Shown here: in pieces, positions 1 to 64,000 of the stretch | Layout of the letters: the number at the start of each line of letters is the position of its first letter | How positions within the stretch are numbered: the stretch's first letter is position 1 | Source: Hyaloraphidium curvatum | Lineage: Eukaryota > Monoblepharomycota > Hyaloraphidiomycetes > Hyaloraphidiales > Hyaloraphidiaceae | Length of the DNA: 64,000 bases | Assembly (NCBI GenBank): GCA_025558095.1 | Contig: JAIVFI010000030.1 | Coordinates: forward strand, 248,001 to 312,000 | Direction: 5' to 3' | The notes under the pieces: model-generated | What the model saw: only the letters and a program-made list of their open reading frames with translations | Told to the model about the DNA's origin: nothing | The model's database searches: none | Translations under genes and position numbers: made by a program

Positions 1-2041
1 AGGCTCGAGCGCGTATTCAAACACGATCTCGAGGTTCGTGGAGTAGAGTCGGCCAAGATAGCCAATGATGAAGTCCAATCTCTCGTCCGGACCTAATGGC
101 ATTCTGCGATTCGCCGATGACCCGATCAAGCCAATGTGCGAGCAATCTACGCCAAACCATCCACCTTTGCAGATAGTCCATAGCTGCACGGTGCATGCCG
201 CGGGAGTAGAAGTAGTCCAAAACGGCACCGTACATCTGCGGAAAGCTGAACCCAAGGCAGCTCAACCAGCACAGAAGACCAACCTTTCGAGGAGACAGGA
301 ACGCCTCGACGAAACTAGAACTGCAAGAATTCTTCGTCCTCAAAAGCTGTGCTGCCATTGCAAGGTCGGTAACAGCATAGATCCTGACAAGCGATTCATC
401 CACAAGCTGAGCTTCCTTGCCTGCATCGCCCGGCCCGTCGGCGGAAGCAGTTGCACTGCTCAACAGGCGCGCGACTCGGCGATCGGTTAGGAAACGGCAC
501 AACGCCGCAAGCGCCGATCGATCATCATTCGTGAGATCTGATGACGCCAAATGAGTAACGATGCGTAGGACGGAGAGCGTACTCACCAGAGACAAGGCCG
601 GCGTCTTCGAGCTGCGGATAGAGTTGCAAAACCATGCCAACAGGCACGTGCAGCTCCTGAAAGAGACTCATGGCATTCTCGTAGTCGTGCTGGACCGAGA
701 ACAAGTAGTGTGCCTGGAGCAGTCGTATCCGATGGATCTCTGCGTCCTACCAAAAGACGGTCAAGTGCAATAGCGTGCGCCGATATCCAGCGCTAACCTT
801 TCCTTGCTCCGTCATGTCGCTCCGTTGAAGCAGATCAGCTGCTTCTTCGTAGCTGTGCCGTGAAGTGAGTGCTTGCACCTACGACGGGGCGCGTTCAGCA
901 TCGGTAATGCCGGCAAAGTGAACAACGACACACCTGCTCTTCAAGCGAAACCACTCGGACGCTGTACAGCGATCGCATGGCAAGCACGAGGAAGCCGGAC
1001 TCGGTTCCGTGCAAAGCTAAGCCGCCTTCGATGGCATCCGTCTGGAGAAGCTCCCCGTCCGCGACAGATCGCACTTCGATACGATCCTTTGCCGCCGCAG
1101 CGCAACCCATGACCGTGAAAGCTCGAAAGTCGTCAGATATCTGGAACCCGTGAACACCGCATAGTACCAACTCAAATCTCGCGGGTGACAGGTCCATCGG
1201 ATGTGAGTCTCGGGCACGGCAGCTTCCCTAGACAGCAACAGGGTCGTTTCTAGATCAATCGGGTCAAGATGGAACAGTTTCGACCTAAAATGCCGAAGCT
1301 AACCTTGCCGAGTTATGGCCAAACTCCCTGATGTCCCCATAGGCGAGAAGATCACGTCTCCGGATTGTGGAAGTGATGATGGGAGCTTGAAATACTCCAC
1401 AACATAGGTATCGGCGTTTGCCAGGGCATACTGGTCTCCGAGCCCCACGCAGAGGGTGGCACTGTCAACCCACGACAGCGAGTTTGGCAGCCCGATGATG
1501 GCGACATCCTGCGAGACCACACATGTCAACGAATGTGCTACGTTGAACGACAAGCAGTAAAACCTTGCGGGTGCGTCTGCTCTCGGCGTCGAAGACAACG
1601 ATCCTGTTCCTGACGGAGGCGTAGAGAAAGGGTCTGTTCGGGTCCAGAGCCAAAAGCTTCGTTCCGCGAAGTCCATCGGCAATGTGCACGGGTTTCAAGG
1701 AGTGGACATCGTGCAACGTCACATTGCCGTCTACAGGCTGTGTCAGGGCAACCGACTTGTCCGTTGCGACGGGGTCCACCTTGAACAACCCAAAGCGAGT
1801 CTGGGCCCCAGTCAGCGCGGCTAATCTGGTCGACCTTCGCCCGAACAGGGAATCGCCACGCGCATCTGAGCGCAACCGCCTCCTCGCCGTGTGAGGTGTT
1901 CAGCTCATAGTCCAGAAGGGCGCCGTCCGCAGTCCCCAAGAACACACGAGACCGAGTCCCCCCGCCATCGGGTAGAGTTGCATAGCAAAGAGCGGAGAGC
2001 TCTGTTGGAAGGTCCAAAAGCAGCTCCGCAAGCTCAAACAT
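1..2041 (-). CDS. VPS39: VPS39/Vam6-like HOPS-CORVET subunit (partial, 3' end off window)
   Basis: Minus-strand multi-exon gene whose C-terminal part lies beyond base 1. The Met at 2041 opens MFELAELLLDLPTELSALCY, the expected start of a CNH (citron homology) beta-propeller. Later exons give further propeller blades, including LPNSLSWVDSATLCVGLGDQY (1430-1510), which resembles the VPS39 segment ending in CVGFKRDYYL. Around 600-730 the frame reads ENAMSLFQELHVPVGMVLQLYP, typical of the clathrin-heavy-chain-like helical repeat that follows. Near 180-260 the segment YSRGMHRAAMDYLQR is another helical repeat. Family knowledge: VPS39 links Rab7/Ypt7 to the HOPS tether for vacuole or lysosome fusion. 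TGFBRAP1/VPS3 is the main alternative because it shares the same architecture. Exon borders were not all resolved; one likely intron lies near 1814-1848. Confidence 0.75.
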
Positions 2042-2110
2042 CCGCAATCCGCGGGTGGTATACTGCTGGGCGACGCGATCGACGACGCGATCGGCCGCCA
2101 CAAAGCAAAC
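2042..2110. promoter_or_regulatory. Compact bidirectional promoter between VPS39 and USP39
   Basis: Only 69 bp separate the two divergent start codons (2041 minus, 2111 plus), so both 5' UTRs and promoters must share or overlap this stretch. No TATA box is evident. The role is inferred from spacing alone. Confidence 0.5.
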
Positions 2111-4333
2111 ATGGCAGGGGAGCCGTCTCCGACGCGAAAGAGGAAGCACGACGCCACGGAAGATGGCGATGGAGGGCGAGATACCGAGAGGCGCCGCATT
2201 GAGAGGCGTGCGGACGAGAGTGGAGCGGAAGAAGCGCTGGTCAACCCCGATACCTACTTGGACACTGCGAGTTCCGTTGCTCAACATTCAGGTTTGCGCT
2301 AACGGCGGTTTGTTCCAGGTCGACCGACACATGTAGGGCTCCAGGAAGAAATTGGGCGGCGTGGCTCTGAACGTTCATTCTGGTTGTTGGAAGGCTCGAC
2401 TTTGACTTCGAGAAAGTGTGCTCCGTCTCCCTCTCCAACCTGAATGTCTACGCTTGCCTCGTCTGTGGAAAGTACTACCAAGGTGGACTGTGTCGCTATT
2501 GCCGGAGGCTGTAGCGAGCTCATCGCCCGCGCCTTGCCGCAGGCCGAGGTGTGTCGTCCCACGCGTATTTCCACAGCGTGCACGACGACCACCACGTTTT
2601 CATCAACCTTCAGACGCTTAAGGTGATGGAGTCTGATCTCGTTGACCAGCAGTTGTTCATGGTGTCCTTGGCGCTTGCAGGTGTTCATTTTGCCAGATGG
2701 GTACGAAGTGAAGGACCGCTCTTTGAACGACATCAAGGTTCGACAGGGGCGTCGATGTCATCGGGGCCATTTGCGCTGAGCAAACGACTATCTGCAGTTC
2801 GCTCTGCAGCCTACGTTTACGGCGTCGGAGGTCGCGCAGCTTGACAGCTCCTCACAGCCTTCCTACGATCTGAACAACAAACCATACCTACCGGGTAAAT
2901 GCCCGCAGGTCCGAGCCAGTGCTGATGCTGACCGAAGCCAACGGTCATAGGCTTCGTAGGTCTCAACAACATCAAGGCCAACGACTTCATCAATGCTGTT
3001 GTACAAGGCTTGGCCCATGCCACAGAGCTTCGTGACTTTTTCCTCCTCCAGAATCTCACGGGACGATCAGAACTTGGTGAGCCGCATGACGTTTCGATCT
3101 CGTCAAAACTGAGGCAGCATTGGCTGCAGTGCAACGTTTTGGCATGCTTCTTCGCAAGCTCTACAGCCCACGGGCCTTCAAGGGTCAAGTCAGTCCGCAC
3201 GAGTTTGTGCAGGTGAGAGGCGATCCTTCGGCTCAGAACGGTCCTAACGATATGCGGTGCACATCAGGAGGTATCCAATGCTAGCCAAAAGAAGTTTCGC
3301 TTGACGGAGCAATCTGATGTTGTCGAGTTCCTCCTGTGGTTCCTCAACAAGTTGCACCTGGATCTGGGTGGAACCAAGAAACCTGGCAGCAGTGTGTTGA
3401 GGCATCAGTCACACATTCCTTCGTAACCCTCCATGTCCTCAGGCACCGTACACAAGCTGTTCCAAGGGGAGTTGCGGATGTCAACAGAGGTACTTCCTGG
3501 CAAGGCCCCAGAACCTGTGGGGCAAGCTCAAGCCAGTAAGCATCACTGAGCGGAAAATGGAGGATGGTCTAATTTGCTATGGCAGAACAAGAGCAAAGCG
3601 TACCTTTCCTTGTGCTTGGTTTGGACCTTCCCCCTGCTCCCCTCTTCCAGGATGAAATGGAAAAAAACATCATTCCGCAAGTAGGCTACGGTCGTTGAGC
3701 TTTGCCTTGCTCTGCCTCACATTCTCACAGGTGCCATTGACAACGCTGCTTGCAAAGTACAATGGCTTGACAACTCTGGTATGTTTGCACCATCCAAGCT
3801 CCTTTTTGCTGATGATCAAACACTCAGGATGCTGGAGGTGTCCGAAAGCGCTACATCCTTACCAAGCTGCCAAGATACCTGGTTTTCCATGTGAAGCGGT
3901 TCACCAAGAACAACTTCACAATGGAGAAGAATCCGACCATTGTCAATTTTCCCATCAAGAGCCTGGACATGGCTGATTGTGAGTTGTACTCCTCTTCACC
4001 ATGCATTGTCTCATCATGTGGCACTTGGGATCCGCTGTAGTTCTTGATCCTGCAGCAGCAAGTGGAGGGAGCTTAAAGTACAATCTGGTGGCGAATATCT
4101 GCCATGAAGGGAAACCTGGACCAGGCAATGGGACCTACAAGGTCCACGTGTACAGCAAAGGGCGGGATCAGTGGTACCAGATCCAGGATCTGATTGTGGA
4201 GGAGATTCTGCCTCAGATGATATTCCTTTCTGAATCGTATCTCCAGGTGCGTGTTTGGTGCTGAGCATGCAATCCGTTGTTTCTCATGCAGTCCTTCTTC
4301 AAATTTCGAAACAAGATCTGGGAACAGCAGTAG
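2111..4333 (+). CDS. USP39: USP39/Sad1-like U4/U6.U5 tri-snRNP protein, pseudo-deubiquitinase
   Basis: Multi-exon gene. Exon 1 encodes a basic, acidic-patched N-terminus ending in NPDTYLDT. The ZnF-UBP domain follows (DFEKVCSVSLSNLNVYACLVCGKYYQ, then a clear 60-bp intron at 2483-2542, then GRGVSSHAYFHSV). The USP fold begins with VGLNNIKANDF near 2966: where active USPs have a catalytic Cys this protein has the Asp-containing box known from human USP39, so it is probably inactive. Later exons match the family in order: LLAKYNG, RFTKNNFTMEKNPTIVNFP, LVANICHEGKPG and ILPQMIFLSESYLQ, ending SFFKFRNKIWEQQ and stop. Family role: tri-snRNP stability and spliceosome assembly in the nucleus. At least eight short introns are present. 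It is head-to-head with VPS39, and its 3' end borders the transposon nest. Confidence 0.9.
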
Positions 4334-4469
4334 CCTGCTGGGTGAATCACTCTTTTGTCATCTGGTGTGGGTATAATGCGTAGATCTAGATGTGCCGATC
4401 AAATTGAGGCCTGCTGTGTCCATTGGCTCCTTGAACGTTGGAAGTGAATGTTTTTTCTTCCATTTCCCG
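4334..4469. other. Spacer between USP39 and the transposon nest
   Basis: Holds the USP39 3' end and non-coding sequence. No ORF or repeat recognised. Confidence 0.5.
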
Positions 4470-5327
4470 TGAGAAGGAGGACTGGAAGAAGGAGTATCAG
4501 GGGGAAGGCACGAGAGTTTGAGAAGGAGAGGAAGAAGCTGGAGAAGAAGCTGCGGAATATTGCGGAGCACAAGAACTCTGAGCTGCTGGATTGACTCTTC
4601 AGGCCATGCATGTGAGAGCCTAAGGGATACTACTGCTTGGGAAGACTTATGCGGGGCAGAAGGGCAAGTGTGCAAGCCCGTGCCCTTTGCGGAGCTGTTA
4701 TGCCACACAGTGTATACAAGGAGATGGTGGCCAGCGCCGAGTGCATGACCAAGATCAAGGAAGACCCCAGGCTCACGTTCCCATGCCACCGACCACTTCC
4801 CAAGGCCACGATCATGCCTTTTGGGAACCTGCTGCGCCCCATGACCCTCAACGAGCTCGAGAAGGTCCTGAAGTAACAAGGCTCTTGACGGCAGGGCAGC
4901 GGACAAGGATGGGATCAGGCTTGAGTTCGTCAAGTACAGGACCACTTTGCTGAAGTAAACAAAGCTGTTGTCGATCTCCTCAACGACGTGCTCAATGGCA
5001 TCAACGTGCAAGACTGGGGCCAGACACTGCTGGTAATGCTACACAAGAAGGGACCCAAGAACGTCGTGGCTGGCAACTACTGGGGCATCAGCATAGAGAG
5101 GGCATTGGAGAAGGTCTTTTCCCTGGTCTGAAACTCTTGGCTAGCTCCCTGGGTTGAGTGCAACAAGCTGCTGAAAGGCTCGCAGTTTGGATTCTGCGCA
5201 GGGAGGTCAACCCTTCATGCAGTGTTCCTTGCTGAGGTGCTCTTCTCGCTCCTTGGCCAACGCATGCAAGGAGAAGCTGATCATGGTTTGTAGATTTCAC
5301 AAAGGCTTTTGACACGGTGGAGCACCT

Positions 5328-5419
5328 TGTTGAGACACACTAGACCACTGAGCCAAAGAGTAGCGCACGTCGGTGGCATCCAGTAGCCTAGGCATCTAGG
5401 GCATGCACATCTCCCAACA
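5328..5419. mobile_element. 92-bp solo mini-LTR with CACCT target duplication
   Basis: Against copy B, LINE copy A carries an extra 92 bp that begins TGTTG and ends CAACA (perfect 5-bp terminal inverted repeat). It is flanked by CACCT on both sides (5323-5327 and 5420-5424). A TG...CA sequence with a 5-bp duplication is the signature of a solo LTR, here unusually short, like those of TRIM or SMART elements. It has no coding capacity. Confidence 0.75.
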
Positions 5420-5702
5420 CACCTGAGGTTGTGGAAGAAGCTGGAGGAGATAGGTGTGCCCAAACAGATTGTTGACATGTTTGAGATGGCATCAGGATGG
5501 GACCAAGTGGGACTTCATCAAGTTCCTGACCGAGTGAAGCAGGGGGACCCCCTCCTCTCATCATATCACTGTTCTTCGTCTTGTTCATCAACAATATTGC
5601 TGCTTTCATGGAGGCCTTTGGTGCAAAGGGGATGGATCTGGGCATGGGGATCGAGGAGGAGGAGGATTAGGAGAGGATGGTCAGTCTAGCTTGCTGGCTT
5701 TG

Positions 5703-5926
5703 TGTTGGAATGGATTGTTGCTACGATTCTGTATCAATAGGGAGTCTATTGGCGTGTGGGGATACTTGGGTACGACCGGAGGGGTCATCTAGGGACTTGT
5801 CATCGCAAGGGAATGGACAACGGGTCAACGTGAAACTGTCCCTCTCCCCATCCCGTCCATCTGAGTTCTGACCCGGTTCAGACCACTGGGGCTACGTCTT
5901 CCCCACGCCCCATAGCCACTCCAACA
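5703..5926 (+). repeat. 5' LTR of the gag-only element (224 bp)
   Basis: Starts TGTTGGAATGG and ends CCACTCCAACA. It matches 8480-8703 across its length by eye, so insertion is recent relative to decay of the surrounding LINE. Confidence 0.9.
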
Positions 5927-5940
5927 GGTCTATGAGCCCA
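5927..5940 (+). promoter_or_regulatory. Candidate primer binding site (half initiator tRNA-Met)
   Basis: Directly after the 5' LTR comes GGTCTATGAGCCCA. TATGAGCCC is complementary to the 5' anticodon stem plus CAU of initiator tRNA-Met (GGGCTCATA). Priming from a tRNA half cut in the anticodon loop is known for Drosophila copia. Only 9 nt match clearly, so this is an inference. Confidence 0.4.
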
Positions 5941-6076
5941 AAGGGTTGTGAAAGACGAAAGATGCGGCTGTGAAGTTGCCGGGTGGCGCACATAGCCGGG
6001 GGAGCCGCAATCTACCAACGCTGGTTCTGGAACTGCCTGGACAGGTTGGAGAACGCTGAAAGAGAGCGTGCTCAAG

Positions 6077-8095
6077 ATGAGGAGCTTGCGGGATCGTGGA
6101 ATTGAGTTCACGATGGGAGGCAGAATATGGAGAGTGGTACAGGGGACCATTCTCAGGGAGGACGGAAGGAACCTCCGAGACTGGAAGCTTGCGATGGAAA
6201 AGAAGCTCCAGATAGAAGGACTGTTGCCCTACGTGACAGGAGCAATGGCAAAGCCAACTGTGGGTGTGGCAGGGGCCACGACCAAGGACATGGACGACTG
6301 GATTGCACACGACCAAGTGGCCCAGGGATTGATCCTGGAGACTCTACCAAGGGCACTGCAACGTGTATTCTTCTCTGTGGACACTGCCAGGGAGATCTGG
6401 GACGGTCTGGAGAGGAAATTCGCGAGGGAGAACGAACTCTGGAACACGTCTGAAGGCACAGCGGGACGGAGCGCCAATGAGGAGTGCCAGGGAGCACAAT
6501 CGACCGTGGAAACTCGAAGATCAGATGGAGGAGCATCCAAGGGAGGCCGAGATGGCGATGGAAAACGTGTCAGAGGTCAGAAACGACGCGGTGTCGAGCG
6601 AGGTGGTGATCAATCACGTGGAAGCACGAGAAACGCGTCGAGAAACGCTTGCTATATGTGTGGAGAGGTTGGGCATTACGCCAGGAATTGCTTACACCGC
6701 GGAAACGCGTGTCTTCGGTGCGGGGAACCTGGACACTGGGAGACACTCTGTAAGAGGATCGCGGAGACCAATGCGCGTGAGGAGAAGCAGATGGAGCTTA
6801 CCTTGGACGATAATCTGATCAAGGAGAACCTCGTGGATATGGTAGTGGCACTGGGAGTCAAGGATTGGAAGGAGAACGCGTTCCACGGGGAGGAGCGCGG
6901 GCGCGAAGTGCTGGAGGGTTCCAGGAAGGCAGCACACGTGAATGCTCTCGGGGACAGGACCATGGAGGAAAATAACGCGTCTAGGAACGTGTTGGAGGTC
7001 GAGGAACCACTTTTTGGAGAGGATGTTTGTGGCCTACGTGACTTTGGGACCACGAAGGGATCGGCGATGGCGGGCGGTATTCAGAAGACACAACTGAGGT
7101 TCTTGACAGGGAAGATCATCACTTTGATGGAGGATGCAAACATTGGAGATCGATGTGGAGCATTGCCATCGATTGAGAGCGTGGTGAAGATGGGATTCCT
7201 GGTGCTGTTGGGCCCAGAGGGTGGCAATATTCTTTCCCCAGAGGGTGAACTCATGGGAACACTGAGTTTGCACAACGGCTCGTATCAGATGAACGCAGAG
7301 ATCGTGGAGGATGATCCCTACCTTGCAGAGGGAGCTAGAGGCTCGGATTTCGAAGTACATGAGGTGTGTGACTTGACCAGAGGAGGGCCTGACTGTGGAA
7401 GTGGAAGTACCTTCAGCAGAGCTGAGAAATTGGACGCATCATATGGAGGGATGCAGCAGACACTCATGCAAGACGATTTGATCATGCTGGACAACCAGGG
7501 GGATTTGAATTTGGTTCAGAATGGAGATGCTGAAACAGATTTTGTTGCTGACTTGGGAAAGGAGACTAAAGATGCAAATGAACAGCTGCTTTGCGAACTT
7601 GACAGGGACATTTTGATGGAAGATCACTCCGAACCAGACATGATTCAGGAGGAGGTGGAGCTGCATGGAGAGTCTGTGAGATCTGATGCTTGCAACAAAC
7701 TGGATCCTGAGGGTGGTGAACCAGAGACAAAGGGTATTGGTGATACAGATGTTCTTGGGCACTGTACAGGGAACGACCCATTCCTGGAAGGAGCAGAAGA
7801 AAGCGATTCAGGGGGAGTGATGAAGGGTGACTCACTTTCTGGGAGACTTGCTGTTGGTGAATCACTTTCTGGGAGATGTGCTTTTGATCCAGTCAACACG
7901 GGACACGTGGAGGAGGTGTTGCAAGGACATCATCAGAGTGCTTTGCCAACAAGCTTGAAGGACAACTGGATGGACTCTAAAGGAGGAGAGCATGTGACCA
8001 ATGGAAGAGCCAGATACTCTAGGAAGACTCTGGAATGGTGGAAACTGACCAGGTGGAAGGACCTGGAGAAACCACGCATGCAATGGGACTGTTGA
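6077..8095 (+). CDS. Gag-like protein with two CCHC zinc knuckles and long acidic tail
   Basis: 672-codon ORF from the ATG at 6077 (an in-frame GTG lies at 6068). Residues about 20-130 form a copia/UBN2-type Gag domain with the family pattern WKLAMEKKLQIEGL and WDGLERKFARE. Two CX2CX4HX4C knuckles follow: CYMCGEVGHYARNC and CLRCGEPGHWETLC. The remaining roughly 470 residues are strongly acidic (many D, E, G) and match no family I recognise. No aspartic protease DSGA motif is present. The ORF is uninterrupted despite lacking pol, which suggests that the protein itself is under selection. Likely role: RNA-binding structural protein of the virus-like particle. Confidence 0.8.
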   Translation: MRSLRDRGIEFTMGGRIWRVVQGTILREDGRNLRDWKLAMEKKLQIEGLLPYVTGAMAKPTVGVAGATTKDMDDWIAHDQVAQGLILETLPRALQRVFFSVDTAREIWDGLERKFARENELWNTSEGTAGRSANEECQGAQSTVETRRSDGGASKGGRDGDGKRVRGQKRRGVERGGDQSRGSTRNASRNACYMCGEVGHYARNCLHRGNACLRCGEPGHWETLCKRIAETNAREEKQMELTLDDNLIKENLVDMVVALGVKDWKENAFHGEERGREVLEGSRKAAHVNALGDRTMEENNASRNVLEVEEPLFGEDVCGLRDFGTTKGSAMAGGIQKTQLRFLTGKIITLMEDANIGDRCGALPSIESVVKMGFLVLLGPEGGNILSPEGELMGTLSLHNGSYQMNAEIVEDDPYLAEGARGSDFEVHEVCDLTRGGPDCGSGSTFSRAEKLDASYGGMQQTLMQDDLIMLDNQGDLNLVQNGDAETDFVADLGKETKDANEQLLCELDRDILMEDHSEPDMIQEEVELHGESVRSDACNKLDPEGGEPETKGIGDTDVLGHCTGNDPFLEGAEESDSGGVMKGDSLSGRLAVGESLSGRCAFDPVNTGHVEEVLQGHHQSALPTSLKDNWMDSKGGEHVTNGRARYSRKTLEWWKLTRWKDLEKPRMQWDC

Positions 8096-8401
8096 GCTTT
8101 GATTTAGATCAGCAGACCTTACGTGAAGGATCTGTGCAATGTGCAACGAGGCAGAACCAGTCTGTGTGCAGGAAACTAGCAAGAGGTGCATAACACTGTG
8201 ATGCAAATGACTGGACTTGAAGGACCAAAAATGGATAGCTAAGTTTGAGCATTTCAAAGCACTTCGGGGATTTGTGGAGATTTGAAAGTGAAACTGGAGA
8301 TTTCTCAGGGATTCTTGACAGGAGGGGAGTATTGAAAGTGACTTGATAATTGCAACTGGATAGCAACTGGAGAACATAACTGGGAGACAACTTTGCAACG
8401 A

Positions 8402-8479
8402 GGGGGAGTGTTGGAACCTATGCATTGCTACGTTGTTGGGATTGATATGCACTGGAGGGAATCTTGCAACAAGGGGGAG
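8402..8479 (+). promoter_or_regulatory. Duplicated polypurine tract / LTR start
   Basis: Two purine tracts, AGGGGGAG at 8401-8408 and AAGGGGGAG at 8471-8479, each sit immediately before a TGTTGGAA LTR start (8409 and 8480). The 71-bp spacing looks like a partial tandem duplication of tract plus LTR start. Confidence 0.7.
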
Positions 8480-8703
8480 TGTTGGAATGGATTGTTGCTA
8501 CGATTCTGTATCAATAGGGAGTCTATTGGCGTGTGGGGATACTTGGGTACGACCGGAGGGGTCATCTAGGGACTTGTCATCGCAAGGGAATGGACAACGG
8601 GTCAACGTGAAACTGTCCCTCTCCCCATCCCGTCCATCTGAGTTCTGACCCGGTTCAGACCACTGGGGCTACGTCTTCCCCACGCCCCATAGCCACTCCA
8701 ACA
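8480..8703 (+). repeat. 3' LTR of the gag-only element (224 bp)
   Basis: Same sequence as the 5' LTR. If plus-strand priming used the upstream tract, the LTR would begin at 8409 instead and be 295 bp long. Confidence 0.9.
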
Positions 8704-8870
8704 CTTTGTTCTTTGCAGACGACACCACTTTGATCTCGAAGACGGTGAAGGATGCCGAGATGCAGCTGGATCTTCTGTCTGCATATGCCAGTGCAAATGG
8801 GCTGGAGATCAACGTCAGCAAAACAGAGTGGATGGCCAGGAGGATACCCCACCATGTGAAGCTCCTGTAC

Positions 8871-10986
8871 ACCTCAGACCACATGGCCCTGAGCCTGACC
8901 ATCAAGGCCAACCTCGTGCGACCAGCTGCGAAGGAGAACAAGCCGCACTGCAAGCCCGTGCCGTGCGACTTCCACTTCCTCGCAATAATGCGAAACCTCT
9001 ACGACGAGCCCTGGGTCAAGAAGGCGAGGCAATGCAAGAGTACGAGCAACTTCAAGCTGGATCCGACAAGTGCAACCGGCTCATCCAGATCATGGCAGTG
9101 GTGAACAAGGTCGTGAAGAAGAAGTACGACAAGGTCAGCGTACACGAAGAGGCGGACAAGTTCCTCAACGGCTTTGCGGACTCGGCAGAGAGGGGCCGAG
9201 ATCGATCGGAAGCTGTCACGTCACGCCTTCTTGAGCTGCGATCCCTCAAGGAGAAGGACGAGTGGAAGAAGGAGTACCAGGGGAAGATGCGGGAGCTGGA
9301 GAAGGAGCGGAAGAAGTTGGAGAAGAGGATGCGGAGGGTTGCGGAGCGAGAGAACTCCAAGCTGCTAGAGCGACTCTTCAGGTGAGAGCCTAAGGGGTAC
9401 TACCAGCTGCTTGGAAAGGCTCACGCAAGGCGCAAGGGCAACCCCGTGCCCTTTGCAGAGCTGGTGCGCCACATGGAGATGGTCGCCAGCGCCGAGTACG
9501 TGACCAAGATCGAGGAGGATCCAAGGCTCACGTTTCCACCACTTCCCAAGGCCACAATCACGGCTTCTGGAGACCTGCTGCGCCCCATCACCCTCAAGGA
9601 GCTGGAGAGGCAGGGTCTTGAAGAAGGCCCCCAACGGCAAGGCAAAGGACGAGGATGGGATCCGGCTCGAGTTCGTCAAGTACGGGACTGCAGTACTGAA
9701 GCAAGCTGTTGTCAACCTCCTCAACGACGTGCTCAATGGCGTCAAGATGGATGACTGGGGCCAGACACTGCTGGTGATGCTGCACAAGAAGGGGCCCAAG
9801 AACGTGGCTGGCAACTACCGAGGCATCAGCATAGAGAGGACGCTGGAGAAGTAAGGTCTTCTCCCTGGTCTCTAACGCTCGGCTAGCTCCCTGGGCTGAA
9901 TGCAACAAGCTGCTGGAAGGCTCGCAGTTTGGATTCCGTGCACGGAGATCGACCCTTCATGCAGTGTTCCTTGCCGAGGCACTCTTCTCCTTGGCCAAGG
10001 CACGCAAGGAGAAGCTGATCATGGTGTTTGTAGATTTCACAAAGGCTTTTGACACGGTGGAGCGCCCCAGGTTATGGCAGAAGCTGGAGGAGATGGGAGT
10101 ACCCAAACAGGTTGTTGACATGTTCGAGATGGCGTTCGGGCGCGTGTGGGGACGGCTGCGGGATGAAGTGTTGGAACCTATGCATTGCTACGTTGTTGGG
10201 ATTGATATGCACTGGAGGGAATCTTGCAACAAGGGGGAGTGTTGGAATGGATTGTTGCTTCGATTCTATCTCAATAGGGAGTCTATTGGCGTGTGGGGAT
10301 ACTTGGGTACGACCGGAGGGGTCATCTAGGGACTTGTCATCGCAAGGGAATGGACAACGGGTCAACGTGAAACTGTCCCTCTCCCCATCCCGTCCATCTG
10401 AGTTCTGACCCGGTTCAGACCACTGGGGCTACGTCTTCCCCACGCCCCATAGCCACTCCAACTGTAACACCAACATGAAGACGGGACCAAGTCAGACTTC
10501 ATTAAGTTCCTGACCGGAGTGAAGCAGGGGGACCCTCTCTCGTCGCTGTTCTTCATCTTGTTCATCAACGACATCACTGCTTTCATGGAGGCCAATGGTG
10601 CAAAAGGGATGGATCTGGGCATGGTGTCTGAGGAGGAAGAGGATCAGGAGAGGATGGTCAGCTTGCTGGCTCTGTTCTTTGCAGACGACACCACTTTGAT
10701 CTCGAAGACGGTGAAGGATGCCAAGATGCAGCCGGATCTTTTGTCTGCATATGCCAGTGCCAATGGGCTGGAGATCAACGTCAGCAAGACAGAGTGGATG
10801 GCCAGGAGGATACCTCACGGTGTAAAGCTCATGTACAGGGACCAGGAGCTTCACTTTTGGAGGATGTGTGACATGACCTTTGGCCACATCGGACCATCCC
10901 TGATCCGGGTGGAGAAGCACCGGAGGGATGTCCAAAAGTTGCTGTGCTCTGCGTTTGGCTTTTGCGTGGGCCTTTGAGTGTTATTA
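8871..10986 (+). mobile_element. LINE copy B: endonuclease tail, linker and reverse transcriptase, interrupted
   Basis: Begins within the end of an AP-like endonuclease (SDHMALSLTIKANL; SDH is the conserved catalytic motif of this fold). A long charged coiled coil follows (9170-9380, KEKDEWKKEYQGKMRELEKE). The RT segments are KKAPNGKAKDEDGIRLEFVK, LLVMLHKKGPKNVAGNYRGIS, FVDFTKAFDTVERPRLWQKL and VKQGDPLSSLFFILFINDI, then FFADDTTLISKTVKD. There is a frameshift near 9850, and a solo LTR splits the RT at 10169-10475. Better preserved than copy A but not functional as it stands. Family: EN-RT LINE (R1/Jockey/CR1-like grouping); I cannot place it more precisely. Confidence 0.85.
10169..10475 (+). 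mobile_element. Solo LTR (307 bp) of the gag-only element family, TSD TGAAG
   Basis: Starts TGTTGGAACC, matching 8409 onward (the long LTR form), and continues through the 224-bp LTR sequence. Its end has 12 extra bases (TGTAACACCAACA after CCAAC). The duplication TGAAG occurs at 10164-10168 and 10476-10480. It interrupts the RT of LINE copy B and must derive from a complete element removed by LTR-LTR recombination. Confidence 0.85.
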
Positions 10987-11100
10987 GTGGTTTACCAAAA
11001 ATCAGTTGTGGTTTGAAGAAAATCACTTGTGGTTTTAGGAAAATCATACGTGGTTTGTTGAAAAACGCCTGTGGCTCTCAGATTGTCAATTGTGGTTTAC
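10987..11100 (+). repeat. 21-bp tandem repeat, 5.4 degenerate copies
   Basis: Units start at 10987, 11008, 11029, 11050, 11071 and 11092, each with GTGG followed by a T-rich then AAAAT-containing stretch. Read in the frame of an ORF starting at 10944, each unit encodes a heptapeptide of the form G-L-x-K-I-x-C. It lies at the 3' side of LINE copy B, where LINE tails often carry short repeats. Confidence 0.8.
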
Positions 11101-11494
11101 ACGGACGGAGTGGGGGCGTGAGCAGCGGCAACCGCGCAACTTCGTTGATCCCCTGCATTCGCATCACACAACACAGATCTCGTCTCTTCTGCCTCCAACC
11201 CCCGTCCGCCGCCCTGCGCCGCCCTCCAGCGCCACCCGGCGCCCATCTGCCCCTCCTCCCGCTCGGCTGCCGCCTCTGCCGCTGCCGCCGCCTTGCCCTT
11301 GCCCCACCAAACCGCTGCACATGCACCCGGGCGCCGGCCAATGCAGCTGGGCCCAGTTTGACGCTTTTAGCGAGATGTGGGCGTATCTGGCGGCTGTGGT
11401 GCCATAGACAGCTGATCAGAACGCCGTGATTCGTACGCAGGAGAGGTCACGGAGTGAAGGGCGTGCGGCGCGTCACGTCCGCTCAATCAGACCC
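11101..11494. other. Stretch without a recognised gene
   Basis: C-rich low-complexity sequence (11180-11300, proline-like codons) and a short ORF end, directly left of the copia 5' LTR. An open frame crosses it (10944-11429), but its composition gives no support for coding. Confidence 0.4.
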
Positions 11495-11706
11495 TGTTGC
11501 TGGGGATGGATGGATGTGTTTGGAGCCGTCGGATCGAGTTGGAGTTGGTCCTGGAGTTGGATGTTGGACTTGGATGGATGGGTGGATCTTGGCTAGACAA
11601 TAACCTAGGAGGGCGGCTCTAGGGAGAAGGGAATAACACAACAAACACCAGGAACGCCACCTGCCTCATCCGCACCTGTCTCTGGGCGCCTGCGACCAGG
11701 GGAACA
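11495..11706 (+). repeat. Copia 5' LTR (212 bp)
   Basis: Begins TGTTGCTGGGG and ends GGGGAACA; near-identical to 17824-18035. It contains short GGAT/GGAGTT-type internal repeats. Confidence 0.93.
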
Positions 11707-11710
11707 AAGG

Positions 11711-11734
11711 ATTAAGAGTCTCAACTGCTCTGAC
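11711..11734 (+). promoter_or_regulatory. Copia primer binding site, half tRNA-Lys(CUU)
   Basis: Four bases after the LTR, ATTAAGAGTCTCAACTGCTC is the reverse complement of a tRNA 5' half. It covers the D-stem end AGAGC, a linker, the anticodon stem TTGAGA and the loop CTCTTAAT, which contains a CUU (Lys) anticodon. The fit extends over more than 20 nt. Half-tRNA priming is established for copia-type elements; the Lys identity is my reading of the loop. Confidence 0.6.
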
Positions 11735-11771
11735 ACGTGCCTGCTACCCCTGGAAGTCCGCCCGCGACAGG

Positions 11772-13202
11772 ATGACAGCCAACGATGCCGACAAGCCTAT
11801 CCTGCTCAACACCGGTGAAAACATGGTCCAGTGGGACCGCAAGGCCCCCATCTACCTCAACAAGCTCGGGGTGTACGAGTACGTCGTCAACAACGTCCTC
11901 AGCATCGACTGGCAGCTCGAGCAGGCCCGCAAGAGGGCTGCTGAGCGCAGCAACGCTCCAGGGCTCACCGACCGGCAGAGGGATGCCATCCTTGCCGAGG
12001 AAGAGAAGGCCGCGCACTCGATCCTCACGGAACACAAGTTCAGGACGACGGCCGAAAAGGCCTACGGCGAGCTCATGTTGATGCTCGACGACGTCCTCCA
12101 GGAAGCGTTCGACGAGCCCAAGACGGCCTACGACCTCTGGATCGCGATTCACAAGAAGTTCAAAGTTGGAAAGGCGCGCTTGGTACACGCGTCCCAAGTC
12201 CGCGTAAACAAGTGGCAGTGGGACGCTTCAAAGACTGTGGACCAAAACTTCAACGAGCTGCTGAGTATCAAGTCAGAGAGACTTGCGCACAAGAAACCAC
12301 TTTCAGACTACGACGTGGCTTTGATGGTGACGTTCGCCGAAGGCTTCCCGTTCGCAGAACTCCAAGGATTCTGGGGCCGAGTCATTGACGACGACGGGCA
12401 CTTCGACGAAGACGGCAAGAGCGAGAGTATAACATTCTCATTCAATGGCATGCGGGATGCGGCTAACACAGCCCAAGGAAACAAGATGCCGCATGCACCT
12501 GTCAAGATGACAGCTCCGACGCTCCCGCTCCCGCCCCCTGCCGGATTTGGACCCGGCTTCGCTGCCTATCAGCCGCACCAACAACAAGTTCCCCGTGGTG
12601 GTGGCAACCCCAGTCGGCCTCCGCAGCGCCCCTGGTACGAGCACGGTCGCTACGCTCCGTACCCCAGCTACAGGCCGAGCGGCATGGCTCCTATCCAAGG
12701 CCAGGGCCATGATACGCGGATGCGCGGCCACGGGTTGGCACGTGGCGGCATGCGCGGAGGCCGCGGCTACTACCCCGCGCAGACACTGAGGCCGATGGGC
12801 GGCCCAAGCTACCGCCCGGCTGGTGCTGCCGTTTGGAGGCCGACTCCGGTGACCAGTGAGATCACCTGCCGCGAATGCGGCAAGCCGGGGCACGTGGCAT
12901 CGGCGTGCCCCGACAAGAAGTGCCACAATTGCAACGGCAAGGGGCACGTACAGCGCGAGTGCCCGTCACCGCCCCAGCAGCCGTACGCCATGCTGGCAGA
13001 TGCCCAGATGGAACACAGCGAGGGTGAGCATCGGGTGGTGATGTCAGGGCCGAGGTGCCCGCGCCACGAAGGGGCCGCGGTGCTCGGCGCTTGGTTGAAG
13101 AGGAGGGCCGCGGGCCCCGCGTCGCGAAGGGCCGAGGGCCAGATGCTTGAGAGGAGGGCCGCGGGCCCCGCGTCGCGAAGGGCCGAGGTGCCAGACACTT
13201 GA
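11772..13202 (+). CDS. gag: Copia Gag polyprotein
   Basis: 476 codons from an ATG 66 bp after the 5' LTR. The N-terminal half is a copia-type Gag domain (KLGVYEYVVNNVLS; YDLWIAIHKKFK; VDQNFNELLSIKSERLAHKK). A Gly/Pro/Arg-rich linker follows (residues about 240-360). Two CX2CX4HX4C knuckles come next, CRECGKPGHVASAC and CHNCNGKGHVQREC. The last 45 or so residues are encoded by the start of a GC-rich minisatellite and look like an extension by repeat growth (LERRAAGPASRRAE). The stop at 13202 ends gag well before pol, whereas many copia elements have one continuous gag-pol frame. Confidence 0.93.
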   Translation: MTANDADKPILLNTGENMVQWDRKAPIYLNKLGVYEYVVNNVLSIDWQLEQARKRAAERSNAPGLTDRQRDAILAEEEKAAHSILTEHKFRTTAEKAYGELMLMLDDVLQEAFDEPKTAYDLWIAIHKKFKVGKARLVHASQVRVNKWQWDASKTVDQNFNELLSIKSERLAHKKPLSDYDVALMVTFAEGFPFAELQGFWGRVIDDDGHFDEDGKSESITFSFNGMRDAANTAQGNKMPHAPVKMTAPTLPLPPPAGFGPGFAAYQPHQQQVPRGGGNPSRPPQRPWYEHGRYAPYPSYRPSGMAPIQGQGHDTRMRGHGLARGGMRGGRGYYPAQTLRPMGGPSYRPAGAAVWRPTPVTSEITCRECGKPGHVASACPDKKCHNCNGKGHVQRECPSPPQQPYAMLADAQMEHSEGEHRVVMSGPRCPRHEGAAVLGAWLKRRAAGPASRRAEGQMLERRAAGPASRRAEVPDT

Positions 13203-13410
13203 GAGGAGGGCCGCGGGCCACGCGTCGCGAAGGGCCGAGGTGCCAGACGCTTGACGAGAAGGGCCGCGGTGCCCTGCGCCGCGAAGGGGCCGCGGTGCCC
13301 GGCGCCTAGGGGAAGGGCCGCGGTGCCCCGCGTCGCGAAGGGCCGAGGGCCAGACGCTTGAAGAAGAGGGCTGCGGGCCCAGCGCCACGAAGGGGCCGCG
13401 GGCCCGGCGC
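13091..13410 (+). repeat. GC-rich minisatellite, about 52 bp x 6, inside copia
   Basis: Units start near 13091, 13147, 13199, 13251, 13306 and 13358, each with AGGGCCGCGG, GCGCGTCGCGAAGGG-like and GGCGC blocks. The array spans the gag stop codon and occupies the usual gag-pol junction. Confidence 0.8.
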
Positions 13411-13859
13411 GTGGAGTGTGGGGCGCGGGTTACTGGGGACCGACGGTTGAGGTTCGCGCCCCTCGGCGCGTTGGCACGCGATCGGCTGATCGAACGTGCG
13501 TGCCGACGCGGGTGTAGCGCGCGCCCAACGGTCCAAACACTCTCGGAATTCCTCGCTTGACAAACACTAACTTCCGCCTCTCCTCTTTCGCTATCTAACT
13601 TCAATCTGCTTCGTACACTCTCTGTTCATTTCGGTAAGGCGACGCCGCTGCCGAAGGTAACTCACCCGCCTCGCACCCAGATCGATCTTCATCGCAGCGT
13701 TGCCTGACAGCCTTCGGCTTCCTGGGATATGGCTCGATGGATGGTGACAGTGAGGGAGCCGATCTCAGCTATGTCGGCTACAACCACGAGCCCGGCGAGG
13801 GAGCGACCTACGGCGACGGCTTCGACTACTAACTACGTGGCGGCGGGGAGGCCGCTGTG
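13411..13859 (+). other. Copia gag-pol spacer
   Basis: No complete ORF. Near 13738-13830 there is a short open stretch in the pol frame (MDGDSEGADLSYVGYN) ended by one TAA, then LRGGGEAAV leading into the pol ATG at 13860. Readthrough, splicing or internal initiation could connect it; nothing in the sequence decides. Confidence 0.5.
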
Positions 13860-16800
13860 ATGCCGACCGTGATGGCCAACGCCGTTTCGGGGGAGGACAT
13901 CGACGGCGGCATGGTTCAAGCTCAACACGCTCGGGCATACATCAACCATGTCCGCGCGAACAACTGCGATTCCTTCTTCGATTCTGGCGCGAGTCGCAAC
14001 TCCACCAATACCCTAAGCGACCTGACCAAAGTCTACTCTATACCCAAGGTCGTTGTGCATGGACTTACGGGGCCCGTGGAGGTGTCACAGGCTGGCACCA
14101 TGTACGTGCGTTTCCGCACCAGCGGACCCGTTGTTCGGCTTGACAACGTTCTCTTCATGCCGAGCACACCGTGCCGCCTATTCTCGGAAACGGCATTGGC
14201 CGCCGCCGGCATTCGATCCAAGAACCGCTACCTGACGGACAAGCAAATGCAGAAACTGCTATACCTTGTGGACGGCACGGAGTTATGCACTCTTCCCCAG
14301 CAGAACGGCGTTTTCCCGATGTCGATCGAGGTCGTCAAACCGGGGTCAACGCTGCAGGCCATGTGGGGACTCACCGACGCAGATTTGATCCGACTGCGCG
14401 GGGTACGCATGTCACGTCTCTACGACCGTCACCTGTGGCATGCCCGGTGTGCGCACGCTCACATTGAGCGCATCCGGATAGCGCAGAGGTCGGGCGCAGT
14501 GCTTGGCCTTGAGAACGTCGATCTGGGCCCCGAGTCGGAGGTTATCGAGTGCGACGTCTGCCTGCACGCCAAGCTGACAACCGCGCCGTTCTGCCCCTCG
14601 ATGCGTGAGCACGTCAAGGATGTTATGGATCTCTGGCACGTTGACCTCAAGGGCCCGGTCGATATCACTTCCGTGCACGGCGACCGCTACTGGATGGATG
14701 TCAAGGACGAGTGGTCGCAGGAGCTTTGGTCGATCCCCCTGAAGACCAAGGACGAAGCGGCACCTCTCCTTCAGCAGCTCATCGTGTGGGCCGAGACGCA
14801 GACCGGGAAACGCCTCAAGCACCTCCAGTCTGACCAGGGTACCGAGCTCGGGCGGTGGAACGCAAGGGAGCTGGGCTGGTTCCAGACCTGGTTACGTGAA
14901 CGAGGCACTCACTTCCGGGTCTCCATAGCCGATACGCCTCAACAGAACGCGGTACCCGAACGCGAGCATCGTTCCCAGGTCGAAGGGGTACTTGCGCTCT
15001 GCATCCAGGCTGACGTCGAGAAGCGTTTCTGGAACTACGCCCTCGCATACAAGACTGAGGTCCGCAACATGCTCCCAACGGTGAAGACGATGCAACGGGG
15101 CACAAACGGAACGGTTACCACGCCGCATGAGCTGTGGACGGGGACTAAACCCGACCTGTCACGTCTCCGCACGTTCGGGTCGGAGTGCTGGTACGGCATC
15201 CTCCCCAGCCAGCGCAAGGCTCTGGACGACCGTGCACACCGTGCAATCTTCCTCGGTTTCCCGAAGCATCTGAAGGCGTACACGGTTCTGGATCTGACCA
15301 CAGGCAAGATAGTTCATGCTCGATCGGTTGTCTTCAACGAGCGCTATTCTAAACGCTCACCCGGCTCGTTCCGCGAGATTGACGAGCTGGGGAAGCAACG
15401 ACCTTTTGCTCTTGTGCATCCTCGACTTCCCCCCCGGCTCTCCAAGCCGGTGGATCCAGCGATGGATGAAGACAGCGACGATGATCAGCGGACACAGCGC
15501 AAGGATGCGGGAACGGGCCCCCAGGAATCTGCACAGCGACATGAGGCGCACGAAGCGTACGAGTGGGAGCTCCTTGAGGAAGAGATTGAGTACCCACCGG
15601 AAGCAGAGCGGGAGGAAGTGGATGCTGGCGATGGCGATGAGCCATGTGATGCGCAGCATCCCCTCGCTGGACCTGATGACGGTCTGCCAGATCCCCTCAT
15701 CATGCCCTACGCCATGATTGCGACTCCACTGACTTGCTCTCCTTCTTTTCGCTTCCCAGTCTTTGAGACGTGGCGCATTCCAGCAACGTGTGCCCCGCAT
15801 CCAGACACGAGCCCGGTGACCCTGCTGTCGGTGCATGGTGTCACCATCCCGCGCACATACAACGAATCGCAGAGGTCACCGCATGCGGCTCAGTGGGAGG
15901 AAGCGCGGCAGGAGGAGAACAAGTCGATTCTTGAGATGGGTGTGGTCGAGGAGACGGAACTCCCCACTGGTGACGAGGACAAGGTGGTGCCCTCGCACTA
16001 CGTCTACGACGTCAAGAAGGACCAGAACAACAACGTTACGCGCTTCAAGGCACGCTTGGTGGCGGATGGAAACCGCCAATCCGAGCAAACATACGACGAT
16101 ACGTTCGCTGCCGTTCCTAACCAAGTCGTTTTCCGCCTCTTCCTTCTTCTTGTTGCCACGCTGGGCCTCCTCTGTGATCACTGGGACATCAAGACGGCGT
16201 TTCTGCATGCTCCGCTGGACTACATTGTCTACATCAGGCCGCCTCCGGGATGGCGATTTCTCAAGGAGTCTTCCTCGCGCACAGTGCTTCGGCTGCTGAA
16301 GAGTCTCTATGGATTACGGCAAGCGATGCGCTTGTTCCTTGCAATGCTTGATCATTTCCTTCGCCAGGCTGGATTCGTGAAGCTGGCCTCCGAGAGCTGT
16401 CTCTACGTGCGCTTCGCGGCCGGCCGCATTATGATCGTCTTTGTCTACGTGGACGACTTGCTGGTTGCCGCCACCTCACTGCTGGAGATCGATGAATTGT
16501 TTGCCAGTCTCAAGCAGCATTTCAACATCAACTTGCTGGGCCCTGTCACTTACTGCTTGGGCGTGCACATCCGTCGCGACACCGGCACTGGTACAATCTC
16601 ATTGTCGCAGACGGCATACATCGACCGCGTCCTCCGCGACTTCGCATTCACGCGTGATGTTCCCAGCAAGGAGACAAAGTCTGCTCTCACGCCGATGCGC
16701 CCGGATGCACTCCAGATGCTGCGCCCATTCAACCCCACGGTATTTGACAGCCTGCCAACGAAGATCCAAGACGACGTCAAAAGCTTCAACTACAAGGGCC

Positions 16801-17489
16801 TGATTGGATCTCTACTTTGGATTGCTATTACAGCACGGCAAGACATTGCCTTTGCGGTTGTTTTTCTTTCTCGCTTTGCCAACAGCTTTGGGCCTCTTCA
16901 CATCAAGGCGCTTCGAGATGTTTTGCGCTACCTGCGCCGCACCCGTACCTATGGACTCGTTCTTGGTCGTCGTCCTGCGTCTGGTGATCGCTTGGATCTC
17001 TGTGCATATGCGGATGCCGATTTTGCTGGCTGTGTGATGACCCGCAAGTCGACCACGGGTCTCGTCATCCTCATGGGTGATTCCAGCATTGCCTGGCTGA
17101 CCAAGCGGCAATCCATCGTTGCACAGTCTACTACGGAAGCCGAGTATGTTGCTATGGCGCATGCAGTTCGCAACATTCTCTGGCTGCGCTCCATCCTGCA
17201 GGAACTCGGCTTTGCGCGGACGACACCTACGCGACTTTTCGAGGACAACAAGTCTGCTGAACAGCTCGCTCGTGATCCTAAGTTCCACGAGCGCACGAAG
17301 CACATCGATATCAAGTACCACCTCGTTCGCGACACTGTGCAAAATGGAACCATTGAAACTGCGCGGGTGCTGTCAGACGACAACTTTGGGGACGGCTTTA
17401 CCAAGCCTTTAGCTCCGGCCCCTTTTGACATTTTCCGTGCGCGCATTGGTGTTGTGGATCTTGATCCGGGTTCGGCTTCCAGTACGTGA
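13860..17489 (+). CDS. pol: Copia Pol polyprotein (protease, integrase, RT, RNase H)
   Basis: About 1209 codons from ATG 13860. Domains in order. Aspartic protease, with FFDSGASRNS (catalytic D-S-G). Integrase zinc domain, with LWHARCAHAH (H) and CDVCLHAK (C-x2-C). Integrase core, with LWHVDLKGPV, LQSDQGTELG and TPQQNAVPEREHR, giving the D, D and E catalytic residues. Reverse transcriptase, with DIKTAFLHAPL and the YVDDLLV catalytic box. RNase H, with YADADFAGC, STTEAEYVAM and FEDNKSA. No stop or frameshift interrupts it. Together with gag it makes a plausible autonomous element. The N-terminus before the protease is unusually short, consistent with separate expression from gag. Confidence 0.95.
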   Translation: MPTVMANAVSGEDIDGGMVQAQHARAYINHVRANNCDSFFDSGASRNSTNTLSDLTKVYSIPKVVVHGLTGPVEVSQAGTMYVRFRTSGPVVRLDNVLFMPSTPCRLFSETALAAAGIRSKNRYLTDKQMQKLLYLVDGTELCTLPQQNGVFPMSIEVVKPGSTLQAMWGLTDADLIRLRGVRMSRLYDRHLWHARCAHAHIERIRIAQRSGAVLGLENVDLGPESEVIECDVCLHAKLTTAPFCPSMREHVKDVMDLWHVDLKGPVDITSVHGDRYWMDVKDEWSQELWSIPLKTKDEAAPLLQQLIVWAETQTGKRLKHLQSDQGTELGRWNARELGWFQTWLRERGTHFRVSIADTPQQNAVPEREHRSQVEGVLALCIQADVEKRFWNYALAYKTEVRNMLPTVKTMQRGTNGTVTTPHELWTGTKPDLSRLRTFGSECWYGILPSQRKALDDRAHRAIFLGFPKHLKAYTVLDLTTGKIVHARSVVFNERYSKRSPGSFREIDELGKQRPFALVHPRLPPRLSKPVDPAMDEDSDDDQRTQRKDAGTGPQESAQRHEAHEAYEWELLEEEIEYPPEAEREEVDAGDGDEPCDAQHPLAGPDDGLPDPLIMPYAMIATPLTCSPSFRFPVFETWRIPATCAPHPDTSPVTLLSVHGVTIPRTYNESQRSPHAAQWEEARQEENKSILEMGVVEETELPTGDEDKVVPSHYVYDVKKDQNNNVTRFKARLVADGNRQSEQTYDDTFAAVPNQVVFRLFLLLVATLGLLCDHWDIKTAFLHAPLDYIVYIRPPPGWRFLKESSSRTVLRLLKSLYGLRQAMRLFLAMLDHFLRQAGFVKLASESCLYVRFAAGRIMIVFVYVDDLLVAATSLLEIDELFASLKQHFNINLLGPVTYCLGVHIRRDTGTGTISLSQTAYIDRVLRDFAFTRDVPSKETKSALTPMRPDALQMLRPFNPTVFDSLPTKIQDDVKSFNYKGLIGSLLWIAITARQDIAFAVVFLSRFANSFGPLHIKALRDVLRYLRRTRTYGLVLGRRPASGDRLDLCAYADADFAGCVMTRKSTTGLVILMGDSSIAWLTKRQSIVAQSTTEAEYVAMAHAVRNILWLRSILQELGFARTTPTRLFEDNKSAEQLARDPKFHERTKHIDIKYHLVRDTVQNGTIETARVLSDDNFGDGFTKPLAPAPFDIFRARIGVVDLDPGSASST

Positions 17490-17823
17490 TGGGCCTGAGG
17501 CCAGCGTTCTCTGCGAGCCGGACCCTGCCGGGAATCTCTGCCCGTGATGAGCCTGAGGCTAGTAGGCAGCCGTTCCTTGGTTTTCTGGGGGCGTTTTCTC
17601 TACGTGTAACTCTGGATTGTATTGTGTCTTGTACTTTCTTTGCATGTATGGTCTCTGGGGGAGCCTTGTACGGCAATTGGATCGCCCGGGCTTGGGGGGA
17701 GGTGTGACGTGCGATGTGACATCAGGGAGCCTGGCCTAGGCAGCCCGAGGAACTCAATCCCGGGGCGTGGAGGAGCACGCGGTGGGGGACTCCACTCGAT
17801 CCACTCGCCTCCAAATGGGGGAG
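17490..17823 (+). other. Copia 3' untranslated region with polypurine tract
   Basis: Non-coding stretch between the pol stop and the 3' LTR. The last bases, AAATGGGGGAG at 17813-17823, form the plus-strand primer tract immediately before TGTTGC. Confidence 0.75.
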
Positions 17824-18035
17824 TGTTGCTGGGGATGGATGGATGTGTTTGGAGCCGTCGGATCGAGTTGGAGTTGGTCCTGGAGTTGGATGTTGGACTT
17901 GGATGGATGGGTGGATCTTGGCTAGACAATAACCTAGGAGGGCGGCTCTAGGGAGAAGGGAATAACACAACAAACACCAGGAACGCCACCTGCCTCATCC
18001 GCACCTGTCTCTGGGCGCCTGCAACCAGGGGAACA
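17824..18035 (+). repeat. Copia 3' LTR (212 bp)
   Basis: Matches the 5' LTR except for A versus G in GCAACC near its end. It ends 19 bp before the ATG of the recombinase gene, so it could serve as that gene's promoter. Confidence 0.93.
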
Positions 18036-18054
18036 AAGGTCCAGGGTATCGCCC

Positions 18055-19524
18055 ATGGCCCTCGACGACGACGAGGATGTGGAGGTCGAGGACGTGCCGA
18101 TCCGATTGGCAAAACGCCCCTCGAACCGCGATCGGAAGACGGGGCAATCGATTTCGAGCAACGCACGCGCCTGGGAGCGCATCGACATGCTCATTGCATC
18201 GGGCAAAGCCAACTACCCTGGTCTGATCACCCTGGACACCAAATTTCTCGAATCCCTCCGAGATGGACAAAAGAACAATGGCGATCGGTTCTCTCCCGTG
18301 AGCATCCTTCAGTACCACTCGCACGCATGCTTGCTTGGGCGCCTTGTCGTGGCAAAGAAGCGCGGCATTGCGCGGGAGAACACCTTCCTAGAAGTCCCGA
18401 CGGATGACCGCGATGTTCAGACCTACCGTGAATGGCTTCGGTACTACCCGATCGACCGTCTCTGGCGCACTGTTGAACGCCACACGGCCAGCTTTGCCAG
18501 TCAATCAGTCTTTGCCGTCACCTTGCAGAAGCTCTTTACGCTCCTTCGCGGATCGCCAGATCATGCGGACCCCATGTTCTTTGGCGAGAAGATCAAGGAA
18601 CTGGCGAAGCTCACTAAGAAGCAGAAGGCACTGCAGCTTCCGCAGCTAAGCGGCTCGGATCTCCAGGTGGAGTATCGCCTGCTCCGTCAAAAGGTGGAAA
18701 GCTTCGCCCGGGATGTTCTCACGCGATACGAAACGGCGTCACCGGACGTAGTGCGCCGCGGGCTAGGAGACATCCAAGCGGCGACCATTTGTGCAATCTA
18801 CGTACTGCATCCACCAAGCAGATCTGACTACGCTTTCCTTCGCTTCACGCCCACGAAGAACACCAATTTTTACGACGGCGGAGAGGATTGCATTGTCCTC
18901 AACAACTTCAAAACAGCAGCCTCCATCGGAAGGACGTACGTCAAGGTGGAGAACGAGCTTGTCCGACGCCTTCTGCATCTGCTCGTTGATCGGATCCGCA
19001 GCCAGGACGGCGACCGCTACGTGTTCCAAAGTCGCCCGGGCAAGCCGTTTTCGACGGAATCGGGTTTCGGACAGCATGTGGGCCACTGCTTCAAAAAGGT
19101 CACAGGCGACGCCCTGCGCCCGACTTCATTGCGCCGCTTGTACATCAGCTTCCACGCCTGCGGCACCGTCGACGAGAGCGGCGAACATTGCGTGCCTAGA
19201 GCCGAGGAGAACGCTGTCCTCGCCCGAAGCATGATGCACAGTGCAGCCCAACAGGCAACGTACCGTCGACAGCCATCATTGCAGCACATCAAGTCCACGC
19301 TCCCGGTGAACGACCCGATCGTGCCTTCCACCACGACCGCTGCCGCGCTGGACGCCGTTGAGCGCATGCAAGCTGTGCAGGGAGGCGACAGTCGGGAGCA
19401 GCGTCTGGCGTGGGAACAGGCGAAGCGGGATTTGGTAAGGAAAGCGGTAGAAATCGATGAAGCGCGCGAAGCCGCGGCAAAACGCCACCGTGAGCGTCTG
19501 CATCAGAGGCGGCTGTCAAATTAG
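18055..19524 (+). CDS. Tyrosine recombinase (integrase-like), eukaryotic mobile-element type
   Basis: 489-codon single-exon ORF. The C-terminal half shows the tyrosine-recombinase constellation: Arg256 in PPSRSDY, Lys286 in LNNFKTA, Arg360 in TSLRRLYISF, His395 in ARSMMHSA and the likely nucleophile Tyr403 in ATYRR. The His of the usual H-x-x-R box is Thr here. The P-P-x-R-x-D-Y box and following N-x-K-T strand resemble recombinases I associate with eukaryotic DNA transposons and large DNA virus relatives (Crypton/Ngaro-like grouping); this is family memory, not a search. Residues 1-230 are helical and would be the core-binding region. The acidic start (MALDDDEDVEVED) lies 19 bp after the copia LTR, so a longer original N-terminus may have been cut off. 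The tail has repeated E/A/R residues in a coiled coil. Confidence 0.75.
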   Translation: MALDDDEDVEVEDVPIRLAKRPSNRDRKTGQSISSNARAWERIDMLIASGKANYPGLITLDTKFLESLRDGQKNNGDRFSPVSILQYHSHACLLGRLVVAKKRGIARENTFLEVPTDDRDVQTYREWLRYYPIDRLWRTVERHTASFASQSVFAVTLQKLFTLLRGSPDHADPMFFGEKIKELAKLTKKQKALQLPQLSGSDLQVEYRLLRQKVESFARDVLTRYETASPDVVRRGLGDIQAATICAIYVLHPPSRSDYAFLRFTPTKNTNFYDGGEDCIVLNNFKTAASIGRTYVKVENELVRRLLHLLVDRIRSQDGDRYVFQSRPGKPFSTESGFGQHVGHCFKKVTGDALRPTSLRRLYISFHACGTVDESGEHCVPRAEENAVLARSMMHSAAQQATYRRQPSLQHIKSTLPVNDPIVPSTTTAAALDAVERMQAVQGGDSREQRLAWEQAKRDLVRKAVEIDEAREAAAKRHRERLHQRRLSN

Positions 19525-19536
19525 CCAGGGAAGGTG

Positions 19537-19995
19537 TCAAAGGAGCCGTTCTCCGCAGTAGATGTCGGCGAGCTCACGATCTTGCATCATGTCTTGCGCA
19601 ACGATGCGGAGGACCGTGAGGAGGCCGCGACGCCAACTCAGTGACCATTTGTTGGCGGGGGAGGTCAGGAGAGCAAGAACGAGTTCGTGGTTCCTCACCC
19701 AATCAAACGTGCGTGGGATGTCGCTCCATGAGAGCGTGGCGGCGACGTGCATGAGGCGTTTCCACGTTTTGCGTTCCGCAAGATCCCCACTGACGTGGCT
19801 GGCGGCACAATGGAGTCGGCAGAGCAGCATGAGACGGCGTCGGTAGGTGAGTTGCGTGGATGTCGACCACACGTACTCCTTTCCGCCGGCCTCCATCAAC
19901 AAGGAGATCGGATGCGTTGCGATCGCTGTTTTGTCGACCGCGGTCTGGGCCGGGCGCCCGAAGCGGGTGGCTTGCTGCGGTTCCGCCTCAGCCAT
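19537..19995 (-). CDS. Small helical protein, putative family member 1
   Basis: 152 codons from ATG 19995, convergent with the recombinase (12 bp between stops). I recognise no known domain. It has a pattern shared with three neighbouring ORFs: VWSTSTQLTYRRRLMLL early, then a middle helix ending SDIPRTFDWVRNHELVLALL, then W-R-R-x-L-x3-L-R-I-V-A-x-D and a closing LADIY. All-helical, with many W, R and L and no membrane segment. The partial likeness to core-binding domains of tyrosine recombinases is an inference. It is head-to-head with the ORF starting at 20063. Confidence 0.55.
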   Translation of the reverse strand: MAEAEPQQATRFGRPAQTAVDKTAIATHPISLLMEAGGKEYVWSTSTQLTYRRRLMLLCRLHCAASHVSGDLAERKTWKRLMHVAATLSWSDIPRTFDWVRNHELVLALLTSPANKWSLSWRRGLLTVLRIVAQDMMQDRELADIYCGERLL

Positions 19996-20062
19996 CGTCT
20001 TGTGCTGCAATCTTGTCGGCTATCGGAGGATGTTTTTCATCGCGGTTGGACGGAGCAAGGCC

Positions 20063-20533
20063 ATGGGGCGTTACGACGATGAGCTAGCGGACGTGGTGTT
20101 CAAAGCTGCGCAAATTGCAAATTGGAGTCCGAGCACAACTTTATTCAACAAACGACTGGTTCGATGCATTGCCGCGTTCTTCACGGCCGCCCAGCGCTTG
20201 AAGCAGGAGGGCGTGACAAACCAGGACTTCTTCGTGCTCCAGCGTCTCGCACGCCGCATTCGCGGACCCTTCGACACGACCGTTCTTCGCCGACCCAAGT
20301 TCTTCAAATGGCTGATGAAGAAGTCCGGGTGGGCCGACACTCGGATACGCAATGCGAGGCATGCGATGGGTGTAGCAGCTCATGCTGCGTTTGGGGCGGG
20401 GGCAGATGAGCCGTTTGCAAAGGCACCGAAACGTATCCGGCGTGTCGAGAAAGTGACCCTCGTCAGCAAGCGACGGCGGCGGCGTCAGGCGGGGGGAGCG
20501 GCCGAGGTTGCGGTGGAGGCGAGCGAGGCTTGA
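20063..20533 (+). CDS. Small helical protein, putative family member 2
   Basis: 156 codons from ATG 20063; an in-frame ATG also exists at 20030. The shared pattern is present: IANWSPSTTLFNKRLVRCIAA early, LQRLARRIRG in the middle, then PKFFKWLMKKSGW and IRNARHAMGVAAHAAF. The C-terminus is very basic (KRIRRVEKVTLVSKRRRRRQ), a probable nuclear localisation or DNA-binding tail. Its last 49 bp overlap the 3' end of the convergent ORF at 20485-20934. Function unknown. Confidence 0.5.
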   Translation: MGRYDDELADVVFKAAQIANWSPSTTLFNKRLVRCIAAFFTAAQRLKQEGVTNQDFFVLQRLARRIRGPFDTTVLRRPKFFKWLMKKSGWADTRIRNARHAMGVAAHAAFGAGADEPFAKAPKRIRRVEKVTLVSKRRRRRQAGGAAEVAVEASEA

Positions 20534-20934
20534 CGGTGAAGGCGTTCCTGAAAGCTCTTCTCGTTGTAAGCGGTCGCCAGGTACGGGTCGTGCAAAACGA
20601 GATCACAAATGATCCCCAGGGTCACAAACGCTTGTCGCCGCCATTCTCTGCGGTGGGGGTTGCCGTCCGCGTTCAGAATCCAGTCCAACGAGACAACGTC
20701 ACGCGCAAAGTTGAAATCGTCCGGCAGGTCGACGTCCTTCGACTGGCGTGCCAACTCGTCAACGTCGTCGAACGAAAAGCCCTCGTCTCGTTCCTGCAAA
20801 CGAAGCGCAGTGTAGGCGGCATGCAGCTTGGCCAGGTGGAGCGACGCAGATGCAACCTTTTTCGTCGTGCTTTCGCTCCAGAGAAGTTGTTTTCCGGCTT
20901 TTCGCATGGCCTTGGCGTACGCTGCGGAGGCCAT
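20485..20934 (-). CDS. Small helical protein, putative family member 3
   Basis: 149 codons from ATG 20932-20934. Pattern: LLWSESTTKKVASASLHLAKLHAAY, then VDELARQSKDVDLPDDFNFARDVVSLDWIL, then EWRRQAFVTLGIICDLVLHDPYLATAY. The order and spacing of the W-S-x-S-T motif, the L-A-R...P-x-x-F block and the closing D-P-x-L-A-x-x-Y match the ORF at 21000-21488 well. No known domain recognised. Tail-to-tail overlap with the ORF at 20063. Confidence 0.55.
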   Translation of the reverse strand: MASAAYAKAMRKAGKQLLWSESTTKKVASASLHLAKLHAAYTALRLQERDEGFSFDDVDELARQSKDVDLPDDFNFARDVVSLDWILNADGNPHRREWRRQAFVTLGIICDLVLHDPYLATAYNEKSFQERLHRQASLASTATSAAPPA

Positions 20935-20999
20935 GGTTGTGTCAAACGTGACTTGGAAATTCCACGTCCTCTCCGGGCGGCGGCGCCCTGCTTCTTAGA

Positions 21000-21488
21000 C
21001 TAGTCCATGTCGTCGGGCATATCTGCGAAGTCCCCGATGGCGACCGGCGTCGGAGGCGTTGACGGCTGTTGATCCCCTTTCTTCAGGTTTCGAACCGAGT
21101 ATCGGCTTGCGAGAACGGGATCGGAGAGGAACAATTCGGCTGCGAGGCGGAGGGCCGAGATGGACGAGCGCACGTAGCTGGGGCTCCCACCCAACCTCGC
21201 AATGATGCCCAGGACGACGTCGCGTTGACGAAGCCAACCAAAGTCCCGGGGCAGGGAAGACCGGGGTAGGCGACGGGCAAGGTCGTCAATGAGAGCCCAT
21301 CCCTCCTCCGGGATCTCGCCGGGCTCGACCGTGTCGAGGCGCGATCTCAGCCGTCGAAGGGCGACAAATAGCGCGCAAATGCGACAGAGACGGGCGCCGT
21401 AGCTGTAGGCGGATGATTTGGACCATTTGGCGGCCTTGGCCACGCGGGAGATGCTTCGTTCGATGAGATCGGGCTCCGCGGATGGCAT
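21000..21488 (-). CDS. Small helical protein, putative family member 4
   Basis: 162 codons from ATG 21486-21488. Pattern: AAKWSKSSAYSYGARLCRICALFVAL, IDDLARRLPRSSLPRDFGWLRQRDVVLGII, then SYVRSSISALRLAAELFLSDPVLASRY. This is the clearest member of the putative family, with an acidic C-terminal tail (GDFADMPDDMD). Same strand as the ORFs at 20485 and 21528, in a loose tandem with 39-65 bp gaps. Function unknown. Confidence 0.6.
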   Translation of the reverse strand: MPSAEPDLIERSISRVAKAAKWSKSSAYSYGARLCRICALFVALRRLRSRLDTVEPGEIPEEGWALIDDLARRLPRSSLPRDFGWLRQRDVVLGIIARLGGSPSYVRSSISALRLAAELFLSDPVLASRYSVRNLKKGDQQPSTPPTPVAIGDFADMPDDMD

Positions 21489-21527
21489 TGACGTGACCGG
21501 CGAAAAAGCCGCGATCGACGCACACGC

Positions 21528-22142
21528 TCAGCCCCACGCAAAAGACACCCAGCACCCTCTTCTTCGTTTCCTCGGCCGCGCTTCGGCTTCATCGTCCGCT
21601 TCCCAGTCATCCACCAAAGCTTCGATCTCTTGGAGTCGCACTATCTGGCGATCGATGTCGGCAATGAGTCTACTTGTTTCCCGGTCATGGTCCTCCAACC
21701 ACCGCTGCCGGCGTCGCGCGGCGTCTTCGACCACCCGGGTGCGCTCCGTACGCAGCTCTTGAAGCTGCGAGGTGGGATCGGTCGGGTGTTGCTCGTCGTC
21801 CTGGAGATCGAAGCAAGATCGGAAGGCCGTGAGAACCGCGTCGTCGAGCACAGCAGGCTCAACAAACCGAATCGCCGAACGGCGGTTTCGATCGATGACA
21901 CGGCGGTAGAGGCAGATGGGTTGGAATTCTCGGAAGAGGGCGGCCACGCGTCGAGCGAGGTCGTCGTCGTCGGTGAGGGAGGCACCGAGGAGCTCGGCCA
22001 GCTTGTTTCGATGCACGCCTTCGCGCGGATAGGGTGGCTGGTTGGAGGTGAGGTGGTTCAGGTTCGACCAGCCGATCAGCACGCGCTCGGCTTCCAAAGC
22101 CTGACCGCGATCGGCGAAGGCAGCTCGCACTACATGATCCAT
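21528..22142 (-). CDS. Coiled-coil protein with basic tail, accessory island
   Basis: 204 codons from ATG 22140-22142. The N-terminal half (to about residue 110) is mixed helical with EAERVLIGWSNLNHL, distantly like the W-S motif of the neighbours. The second half is a long charged coiled coil (LQELRTERTRVVEDAARRRQRWLEDHDRE and following heptads). It then has an acidic patch (DDWEADDEAE) and a basic cluster (RPRKRRRG), a candidate nuclear signal. No family recognised. It lies 39 bp upstream of the ORF at 21000-21488 on the same strand. Confidence 0.5.
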   Translation of the reverse strand: MDHVVRAAFADRGQALEAERVLIGWSNLNHLTSNQPPYPREGVHRNKLAELLGASLTDDDDLARRVAALFREFQPICLYRRVIDRNRRSAIRFVEPAVLDDAVLTAFRSCFDLQDDEQHPTDPTSQLQELRTERTRVVEDAARRRQRWLEDHDRETSRLIADIDRQIVRLQEIEALVDDWEADDEAEARPRKRRRGCWVSFAWG

Positions 22143-22723
22143 GTCACAATGCGCGAAGCGTTCGGCTGGGGACGATCACGGTCGACCCGTCGGACGCGGT
22201 CAGCAGGACGCATTGCCGCACGGTGGACAACCTGCCGGCCTCTGCTTCGACGGAGCGGTCGATCTGGAACAAGTTTCTGGGAGTCAACGACGATTTCTTT
22301 TGGTTCGTCCGCCCCACAAATAGATGGCATTTTCTGTTCCACAGTTCAGCAAATGCAGAGCGACACCAGAAGCTCAGCAAATGCAGAGCGATGCCAGAAG
22401 CTGCAGACCAGACTGGAAGCACTGGGCCGCAAGTGGAAAATGGAGACCTGGCTCTGGGCTCTTAGCATCAAGGAGTTCTCGACCAGCCCAGAATCAAATT
22501 GAGGCAGCAGAAGGAGAAGGTCCTCAACTCTATTGCAGTGTTGTCTCAAAGTCCACGAAGGACATCAGAAAACTGGGAAAAGAAAAAGTCTAGTAGTGAG
22601 CTGAAAGCAGGAGTTGGTACAACCACGAGCAAAACACCTACGTTCCCGGCATGTGCCATACAGTGCCATGCACTCCAGTGAGCACGACCAACTTGTCCAA
22701 AGCAGGATGTGTTCTGTTGCAGT
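22143..22723. other. Stretch without a recognised gene
   Basis: Short open frames only, on both strands. It contains a two-copy 28-bp repeat (22346-22401). This is the likely edge of the accessory island, since the next gene is a normal housekeeping gene. Confidence 0.4.
22346..22401. repeat. 28-bp direct repeat, two copies
   Basis: TCAGCAAATGCAGAGCGA... occurs at 22346-22373 and 22374-22401 with two mismatches (ACA versus ATG region). Confidence 0.75.
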
Positions 22724-23608
22724 TTATACTTGCAGTGATCTTTGCACAATACCTCGGACCTTCGCATTGAATGCGCCACGGTCTTCGCGATAGAGCTTCT
22801 GCCGCAGATATGGGGTATGGTAAACTCCCTGCAATAGCCGATGCCACGCTTGGCTTACAGAAGCATCAATGTTGGCTCCACTCTCGTCGTTTGGCTCAGC
22901 AAGCATGGATACAACGCTGAGCAAAATTTTCTCTATGCTCTGAACTGGGCTCCAGCGCTCGTTGCTTGACTCGTACTGGTTCGGGTCTTCCCCTGGAGGA
23001 TGCAGAATGGAGATGCAGACGCGCCCATCCGCATAGACGTTTGGATGAAACATCTCCCCTGAAGTGGATATCAGGTTGAGGCACCAACGCGCGAATGGAC
23101 GAAGAAGCACCTGTGAACCGCATAACCTGTGGAGGTAGGTCAGATCCAGGTAGCGCTTTGCCCGTGGAACACCAACTGGTGGACTCAGTGGGTAGTCCTT
23201 GGGAAAGTGTAACGTGGCCTCAAAGATCCCTCCCTCGTATGGCGTCTGAGGAAATGTCCGCGGCGGAAGCGTTGGAGCAGCCATCGCCGCATTCATGGGA
23301 ACAAACTCACGCCTTCGGGCCCGCTACGCGACAATCAGCGTCGCACGGGTCCGTGACGGGTGACGGGCGGCGCTACCTTATCAGTGCCTCCCACTCAAAG
23401 TAATTGTCCTCCGACATGGGGCCTGTTGACCATGGCTGTGTCAACTGTTCTGCCGACGAGCCGAATTCCCGTTTTACCAGCCGTGATCCCCTCCGGCGGG
23501 TTGACAGTCAACTCTGGATGATGGTGACGACGAATGAACGACACGCTCGCACGAAGCCTAGTCGCACGGACCTCGGTACTCGGTCATCAGCCGGCGAAGA
23601 GCGGTCAT
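22724..23608 (-). CDS. UBC7: Ubiquitin-conjugating enzyme E2, UBE2G2/Ubc7 type
   Basis: Start ATG at 23608. Exon 1 reads [12 protein letters not shown], then an intron, then [13 protein letters not shown], an intron, [14 protein letters not shown], an intron, and [23 protein letters not shown]. The catalytic region reads [23 protein letters not shown], with the HPN motif and active-site Cys. The Ubc7/UBE2G acidic-loop extension after the Cys is present ([16 protein letters not shown]). Further match: [22 protein letters not shown], and the C-terminus [15 protein letters not shown]. Family role: E2 for ER-associated degradation, working with Hrd1- or Doa10-type ligases at the ER membrane. Head-to-head with AP2S1. 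Confidence 0.9.
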
Positions 23609-23781
23609 GTCTCCGATGACGACGAGCAACGCGTCAATGACGTGCTGGACTGCCTTGCTTCGCACGTCGTGTGTATGTTGACGCGTCGCTCACGTCGTGT
23701 GTATGTTGACGCGTCGATCGAGAGGACCGGCGGCGGCTGTGATGCAGTGAGAGCCAGTTCGAAACTCCGCCCTCCCCGCAA
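23609..23781. promoter_or_regulatory. Shared upstream region of UBC7 and AP2S1
   Basis: 173 bp between divergent start codons. It contains a two-copy 28-bp direct repeat (23663-23690 and 23691-23717, CACGTCGTGTGTATGTTGAC core) that may hold regulatory sites. Confidence 0.45.
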
Positions 23782-24619
23782 ATGACCCGGTAGCTGAGGA
23801 GGCCATGGTTCGTGCTGTGCTACGAGTGTCAATTGCAGCGTTCGCTGACCCGCCGCATGGCAGATAAGGTGAACCTGCTTCACCAGCGTCCCCAGCAACG
23901 CTCCAACTTCTGTCGTTGGCCCAGGTTCATTCTGGTGCAGAACAGACAAGTGGGACTCTCAGGGCAATTTATGGTGACGTTTGCTGACGGAAGAGCCAGG
24001 GGAAGACTCGGTTGCAGAAATGGTACATTCCGGCGGACGATGAGGAGAAGACCAAGCTGAAGGGGGAGGTCCACCGCTTGGTCGCCCCGAGGGACCAGCG
24101 GAACCAGTCCAACTTTGTCGAGGTAGCTTGCATGCTCTTCTTGGCGCGGCATGCTGGACCGACGCTGGTTTTCGCTGTGCCCCAGTTCCGGAACTACAAG
24201 ATCGTTTACCGGAGATACGCTGGCTTGTTCTTCTGCTTCTGCGTCGACACAAACGATAATGAGTTGGCGTACTTGGAAGCCATTCATTTCTTCGTGGAGG
24301 TGCTGGACTCGTTCTTTGGAAACGTGTGCGAGCTGGATCTCGTCTTCAACTTGTGGGTTTCAACGGTGAACCAACGTTTCAATGGTCTGAACTGTTCGGG
24401 CAGCTACAAGGTCTACGCAATATTGGACGAAGTGTTTCTTGCCGGAGAGATACAAGAGTGAGCGACGTGTCTTCTAGTGGCTGGGCTCGCGCTAACGGCC
24501 AACTCCCCCGCAGGACGAGGTCCGTGGAGACGTGACTGTGAGCTTCGAGGCGCAACTAACATCCGTCCAGCAAAGCGGTCGTGCTGAGTCGACTGGAGAT
24601 GTTGGACAAGCTCGAGTGA
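23782..24619 (+). CDS. AP2S1: AP-2 complex sigma subunit
   Basis: Inferred exon 1 is only 8 nt (ATGACCCG, 23782-23789); after a 135-bp intron it reads on as FILVQNRQ. The protein continues [38 protein letters not shown], an intron, then [53 protein letters not shown], an intron, [18 protein letters not shown] 6-nt microexon at 24514-24519 encodes E-T-(S), and the last exon reads [15 protein letters not shown] and stop. Nearly every block matches the sigma-2 small chain, giving about 140 residues as in the family. Role: core of the AP-2 clathrin adaptor at the plasma membrane, binding dileucine cargo signals with alpha-adaptin. Tail-to-tail with PRP46, 30 bp apart. Confidence 0.93.
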
Positions 24620-24649
24620 TTGATACCAGCTGTAACTGCTTGTCACAAT

Positions 24650-26326
24650 TCATCGCTGCTTTCTCCGCAGAACGATCGGATTCGTCTCCGGCGTTGCGTT
24701 GGGATCTTCCCGAAAGATCTTAATGGTCTTGTCCGCCTCGCCGGTAATCAACCTAGTGCCAGTCTTGTCAAAAATGGAGCAGAAGATGCCCGCTTCGCTC
24801 TCGAGCGAGCCCGGCTGCGCGATGGCCTCCGTTGTCTGGAAGTTGTAACCCGACTTCCAGTCCCAGAAGTACATCGAGCCGTTGTCGCCTGAGTGCGCCG
24901 GGATCAGTCGTTGCTGTGGCGCCGCTGTCGCAGTCCTCACCTCCCGAGAACAACACGTTGTCGCTGTTTAGAGCCAGGGTGTTGATGATCGTGTTGTGGC
25001 CCTCAAAGTTCTGGATGAAGTTGCCTTCCGGGAACCTCCACTGCTTGATATTGTCGGGGCTGCCGCTCGCAAAGGCAAAGTCGGTCGGGTGCAGCGCCAA
25101 AGCCCGCACAGACTTCTTGTGGTGCGTCAACACGGACATGGTCTTGCCCGCCGCCAGGTCCCATAATCGGACGGTGCTGTCCATAGACGCCGTGATCACT
25201 TGCGGGTCCGCCTCCTGGCACTTGACGTCGGCCACCGTGGCCGTGTGGCCGGTCAGCGCAAAGATCTGCTGCTTGGTCCGCATATCCCAAACCTGAGCCG
25301 AGAAAAAGTCAGAGACAATATGCACCTTGAGGCGCAAAGTCTTACCCTGGCCGTCGAGTCCCTGCCACCCGTCACCAAGACATCGAGCGTCGGATGGAGG
25401 CTCATTGTGTAGACTCCGCTCAAGTGCCCGTGGTAGTGTCTGATGACCTTGTTCTGCTCCAGGTCCCAGCACTTCACCATTTTGTCCTCCCCGCAAGAGA
25501 AAAGGTAGGGATGGCGCGCCGAAATGGCAAGGCCTCGCACAGTGGAAATGTGCCCGGTCAACGAGAGCTTCAGCGTCCCCGACGCCAGGTCCCAAATCTG
25601 TAGTTTTGTCGGCAGCTGGCAACTTTAGCTGCCTCGGAAACCCCCACCTTGATCAGCCTGTCTCCCGCGCCGCTGGCAAACCACTCGTTGCCCGGATCCA
25701 CCGCCAATGCCCTGACCCATCCCAGGTGACCGCTGATAACCCGCATGAGCTTCCAAGGGGGGTGCCATTGTGGTCTAGGAACTTGTCGCTGCTCCTTCAC
25801 TCTGACGAGGGCCGTGGAGGAGCCCGCGAAATCGTTGCGGGGTCCGGTGCGCAGCGGCACCAACGCAGAGGAGCTGGGAAGCTCCGTGAGGACCTCCACC
25901 GCCCCAGAAACAGGGCCACACGCACGTTGAGGATCCCGAGGACGTCGCTGCTCGCTTCGCGGCGTCCGATGAGCCCCTAGCAGCCGCGACTTGGCTCTCC
26001 AGAGCCTTGGGCAGCTCCTGCACCGCAGCGTACTCATCGGCGATTTTCGACCTCAGTTTCAAGTTTTGACCGCTGGCAATGTCGGGCGGCGAGTGAGATT
26101 CCGAGCAGGACCCGAGCCATGGTGCACCGGACCTCTCGGAGACGTCGAAAGAGTAGGACGTGTTCTCCGACTCGAACAGGAGTCTGCGGGACAATCAGAC
26201 CCCGACGCAAGGCGCTTGCGCGTGGAAATCATGCCTTGTCCGCTTCAAGTTCCTCCGTATGAGCTGCTCGACCTCCATCGCGGCCATGTGTTTGGACGAG
26301 TGACGCTTAAGCACTTCCGCACTCAT
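24650..26326 (-). CDS. PRP46: Prp46/PLRG1 WD40 spliceosome (NineTeen complex) protein
   Basis: Start ATG 26326 ([21 protein letters not shown]). The hallmark [20 protein letters not shown] precedes the propeller. WD repeats in order: [173 protein letters not shown]. This matches PLRG1 along its whole length. Role: Prp19/NTC-associated protein needed for spliceosome activation in the nucleus. It stops 30 bp from the AP2S1 stop and starts 34 bp downstream of the IBA57 stop on the same strand, a very tight tandem. Confidence 0.93.
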
Positions 26327-26360
26327 CACGAGCTGAACAGTCAGTGATCACACTACAGGT

Positions 26361-27654
26361 TCATACAACCGGAGCGAAGGGCCTGAGATACACGCGTTTC
26401 CCATCTGCCAGGATCGTTCGTAGCATCGGGGCCCCCGGTTCCGCCGCCTCCAGCTTCAGCAGAGCGAGTCCGACGTTGTGCAGGCCGGAGCAGAACTTCC
26501 CCATCTCCGCTTGCCGCCGATCGCGTGATGTGACAGCTCCGTCCGCCTCCTTATCATAGTCCTCGGGTGCGTCAGCGCGGATCAAGGTTGACTGCGGGAC
26601 GGGCACACCCGCCCAGTCCATATCGACGACCGGGGGCTCGTCCCCGGAAAGTGGTGTCAAAGACATCTGAATGGGCATGATCCGCTTTCTCGTAACGCCT
26701 CTGCTGTGGGTTCGCATCGTCAGTTCCTGCCCGACATAGCAGCCTTTGTGGAAGTCGACTGCTCAGGAAGATCAGCAGGAGACCTGCGCTTACACACGTG
26801 CGGCCTCACCTCCATTCATGCGGTCCAAATTGGACTCCAGGGGGAATGCGGAGCCCGGCACAATGTCTCCGGGTCCTTCGGGGATGCCACAAAGGACCCG
26901 CCGCAGAGTATACACCGAATCGTCGTGCCTCCGGAATCTGTCTCCGAAAGGGTCTACGGCGGCAAGGCAGTGAGAAGTGCCGTACACTCCACACTGTACT
27001 ACTGCAAACGTACCCGCCGAGGACGAGGCAACAACTCGCCAACCGAAACCGCTATGCCGCAGGTCGCGAATAGCAACGCAGGGGATATTCTCAGACAGCC
27101 CAAGCCCAGAGTCAGCCAAAGATAATGGCTGCCATGCGTGCCATGCTCTGAAGTCCTGGGACACGTCCGCGATCTTCGCCTTCAAGCGGAGAACGTATCG
27201 CTTCAAGTGGGCACGGAGGTCTTCCGCAACGGCGCCATGGCACTCCACCAACACCTCCGGAGCGCCTCCTGCGGAAGGAGGGAGGCGATACAAGAAGGCA
27301 TCGTATAGGACGCGCCCCTGGTGTGCCACCGATGGTTGCTCGATCAAGTCCCAACTATGAACGAGCGATGCAGCCAACCTGCGGTGTCAGAAACGCGGCA
27401 AACTGCCCCGCTCCCTCCGTTTCCAGCAGTTGGGCTTGATTCGTGATGAGTCCTTGTAGGAATTTGATCGTGTCCGCGCCCCAGACGCGTACAAAAGCGC
27501 GATTGGGCAGCGAGATCGCGCCGGAGCCTGCTGCCCAGCTATCCCAAAGATCCGACGCCGGGGTTCTGGTGCTGAGCGCACGGGCGCCTATTTGACGAGG
27601 CAGTGGACGCGCCCTGAGACCAGCGACGAGCGTTACGAGCTCGCGGGGGAGCAT
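26361..27654 (-). CDS. IBA57: IBA57-like mitochondrial Fe-S assembly protein (YgfZ/GcvT family)
   Basis: The Met at 27654 opens an Arg-rich, acid-poor leader ([20 protein letters not shown]) typical of mitochondrial targeting. Next come [27 protein letters not shown] and, after an intron, [13 protein letters not shown], the folate-binding aminomethyltransferase-like fold. The C-terminal exons hold the family signature: KGCYVGQE is split by an intron near 26715-26755, followed by [18 protein letters not shown]. The ORF ends [16 protein letters not shown]. Role: maturation of mitochondrial [4Fe-4S] proteins with ISCA1/ISCA2. Head-to-head with the P-type ATPase, 143 bp between starts. Confidence 0.85.
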
Positions 27655-27797
27655 TGTTGTTGGGAGTCGGTCCGCGCCGAGGCCGCGATCTCTAGCTGCA
27701 CTGCACGCGATCGGGTGCGCAAGTCCCTGAACTCCGATTACCCTCCGATTCCGCGTCCCGACCGTTGAGAGCCGGGCACAGGCTCGGAAGGGCCAGA

Positions 27798-30700
27798 ATG
27801 GAGCCTCCGGGTCACGCTGCCACGGGTCTGGAGGTGCTCAGCATGAAAGATGGCAAAGCCAGCATCGAGCACCAGGTGGGCCCGATGTAGACCTGTTCCA
27901 TCGCCGCGTTGATCTGATTCAACGCTCGGATTCCAGATATCCATTCACATTAACGTGGGCATCTTCTCTTGCGTCTCGCGGGTGCTTCAAGCGGGTCGTC
28001 TCACGGTGTCTGGACCACCCGTTTTAGGATCTCGTTGACGTGGACCAGGTCGAGGAGATCACACTCACGGATGTCCTGTCCGGCCTTGCCTACGTTATGG
28101 AGTACAGAATTGAGGGGGGCCGATATCCGCACCTGGACCTTGCCATTATGCGGCGGTTGGCCAAGGCGCTGCTCAACAACATGGGGAAGCAGGACAAGAA
28201 GCTCGTGAACCGCAAATTCACCCCGGAGTCCACAATGGCGTTCCGGCTCTTTGCGGAATTTCTTGCGGAAGGTGCGGGACATGCTGCTCTGGCGAAGGGC
28301 TGCCGGACTTAGTACGCCATTTCGGCGGCAGTCGAGGAGTTCAGGGTTGCCGTCACCGAGTACCCAGAGTCGGATCTGAGGCAGTTTCTGAGCATTCATC
28401 TGCGCTGCAAGGCCTCTTCGCCCCTCGAGGACAAGCTTGCCGCGGCCAAGATCCTGACCATTCTGCAGCGGATGCCGGAGTTCAAGGACTGGATGGAGCT
28501 GGTGGACGAAAAGTACCAGGGCCAGGTGGAGAGCGTTCTGAAGGAGATCGCGCCGGACATGAAGGAGATCCAGATTCCTGAGCCGGAGGCGGAGCTTCGT
28601 CCGCCACCAAGTGAGTCCCGGATCCCCACTCGCACGCAAACGGACGGCTGATCTTTCGAATCGCGCAGGCCTCTATTTTGACCGCAAGATACCGATTCTT
28701 GCCGACATGTTCAAAACGGACGTGGACAAGGGCTTGAATTCGAGCGACGTCCCCGCCCTGAGGGCCTACTACGGGACGAACGAGCTCCCAAAACCTCCCA
28801 GACCCTCCGTTCTTTGGATGCTGTTCACGCAAATAACGGACTTCATGGCACGTGGGACGCTGCGCAGCCGGTCGCGCGGGCTGACTCGTCCGCCCAGGTC
28901 ATCATCCTCCTCATTGTTGCCATCGTCGAAGCAGCTCTGCAGGAATGGCGAGAAGCCGTCATTCTGTTCGCCGTCGTCATCATGAACGTCGCCATCGGGT
29001 TCTCACAAGAATGGAAGGCCAAGCAGGCGTTGGAAGCGCTGATGTCCTTGTCCGTTCCCCAAGCAGTCGTCATCCGCGACGGCGTGACAAGCACCATCGA
29101 TTCTGCGGACATTGTTCCCGGCGATATTGTCGTTCTTGAAGAAGGCATGACGCGGACCGCGGTCCAAGTCGAAGTTGCACTTACAGCCTCCTGCAGGTGA
29201 CGCCGTTCCCGCGGACCTTCGCATCGCCGAGGCGTCGCAGCTGGAGATTGTGGAAGCCTTGTTGACCGGCGAAAGTGTCCCCGTTGCCAAGTCGCCCAAG
29301 CACATCCGTTCGACGACCAGGAAGCTTCCACTTGGCGATTGCAAGGGCAACGCCTTCATGTCGACGGTCGTGGCAAAGGGCAGGGGTAAGGGCATCGCCG
29401 TACGCACCGGCAGGAACAGCGAGGTGATGACGGCAATCGGAACTTCAATCCGGTGGTCTGACCGCTTTCGCGCGCCCAGATCGGAAAGATCAGCGCGGCC
29501 ATTACCTCGCAACCGACCGTCAAAACGCCGATCCAGCAGAGGCTGAATCGGCTAGGTCTTTACCTCGTTCTGGTCTCGGTCGTCGCCTGCGTGCTCATGG
29601 TGGTTATTGGGGTGGCATGGGGACGGCCAGCCGGTGAAATGGTCAAGATTGGCATCAGCTTGGCCGTGTCAGTCATTCCCGAGGGCTTGGTCGCCGTCGT
29701 CACGGTTACCATGGCCATTGGAGTCAGCAGGATGGCGGCTGAGAACGCCATAGTGAGGAAACTTCCGTCGGTGGAAACCCTTGGTTCCGTGACGGTCATT
29801 TGCTCTGACAAGGTGGGCCCGGAGCTCCCTGTCGGTCGGAGGCTCGTTCTCACCGCTTGGTTCAGACCGGTACGCTGACCGAAGGCAAGATGGGGACGGC
29901 GCAGCTGCGCACCGTCGATGGAAATCGCTTCGTCTTCACGCAATCCACCGATCTTGATCCGACGGTTGGAGGAATCGTCAATGGTGGCAGCAAACCAGCG
30001 AGCGTTTCCAAAGCGGATGGCAACGGGGTTGGGGTTGCCCGCCGCAGGTCCCCGTGGGCCGATTTTGCTCACCTGCAACGCCGTTCGGCAGGCGGTGCCT
30101 CATCAACCCGACGGGCAAGGGACCAACGGATCCGTCCCCACGGACCAATCCGCGGCAACCGAGGGCCAGCCGGTCGCAAAGGACGCGTCGTTGGCTCCGC
30201 CGCAGCTAGTGTTGTCCATGCTTATATGCTGTCTGTGCAACAACGCAAGTGTGAGCAAGCTGGAGGACGGCTCATGGAAACCAACGGGTGATCCTACAGA
30301 GGTGCGGAGACAGGCGCGGGGCGTGTGGTCCGGGTGCCGATTGACTCACTATCTGTCACAGGTCGCACTCGTCGTTGCGGCGGAGAAGTCTGGGTTCGGC
30401 AAGGAGTTTTGGACGAACACCATTGGTCTCACCAAGTCCGGGGAGTTTGCATTCGACAGCGATCGAAAGCTCATGAGCTCGATCTATGCTTCGGGTCGGT
30501 CTGGGACCTTGCCGCTCCAGGGTTTCGCATCTTCGATTGTCCTCGTCAAGGGCGCTCCCGAGGGGGTCCTCAGCCGCTGCGTTGCCTACCTTCCAGGAGG
30601 CGTGCCGGACCTGCGCGACGAGGCTGGGCTTCGGAACCCTGTTCCGATCGACGACGCGGCCATCCAAAGGGTGTCGGATCAAAGTGCGGAAATGGCCGGG

Positions 30701-32459
30701 AACGGTCTCCGAGTTCTCGGGCTCGCAGTACGGCTGGTGGATTCGGCCGAAGCGGCCAAAATACTGCAGAGCGAGAATCCGGAACTGTCCGAAACGGACC
30801 TTTGTTTTGTGGGCCTCGTCGGTCTGATCGATCCGCCCAAGTGAGAGCCATGTTAATTGTTGAAGAGCCTCGGATAACGGAGTGTCCGTGTCAGGGCCGG
30901 AGTCGCGGAAGCGGTTGCGACGTGCAAGGAAGCCGGAATCAAGGTTGTCATGATAACCGGTCAGTTGACAAATCTGTTCGTCGCGGCGGTCCCTAAAAGC
31001 AAGTCTAAACCGCAGGCGATCACATTGCCACGGCCAGCGCAATCGCTCGCCAGCTCGGCATCCTCGACCCTTCGGTTCCGTCGCAGGTCTGTCGTGAGCG
31101 TCGCCCACCCTTCGCACCGCGCTGACGCATCCACAGAACCGCGCCATGAAAGGCACGGATCTTGACCTTTTGTCAGACGAGGCTCTCGGAGATCTCAGGC
31201 CGTTCCCGGGCGTGTTTGCCAGGGTCAGGTACGAAGCTGTGCAACGGCCATTGATTCCTTTCCTGATCTCTCCCAGCCCCGACAACAAGTTGAAGATCGT
31301 GACCGCACTTCAGATGAAGAAGCAGTTCGCGGCCATGGTTAGCTGGTTTGCCGTCAACAGTCCATCGTATTCTGACGTTAGCGCACAGACCGGTGACGGA
31401 GTCAACGACGCCCCTGCAATCAAAAAGGCGGATGTCGGCATTGCCATGGGCAAAGCAGGGACGGAGATCACGAAGCAAGCAGCGGACATTGTGCTCGCGG
31501 ACGGTGAATGGTCCCTGATGGTGCCTTTTTTCTGCGACTGACAGTTTGTGTCCTCAGACAACTTCGTCACGATCGTCAAGGCCGTTGAAGAAGGCCGGCG
31601 TGTGTATGACAACATCATCAAGTTCATCGTCTACCTGCTCAGCTGCAACTTGGCGGAAATCATCGTGATGTTGCTGTGTGTACTGCTGTGCCAGTCATTG
31701 CCTTCCACTGAACAACGTACCCCAGGTCGGCGGCCGTCAACGTCGATCTGCCGTTCACCACGATGATGATCTTGTGGGCAAACATCTGGATGGACGTGCC
31801 GCCATCGATGGCCCTGTCCGGTGGGTACAGGAAGCTCCGTTTTTTGCGGCTTGGACGGCCTAACATGACCGGGATCAGTGGAGAAGGCCGAGCCGGACGT
31901 CATGAGGAGGCCGCCCCGTCCGCCGGAGCAAGGCGTCCTGACCAGAGTGAACAGCACCGTGATCCTCATCCAGGGTTTCACCATGGGGCTCATCTCCTTG
32001 GCTGTTTACCTGCTCTCCACCTACAATGTCCTGCGCGGCTTCGACACCCTGCCCGTGCGCCAATCTCTAGCCTATGCGGCGCTTTGCTGCATGCAGCTGC
32101 AGCAGAGCTTCCTCAGCCGCAGCGTTTCCGAGAGCGTTTTCAAGCTCGGCGTCTTTGCGAACCGCTGGCTGATTGCGGGAGTCGCCATCGCGCTCCTGTT
32201 TTTGCTCATGGGGCTCTATGTCCCAGGTGAGCCGGACATCGCGCCGTGCCTCGCAGGCGGGAAGTTGAGCTTCCGATCCGCAGGGCTCAACGACTTCCTG
32301 ACCATGGTGCCGCTGCCGGGAATCGCCTGGGCTGTCGTCGTCGTCTGCCTCGTGATCCACTTTACCCTCATCGAGACCTTCAAGGTCATCGCGCGGCATT
32401 TGATGCAGACCGGCGTGCTTATTCCCCGACGGGGGACAACCTTCTTCGAGAAGGTCTAG
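27798..32459 (+). CDS. PMR1/SPCA-like P2-type cation ATPase with extra N-terminal domain
   Basis: Start ATG 27798. The first roughly 200 residues ([17 protein letters not shown]..., [75 protein letters not shown]) match no domain I know. They are joined in frame through introns to a cation-ATPase N domain ([19 protein letters not shown]). The ATPase core is complete: [27 protein letters not shown]4 VIPEGL, the phosphorylation site CSDKTGTLT (split by an intron near 29811-29870), [30 protein letters not shown]6 reads [16 protein letters not shown], followed by [16 protein letters not shown], closest to Golgi Ca/Mn SPCA pumps; the SPCA Gln of PPAQSLG is Met here. Two introns (28848-28897 and 29145-29196) are best read as GC-AG. 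Ion specificity is not proven. Confidence 0.85.
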
Positions 32460-32546
32460 ACACCGATCGCGCCGTCTGCTCCAGCGAGTGCAGCCGCCCT
32501 GCACGCCTACTCCGATGTAGAGAGGGGTTGCCATGTACGAGTGCAA

Positions 32547-33540
32547 TCATTTCCTGCCTTCGCCATCGACCAAATAGGATCGCACCGCATCGAGCAACTG
32601 GGAACACGCGTCCGTGGCGAGGTCCACTATCGCGGGCACCTCGGATCCCTCCAGCTCGCCCGTTTGGACGACCGTGGTCACTTCGTTGATCGACGGCATA
32701 TGGGCCAGGAGCATGGTGCCCACGGCCAGACCTTCCTCCGCGTCAGTGCAGTCCAGAAAGGTAGTATCCCCGACTATGCCCTGGAGTGCCATCATCAAGT
32801 CGCGGCAAAAGCGTCCTTGCACAGGTACCCACAGCGCTGCATGCCACGACCACGTCCCGCATTGCAAAACCGGCGTCCGTGAGGGCGAGGCTCGCGCACG
32901 TCACCGCCGTCGACAGAGCCGCGTGCGTTCCGTCGCTCTCGAGCACGGTAACGAACACGTCAACCTCGCATTTGGGGAACTGCTCCGGGAACAGGGCCGG
33001 GAGCAAAGCTTGCTCGAGAATCAGCGAAAACTCTTTCTCTTGTATGTCCTTCGGATCCAGCGCGCGTGAGGTACGGCCTTGCGTACGTCAGTGCAAGACG
33101 CACCTTCTTGTAGCCCCGCCTCTTCCCGCACGAGAACGGCGCGAACTTGAAATCGCACACGAGAGAGCCGCTGCTCTGATTTGCGTCGCTCTTGATCAGC
33201 TGGCGGGGTCCGTAGCTGCCGGACTGTCAAGACCATCCCGTGCTCCGCCAACTGCATGGACTGACACTGCGCAGATGATCTTCAGATTCCCCGATTCGGC
33301 ATACGCCGACCCCGCAGCATTGTCGATAACGCCTGTCTTGAGAACTGTGTCGTGTCAGGCTCGAGATGCGTGTTGTACCAGAGACCGAGACAGACACAGC
33401 GGCCGGAACTCTTCGGGGCCCCTCCCGTCGCGGCGCGCTCCCGTATCGGGATTCACGACAGGATCAACCGATCCCGCGGCCGGCGCCGAAATGAACGGGC
33501 GGACCGACGCCTCGGGGCCCGTGATGCGCTTCCGGTCCAT
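32547..33540 (-). CDS. MTR3: Exosome core subunit MTR3/EXOSC6 (RNase PH-like)
   Basis: The Met at 33540 opens MDRKRITGPEASVRPF, then DGRGPEEFRPLCLSR. After an intron comes GSAYAESGNLKIICAV, then GPRQLIKSDANQ and VCDFKFAPFSCGKRRGYK. Later exons give FPKCEVDVFVTVLESDGTH, AVTCASLALTDAGFAMRDVVV, MLLAHMPSINEVTTVVQTGE and ATDACSQLLDAVRSYL. The GSAYAE block, CDFKFAPF and the HMPSINEV motif fit MTR3 better than RRP41 or RRP46. Family role: non-catalytic RNase PH ring subunit of the 3'-5' RNA exosome, nucleus and cytoplasm. Converges with the P-ATPase (88 bp between stops) and is head-to-head with CHK1. Confidence 0.85.
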
Positions 33541-33656
33541 TTGTTGTCAAAGCGGCGGCGGGGGACACGCGACCCGCCGCCCTGCCTTCGACCCTCGAGA
33601 GCGCTCCGAAGCAAACGCGTGCCTCTCGGACTCGAGGGCTGCCGGACTCTGCCGCC

Positions 33657-36013
33657 ATGCTACGCGCGCTTCCTACTCTGGAGGTGGATCCCGCGCTGCC
33701 CTTTCTTTGGTGGGGGAGCTGCTCACCAGGCCCCGCGGCATCCGTCTCCAGTTTCCCAACCAAGGAGGCAGCGGGCGGAAACACGAGTATGAGATTCTGC
33801 AGGAGCTCGGAGAAGGGTCATTTGCCAGGCAAGAAGCGTCCACAATTCCCCTCCGTTCGGCAGAACCCCTGAACGCCGCCCTCAGGGTGTACCTCGTTCG
33901 GGACCGCCGGTCCCGCGCCCTGTATGCCGCCAAAGTGGTCGACAAGAAACGGAGCAGCGATCCCGCGGCCATAAAAAAGGAGATCAGCATACACGCTTAC
34001 CTGAAGCACTCCAATATCATCAACCTGATCAGTTCGCACGAGGACAAGGATTACATCTACCTGTTGATGGAGTACGCGTGTGGCGGCGAGCTTTTCGACC
34101 GAATCGGTATGGCTTGTGGTTGTGGCCACCATTCGGGCAGCTCAGACCGTCGGTCACATGGCAGCGCCCGACGAGGGGCTGGAAGAGGACCTTGCCCACT
34201 TCTACTTTGTGCAACTCGTGGACGCCGTGGTGCGGATCCCTGCACGCACGGACCGCGGTCTCCATTGACCATGAATGCCATGGCAATAGGAATATCTGCA
34301 TGGAAACGGCGTTGCTCACAGGGACTTGAAACCTGAGGCGGGTCGCTGGTGCTTCGCAGTTGAATGTTCTTTGGCTGATGGCACTGGCCACGCAGAACAT
34401 TCTTCTCGACGACCAAGGTCGTTCTTCCTGTGAAGATCGCAATGTTTTGGTCTCTGATGGCATCCTTGTCGTGCAGGCAATCTGAAGCTCAGCGACTTTG
34501 GTCTCGCGAGTGTCTTCCGCTATCAAGGCAAGACAAGGATGCTCAAAACGGCGTGCGGCACGCCACCTTACGTCGGTAGGAATCAGATCGCACGGCGGCA
34601 CTGCGTCGCCGTCAAGCTGACCCGGGGTAAAGCACCGGAGATCCACCAGGACCAGTACGCTGCCGAGCCTGTGGACGTCTGGTCCACCGGTGTAATCCTC
34701 TACGTTCTGCTCGCTGGCAGTGAGAAAGGAGGCTTCCTGATCTGCAAACCCGCTGATGGTCTCCTCTTCGTCCACGTCAGACACGCCGTGGGACGAACCG
34801 ACCGGGAGGAGCCCGGAGTTCGTGGCCTATGCCTCGAACCCCAATCTGGACTTTGATCCGTGGTGCCGATTCTCTCCAGAAGCACTCTGTAAGTGCATCG
34901 AGGACCATGGCTGCGAGTGCGCTGTCGCCTGATTGCAACTGCAGCACTCGTGCGCAACATGCTGTCGATCGATCCCCGGACGCGATACACGATCGCGGAC
35001 GTGAAACACAGCGCTTGGTACCGGCGGTGAGCGCGACCCCAGTGACGCATTGGGCAAAGCTTAACTCGGGCTCTTGCAGACCGAATCGGATCATTGCTGA
35101 TGGTAAGCGAATGTGTCGCGCTCTCCACCTGTTTGGGCTCAGCTCGCCCGGCTTCCAGGCAAATCCGCCAACGTCGACTACTTGATCGAGAGGCTGAATG
35201 CCGCAAACACCGACGATGTCTTGGAAGAGACACCTCCGTTCGTGCTCGTTGATGCTTCTGGGGCTTCATTGATTGACTCGGCCCCGAAATCAGGATCTCG
35301 TACTCGCAGCCGGATATGGTCATGGCAGGCGACGACAACGAACGCGGCATGCCCTCCTTCTCCCAACCCATCTTCCGGCATCACCTGGAAGATTCCCTGA
35401 GTCAACCTACACAGGGCATTATGCAAACTCATGTGGGTGTTGCTAGAGACCCTGAGCATTTGCGGACCGTTGAACTTTGCCGCTCGATCAGTCGCAGGCG
35501 CAATCACGGCTTGCCGTGGATCGGCTCATGCGCTTCTTCAGGTATGTCAAGGGGGTAGGGCAGCCTGTGGAGGGCTTGAGCTGACGTCACACCAGTGCTC
35601 GCCAAGCGGACGAGACCTTCCGGTGGCTGACGGCGATCCTGGACGAGATCTTGGTCCCGCACAAGGCGCAGAACAACAAGGTGGGTCAGAAGATTCAGGT
35701 GCCTGACGCTGCCAACCATCAGCTCACGGCTTGTTGTGCTGACCGCAGATCACGTTCAACACCGTCGACAAGCGCAAGTGCCCCTTGCGCGGCGACATCC
35801 GCATCCAGCAGCTTGGGCCTCACCAGACGTTGGTTTGCTTCAAGAAGAGAAAGGTAGCCTTGACCGTCCTCTTGCCTGTGTGCGACTGTGCTAATGCGCA
35901 TGACAATCGACCAGGGCGACCCAGTGGAGGCGCGGCGCTTCTTCAAGCACTGCCACGCGGCTTTCCTCAACTTCCCCGATCAGAGCCAGGGCGATGCGAT
36001 GGATGTGTCTTGA
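33657..36013 (+). CDS. CHK1: Checkpoint kinase Chk1
   Basis: Proposed start ATG 33657 (MLRALPTLE, intron, FPNQGGSGRKHEYEILQELG). Kinase motifs: glycine loop GEGSFARV (across an intron), AAKVVDKKR (Lys), LLMEYACGGELFDRI, YLHGNGVAHRDLKPENILLDD (catalytic loop), LKLSDFGLASVFRYQGK (DFG), [53 protein letters not shown]. The Chk1-specific pattern FRYQGKTRMLKTACGT and the C-terminal KA1-like domain are present (RADETFRWLTAILDEILVP, KCPLRGDIRIQQLG, CFKKRKGDPVEARRFFKHC). The ORF ends DQSQGDAMDVS. Two introns (33829-33885, 34338-34395) appear to be GC-AG. Role: ATR-dependent replication and damage checkpoint kinase in the nucleus. Confidence 0.92.
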
Positions 36014-36655
36014 ATCTCGGGTTGGCCTTGGCGGAGGCTTTATTGGTTGCAACACCATGTTGCTCGAAGCCGATCTGCGTATGGTCTGGTTGATCTCCCC
36101 TCCATGACATGCTGCTCTTTCTCTCTGTTGTTGTATTTGTCTGATAATTGAACATTTCGTGTGGCATTCATTCTTTCACCATCCGCAATGACATCGGGGT
36201 CCGTAATCCTTTCGGTGATCGTATCCTTTTAACTCGGCTGCCAATCGAGGCCGTCACGGGCGGCTCGCTGCAAAATGCGCTTTCGTCCCGCCAAAACGTT
36301 TCCCATGGTATCCACGCTCATTGCTGCGATCATCACTTTTGCCTGTGTCAGACCTTGTTTGCTCGTCGCCGAACTCGGCTCCTGCCATGCGATTGACAAG
36401 ACTCGCACAACGATCGTCGCACACTCACCCTGACAAAACAGCAATGATTCGGCTGGCATCGGGGTTCCGTTAGGGTTAGGGTACGGTGGGCTGGACGGGG
36501 ATCCAAGTGGAGGCGTCAACCCTAGGTTCAAGCAAAGCAATAGGAGAGGGGTAGACTTGACATTTTCGTCGTCATCACATCCATCTGTGTACATCTACGT
36601 GCCAATGGCATCCGTTGCCGCGGCACTTGTCCGCTGTCCGCGTCACCGCACACGT
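36014..36655. other. CHK1-SAMS convergent intergenic region
   Basis: 642 bp without a convincing ORF; it holds both 3' UTRs. It contains two TTAGGG units (36470-36481), possibly a chance or interstitial telomere-like motif. Confidence 0.5.
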
Positions 36656-38888
36656 CTAGAACTTGAGCGGCCTGTGAAATCCAAAGTCAGCTTCGAGGTC
36701 CCTCCGCCGAGCAAAACACTGAAACAAACCTGCTCTGTTCCCACGAGAACTCTTTTGCGCGTTTCGTTGTGGTGGAGGTGTTGGGGTGAGGTGGGCGAGC
36801 ATGGCAGACGTACCGGGACCCGATCAGCGACCCAAACCAACACCAAACCCTAACAACAAAAACCCACCGGGACGCCCAAAGTGGCCGTAGGCAGCGGTCT
36901 GCGAGTAGATGGGACGGAAGAGGTCGAGGTCCCTGACGATCGCACCGGGGCGGAGGTCAAAGTTGTCCTTGATGATCTTCAGGATCTCGGCGTTGCTCTT
37001 CTTGCCCGTCCCGTACGTGTCGACGTAGACTGCGGGCGCCGATGCGAATCAGCAGCTGCAACGTGGCACCTCGGCCGCACTCGAGACCCACGGGACACGG
37101 GTTCCGCGACACCGATCGCGTAGCCGACCTGGACAAGGCAGCGGCGAGCGAGGCCGGCGGCGACGATCGACTTGGCGACCCAGCGCGCCGCGTAGGCGGC
37201 CGAGCGGTCGACCTTGGAAAAGTCCTTGCCCGAGAAGGCACCGCCGCCGTGGGCACCCCAGCCGCCGTACGAGTCGACTGCGCGACGTCAGAGAACGAAG
37301 ATCGCGGCCAGCAGAACGCTCCCACCGATAATCTTGCGGCCAGTGACACCGGCATCACCCTGGGGACCGCCAATGACGAAGCGGCCCGAGGGGTTGAGGA
37401 AGTACTTGGTGTCCTTGGTCAGCAGGTTCTCCGGGATCACGGGCTGCCAGGCAGCTGTTAGCCAAGGCCAGATAAAACCAACGGCACGCGATTCCACCTT
37501 CACGACCTTCTCCATCAGCTCAGCCCTCAGCTGCTCCTGCTCAATCTCAGGTCCGTGCTGGGTCGAGATGACGACGGCATCCACGCGCTTGGGCACCGGC
37601 ACACCATCCTCCACGACGTACTCGACGGTGACCTAACACAGATCGACCAATCAGCGACCTCGTTTCCTTCCCTAGTGTTCCGATCGCCCGAACCTGGGTC
37701 TTGGTGTCGGGCCTCAGCCACGGGCAGACGCCGTTCCTCCGGGTCTCGGCGAGCTTCATGTTCAGCTTGTGCGCGAGCATGATGGTCAAGGGCATGAGCT
37801 CGGGGGTCTCGTCGGTGGCGTATCCGAACATGATACCCTGCCGACAATCGGTTGATCAGGACGGGAACAACAAGGCCGTCCCGCAGGCAACCGACCTGGT
37901 CACCGGCACCGATGTCCTCCACATTGAACGAGGTCTGCACGAGACCCTGGGCGATATCGGGGGACTGCTGCTCGATGGCGACGAGCACGTTGCAGGTCTT
38001 GTAGTCGAAGCCTGGCCCGCCACGACAATCTGAGCCCCAAACGCCCTGGAGAGCACCGTCGCCGCCACGCACCCTTCTCCGAGTCGTCGTACCCGATCTT
38101 CTTGATGGTGTTGCGGATGATCTTCTGGTAGTCCAGGTTGGCCTTGGTCGTGATCTCGCCGAGGACCATGATCATGCCCGTCTTGGTCGCGGTCTCGCAG
38201 GCCACGCGGGAAAACTTGTCCTGCTCGAGGCAAGCATCGAGGATAGCATCCGAGACCTGATCGCAGATCTTGTCTGTGGCCAGGGGCGTCGCAACGAGGG
38301 GGGTGGCCGGCGGGACGGAGAACACGGCAGTCGAGTAAGCACCCGCTGCTACACGGTCCGATCACGAGCGACCGACCGGGGTGTCCCTCGCCGACAGACT
38401 CCGACGTGAAGAGGAAGCTCTCGGGGGCGGCGGCGCTGTAGGGCGAAGGGCGGCGGAGTCGAGTCAGCACTGATCAAGGTGCGGAACCCCGAGCGCGGGC
38501 GATAGCCCGGCCGGCGAGGCCCGCAAGCGCGCGAAAAGACCGTCTCGTGGAAGGGAGGCGCCGTGCGCCGTGCCCAGCCAGTGGCCAGGTAGCCATGGCC
38601 ACGTCCTAGCGCTCCGCCAACTTCGCAGCGGATTCCCGATTGCCCGATTGATCCAGGCCGCAGAGGCCCCGATCCCGAGCCGGCAAACGAATCCCGCGCG
38701 TTATTGACCTCTCCGCAGCAACCGCCCGTTTTCATGCGGGCTCCGGGCAGCTTTCGGCGAGCGTCCCGGGCCAATGTTTGGGGCACGTGCACCGGCAGAC
38801 AGCGCTCCCCGTCCGCCGGCGGCGGCGCCTGGCCGACGCCGAGAAGAAAAGAGCCGAAAGGCATTGTTACGTACCCGTTGGTGGCCAT
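36656..38888 (-). CDS. SAM1: S-adenosylmethionine synthetase
   Basis: Exon 1 is a 14-nt fragment (38875-38888, MATNG) followed by a 439-bp intron starting GTACGTAAC. Exon 2 begins [19 protein letters not shown]. Then [159 protein letters not shown] and [20 protein letters not shown]. The last exon ends [12 protein letters not shown]. The signature GAGDQG and the glycine-rich GGGAFSGKD loop are intact. Reaction: ATP plus L-methionine to S-adenosylmethionine, cytosolic. Head-to-head with the isocitrate dehydrogenase gene. Confidence 0.93.
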
Positions 38889-39412
38889 TGCAGCGGAATG
38901 CGGGCGGTAGAGGGAGCGTGAGCTGACGACTTTTGTTCCAAATGGCGCGTTCGCGCTGGCTCGCGCGCGCCTCGCCAGCCCGCACCGGGCTGAGGCGCCT
39001 CCTCCTCTTCCTCCCCCTTTCCGACGCCGGGTGGCCCAGTTATGAATGCATTAGTGCTAAGAGAGACATTCCGCGATCACAGAGATGTTGCGAGGCGCTC
39101 GTGGTGGCATGGGCCCACGTGGACCATGTGGCGAGTACGCGTCGACGCCCCGGGTAGATCGAACGCATTGCGCCGCCGATCAACCGGGGGGCCCACTCGC
39201 CTTCTACTCAGGAACACATTGGAGTGAGACGCCGTCCATTTCGCATGGTTTTGAGGTTCGGAACGATCCTCGCCAAAACAAGTGAGGAGCGTTTTTGCGG
39301 CGCCACACCGACCCGGGCCTGCCCGCCGTCGTCCCGAACCTCCCGCCGTCATCGCTACGTTTCGGCTCGCGCACAAATGGCCCCTGCACCCCTCCTTGTT
39401 GCCCCTTCTCTC
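38889..39412. promoter_or_regulatory. Intergenic region between SAMS and NADP-IDH
   Basis: 524 bp between divergent start codons, GC-rich, with no ORF I would support. Among the longest upstream regions in the host part of the window. Confidence 0.4.
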
Positions 39413-41290
39413 ATGTCTCGGAGTATGCCTCGCGCAGTCGCCGCTCGGGCGCGGCCTGGCGCTGCCTCCCAGGCCAGGGCCTGTGGGTGCTTTGCCTCTT
39501 CTCGCGCCACATTCGATATCGACCGCTCCCGCCATCTCTCCCCGCTATTGCGCCCATCTCATGCCATTTCGATCCTATACGATGGCTTTGCGCGCTCCCA
39601 GATGCCACGCCGGCCAAGATCAAGGTCGCAAACCCCATAGTGGAGCTCGATGGGGATGAGATGACCCGCATCATTTGGCAAATGATCAAGGACAAGCTCA
39701 TCCTGCCCTACATTGGTACGTTGCGACCGAGAGCGGACAAGCAGGAATGCCGACCCGCCCGCCTCCAGACGCCGACATCAAGTACTATGATCTCTCCGTC
39801 GAGTCGCGCGACAAGGTTGTGTCCAGCGGGCCTCCGATTCCTCGTTTCCTGACCGTTTCGCGACAACAGACTAGCGATCAGATCACGATTGACGCCGCGG
39901 AGGCGATCCTCAAGTACAATGTGGGGATCAAGTGCGCCACCATCACCCCCGACGAGCAGCGCGTAAAGGGTATGGTCGCTCGCGGAGCCCGAGTGAGAAG
40001 CCACTGATCCAGATTGCTGCTCTCCGTTAGAATTCAACCTGAAGCAGATGTGGAAGTCGCCCAACGGCACCATCCGGAACATCCTGGGAGGCACGGTTTT
40101 CCGCGAGCCCATCGTCCTCAAGAACGTCCCGCGCATCGTGCCCGGCTGGACCAAGCCCATCATCATCGGACGCCATGCTTTCGGCGACCAGTACCGCGCC
40201 ACCGACTTTGTGGTCAACGAACCGGGGAAGCTGGATATGGTCTTCACTCCGGCCAACGGCGGGGAGAAGCAGGTCTACACCGTTTACGAGTACAAGAGCC
40301 CGGGTGTTGCCATGGGCATGTACAACCTCGCGGATGTGGGTTTATCTCGGTGCGGGAATGTCGACGACGGTGACGAGCGCTGCGATAGTCGATTGCTGGA
40401 TTCGCCTACAGCTGCTTCCAGGTTGCCCTGGCCAAGAAGCAGCCTCTCTACCTGAGCACTAAGGCGAGTGGCGCCCCCGTGTGCTCAGTGGGGACGAGCG
40501 CTGACTTACGCTTCTTTTTCAGAACACCATCTTGAAGAAGTACGATGGTCGCTTCAAGGACATCTTCCAGGAGATCTACGAGAAGTATGTGATCGGTTTA
40601 TGCTTGTCCCCGGTAGTCTCGGGCTCACCAATCGAGTAGGGAGTTCAAGGCGAAATACGAGGCCGCCGGCATCTGGTACGAGCACCGCCTCATTGACGAC
40701 ATGGTGGCGCAGGCCCTGAAGTCGGACGGAGGGTTCGTTTGGGCCTGCAAGAACTACGACGGCGATGTGCAGGTGTGTTGCCTCGGTCGCGCGACGATCT
40801 CCAGATCGCTTGACACTGCCGCCCCGCAGTCGGACATTGTGGCCCAGGGCTACGGCTCTCTTGGTCTGATGACGTCGGTCCTGATCACTCCCGACGGCAA
40901 GACGGTGGAAGCCGAGGCAGCGCATGGTTTGTGACGCTCCTCTACGCAGTCGGCCAATGAACTAAGCCAACGCATTTGTCAGGTACCGTCACCCGCCACT
41001 ACCGCGTCCACCAGAAGGGCGGCGAGACCAGCACGAACTCCGTGGCCTCGATCTTTGCATGGACCCGCGGCTTGGAACATCGCGCGAAGCTCGACGGCAA
41101 CGCCGAACTGTCCAAGTTCACCGCCCAGGTCGAGCAGGCTACGATCCAGACGATCGAGAAGGACGAGATCATGACCAAGGACCTCGCTTTGGCAATCCAC
41201 GGAAAGAGCCTGAAGCCGACCGACTATGTGAACACGGCTGGCTTCATCGAGGCAGTTGCCTCGCGTTTGGCCAAGACGCGGTCAGCTTAA
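39413..41290 (+). CDS. IDP1: Mitochondrial NADP-dependent isocitrate dehydrogenase
   Basis: Exon 1 (ATG 39413) encodes an Arg/Ala-rich, acid-free leader, [20 protein letters not shown], spliced in frame to [20 protein letters not shown]. The R-A-Y-A junction looks like a mitochondrial cleavage site. The body matches eukaryotic [207 protein letters not shown]. Reaction: oxidative decarboxylation of isocitrate to 2-oxoglutarate with NADPH. Four or more short introns. Confidence 0.94.
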
Positions 41291-41333
41291 ACATACATGG
41301 ACTAGAGCATGGGATGGTGGGGCGCGATAGAGC

Positions 41334-41339
41334 AATAAA
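41334..41339 (+). terminator. AATAAA polyadenylation signal of NADP-IDH
   Basis: Canonical AATAAA 44 bp after the IDH stop codon and before the next gene's start. Confidence 0.5.
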
Positions 41340-41467
41340 TTGAATGCCGTGCTAGGGCATGCAATGCCATGATCGTCGGCAGAGTTCTGGCCTGTTCAGA
41401 GGAGGAGGAGGAGAAGTTTGATGACTCGTCCCGCCGGCGTCACTCCTCGCAATACGTCCCGCCCACG

Positions 41468-42744
41468 ATGCAGCAGCCTCCGATACCGATGCCCGGTGGA
41501 TTTCCCGCCCTTCCTTTCCCCTTCCCGTCTATGCCGGTTGCGGTTAACCCGAAGGCCGCACGCTATCCGAAACCGCCTGTACGTGTTCCGCCCTCCAGGC
41601 GCGTTACAAGGCCTCGCTGCCGCGACAACGCGGCGATGCTGGTGCTCCGGACTCTCTGCGTGATGCGGTGCCTCATTTCCTTGGGCCACGCAGAAACGAC
41701 CGCCGCCGACGGAATCGAACCGGACGCTTTATGTTCACAACCTCCACGACAAGAAGTCCAAGAGCTGTGCGTGTCAATCGACGCGCCATCCTTGAGAGAA
41801 GCTAAAAGCACGCCGTCTGCAGTGTTGACGAAGGAGCTCATGAGCATATTCGGGCAGTACGGCGACATCCTGGAGATTTCGGTGAAGAAGCGGCTCAAGA
41901 TGAGGGGGCAGGCCTTTGTCGTCTTCAAGGAGCTGGAATCGGCGGAGACGGCGCTGAAGGAGCTGCAGGGGTTCCCGCTCTTCAATAAGCCGATGGTGGA
42001 GCTCGTCTGGATGGCTGCGTTGGACGGGCTGCTCATCCGGTCGGCGGCCCCTTCCAGGACATCCAGTACGCGAGGGAAAAGAGCGACACGGTGGCGAAGC
42101 TGGACGGCACTCTGGAAGAGAACAAGAGGCTCCGGGCCGAGCGGAAAGGTTCGTTGCTCCGGAGGGAAAACCCCGGCATGCCTTTGACCGCCTGGCAGCC
42201 AATGCCAAGGACTCGGATGAGGAAGAGGAAGACGAGGACATCAAGGAAGAGTCGGAAGAGGAGGGCGAGGAGGGCGAGGGCGAGGAGGAGCGGCCGGCCA
42301 AGAAGGCCAAGAAGGAGAACCGGAAGGATGCTCAGCCGGCAGCACCGGCAGCCGCTCCCTTCGGTTAGTGGGCCTCGAAGAGGGTATGTCTTTCTACTGA
42401 CCCTTTTCCGCGCGACGCAGCTTTCCCGAACGCGTTCGGGTTCGCGCCGGATGGCCCGCCAAACAGCATCCTCTTCGTGCAGAACGTCCCCGCGGAGGTC
42501 ACCGAGGAGGCCCTATCGGCCCTCTTCCAGCAGTACCAAGGCTTCAAGGAGGTCCGTCTCGTGCGGCGGAACAACGTCGGTGGGTGCTGGAGTGTCCATG
42601 GCCTCCGCCGGGCTTCCCTGACGCGCCGTGGCAGCGTTCGTCGAGTACGAATCGGAAGGGCAGGCCATCGTGGCCAAGATGGCCCTCCACGGCTACAAGG
42701 TCACGGATGAGGCGCTGCTGTACGTGACGTACGCGAAGAAGTGA
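41468..42744 (+). CDS. SNRPA: U1A/U2B''-type spliceosomal snRNP protein (two RRMs)
   Basis: The ATG at 41468 opens a Pro-rich leader ([20 protein letters not shown]); an in-frame ATG at 41369 would add 33 residues. After a GTACGT intron, RRM1 begins [20 protein letters not shown]. It continues [70 protein letters not shown] charged linker follows ([26 protein letters not shown]). RRM2 reads [65 protein letters not shown]. Both RRMs and the QYAREKSD block match the U1A/U2B''/SNF family; U1A versus U2B'' cannot be separated here. Role: U1 or U2 snRNA loop binding in the nucleus. Confidence 0.92.
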
Positions 42745-42798
42745 TGCCGAGGCTCCACTACTGCAGCGACCGGGGGACGTGGTGTCCGCGTGTCGCGT

Positions 42799-43038
42799 TC
42801 ACTTCCGTTCGGCGGCATCCCTCGCGTCCAGTGCCCGACAGAGGCAGGCTACGCGTACGCGCAGCTTTTCATTCTCTGCACGGGCGAGTTCGAGTTCCTG
42901 CGCGAGCCGCCGCACGTCCTCGGCATCGGCGACGGGTTTCGGCGGGGCGGGTTCGGCGGCCGCGCCGACGAGGCTCTTTAGCAGCGCGGCTGTTTCTTCC
43001 AGCGACGCGATGGATCGTTCGACGCGTTCCGACGCCAT
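42799..43038 (-). CDS. Small coiled-coil protein (79 aa), unknown
   Basis: ATG at 43036-43038. It encodes MASERVERSIASLEETAALL, an Ala/Pro linker, and a leucine-rich coiled coil (VRRLAQELELARAENEKLRV). No family recognised. Support comes from position: the stop is 54 bp from the U1A stop (convergent), and the start is 71 bp from the ARPC1 start (divergent), the spacing seen for other real genes here. It could be a short Mediator- or kinetochore-type subunit, but that is speculation. Confidence 0.5.
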   Translation of the reverse strand: MASERVERSIASLEETAALLKSLVGAAAEPAPPKPVADAEDVRRLAQELELARAENEKLRVRVACLCRALDARDAAERK

Positions 43039-43109
43039 GTGTGCCGGGGTGGAGAGTGATCGATCGTGCTCAGCTTCCAACCACTGGAGTCGCCCTCCCC
43101 GCCGACGCG

Positions 43110-44628
43110 ATGGCGGCGACGGCCACGCCGGTCATCACCGAGCAGCTGCTGGTGCGCGAACCGCCGCCGCCCGCCGGCCGCGCTGACGCGTCCGCCGCAG
43201 CTCGGGCCCATCTCCGCGCACGCGTTCAACAAGGACCGCTCGCGTGCGTGGCCGCGCACCGCTCTACCGCCCCGCTGACGCGCCGCAGAGGTCGCCGTGT
43301 GCCCAAACAACAACGAGGTCCACGTGTACGCGCGGGGCAGCGCCGGCTGGACGCTGGCGCAGGTGCTGGGCGAGGTGCGGAACCCCCCGCCGCCCCCGGC
43401 GCCGCTGACAGGCCCGCAGCACGACAAGCTGGTCACAGGCATCGACTGGGCGCCTGAGTCGAACAGGATCGTGACGTGCTCGCAGGACCGGAACGCCTAC
43501 GTGTGGAACCTCAACCCCGCGTCGGGCCAGTGGGAGCCCACCCTGGTGCTGCTGCGCATCAACCGCGCGGCGACATTCGTTCGATGGAGCCCGAAGGAGA
43601 ACAAGTTCGCCGTGGCGAGCGGGGCAAAGACCATCGCCGTGTGCTATTTTGAGCAGGAGAACAACTGGTGGGTCAGCAAGCAGATCAAGAAGCCCATATC
43701 CTCCACCGTCACCTCCGTGGACTGGCACCCGAGCAACCTGCTCCTCGCCGCGGGCTCGACGGACATGAAAGTGAGCGGGAGCCGGCGGTCGTGTCGGAAC
43801 GGGAGCCGAACGCCCTCCCCCGCAGGCGCGAATCTTTGCTGCCTACGTAAAGGACGTGGACGAGAAGTGCGTGCCTGGTCGGGTCGGGCTGCAGCCGCTC
43901 GGGGCTCACACATCAGTCCAGGGCCAGCGGGGCACCGTGGATAGAGGGGCGCTTGACCTTCGGCCAGGTGGTCGCCGAGTACGACAATGGCCGCATGGGC
44001 TGGGTGCACAGCGTCGCGTTTTCGCCCAGCGGCGGACAGCTCGCATGGAGCGGTATGTTTCTTAAGCCGTTTCGCCGGCCGTCGTCTGATGTGACGCCGC
44101 GTCGCAGGGCACGGATCGGACGTCTGCGTCGTCGACGGAGCGACGAAGCAGGCCAGCTGGATCAAGACCGCCAACTTGCCTCTCCTTTCCCTTATTTTCG
44201 CCTCCGAGGACAGCATCATCGCCGCCGGGCACGACTGCTATCCGGCCTTGATCCGCAAGAGCGGGGCGAACTGGTGAGCCCGTCGCCCTCGGTTTCGCGC
44301 CCGCCAACCGTGCCCGACCCCGCAGGGAGTACGTGGATAAGCTGGACGGCGGCGACAGCAAGAAGGCCGCATCCACGGGGTCCACGGCGATGAACATGTT
44401 CCGGCAGATGGACAGCCGCGCCCAGGCCGCGGCCCCGGCCGAGTCGCTGCCGTCGGTCCACCAAAATACGATCACGTGGGTGCTTGCTCGGTCGCCCTCG
44501 TGCTCCAACGGTTCTCACGCGTTCTGCCGAGCAGGAGCGTGCGGAAGTTCGAGAGCTCGCCGGCGGGGGACGTGTCGAAGTTCTCGACGACCGGCGTCGA
44601 CGGATTGCTCGTCGTCTGGCAGCTGTAG
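43110..44628 (+). CDS. ARPC1: Arp2/3 complex subunit 1 (ARPC1/p40), WD40
   Basis: Exon 1 [14 protein letters not shown] (ATG 43110), an intron, [14 protein letters not shown], an intron, [16 protein letters not shown]. Propeller blades: [142 protein letters not shown]. The C-terminal part ([35 protein letters not shown]) includes the insertion that contacts actin branches. Strong full-length match. Role: nucleation of branched actin filaments in the cytoplasm. One intron near 43771-43826 uses GTGAGC...CCGCAG. Confidence 0.94.
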
Positions 44629-44810
44629 CGGATACCTAAACTTGGCGCAATTCATTCCATTGTTCTCCATGCTTGCTGCCGTTGGCCTCGTCCCAAGACA
44701 GATACCGAGGATAGGGCGGCGCTGATCGGCGGTGATGGTTGCGCGTCGGCCCGACCCCAAGCCCGAGCATCCCGCACTCTCGACGCGCGGCTCGGGCTGC
44801 TGCCGCCACG

Positions 44811-45896
44811 ATGGCGCTGCGCGAGGATGTTATCCAGAGCGCGGTCAAGTTCCTGCAGGACCCGAAGGTCCAGTCGTCGCCCTTGGCGCGGCGCATCGCC
44901 TTCCTGGAGTCGAAGGGACTATCGTCGGAGGAGATCGAGCAGGCGATGCAGCGGGCCTCGGGCGGCACGGGGACGACGACGGCGGTCGTGCCTGCCGCGC
45001 CCGGCGTGATGCAGCCGGTCGGGGTCCCGGGCGGCGTGCAGATGTACCCGGCCCCCGGGTACCCGGCATACGGACCGCCGATGCAGCCGCCGCCCCCGCC
45101 GCCAAAGGAGCGCGACTGGAAGGACTACTTTATTGCGACCACGATTGCTGCCGGCATCGGATACGGCATCTACATGTTCGCAAAGGTTCGTTTGGGTTCC
45201 CGACGCGGGTTGCCGTCTGCTCACGCCTTGCGGCCATCAGAACTACCTCGCGCCGTGGATCCAGTTCCCCGCTCAGGAGCGCCTCGATGAGGACCGAAAG
45301 CACATGGACGAGCAGCTGTCCACGGCGTCAACGGCTCTGACTGCGGTCAAGGACGAAACGACCTCGGTGATGAAGGCCATCGATAGCCAGGCGACGAAGG
45401 TCAACGAGGCCTTGTCGCTTGTGGAAACGACCTTGAAGGAGCTGAAGGAGGCGGACGACAAGAGGGACGAGGAACTGAGGAGCCTGAAGGACGACATCGA
45501 GAACATCAAGAACCTGATCCCCAAGGCACGTCTCTCGTGCTCCGGGATCGAGGGGAAGGCTGACTTTGCCCTGCGCAGATGATTGACAAGGGGAAGGAGA
45601 CGCAGAACCAGGTCCTCACGGATCTCCAGACCGAGATCAAGTCGCTCAAGAGCCTTCTCCTGAGTCGGCGCGTCGGGCCCGGGGGGACCTCCGTGCCGAT
45701 CGGTGGGGCTGGAGGCGAGGGCGAAACCGCGAGCGCTCCTGCTGCCTTGGTCTCTGCCCCTGCCGCCCCTGCCGCGGCGAGCCCTGCGCTTCCAGTGCCC
45801 AACTCCCTGCAGGCAAAGATTCCTAGCGTTCCCAGCATCCCCAGCTGGCAGCTGCAGGCGGACGCGAAGAAGGAGGAAAGTGCCGGAAGCTCGTAG
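44811..45896 (+). CDS. PEX14: Peroxin Pex14, peroxisomal docking protein
   Basis: The ATG at 44811 starts MALREDVIQSAVKFLQDPKV, then ARRIAFLESKGLSSEEIEQAM, the conserved N-terminal domain that binds WxxxF motifs of Pex5. A Pro/Gly-rich segment (about residues 60-105) leads to the basic KERDWKDYF and a single hydrophobic segment, IATTIAAGIGYGIYMFAK. After an intron comes a long coiled coil (DEDRKHMDEQLSTASTALTA through LKDDIENIKNLI) and, after another intron, KGKETQNQVLTDLQTEIKS and a low-complexity tail. The order is that of Pex14. Role: import of matrix proteins at the peroxisome membrane with Pex13 and Pex17. Tail-to-tail with SOF1, 58 bp apart. Confidence 0.9.
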
Positions 45897-45954
45897 TAGC
45901 ATTTTGTCTCGACCCGACCATGACACCAGCTCTGTCTACCGTGTACATAAGCGA

Positions 45955-47395
45955 TTAATCCTCCACTTCCAAAATAGCCCTGTCCCGCTCCTTGGGACGC
46001 TTTTGCACAGTGTCCGAGTGCTTGCGAACGTTGTCCCGCTTCCTTTTCTGCGCAGACAGGATCTCCCGCTTCTCCTCCTGGGCCTTGATGATGGGTTTGG
46101 GCACGTGCCGCTGCCTGCAAAGGAACGAGAGTCAGTGACGCACCGCCCAGTCGACATGCCGAACCCACTTGTCGATGCGGCGGATCTCGGGAATGTGCTT
46201 GTATCGTTCCTTGATCTGCTTCGCGTAGTCCAGCGCGTTCTGCTCCCGCACGGATTTGACGCCGAGCTTCTCGGATGCCTGGGCTTTCCACAGGCGGATG
46301 TTGCCGTCGTCGCTACCGGACATGACGAACTTGGAATCCATGCTCCACTTGACGCAGAATATCCGCTGCATGCGCTTCGTGTGGTACACCTCGCGGCTGT
46401 GCCCGTCCGAATCCCGGAATATGCGGATGGACCTGTCGTACGAGCCCGTCACGATCTCCTTGCCGGTCGGCGAGTAATCCAAATCAAGGACGGCGGAAAC
46501 ATGATCTTTCATGACGTTGCGTGCCCGGTCCAGCTTCCGCATGTCGAACATGTAGCAGTTGTGGTCCTCGTTCGCGGCGGCAAAGTTGAAAGCTTCCATG
46601 GGATTCCAACAGATGGCATTGGTCTTCATGGCAAGCACGACCTTTTGGATTGGCGACGACGACCGCACGTCGTACAGCGTGATCGTCCGGTCCGAGCCCG
46701 CGCTCGCGAGGATATTAATCTCCGTTTGGTTGAACTTCACGGCGTTCACCGTTTCCGTTCCCCACTCAAACGTCCGGGTAGGCTCCGCCCGCGAGTGGTC
46801 CCAGATGTCCACGACGGAGCTCGCCGTGGCAAAAGTGGTCCTCGACCGGTGGTGGTCGACCGCATTGAGCGCCGCCTTGTGAGTGTACACGGCCGTGGGG
46901 GCCGTACTGCTCTCGTCCCATATCCGCACCGTCTGGTCATCGCCCACAGTAACGAACGAACCCTCAGAGAAGGGCACGATAGTGACGCCCCGGACGAAAC
47001 CCGAGTGCGCGTTTCGGTTCTGCCATACGGTTGCTCCAGACGCCAGGTTCCACAACCGCACCTCTGCAACGCAAAATATCATGAGTCGAGAGTACGTTCC
47101 GTGAAGAGACTAGCCCACCTCCGTCCGCGCTGCCCGAAGCGATCTTGCTGAGCTTCGTCGGGTGCTTTGCAAGGCAGTACACCCCGTCCACATGGCCCGA
47201 AAGCGCTCTGACAAAAGGTGCCGCAAAGAGCCGCTCCAGCTTCGTCGCGTTCAGGGCCCGTGTATACTCCCTCGCCCGCTCGAAGGGGTGGAGGGAGGGA
47301 TCGACGTTCTTCTGGGTCCGGAAGACATCGTTGCTCCGTTCCCGGACATGGTCCTCCGTCCGCCGCGATATTGCCTTGATTTTCTGCGGAACCAT
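45955..47395 (-). CDS. SOF1: SOF1/DCAF13 WD40 ribosome-biogenesis factor
   Basis: The Met at 47395 opens MVPQKIKAISRRTEDHVRER, then VDPSLHPFERAREYTRALNA and TKLERLFAAPFVRALSGHVD, diagnostic of Sof1. WD repeats follow: HPTKLSKIASGSADG; NRNAHSGFVRGVTIVP; FVTVGDDQTVRIWDES; FEWGTETVNAVKFNQTE; SAGSDRTITLYDVRS; AICWNPMEAFNFAAANED; NCYMFDMRKLDRARNVM; VLDLDYSPTGKEIVTGSYD; FVMSGSDDGNIRLWKAQ. The C-terminal Sof1 domain is ASEKLGVKSVREQNALDYAK, ERYKHIPEIRRI, RHVPKPIIKAQEEKREI. Role: U3-associated 18S rRNA processing in the nucleolus. Start 140 bp from the divergent NOC2 start, a second ribosome-biogenesis gene, so co-regulation from the shared promoter is plausible. Confidence 0.95.
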
Positions 47396-47535
47396 TGAGT
47401 CGGAGTCGGCCGCCAAGGGCCGTAGAGCTCCTCACCATCTCTCGGAGCAGAGGGAAGACGTTGAAGCGTCGCAATGTTTACCTCGGTCAAGTCAACAGCA
47501 GAAACCTCAAGCCCGTGGACCGTGGAAACGTCGCG

Positions 47536-50051
47536 ATGAAGGTCAAAAAACGCACAAAAAACTTCGTCAGCAAGCACTTGAAGCAGACGATTGAGAACAG
47601 ACGGAAGGCGAAGGACTTCCAGCGGAAGAAGGACAATAGGAAGGCCCGCCGGGGGCCGGGCCGGGATCGTCAACCGACCGAGCCGGAGAAGGGCCCTCGC
47701 GAAGCCGAATCGGACGACGAAGATGTCGAGAGCGACATCGAAGTGGAGAGGCCCTCGAAGAAGGCTCCTTTGGGGTCGAAGCCGCGGAAAGCCCCGGGCA
47801 AAGACGCCGTGGAAGCCGCCCACAAGGGCGAGCTTGAGGACCTCCGCGAAACGGACCCGGAGTTTTTCAAGTTTCTTCAGGACAATGACGAAGCGCTGCT
47901 CGCGTTTGGAGACGACATGGAGGAGGGCTCTGACGAAGAAGAGGGATCCACCGACGACAGCGGTTCCGAAGTCGCGGACGAAGACCAGATGGACGCCGCT
48001 GCTTCTGACGACGAGGATGTTGGCGAGGACGACGCTCCGATCCTCACGAACCAGATGCTGGACGCCTGGGAAGCCTCACTGGCAAAGAACAAGTCGCTGA
48101 GGATGGTGCGGAGACTGCTGGCGGCGCTGAAGGCTGCGGAGCAGTTCACGGAAGGCGAGCAAGACGAAGGAGCGGCGTACAGCTTTGATGATCAATCCGG
48201 TAAGCGAGCTTTGGGCATCTGGTGGCGCCAAGGTTGCTTATGCTCTGTTCGTAGTGGTCACCCGCCTTGTTTCTGTCTGTGTGACTGCAATCCCGCCTGT
48301 TTTGGACCACCATTTGCCCGTCAAATCATCCGGCAAGGCTCGGTTGGTCGATGATTAATACCAGGTTCCGCCGGCTTACTCATGCGGATCCCATAGGATT
48401 GCCTTGCCATCGGCTTCCCCTCGTTGGACGAAAGTGCAGCCGGTCGTCAAGAGCTACCTGAATCACCTTTTGAAGGTGTCCAAGCAGTTCACCAACGCGA
48501 ACCTGCAACACTTCTTGCTGCGGAACTTTGTTCCTTCCATACCGTACTTTGCTTGCTTTCCGAAGCTCTCTCGAGATCTGCTGAAGCGGCTTCTGGATGT
48601 CTGGACCAGCGGAGACGAGAAGGCACGCATCTCTGCTTTCCTCGCCATCCGGAAGCTTGCAACGTTCTCGAGCGCGCTTTTGACATTGGTCATGAAGGTC
48701 TGGAGCCTTGAGGCGTCCGCTTCACCGTGTCGTAACGCTCCTACATTCCCTTGGAAAACAGAAAGCTTATCTTTCCTTCGGCAATCTGGCTGCCAACACC
48801 AACAATCACACCTGGACGCACATCCAGTTCATGAGGGACTGCGTTGCGGAGCTTTACGCCATGAACGCAACAGCTGCCTACCAGCACGCATTCGTCTACA
48901 TCAGACAGCTGGCCATCACGCTTCGCAACGCAATTACTACCCGCACCAAGGTTCGTAGCTCCGCATAGTTGTATGGCCAGCCGCTCATCCGCCACTTTAG
49001 GACTCCTACAAGGCCGTTTACAATTGGCAGTACATCCACTGTTTGCGCCTGTGGGGCAAGGTGCTGGCGAATCACGCGCAGTCTCCCGCCCCCAAATCCA
49101 ACAAGGCGTCCCTGGCTGAACTCATCTACCCTTTCTCCCAAGTTGTTTTGGGCGTCTGCCGGTGCGTGTGCCCGTCGCAGCTCCTGGTAGCCTTTCTCAT
49201 GTGTCGCGGCAGTCTCCTTTCGAACCCACAGTACTTCCCGCTGCGGTTCCAGTGCATCCGGACCCTGCTCGACTTGAGCGAGGCGACCGGTGTGTACGTC
49301 CCGCTGGTTCCATACCTCGTCGAAGTCCTGGACTCTCCGGAGGTCACCAACCGCGCCAAGCCGTCGACGATGAAGCCCTTGGATTTCCGCCTTTCCTTGA
49401 AGGCTCAAAAGCCGTACCTGCACACCATGGTTTACCAAGATGGACTCATTCAGGAGGTGCACTACCTGCTTCTGCGGTTCTATGCGATACACGCCAAGTC
49501 GATCGCATTTCCCGAGCTCGCCACTCCCCTGCTGATCCATCTGAAGCGAATGGCCAAGAAGAGCCGCAATCCCAAACTGAGCAAGCAAGCCAGAATGCTG
49601 ATCGAAAAGGTGGGCCGTTCCACAAGCGTGATTTGACATTTATGCTTGATCGCTTCGCCACGCAGCTGGAGCAGAATGCCAAGTACATCCAAGATGAAAG
49701 GTTAAAGGTGGATTTTGCGCCGACGGACGCCGTCAAGGCTGTGGGTTCTCTTCGCTGTCACACCACGGCGTTTCTCACGGCATTCAGTCCGAGTTCCTCG
49801 CGACCGTTGCTCCCAGCGCGATACCGGTTATCCGGCATTTAGAATCCGTGAACAAGCTCAAGGCTAGGATCGAGGGCGGAGGTGCTCCGGAGGATTCGCA
49901 GCCGCTCAAGAGGAAGGTTGAGGCTGAGGAGCGCCGGACTACAAAGAAGGCAAAGGCCGCGCCGAAGCGGGCCAAGCAAGTGACCGTGGAGGAGGAAGCT
50001 GAGGAAGCCGACGAAGATGAGGATGACATCGTCGAGGACTTTTCCTTGTGA
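47536..50051 (+). CDS. NOC2: NOC2 family ribosome assembly factor
   Basis: ATG 47536 starts MKVKKRTKNFVSKHLKQTIE, a basic nucleolar N-terminus, followed by a very acidic region (EEGSDEEEGSTDD..., to about 48050). Conserved Noc2 blocks: LTNQMLDAWEASLAK, LVSVCVTAIPPVLDHHLP, WTKVQPVVKSYLNHLLK, FTNANLQHFLLRNFVPSIPY, LKRLLDVWTSGDEKARISAF, AYLSFGNLAANTNNHTWTH, FVYIRQLAITLRNAITT, VYNWQYIHCLRLWGKVL, LAELIYPFSQVVLGVCR, YFPLRFQCIRTLLDLS, YLVEVLDSPEV, SIAFPELATPLLIHLKR. The tail is rich in K and E. Eight or so introns. Role: pre-60S particle transport with Noc1 (Mak21) and Noc3. Confidence 0.94.
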
Positions 50052-50133
50052 TTCTTTAAGATTGGGATTACGCCTCGACCACAGGCCAGTGATCGTCCGC
50101 GGTCGTCGAGGACGCGTCCAGACACCCGCAGCG

Positions 50134-50915
50134 ATGGTCAACGACCAGGACAAACTGCTGGTCAATGCCGCGCCATTCGCCACTACAGGCGAGCTGGGAG
50201 GCTCAATGAGCTCCGGAGCACCGGCTGATCCCGAGGTTGGGGGAGTGTCAGGGATCCTCCGCGCGAGCAGGTGCGCCCCTCGTTCTCTGCTGCGCTCGTT
50301 TGCCGACGCCTGCCTCCCGCGTTTGACCCAGCCACCCTGGAGTGCTCATATTTCATCTTTTGTTTCGAACGCTGGCCCTGGCTACCTACATACTGGGCAG
50401 CTTCTTCTCTTCTAGCTTCATTCTCCTTTTCGTTGTCACGACCTTGCTCCTTGCGTTCGATTTTTGGACCGTGAAGAACGTTTCCGGGCGCCTGCTTGTC
50501 GGACTCCGGTGGTGGAATGAGATTCGGGACGACGGGTCGAACGTCTGGGTCTTCGAATCGAAGCCGGTAGGTTGGGAGCCGCTGACAGGCGGGATGGCGG
50601 ACCGACGCTTTCGCGCAGGACCGCTCGGTGAATCCAATCGACTCGCGCATATTCTGGACCACTTTATATGTGTTTCCTTTGCTATGGGTGTTCTTTGGGT
50701 TCGTCGCGCTCGTGAAGTTCAGCTTTGGCTGGCTGCTGCTCTGCTCAATCGCGGTGGCCTTGAACGTGTCCAACACGGTGTCCTACTACCGATGTGAGCA
50801 GGATGCGAAAGCCAGGTACTCGACTTTCATGGGAGCCAACAACGGCTTCCTGGGGAGCATGGTCAGCGGAATCGTCGGCAGCCGCATTGGATCTCTTTTC
50901 GGCGGATCGAGGTGA
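50134..50915 (+). CDS. TVP23: TVP23/FAM18 Golgi membrane protein
   Basis: ATG 50134. A short acidic/Ser-rich N-terminus ends [10 protein letters not shown]. After an intron comes the conserved core: [35 protein letters not shown] (TM), [32 protein letters not shown]. Next, [37 protein letters not shown] (TM) and [15 protein letters not shown]. The protein ends [19 protein letters not shown]23 proteins have four membrane spans and the VKNVSGR...GLRWWNE signature, both present. Role: Golgi-endosome vesicle traffic, molecular function unclear. About 82 bp after NOC2, same strand. Confidence 0.93.
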
Positions 50916-50956
50916 AGTGGAGGTGATGATTATACCCCTCTTTGTACATGGCATAG

Positions 50957-52332
50957 CTAGTGGAGACCCATTACGCGACGTACTTCGGCCATGGTCTGCG
51001 TGGCAAGGCTCGTCGCAGCCTCCTCGCTGTCGCGCAGTGTTCTGTCCACATAGGTTTCGTCCTTGCTGAAGTCCTCGAAACGCTCCCGCACCGCTCTGAG
51101 CCGCTCCACGCACGACTCGGCGACGGCCTCCTTCAGGGCCCGAGCCTGCTTTCCGCGGAATAAGGCGACGGCTTCGTCAACTTCAATATCCTCCAGACCC
51201 GCGTAGAGGTTGATCAAACTGGCCACACCGGGTCTTCCATCCGGATCGTAGTCGATCGTAGGATGAGAATCCGTAACGGCCCGCTGGACTTTGCGGCGAA
51301 TGCTGTCCGGCGAGTCCGTGATGTTGATCCGGGACTGGTCTGACGGGTCCGATTTGGACATCTTCGACGTGGGATCTCGAAGAGACATGATCCGTTTTGA
51401 GCTTGTAGCTTTTGAGGGGAATTGAGACGAAAGGGCCCTCGGCTTCAAGAAGCGCACTGTACCAAGCAGCCCGTTCGGTACGGGAAACACATGCCCGAAT
51501 GTATGGTTGAACCTTTGGGCGACGTCCCGAGCAAGATTCAGATGCTGCATCTGATCCTCTCCGACGGGTACATCAGTCGCTCTGGGCGTATTGCTCGATG
51601 TTGAGCATCACAAGGAACTGGCGAGAATGTCACTCACTTGAAAAGCATGATGTCCGCTGCCTGCAAAACTGGATATGCCAGCAGGCCCAAGCAGGGGCCC
51701 TGAGCATCGTTGTCACGCTCCCCTTTAGTCTGGAAGGGCGGTACACTGGTCGGCCTTCTCAAGGGTGGAGGAAAGCATGGAAACCCGCCTTCCATTGGTG
51801 CATTCGATACAACCAGCTTATCGGTGTCTGGCACATCAGTAGCCACCCGAGCTCGGCGTGTTGAGCTACCTGCACGAGCAGCTGTGACTTCCGTCGGGAA
51901 CCGCAGCCCGTCAAATCCACGACAGACCTTGGACTGACGGTACACGATGCTCTTCGCCGGATCAATTCCGACCGCAAGCAATGATGCCGCCATTTCCATG
52001 GTATTCTTGTGCAGAGCCTTCGGGTCTTGGGGCAGAGTCAAGGCATGCAAGTCCACGATGCAGTAGATGGGCTTCAGCCTGTCGCCGTCCGTAACAGGCT
52101 TGGATCCAGCATTCGAGGAGGCAGCAGGTGTCAAATTCTCCGTCAAAGCATCTTGCATGCGGACCCAGTGAACCAGCGCCCCAAGGTAGTTGCCGAGATG
52201 CGGCACTCCGGTTGGTTGGATGCCGGAGAACGTCCTGCGCCGAATCGCCGATTTTCCGGCTTCTTTGGCGCGTGAAGCGAATGTTCGGATGGCGATGCGG
52301 AGCAGGCCGCGTATAGGAAAACGCGACTTCAT
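50957..52332 (-). CDS. MSW1: Mitochondrial tryptophanyl-tRNA synthetase
   Basis: ATG 52330-52332 begins MKSRFPIRGLLRIAIRTFAS, an Arg-rich leader lacking acids, typical of mitochondrial import. Class I motifs: FSGIQPTGVPHLGNYLGAL (HIGH region) and SKMSKSDPSDQ (KMSKS loop). In between are IYCIVDLHALTLPQDP, MAASLLAVGIDPAKSIVYRQ, LLAYPVLQAADIMLFK, QMQHLNLARDVAQRFNHTFG. After KMSKS: RINITDSPDSIRRKVQRAVT, VASLINLYAGLEDIE. Bacterial-type WARS2, not the cytosolic enzyme. Reaction: charging of mitochondrial tRNA-Trp. Tail-to-tail with TVP23 (41 bp). Confidence 0.93.
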
Positions 52333-52601
52333 CACGAGGAGGTCTCTTGGAGTGTTGGGCCTGTTGCGGTGGCGGGCGGAGGACGAGAATCGGACTCACG
52401 GAGGCGTCCTCGATCCCGACATGGCGGCTCGTCTTTTCAGCGCTCATACATCGCGAGCACGCCCTTTATCGCGTCCATACAATAAGAAGCGCCCCGCCGC
52501 CCAAGTGCTCCGACGCTACGCCTCCCAAAACCTCCATGTGACAGTCTGAGCTCCGAGCGACAGCATGGTGAATCTCATCCCGAGACAGTTCAGAAAAGGC
52601 G

Positions 52602-53700
52602 TCAGTTGGCGTCATCGTCGTCGGCTCCAGCGCCGTCCACACCGAGCTGCCCGCTGCCCGCGATGCCCCCATTTGTCGGAGACATGGAGGCGTTGGCCAC
52701 GAAAGCCGGGTTGCCCGCCAAGGCCATGCGCTGCTGAAGCTGCGCATAGATCTGCTGAGGGATCTGAGCAGCGATGTTGGCAGCGTTGGGCCGCGGGGGC
52801 GAGCCGTGGACGCCATTCGAAGGCGTGAAGGTCACTCCGTTGGGATTCAACACCACCGGAACGTTGCCCGATACCTTCAACTGGCCACTCCGGATCTGGT
52901 TCGCAAACACGCCCAGCTGCTGCTGCAGATAGAGCGAGCTCTGTTGCGGTGACACGCTGGCCTGCGCAGGCTGTGCACCCCCAGGAGTCTGCTGCTGACG
53001 CTGCCGCATGATGTTGACCCTCTGTTGCTGGGCCGCGGCGGCCTGCTGCTGCTGCAGCGAGGATGCCGTGGAAGAAGCAGTCGCAATGGCAGAGCCGGCC
53101 CCGGGCGCCGTAACGGGCGTTCCCGGGCTCCCAGTCGGAGAATTGGCCAAAACGCCCGCAGTAATCAGGCTGTTCTTCATCCCCTGCGCGGCCAGCTTCG
53201 TGGGGCTGAGAACCTGCTGCCCATTCAGCGCCGGGGAACCAGGGCTCTGCTGAACCGCGGCACTGTTCAGAACGGGCGACCCAAGCGAGGCCGAGAGAGA
53301 AGGCGATGCGAGGGCCGCGTGCGCACTTCCGACGAACCCGGCCGTGTTCTGCGCCCCCATCTGGTTGGCGAGCAAAGGCAATGCCTGCTGCAGATGAGCT
53401 TGCTGCAGCTGAGGCTGAAATCCGTTCTGGATCGCGTTCTGCTGCTGCGTCCGCGCTTGAGCCTGCAACTGGGAAGACATCTGCTGGATCTGCTGAGCTC
53501 CCTTGGCAGCCTCGCGCATCAAGATCTTCACGGCGGCTGCCTTGGGATCCTCCTCCCCTTTGATGGGCTTGCCAGCCGCCTTGTTCAGCGCGAGCTGCGC
53601 CTGACCAGCCTGCCCCGCGGCGAGCGCAGCCATCCCCTCGCTGGATAGCCGGGCCACCGCCTGCTTTTTCTTCGAAGCCTGCTGGGCCTGCTGCTGGGCC

Positions 53701-53733
<33 letters not shown>

Positions 53734-56088
53734 GCGACCGGCGCTTGAGGGCGGACCACCTGCGGAGGCGGCATGTTCGGCTGCGCAGTGCGCAATCCCG
53801 AAATGCGGGGCTCCGCCTGCTGCGGGATGCGGGGCACGACTTCCAGCAGCTTGTGCTCCAGTTCGCCGATCAAGGAGTACCGTAGCAACAAAGCGCTGCG
53901 ACGAAGAGGTGAGCGAAAGCAAGGGGATAAACAGGAAGTTGTTCAACGGTACCTAGTGTTGTCGTAAATGGGCATGCCCGCGTCGTCGGCCAAGATTGCC
54001 AGTTCCTCGTCGTCCGTATCGCCCCAGCGGAACCGCGACAGCTTCTCCTGGTTCTCCTGGCGCAGCTTGGCTTCGTTCTCCATTTCGAAATTCGGCGCGG
54101 GCTTCCACCGCGACTCCGGCTCGCCCGGCAACCAGGCATGTTGCGGCCCCATCTCGGGAAACACGTCCCCCATTCCACAGCGCCGGTCGTGTATCCTCCG
54201 CCCACCACGACCGATGCGGACCCTGCCCATGCGGGCCCGCAAAATGGATTCCTTCCTCCCTTCCTCGACGTCGGGGTCGGGCAGGAAAGGCACATTGAAG
54301 TCCGCGGCCGGATCCCCAGCCTGCATGAGAAAAGTAGGCACCACGCCGTCCTCTGCGCTCGGCGACGGGTACGAAAGGATGTCCGTGTAGTCCTCCCGGA
54401 AGAAACGGTCGCCCGCATGTGTCGGCGGCATGGGGACGTAGGGGTTCTCGGTGAGATCCATCCAACCGAGACGCTCGTCCTCCTCGCGCTTCCGCTTCCG
54501 TGCCTCCGCAGCCTGGTCGCTCGCCAGCAAGCTCGCATCGCGCGTCGACTTGAGCAGGATCTTCATCGGGCCCATGGGCCTTTCGACGGGCCAGCAAACA
54601 TTAACACGAACCAAAGCACTCGACCCATCGAACGCACCTGTCCTCGGGCTTCTTTGCCTTGGCCTGCTTGACAGGGCTGGCATCTTCGGCCGCGGAAACA
54701 CCCAGCTTCTTCTTCATCCGGCGAACGACGATCTTCTGCTGGAAAATGAGCTCCTCGAGGATGAGGCTCTCTTTCCGGTAGCGCTCGCGCTTCGTGACGA
54801 GATCGAGCAGGTTCCGGGCCTGGTCCATCTGCTGCCGCAGTTGGCGGACCTTATCCATGGACTGCTGATCTACCCGCCGCGTCTTGCGCATGGGGCGGTT
54901 CTCGCGCCGCCGGAAACAGATGTAGGCATCGTTTGCGCCCGTATCTTCGGTCTGACAACGAACCGCAACGCATTAAGCGCCGGAAGACACCGCTCACGAC
55001 GCGGTTCCGCGCACCTTTATCGTCGGCTGGATCGGACGGTTGTCCCGCTGCTTCCGCCGCTCCTGCCAGTGCGCAAAGACGGCCGCAGCAGCAGCCTTGA
55101 GATTCGGGTGCTTGATGATCTGCCTGGAAGACGGCAGGAGGGCCGAAGAGGTTTTCAGGTACGTCTCGAGGTCCTCGAGCGTGGCCATCTCCCCGAGGTG
55201 CGGCGAGAACTTGTTGGACCAGGGATCCACCCAGTTCTGCGCGCGACAGTGAGCAAGGGAAAAGGCATGCAAAGGCGCGTCCAACCCACCTTCTCCTGCG
55301 TGATCTTCTCCAGACCCCACATCAGCTCCTCAAACTGGTCCTCCGTCAACCGCGCATGCTTGGAGACCTCGCCGCGGTCGCATCGCGCGTTGTGGTCCGC
55401 CAGCCACGCGTCGTCGACGCCGTCCATGTTGTACGGGCATCCGATCCATTCCTCGATCGGTGCCGAGAAGCGGATGAGCGTCTTCGAGAGCACGAAAGGT
55501 TTGTTGTAGAACTTGTCGTAATCATCGAAGGGACGGTCCGCTTCCGGCACGGGGATGAAGGTCTTGGCTTCGGAGCCATAGTGCGTGGCCAAGGCGAGCT
55601 GGAGATGCTCCTCCTGCAAGAGGGCGCGAAAAAGTCAGAAAACCTGCAGCGTGGCGCCTCCAAACGCAAGCCCAAAGAAATCCCAAAAGCCGGCGCGAAA
55701 AATCCGCCACCCCCGCGGAAGCATAGCACTGCACCATGGGCGCGTCGTCGGTGCGACAACGTGCCGAATGACCCCCGATCGGCGCGTGTGGGACGCCGAA
55801 AGTGCGCGCAAGGCCTCGTTTCCGCACGGTGCGCCCAAAAAGTCACGTGACCCGGTCCGCCCCGCGTCCCGCGCGCCCGCAGCGGCGGAAGGAGATACTT
55901 TCCTCCTCTTCCTCCTTCTCGACACCGGTGGTAGCCACCGGCACGAGCTGGGAGTTGTTCAGCTCCTCCTTCTCGGCGAGGTCCGACTCGCGGTAGACGG
56001 GCAAAGGTTTGCGCACGTCGATTTTCCGCGACCTGAAGGCCGTCTGCTTGTTTGCACCGCCGCCGGAGCGGCCGTGGTTGGAAGCCAT
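52602..56088 (-). CDS. EPL1: Enhancer of polycomb-like protein EPL1 (NuA4 subunit)
   Basis: The Met at 56088 opens [48 protein letters not shown], the EPcA start. After a longer intron: [35 protein letters not shown]-like [38 protein letters not shown]. Then [38 protein letters not shown] and [20 protein letters not shown], the conserved FRRR...RKTRR stretch. A coiled coil follows ([20 protein letters not shown]). The C-terminal 430 residues are Gln/Ala-rich, with long CAG/CTG-coded Q runs near 53690-53740. Role: scaffold of the NuA4/TIP60 histone H4/H2A acetyltransferase core (Piccolo) with Esa1 and Yng2. Confidence 0.9.
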
Positions 56089-56258
56089 GCTGCCGGCGGA
56101 TTTATCCCGAGGCCATAGCCAGCGGGAAACCCGCAGGGGCGGGAGCAACCTCCTGCCACGCGGCCGGCAACGGTTGGCGGCTGGTGACGCCGCAGTAAAC
56201 AACCCCGGCCTGGATTCACTACAACACGCGTCGGAGCCGCGGAGCGGCGGCCTGCGCG

Positions 56259-57926
56259 ATGAGGTCCGTTCCTTTGCAGTGTGTTCGGACCGGCGGCCTG
56301 ACCGGCCGCGCCGCAGCGTCATCCTGGAGACCTCCGCGGGCGACATCGTCATCGACCTCGAGGTGGACCGGTGTCCCCGGGCGTGCACCAACTTCATTAA
56401 GCTCTGCAAGATGAAGTACTACAACTTCTCGTGGGTTTCGAGCCTCCGGAGCCGCAGGCGACCGGCTGGGGAGGCGTGGCGTAGCTGACGCACCCGAAAC
56501 GACCCCACGTACCGGAAACCGCGCAGCCTCTTCTACAAGGTGCAGAAGAATTTCCTCGCCCAAGCCGGCGATCCGACGGGCACGGGGAGCGGCGGAGAGA
56601 GCGTCTGGGGGTCGGTACTCGCGCCGCCGAGGTGCTGGGTGCGCTGACCCTCCCAACGCGCCAGTCTCGTCCACGGGCAGAAACGGCGGTACTTTGTTCC
56701 CGAGTTCCACCCGAAGCTGAAGCACGACGTGAAGGGGCGCGTCTCGTTTGCATGCGTGCCGGACGCGGCCGGCAACCCGCTCGCGGGGTCGCAGTTCTTC
56801 ATCACCCTCGGCGAGAACCTGGACTACCTGAACGGGAAAGCGGCCGTCTTTGGCCAGGTTGCCGAAGGGTTCGACGTGCTGGACAAGCTGAGCGCGGCCA
56901 TTGTGGACGAGGAGGAGCGGCCGATGGTGGACATCCGGATAAAGCACACCATCGCGCTGGACGACCCGTTCGACGACGTGGAGGGGATGGTGGTGCCTCC
57001 GCGGAGCCCAGACCCCACACCGGAAATGCTCAGAGGCGCGCGGTTGAGGGAGGAGGACCTGATAAAGCCGGACATGTCCGCGGAGGAGCTGGAGAAAGAG
57101 CAGCGCCGTCAGGAAGCGGAGGCTCGGGCGCTGACGCTGGAGATGGTCGGGGACCTTCCGTTTGCGGAGATCAAGCCTCCGGAGAACATCCTTTTTGTGT
57201 GCAAGCTCAATCCGGTCACGCGGGACGAGGACCTGGAGCTCATCTTTTCGCGGTTCGGGACGATCCGGAGGTCGGCGCCAGCACTGCGGTTGTCCTGTGG
57301 TCCGGCCGCTCACCACCACCTTGCGTAGCTGCGAGATCATCCGGGACAAGAAGACCAACGACTCGCTGCAGTACGCCTTCATCGAATTCGAGAACAGGGA
57401 GGACTGCGAAGAGGCCTACTTCAAGATGGACAATGTCCTTATTGACGACCGGCGGATCCACGTCGACTTTTCGCAGAGCGTCAGCAAGCTGCACAAGGAG
57501 TGGATGGGTGAGTTGGTCTGCTGGTGCGATCGAAGCCCACCTGACCGTCCGTGGACAGTCGGGAGACGCAAGGCGCTGGGCTTTGGCGGCAATGCGGAGT
57601 TGGAAAAGCGATCCAAGTACCGCGACGAGCGCGCGGAAGCGGACAGCTACGAGCTCGTCTTTGAAGCAGGGGACCGAACTTTGGAGGAGGAGAAGCGTGC
57701 GCGCTCGGGGCCCAAGCCGCCGAGCGCCCGACCGGACGAGGGCAAGCCCCGGGGACGCGAGCGGAGCGGCGAGCGGCGGCGCAGTCGGAGCCCCGATCGG
57801 GGTGGGCGCGGGCGTGGCTCGAGCAGAGATCGATGGGATGAGAGGCGTCGGGACGATCGACGCGACCGAGACGAGCGGGATCGGCGGGAGCGCGAACGAT
57901 CCAGGGACAGGGGCCGTAGATATTGA
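56259..57926 (+). CDS. PPIL4: PPIL4-type cyclophilin with RRM domain
   Basis: The coding start is split: exon 1 holds only ATGAG (56259-56263), then a 53-bp intron (56264-56316), then [18 protein letters not shown]. Cyclophilin blocks: [96 protein letters not shown] linker and RRM follow: [69 protein letters not shown]. The tail is Arg/Ser/Asp-rich ([16 protein letters not shown]). This order (PPIase, RRM, RS-like tail) is that of PPIL4. Role: spliceosome-associated cyclophilin; the PPIase site is degenerate in the family. Confidence 0.94.
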
Positions 57927-58094
57927 TGTTTTCTTGATGAACGAATTGATGATGACTTCGGTACTTGGCGCAGCATCGTCCCGCAAGGAGCCCACCAGCG
58001 GGCCACTAGCGCGGCTCGGCGACACGCAAATCGACAAACTTCGAGTGACCGGCTCCCCCATCGCCGCCACCTTTCCCGCGCCGGAGCCGCCATC

Positions 58095-59734
58095 ATGGCG
58101 GACGACGAGGACCACGTGCGCGCGCCGCCGTCGGACTCAGCCGACGAGGACCGCGAGGACCGCATGGAGCAGGACGAGGGCGACGACGGCGACGGCGGAG
58201 GTAGGGCGGGCGGGGCGGCGGGGCGGCGGACACTCAGCGTTGGGCAGCGAGCGGCGCAGGCAGCGGGCCGGACGAGCGGGACGCGGCGGCGAACGGCGAC
58301 TACCGGCGGCGCGACCGCGAGCGCACCGAGGGCGGCCGCCACGCCTCGAGCCGCGTGCGCACGCCGTACGAGCGGCCGCACGCCGATGGCCGCCACGACG
58401 ACCGCGACGACGACGACGCGAAGCCGGCGAACAAGTACTCGGCGCCGCGGCCCAAGGACCGCGTCAGCGACAAGGAGTGCCGGATATACGTCGGCAACCT
58501 GGCCTACGAGTGCGGCTGGCAGGACCTGAAGGACTTTATGCGGCAAGGTGCGTGAACATCGCGCATCGGAGCGGCGATGGCTGCGGGGCGGGTTGTGACT
58601 CTGTCCGGCAGCCGGGGACGTGGTGTTTGCCGACGTCCTCACCAACGCGATGGGCCGGTCAAAGGGCTGCGGCGTGGTCGAATTTGCGACGCCCGAAGAG
58701 GCCAAAAAAGCCATCGAAACGCTGAACGACAAGCAGCTGATGGGTCGGCCCGTGTTCATCCGCGAGGTGGGTGACACCAAAATTGTGCGGCACTGGACGG
58801 CCCTCACCAAAGCCATCGCAGGACCGGGAAAGCGACGCCCGCTTTGGCATGGGATCCGGTGGTGGCGCGCCGAGGGGCGGCGGAAGGGGAGGCTACGGTG
58901 GCGGCGGCGGTTGGGGAGGACCCCGCGACGACCGCGATGTGGCCGGCCGGCAACTGTTTCTGGGCAACGTGAGCTACTTTCGCGTGGACGGCGGCGAGCT
59001 TGACCCACCTTTTCTGCTCCAGCTGCCGTATGTAGTGGCTTGGCAGGACATCAAGGTAGCTCAGCTCGGGGCGGTGAGCAGTTCATCAGCGCTGACGATA
59101 CCGCTTTACCAGGACCTGTTCCGAGAAGCCGGCTCAGTGATCCGCGCCGACGTCCACGAGACGCCTGATCGCAGGCCGAAAGGCACCGGCATCGTCCTGT
59201 TCGAGCGCGAGGAGGACGCGCGGAAGGCGATATCGATGTTTGACGGCTACGATTGGCACGGGCGGAGGATCGAGGTTCGGGAGGTTGGCTGGAGTGCTTG
59301 CCACTCGAAGATTTGGGTCTCATTGTCCTTCCCGTCCAGGATCGTTTCCCCGGGATGCCGGCCGGGCCTCCGCGAGGTTTCCCGCCGCCGCGGTACCCCC
59401 GAGAATTTTACGGACCGCCTCGCGACGGTCCTCGGGACTACTACGGGCGCGGATACTACGGCGATGGTGCGTTCGTCGAGAGACTGGTGCGGATCGCGAC
59501 TGACATCGATCTCCTTTTCTTTTCAGGATACGGCTGGGGCTACCCCCCGTACGATCCGTACTACGACTACTACGCGGCGGATTACTACGGCCCGCCCCCA
59601 GGTAAGGCCCTGCGAAAGGCGGGATGCGGCATTCTGACGATCGACCAGGTTACGGCCGGGGCCACGAGGCTTACGGGCCCCCGCCGCCGGTGGATCCGAG
59701 CTACAACAGCAATAGGGTCGTGTACGAGAGGTAG
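58095..59734 (+). CDS. RRM RNA-binding protein, Gbp2/Hrb1-like
   Basis: ATG 58095. An acidic then Arg-rich N-terminus (MADDEDHVRAPPSDS; RRRDRERTEGG) precedes RRM1: CRIYVGNLAYECGWQDLKDFM, VVFADVLTNAMGRSKGCGVV, EFATPEEAKKAIETLNDKQL. An RGG-like glycine stretch follows (GGGAPRGGGRGGYGGGGG). RRM2: GRQLFLGN, LPYVVAWQDIKDLF, IRADVHETPDRRPKGTGIVL, EREEDARKAISMFDGYDW. The C-terminus is Pro/Tyr-rich (GYGWGYPPYDPYYDYYAADY) and ends NSNRVVYER. The layout resembles yeast Gbp2/Hrb1 (SR-like mRNA export factors) and hnRNP M-like proteins; I cannot separate these. About 168 bp downstream of PPIL4, same strand. Seven or so introns, two of which interrupt RRM2. Confidence 0.8.
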
Positions 59735-59842
59735 CACATTCTTGAACCCGTTTTGCGAACAGCGTGATGTGTGCGCCCCAGAGAAGGGGTGACCGCCGTC
59801 CCCGTTTTCCTCTCGCGATTGCGTTTCTGAACCCGGCCCGCG

Positions 59843-61378
59843 ATGGCATCCGCGGCGTCACTGGACTCGCTGCCGATCGAGGTGCTCGAGCTCGTGCTCT
59901 CCTACGTGGACGCGGCCACGCTGCGCGCGTGCCTGCTGACGCGCGCGCTGTTCGAGGCCGCGGTCGACGCGCTGTGGCATACCGTCGCGCTGCCGCCACA
60001 GCTGTCGCCCGCCGCGTGGGCCGTCGTGCGCGTGCTGCGCAAGGGCACGCTGGGGGCGCAGTCGTCGCAGTCGCAGCCCGACTCGCAGAACAGCGGGCGG
60101 GCGAACCCCCCCGCGAAGGGGGCGGCCAAGGCGGCCCGCAAGCCCGCGACAGTGTTCCCCTATGCGCAGTGGGTCCGATCGTTGGCCGTGCACACCGCCG
60201 CCGCGGAGCTGTCGCCCAAGATGCTCAAGGACATCGCCGGCAACCTGACCGGGGGGCGGCTGCGGCGGCTGGTCCTCACAATGAGGGAGCGGGCGGTGCA
60301 GGACATGTGGGCGTCGGTCGTCGACGCGCTGCCGGATTTCGCGGACCAGATCCGGGAGCTGCACCTGCTCGGGGTCGACGCGGTGGGCCCGCGGCTGGTC
60401 ACGATGGTCTCGCAGTTCGAGCACCTCGAGGCGCTGGGCCTCGAGGTGCGCGGCAGCACGGCCCCGGACCGCGTGAGCAACCTGATCCGGGGCGTGCTTT
60501 CGGGCAACCGCTCGCTGCTCTCGTTCGAGTACTCGGACTCGGCGCCGTGGCTGTGGTACGACCCCATCCGCCTCGAGGGCAGCCTGGGGACCATCTCCAA
60601 GCACGGCGGGCACATCGCGTCGCTCAAGCTGCGCGGGATCCGGTACTGCGACGGCGCGCTGCTCCGCGCGCTCGCCGAAGGGTTGGGCCGCCTGCAGGAG
60701 CTGGCCCTGCGCGACTTTTGGCTCGCCGAGGACGCCTCGTTCGCGGATTTTTTCAAGGCGCTGCCCAAGCTGACCCGGCTGCGCATGGAAAACACCACCT
60801 CGATCCCCTCGGACGCGCTGGAGCCGCAGACGGAGCTGCAGCACCTCTCGCTGTGCCTGGACCTCCCCCCCCTGCTGCTGGAAAAGGTCGCCAGCTTCCT
60901 GGAAAACGTCGTGGAACTCGACGTGCGCAGCGCGACCGCGCACGCCGACGTGGACCTCGACGCGCTGGCGCCCATCGCCGACAGGCTGCAGTTGCTCTAC
61001 CTGGACACGGTGCAGCTCGCATCCATCACGCCCCGGGCGACCTTCCCCGCGCTCACGCGGTTCGGCCTCGGCCCGGCGGTCCGCCTCGCGCAGGGCGACA
61101 CGCTCGGCGCCGCCGCGGCGCGGGACCTCTTCGCGGGGCGGTTCCCGCGCCTGCACACGGCGGGGCTCGCGGCGTTCTACGGCGCGCTGGGGGACAGGGT
61201 GGACCACCGCTGGCTCTCGGAAACCTTCCTCGCGGCGCACCCGGGCGTGCGCAGGGTGTTTCTGGGCGTGGCAAGTGCGTCGTTCGTCGCGGCGGACAGG
61301 CTGCCGGAGCTCAGGAGGAGGCACAGGGACGTTTCCTTCGAGCGGTGCGACTGGTTCGAGGGCGGCAGGGCGCTGTAG
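59843..61378 (+). CDS. F-box / leucine-rich repeat protein
   Basis: 511-codon ORF without introns, rare in this window. An F-box-like motif lies at residues about 8-50 (LDSLPIEVLELVLSYVDAAT, LRACLLTRALFEAAVDALWH). The rest is a run of irregular LRRs (LRRLVLTMRERAVQDMW; IRELHLLGVDAVGPRL; LEALGLEVRG; LQELALRDFWLAEDAS; LTRLRMENTTSIPSDAL; LQHLSLCLDLPP; VVELDVRSATAHADVDL). Predicted role: substrate receptor of an SCF ubiquitin ligase. Very high third-position G/C creates long false frames on both strands. Confidence 0.75.
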   Translation: MASAASLDSLPIEVLELVLSYVDAATLRACLLTRALFEAAVDALWHTVALPPQLSPAAWAVVRVLRKGTLGAQSSQSQPDSQNSGRANPPAKGAAKAARKPATVFPYAQWVRSLAVHTAAAELSPKMLKDIAGNLTGGRLRRLVLTMRERAVQDMWASVVDALPDFADQIRELHLLGVDAVGPRLVTMVSQFEHLEALGLEVRGSTAPDRVSNLIRGVLSGNRSLLSFEYSDSAPWLWYDPIRLEGSLGTISKHGGHIASLKLRGIRYCDGALLRALAEGLGRLQELALRDFWLAEDASFADFFKALPKLTRLRMENTTSIPSDALEPQTELQHLSLCLDLPPLLLEKVASFLENVVELDVRSATAHADVDLDALAPIADRLQLLYLDTVQLASITPRATFPALTRFGLGPAVRLAQGDTLGAAAARDLFAGRFPRLHTAGLAAFYGALGDRVDHRWLSETFLAAHPGVRRVFLGVASASFVAADRLPELRRRHRDVSFERCDWFEGGRAL

Positions 61379-61415
61379 GTGCCTAGGAGGCGCTCGGACG
61401 GCCGTTGTTTTGGGT

Positions 61416-62794
61416 CTATTGCGCCTGGGCCACGGCCTCGTCGAGCTGCTTGAGCTCGTCGGGGAAGGTCGAAACCGTGTCGAGCGTGTCCGCGGCCATC
61501 TTGCGCATCTCTGAAAGCAGCGCGGCCAGCTGCCGCAGCTGCAATAGACCGTCAGTCACACAATCGCTGCAGTGGTTGCGCCGGATGTCCACCTTTTCCA
61601 GCGACGGCGCCTTTGCCGGGTCCTCATCCCCGCACTCGCCCACCAGCGACCCCAGCAGCACGTTCGCCTGCTTCAGCTTGGCCACCAGCGCGTCGACGCT
61701 GGGCACGATGAGGCCGGGGATGGGGTGGCGCACCCCGCGCGAGTGCGCGGCCGAGGCGAGCTGCTCGTGCAGCGGCGCGAGGCGCTCGAAGAGCGGCCTG
61801 AGCTTTTTCAGGGCTTCGATCTGCGGCAGGCGGAGAGCAACGATTAGTGCCGTCCCGACCCGGAGACGGGACGGGAGCGAGCACCTGCTGGAGGAGCACC
61901 GCCGCCGTCCCCGCCTGCCTCCTCCCCTCCTCCACCCTCATCCGCAGCGCGTGCGCCCTGTCCAGTTCCTCCCGCAGCAGCTCCGCGGCGGCGAGCAGCT
62001 GCCTCTCGGCCGAGGCGCGCTGCTCCGCGTACGCTTTCTGCGCGCGCACGGCGAGCAGGCGCCACTGCAGCAGGCGGATGTGGGCGAGGTAGACCTGCTC
62101 GTCCGAGACGGGGGGGAGGGGGGCGCGCGGGCGCGCGGAGGCGGGGGCGGGGAGGGAGGCGGGCGGGGCGGGGGACGGGGAGGCGGAGGTGAGGGCGGGT
62201 TCGGGGGAGCAGGGGGCAGTGCCTGCCGCCGAGGAGGGGAGCAGGAGGGATCTGCCGGCGGACGGTCTGCCGGAGATGGCAGCATGCCGCGACCAGGAGG
62301 CAGACGAGGGTCCGGTGGCGGGTCCGGCGGTGGGGCCGGCGGAGGGTCCGGGGCGCGGGGCCACAGGCCTCTCTGGCGGCCGCGTGGACGGCAGCGGCCT
62401 CGGCACCACGCCCGACTTTGCGGCCACCGCCGGCCTGGCCCCACGTCCGGCGTCCGCGTGCGCGCGCCCCGGCTGCGGCGGCCGCGGTGCGGGCAGCGCG
62501 GATCTGTTTGCCGGGTCGGGTGCGCTTGCGAGCGGCTTCGCGTTCGGCCGCTTCGGCGGGCTGAGCGAGCGCTTCCCGGGCGGCGCGGCGGCCTTCTGCG
62601 GGGCGGCCTTCTGCGGGGCGGCGAGGTAGCGCGAGGCCACGTAGCGGACTGCCGAGAGGTGAGCGGGCGGGAGCGGGGGAGCGCGGGCGCGGGGGAGCGC
62701 ACCCACCCTTCGGCGCGCCCGGCTGCCCCGACTCCGACTCGGCGGGGCTCGCGCGGCCCGATGGCGGCGACGCCGTGCGGCCCTCGGCGCTCAT
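61416..62794 (-). CDS. Augmin subunit HAUS8/AUG8-like (QWRF motif) protein
   Basis: ATG 62792-62794 starts MSAEGRTASPPSGRASPAES, a basic, Ser/Pro-rich disordered region, spliced to VRYVASRYLAAPQKAAP. Near 62090 the conserved motif HIRLLQWRLLAVRAQKAY begins a coiled coil (RASAERQLLAAAELLREELD). It resembles plant QWRF/AUG8 proteins (LLQWRF). After an intron (about 61836-61895): IEALKKLRPLFERLAPLHEQ, RHPIPGLIVPSVDALVAKLK, then coiled coil to the stop at 61416. Family role: the N-terminal tail binds microtubules and the coil joins the augmin complex that recruits gamma-tubulin for branching nucleation. Head-to-head with the GT92 gene (98 bp). Confidence 0.65.
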
Positions 62795-62892
62795 CGCGAG
62801 GGGCTGCAATTCGGGGCAGCCGACCTCGATCAGACCTCGATCACCAGTCGCCCGCTCTCCCGGCTCGGGGTCCTGCGGGCCCGCGGCGGCCG

Positions 62893-63879
62893 ATGTCTTT
62901 CGGAGCACGCGGGCTTTCTTGCTTGGTTGTGCTGCAGCTGCTCGTCGGCCTCGCGTTCCTCGTCCGCTCTCCGGGCGGCACACAGCCCGGCGTCCCCCGG
63001 CCCGCCCTCCCCGCCATCGCGCCGGCACCCGATGCGCAAACCCCGGCGGACGCGTTCGAGCCGTTCCATGCCGCCTCACCCCCGGGCCCCGTGCCCCCCG
63101 GCTCCCGCCTGCGCGTCGCCGCCCTCGCCATATTCAAGGACGAGGCGCACGCCATGGAGGAATGGATTTCGCACCACCTCCTCCTGGAGGGCTTCGACGC
63201 CCTCGTCCTGCTCGACAACGGCTCCACGGACCGCTCGGCCGCCGTCGCAAACGCGACCGCCGCCGCCCTCAACCGCACCTCGGACGTGCACGTGCTCAAC
63301 GCCGCCGCGCGGAGCCGCCAGTCGGTGCACTACAACGCCGCCATGCCCCTGCTCCGTTCCCTCGCCGACGTCGCCCTCGTCGCGGACCTGGACGAGTTCC
63401 TGTACTCGGCAGACGGCACGACCGCCGCGGACCACCTCCGCGCCGCATTTTCCCAACCCGTCGCCCAGATCACCCTCCCCATGCTCCGCTTCGGCTCCTC
63501 GGGCCACGCGAAGCAGCCACCCTCGATCCGCAAGGGCTTCGTCCACCGCCGGCGGGAGCACCCCGCCGAGGACGCCCTCTTCGGCAGCCGCAAATCCGCC
63601 GTGCGCCTCGCGTCGACCCTCCTCTTCGTGGTGCACGTGCACCAGGTCTTCGGCGAGACGGTGGCGTGGGACGCCGGCGGGCCGGTGAGGCTGAACCACT
63701 ACCGCATACAGAGCAGGGAGTTTTTCGGGACGGTCAAAATGGGGCGGGGGGACGTGGCGGGCTTGGACAGGACGGCGGGGAGGGATTGGGGTTACTTCGA
63801 GAGGGAGGACTACAGGGACGTCGTGGACACGGGGCTCAAGGACAAGGTGGAGGCGTGGGAGAGGCGGGGCGGCCGATAG
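62893..63879 (+). CDS. GT92-like (DUF23-type) glycosyltransferase, type II membrane
   Basis: 328-codon ORF with no intron. A signal-anchor lies at residues 8-24 (LSCLVVLQLLVGLAFLV), then a Pro-rich stem to about 72. The catalytic fold starts RVAALAIFKDEAHAMEEWIS, FDALVLLDNGSTDRS (GT-A type nucleotide-binding strand), HYNAAMPLLRSLADVALVAD and the metal-binding DLDEF (165-169). C-terminal blocks are ITLPMLRFGSSGH, FVHRRREHPAEDALFGSRKS, VHVHQVFGETV, LNHYRIQSREFF; HVH and LNHYxxxS are typical of GT92-like enzymes. Likely location: Golgi lumen. Donor and acceptor unknown (galactosyltransferase activity is known for some GT92 members). Confidence 0.75.
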   Translation: MSFGARGLSCLVVLQLLVGLAFLVRSPGGTQPGVPRPALPAIAPAPDAQTPADAFEPFHAASPPGPVPPGSRLRVAALAIFKDEAHAMEEWISHHLLLEGFDALVLLDNGSTDRSAAVANATAAALNRTSDVHVLNAAARSRQSVHYNAAMPLLRSLADVALVADLDEFLYSADGTTAADHLRAAFSQPVAQITLPMLRFGSSGHAKQPPSIRKGFVHRRREHPAEDALFGSRKSAVRLASTLLFVVHVHQVFGETVAWDAGGPVRLNHYRIQSREFFGTVKMGRGDVAGLDRTAGRDWGYFEREDYRDVVDTGLKDKVEAWERRGGR

Positions 63880-64000
63880 CGCTGTTCGTCGGCGCTATGG
63901 AGAGAGGACGCAATCGGTGACGCGATCAGCATCTGCACCACTCTCCCTTCGCTGTCCCGCACTCTAAAGGGCCGTTCGAGCCCAATTCCCCGTACATCCT
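63880..64000. other. Right-edge sequence
   Basis: 121 bp after the glycosyltransferase stop; nothing recognised. Confidence 0.4.

Follow-up and report, generated by a model that had tools for sequence, protein, structure and literature searches.

Based on comparisons of the locus with the remainder of the genome, the group of six open reading frames (ORFs) analyzed here is interpreted as the integration end of an endogenous virus and not as a free-standing island. The cluster, comprising genes for a tyrosine recombinase (YR), four small paralogous proteins (A to D) and a further protein (E), probably represents an integration cassette located near the left end of a provirus. The latter would derive from a dsDNA virus of the nucleocytovirus or polinton-like type, with the YR integrating and excising the viral genome and A to D acting as accessory proteins. 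In a preliminary description of this locus, a mobile element or an integrated virus-like cassette had been proposed. The integrated viral cassette is retained, whereas a self-contained element is not, since in two collinear copies, located on the contigs C26 and C35, viral genes for packaging and replication follow directly on the cassette. A YR located near the end of a provirus is already known from phaeoviruses and polinton-like viruses (PLVs); the apparently new part is the family of small paralogues.

Gene order and left end of the cluster

The window, i.e., the whole stretch of 64,000 nucleotides that was analyzed, corresponds to C30:248001-312000 of a 32 Mb assembly, and positions refer to window numbering unless a contig is named. 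Within the window, the YR gene (18055..19524, plus strand, 489 aa) and the gene for paralogue A (19537..19995, minus strand, 152 aa from the ATG) converge, the end of the former at 19524 lying twelve bases from the stop of the latter. Paralogues A and B (20063..20533, plus strand, 156 aa) have divergent starts, and B and C (20485..20934, minus strand, 149 aa) overlap tail-to-tail by 49 bp. The genes for D (21000..21488, 162 aa) and E (21528..22142, 204 aa) follow next after C, both on the minus strand. All six ORFs listed in the preliminary description were recovered at their positions, and none of them (YR and A to E) gave a confident Pfam match.

Protein E is coiled-coil-like and carries a basic tail. 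In comparison to its C26 homologue, the window version is short by about 37 residues at the N-terminus, and the homology ends at 22175. The N-terminal segment of the C26 protein gave a sub-threshold match to T5orf172 (E=0.18) and is possibly T5orf172/GIY-YIG-like. Dispersed repeat fragments (22196..22588), which match repeats at C26:371.9-372.1k and on C10, occupy the place that in C26 and C35 is taken by viral DNA 3' of E, from the packaging ATPase gene onward. A host gene encoding a ubiquitin-conjugating enzyme (22724..23323, minus strand; UQ_con E=6e-26) is located outside the element. Moreover, intron-split host genes were observed in the window, and ORFs matching Zn(2)Cys(6) (PF00172, E=2e-5) and Fungal_trans (PF04082, E=3e-6) were found near the proviruses. 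A fungal host, or one closely related to fungi, is probable.

The left boundary of 18036 proposed in the preliminary description was too narrow, as viral DNA begins at about 11,105, with a copia element intervening. The left-terminal provirus remnant (11105..11483) was defined by genome-wide DNA matches that occur only at two other YR-cluster loci. Over 379 bp it shares about 65% identity with C35:101930-102262, and a comparable identity of about 65% was obtained over 242 bp with C26:373535-373761; both counterparts are located 2-4 kb upstream of the YR gene there. Genome-wide, the interval 11100-11310 matched only C35:101930 and C26:373535; with less stringent scoring, similarity was detected over about 11113-11483. 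The left ends of the three loci coincide within about 30 bp. To the left of this common end, each locus continues with unrelated transposon sequence, with a MULE-like gene in C35 and other repeats in C26 and C30. The common left point is best read as the putative provirus terminus, the breakpoint in the window being approximate at an identity of only 65%.

Remnant and YR gene are separated by a copia LTR retrotransposon (11495..18039, plus strand) with a pol ORF at 13857-17489, the LTRs of which (about 11495-11711 and 17824-18039) are 99.5% identical over 216 bp. No target-site duplication was found in the flanks of this element (GACCC / AAGGT), which suggests that recombination between copia elements removed intervening DNA. 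The window copy is a truncated provirus remnant that was broken by copia and has lost everything to the right of E, the route of this loss being what we infer. Between the left and right regions of the proviruses, the right ends of which are not defined, no core attachment duplication clearly above the shuffled expectation was detected. A circular permutation of the provirus was also considered, as a protein encoded left of the C35 end recurs at C26:415-418k (44% identity, opposite orientation). This reading was dropped because the recurring protein is MULE transposase-like (sub-threshold Pfam match), and the corresponding gene is taken to indicate that the DNA beyond the left end is transposon sequence.

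Collinear copies and viral neighbours

The preliminary description had made its reading depend on the occurrence of further clusters in the genome, and such clusters were found on C26 and C35, with relatives on C8 and C10. All six genes are present in identical order and on identical strands at C26:375766-379931 and C35:105662-109801, the encoded YRs being 65% and 64% identical to the window copy, respectively. Genes for A to D reside beside the YR gene in all three collinear copies. Furthermore, C10 harbors degenerate tandem YR copies, and C8 encodes a divergent YR at 527.7-529.1k as well as one small paralogue that adjoins an E-like ORF at 550.5-551.8k. The distance of 22 kb between this paralogue and the YR gene indicates that tight linkage of YR and paralogues is not universal.

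Directly to the right of E, a gene encoding an A32-type packaging ATPase (Pox_A32 E=3.3e-11, 43.6 bits, cut-off 22.8) was identified in C26 and C35. It also matched the PHROG terminase large subunit (E=9e-9), and genome-wide it was found on these two contigs only. Right of the ATPase gene, compact ORFs without convincing family matches were observed, as was a very large ORF with a Prim-Pol match (E=2.8e-10) and a D5-like helicase region (D5_N 9e-4, 20.0 bits vs. a cut-off of 22.4). Further to the right in C26, a second ORF matched D5_N (9e-8) and DUF5906 (8e-7). F-box-like genes are located left of the YR gene, and from left to right the provirus reads: terminus, a gene for a small membrane protein together with F-box genes, YR, A to E, packaging ATPase, primase-helicase.

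The cassette is considered viral because genes for a packaging ATPase and a primase-helicase adjoin it in C26 and C35. The predicted A32/FtsK-type ATPase and the predicted primase with D5-like SF3 helicase are features of the Nucleocytoviricota and polinton-like viruses (Bamfordvirae), and as judged from these gene predictions, C26 and C35 contain the remains of integrated nucleocytovirus or polinton-like DNA viruses. The major capsid profiles PF04451 and PF16903 gave no match genome-wide, control genomes being equally silent, and for VLTF3 (PF04947) no match was obtained either, with the control silent as well. Inspection of the 20-25 kb of provirus sequence yielded no obvious candidate ORF for a PLV-type MCP or mCP. 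An L1R-like reading of C35:125647 (MGAAVSTQ...), made by eye only, was discarded, as Pfam gave no support.

Tyrosine recombinase and small paralogue family

The YR of the cluster belongs to the tyrosine recombinase superfamily, as evidenced by profile and fold matches and by its catalytic residues, and its identification in the preliminary description was correct. The candidate catalytic residues R256, K286, R360, H395 and Y403 are invariant in four YR copies. The first histidine of box II is replaced by T or A in the copies studied here; this position of tyrosine recombinases tolerates replacement. The structure model of the YR is modest (pLDDT 66, pTM 0.39). In a structural search with this model, Cre, XerA, XerD, XerH and viral type IB topoisomerases formed a coherent group (Z 6.3-8.1), and Cre, Xer and viral topoisomerase IB entries accounted for the majority of the best 31 structural matches, the Cre alignment spanning residues 78 to 398. 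Moreover, the C8 homologue, which is 29-31% identical to the window YR (E about 1e-37), matched PF00589 (Phage_integrase) at E=0.0018 over profile positions 49-166, i.e., below the curated cut-off. Recombinase activity of the encoded protein is plausible in view of these predictions. Relatives of the YR were found neither in phages by tblastn nor in a scan of GTDB, and a search of IMG/VR with the YR alignment, A32, the primase-helicase and paralogue A gave no related loci.

Proteins A, B, C and D constitute one family, as deduced from sequence similarity that lies far past chance. Their common ancestry, proposed in the preliminary description, was corroborated by HMMs built without the respective tested group, which recovered D at E-values of 1e-23 to 1e-24, A at 1e-18 to 1e-19, C at 1e-16 to 1e-23 and B at 1e-6 to 1e-10, compared to best values of 0.04-0.15 among 3,900 shuffled sequences. 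Using D as the query, a genome-wide search retrieved A, C and their copies at E-values of 1e-9 to 1e-3. The motif blocks W-S-x-S-T, P-x-x-F-x-W and D-x-x-L-A-x-x-Y noted previously do align, and the core of the family runs in the order W-S-x-S-T, long helix, I-D-x-x-A-R-R-L, L-P-x-x-F-x-W-L-R and S-x-R-R. The closing D-x-x-L-A-x-x-Y block is present in A, C and D and, as had been claimed, missing from B, which is the most divergent member. Four positions (numbered as in D: W22, A43, P80 and D123) carry the same residue in all of 13 family members. Paralogues A, B and D are basic (pI 9.4, 11.4 and 9.3, respectively), with a basic C-terminal tail in B, and C, having a pI of 6.5, is not. No matches to the family HMM were found among the other ORFs of the provirus pieces.

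For D, an all-helical structure was predicted by AlphaFold2 (pLDDT 78, pTM 0.71). Searches of PDB and BFVD with the predicted fold returned no convincing match and no known DNA-binding protein; ferritins, globins and RbcX, matched at low Z (best 5.3), were regarded as generic helical proteins. The best Pfam match for A to D was DUF5955 (E=0.014, under the cut-off), and nothing convincing was obtained from PHROGs, NCBIfam, PDB and BFVD. A to D thus represent an apparently new family, which matched nothing convincingly in the libraries searched. Their linkage, size, charge and co-conservation indicate that they are probably helical DNA-binding proteins of accessory or regulatory function.

By analogy with the phaeovirus and PLV precedents, integration and excision are the most likely role of the YR. 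The enzyme would recombine host DNA with an attachment site of the virus close to the left terminus, leading to integration, and would later excise the viral genome. A to D would bind DNA as accessory or regulatory proteins, comparable to directionality factors, or alternatively may be stand-alone relatives of the core-binding domain of the YR. For the window copy, the partial loss of the left side is attributed to copia activity; the region right of E was lost as well, with the six ORFs staying open.

The alternative for A to D is a version of the same explanation, in which they derive from the N-terminal core-binding domain of the YR and, as separate proteins, sit on recombinase half-sites and influence synapsis or direction. 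It is regarded as possible, if tentative. In the best profile-profile alignment, the W-S-x-S-T helix of A to D is matched to the SPVSI helix in the core-binding part of the YR, and the AlphaFold models of D and YR are alike in the order and lengths of their helices. However, the profile-profile score is weak (it was reached by 6 of 200 column shuffles), the family HMM does not find the YR, and tyrosine recombinases are absent from the structural and profile matches of the small protein. Rather doubtful is the further idea of a new lineage of fungal DNA viruses, in which the YR and four co-evolving, catalytically empty core-binding-like paralogues set site choice and direction.

Known systems and selection on the cassette

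It is unlikely that the six genes represent a self-contained Crypton- or Starship-like YR transposon that was captured by a virus in C26 and C35. Such an element would agree with the content of the window, where only the six genes and the left remnant are present, with the end of the window homology to C26 and C35 just after E, and with the position of the YR gene at one end, pointing inward, as in Starship elements, whose YR gene occupies the first position at one end. However, the remnant at 11105-11483 is not part of the six genes and corresponds to DNA upstream of the YR gene in C26 and C35, so that the shared unit exceeds the cluster, and the repeats right of E in the window have an eroded look and no defined terminus. 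Furthermore, the YRs of the window, C26 and C8 gave no Pfam match to DUF3435 at E-values up to 10. The locus shares with Cryptons and Starships the YR as mobility enzyme and differs from them by the linkage of the YR gene to viral packaging and replication genes. Membership was rejected for Starships, which have a captain YR with DUF3435, and for Cryptons (short elements with the YR as only or main gene and defined ends), since the homologous unit includes the distant left remnant and viral genes.

Regarding known viral systems, the YR gene of phaeoviruses (Ectocarpus EsV-1 / EVE) is located near one end of integrated genomes according to the available text of PMC13236599. The cassette described here resembles the phaeovirus one in this location within an integrated nucleocytovirus-type genome and in the similarity of both YRs to XerH (5JJV). 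It differs in its host group and in the four small paralogues, which that portion of the source does not mention for phaeoviruses; moreover, a CC core or attachment repeats could not be shown at the present loci. In PLVs, YR genes occur next to the element ends (Yutin et al. 2015, PMC4642659, available part). Shared features are the YR gene near the end, the packaging ATPase and the primase with SF3 helicase; GIY-YIG nucleases occur in some PLVs. The provirus stretch of 20-25 kb also fits the PLV size class of 14-40 kb given in the accessible part of PMC12220804. Unlike in PLVs, no PLV capsid genes were found here by inspection, the YR is too divergent to be assigned, and a four-paralogue cassette is undescribed for PLVs in the portion of PMC4642659 at hand. 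The endogenous giant virus region of Rhizophagus irregularis likewise represents remains of a large DNA virus in a fungal genome and has no detectable major capsid gene (PMC10640383). In contrast to the present loci, where A32, D5-like and YR genes occur, it lacks A32 and D5, and the text names no recombinase or integrase.

C26 and C35 are 94% identical at the nucleotide level over 10.2 kb, with shorter aligned blocks beyond, and do not align in the F-box interval and the 385.6-389.2k interval. Differences in the YR and A to D genes concentrate at third codon positions, and NG86 dN/dS values amount to 0.13 for YR, 0.06 for A, 0.11 for B, 0.17 for C, 0.12 for D and 0.10 for A32, whereas relative to the window copy synonymous sites are saturated, with all frames open. 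As estimated from these substitutions, the YR, A to D and A32 genes appear to be under purifying selection between C26 and C35. The low dN/dS values together with the open frames indicate that the genes evolved as functional proteins, and the copies are most simply interpreted as separate viral lineages, each of which would have integrated on its own.

The persistence of six open frames in a short remnant beside a housekeeping gene might also result from domestication of virus-derived genes by the host, e.g., for antiviral or DNA-processing functions. This is very unlikely, as the three copies resemble separate viral lineages and not host orthologues, and E is truncated in the window and frameshifted in C35. 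Least probable of all is a segmental duplication, within the host genome, of a single old fossil with meaningless open frames, which the high identity of C26 and C35 would suggest, but which disagrees with the third-position differences and dN/dS values of 0.06-0.17 in YR and A to D, with the differing left flanks and unaligned intervals of C26 and C35, and with the far more divergent, yet open, C30 copy in the window.

According to a 2023 paper, dsDNA viruses infecting fungi were known from fossils only (PMC10640383). The genome studied here, which encodes fungal-type transcription factors, contains at least three integrated copies, and the apparent purifying selection on the YR, ATPase and paralogue genes points to functional viral lineages. 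The integration cassette contributes an apparently new family of proteins associated with a recombinase of a eukaryotic virus and offers a testable case for the control of integration and excision in large eukaryotic DNA viruses.

The variable interval and further viral-type genes

Between the terminus (the common left end of the provirus) and the tyrosine recombinase (YR) gene, the two proviruses compared, on contigs C26 (374109-375406) and C35 (102605-105421), fail to align. The interval is best read as a variable gene slot adjoining the integration cassette. One or two F-box-like genes are located within it.

Furthermore, C26 encodes a second viral-type primase-helicase of 1377 aa featuring D5_N and DUF5906 domains (C26:401579-405712; L051:3579-7709) and situated on the far side of a Zn-cluster gene; viral remains on this contig therefore reach past 393.7k. 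On C35, a protein starting with MGAAVSTQ (C35:125647-126366; L053:7647-8363) possesses a myristoylation-like N-terminus and a C-terminal membrane helix, and by eye may resemble viral myristoylated membrane proteins.

Transposable elements

The copia element in the window (11495-18039) carries LTRs of 99.5% identity, yet a target-site duplication was absent at its flanks (GACCC, left, vs. AAGGT, right), which suggests recombination after insertion. Large MULE-like transposase ORFs (C35:98003-101131, C26:415099-417972, C8:494227-496776 and C11:143781-144669) form one family with 41-44% identity and were observed near three of the viral regions.

Divergent relatives on C10 and C8

Contig C10 (594.9-603.1k; L027/L028) harbors tandem units of ~4 kb, 99.3-99.8% identical to one another. 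In every unit the YR gene is degenerate and interrupted by an internal TAG, and fragments of transposons are also present. C8:518-555k (L025, L034, L026, L036, L037) encodes a divergent YR and several F-box-like ORFs, together with ORFs of methyltransferase-like and C2H2-repeat type and a protein similar to serine beta-lactamases (E=4e-35). At a distance of 22 kb from this YR, a small paralogue is paired with an ORF resembling E (the coiled-coil-like protein of the window). This region possibly represents a larger, more divergent provirus.
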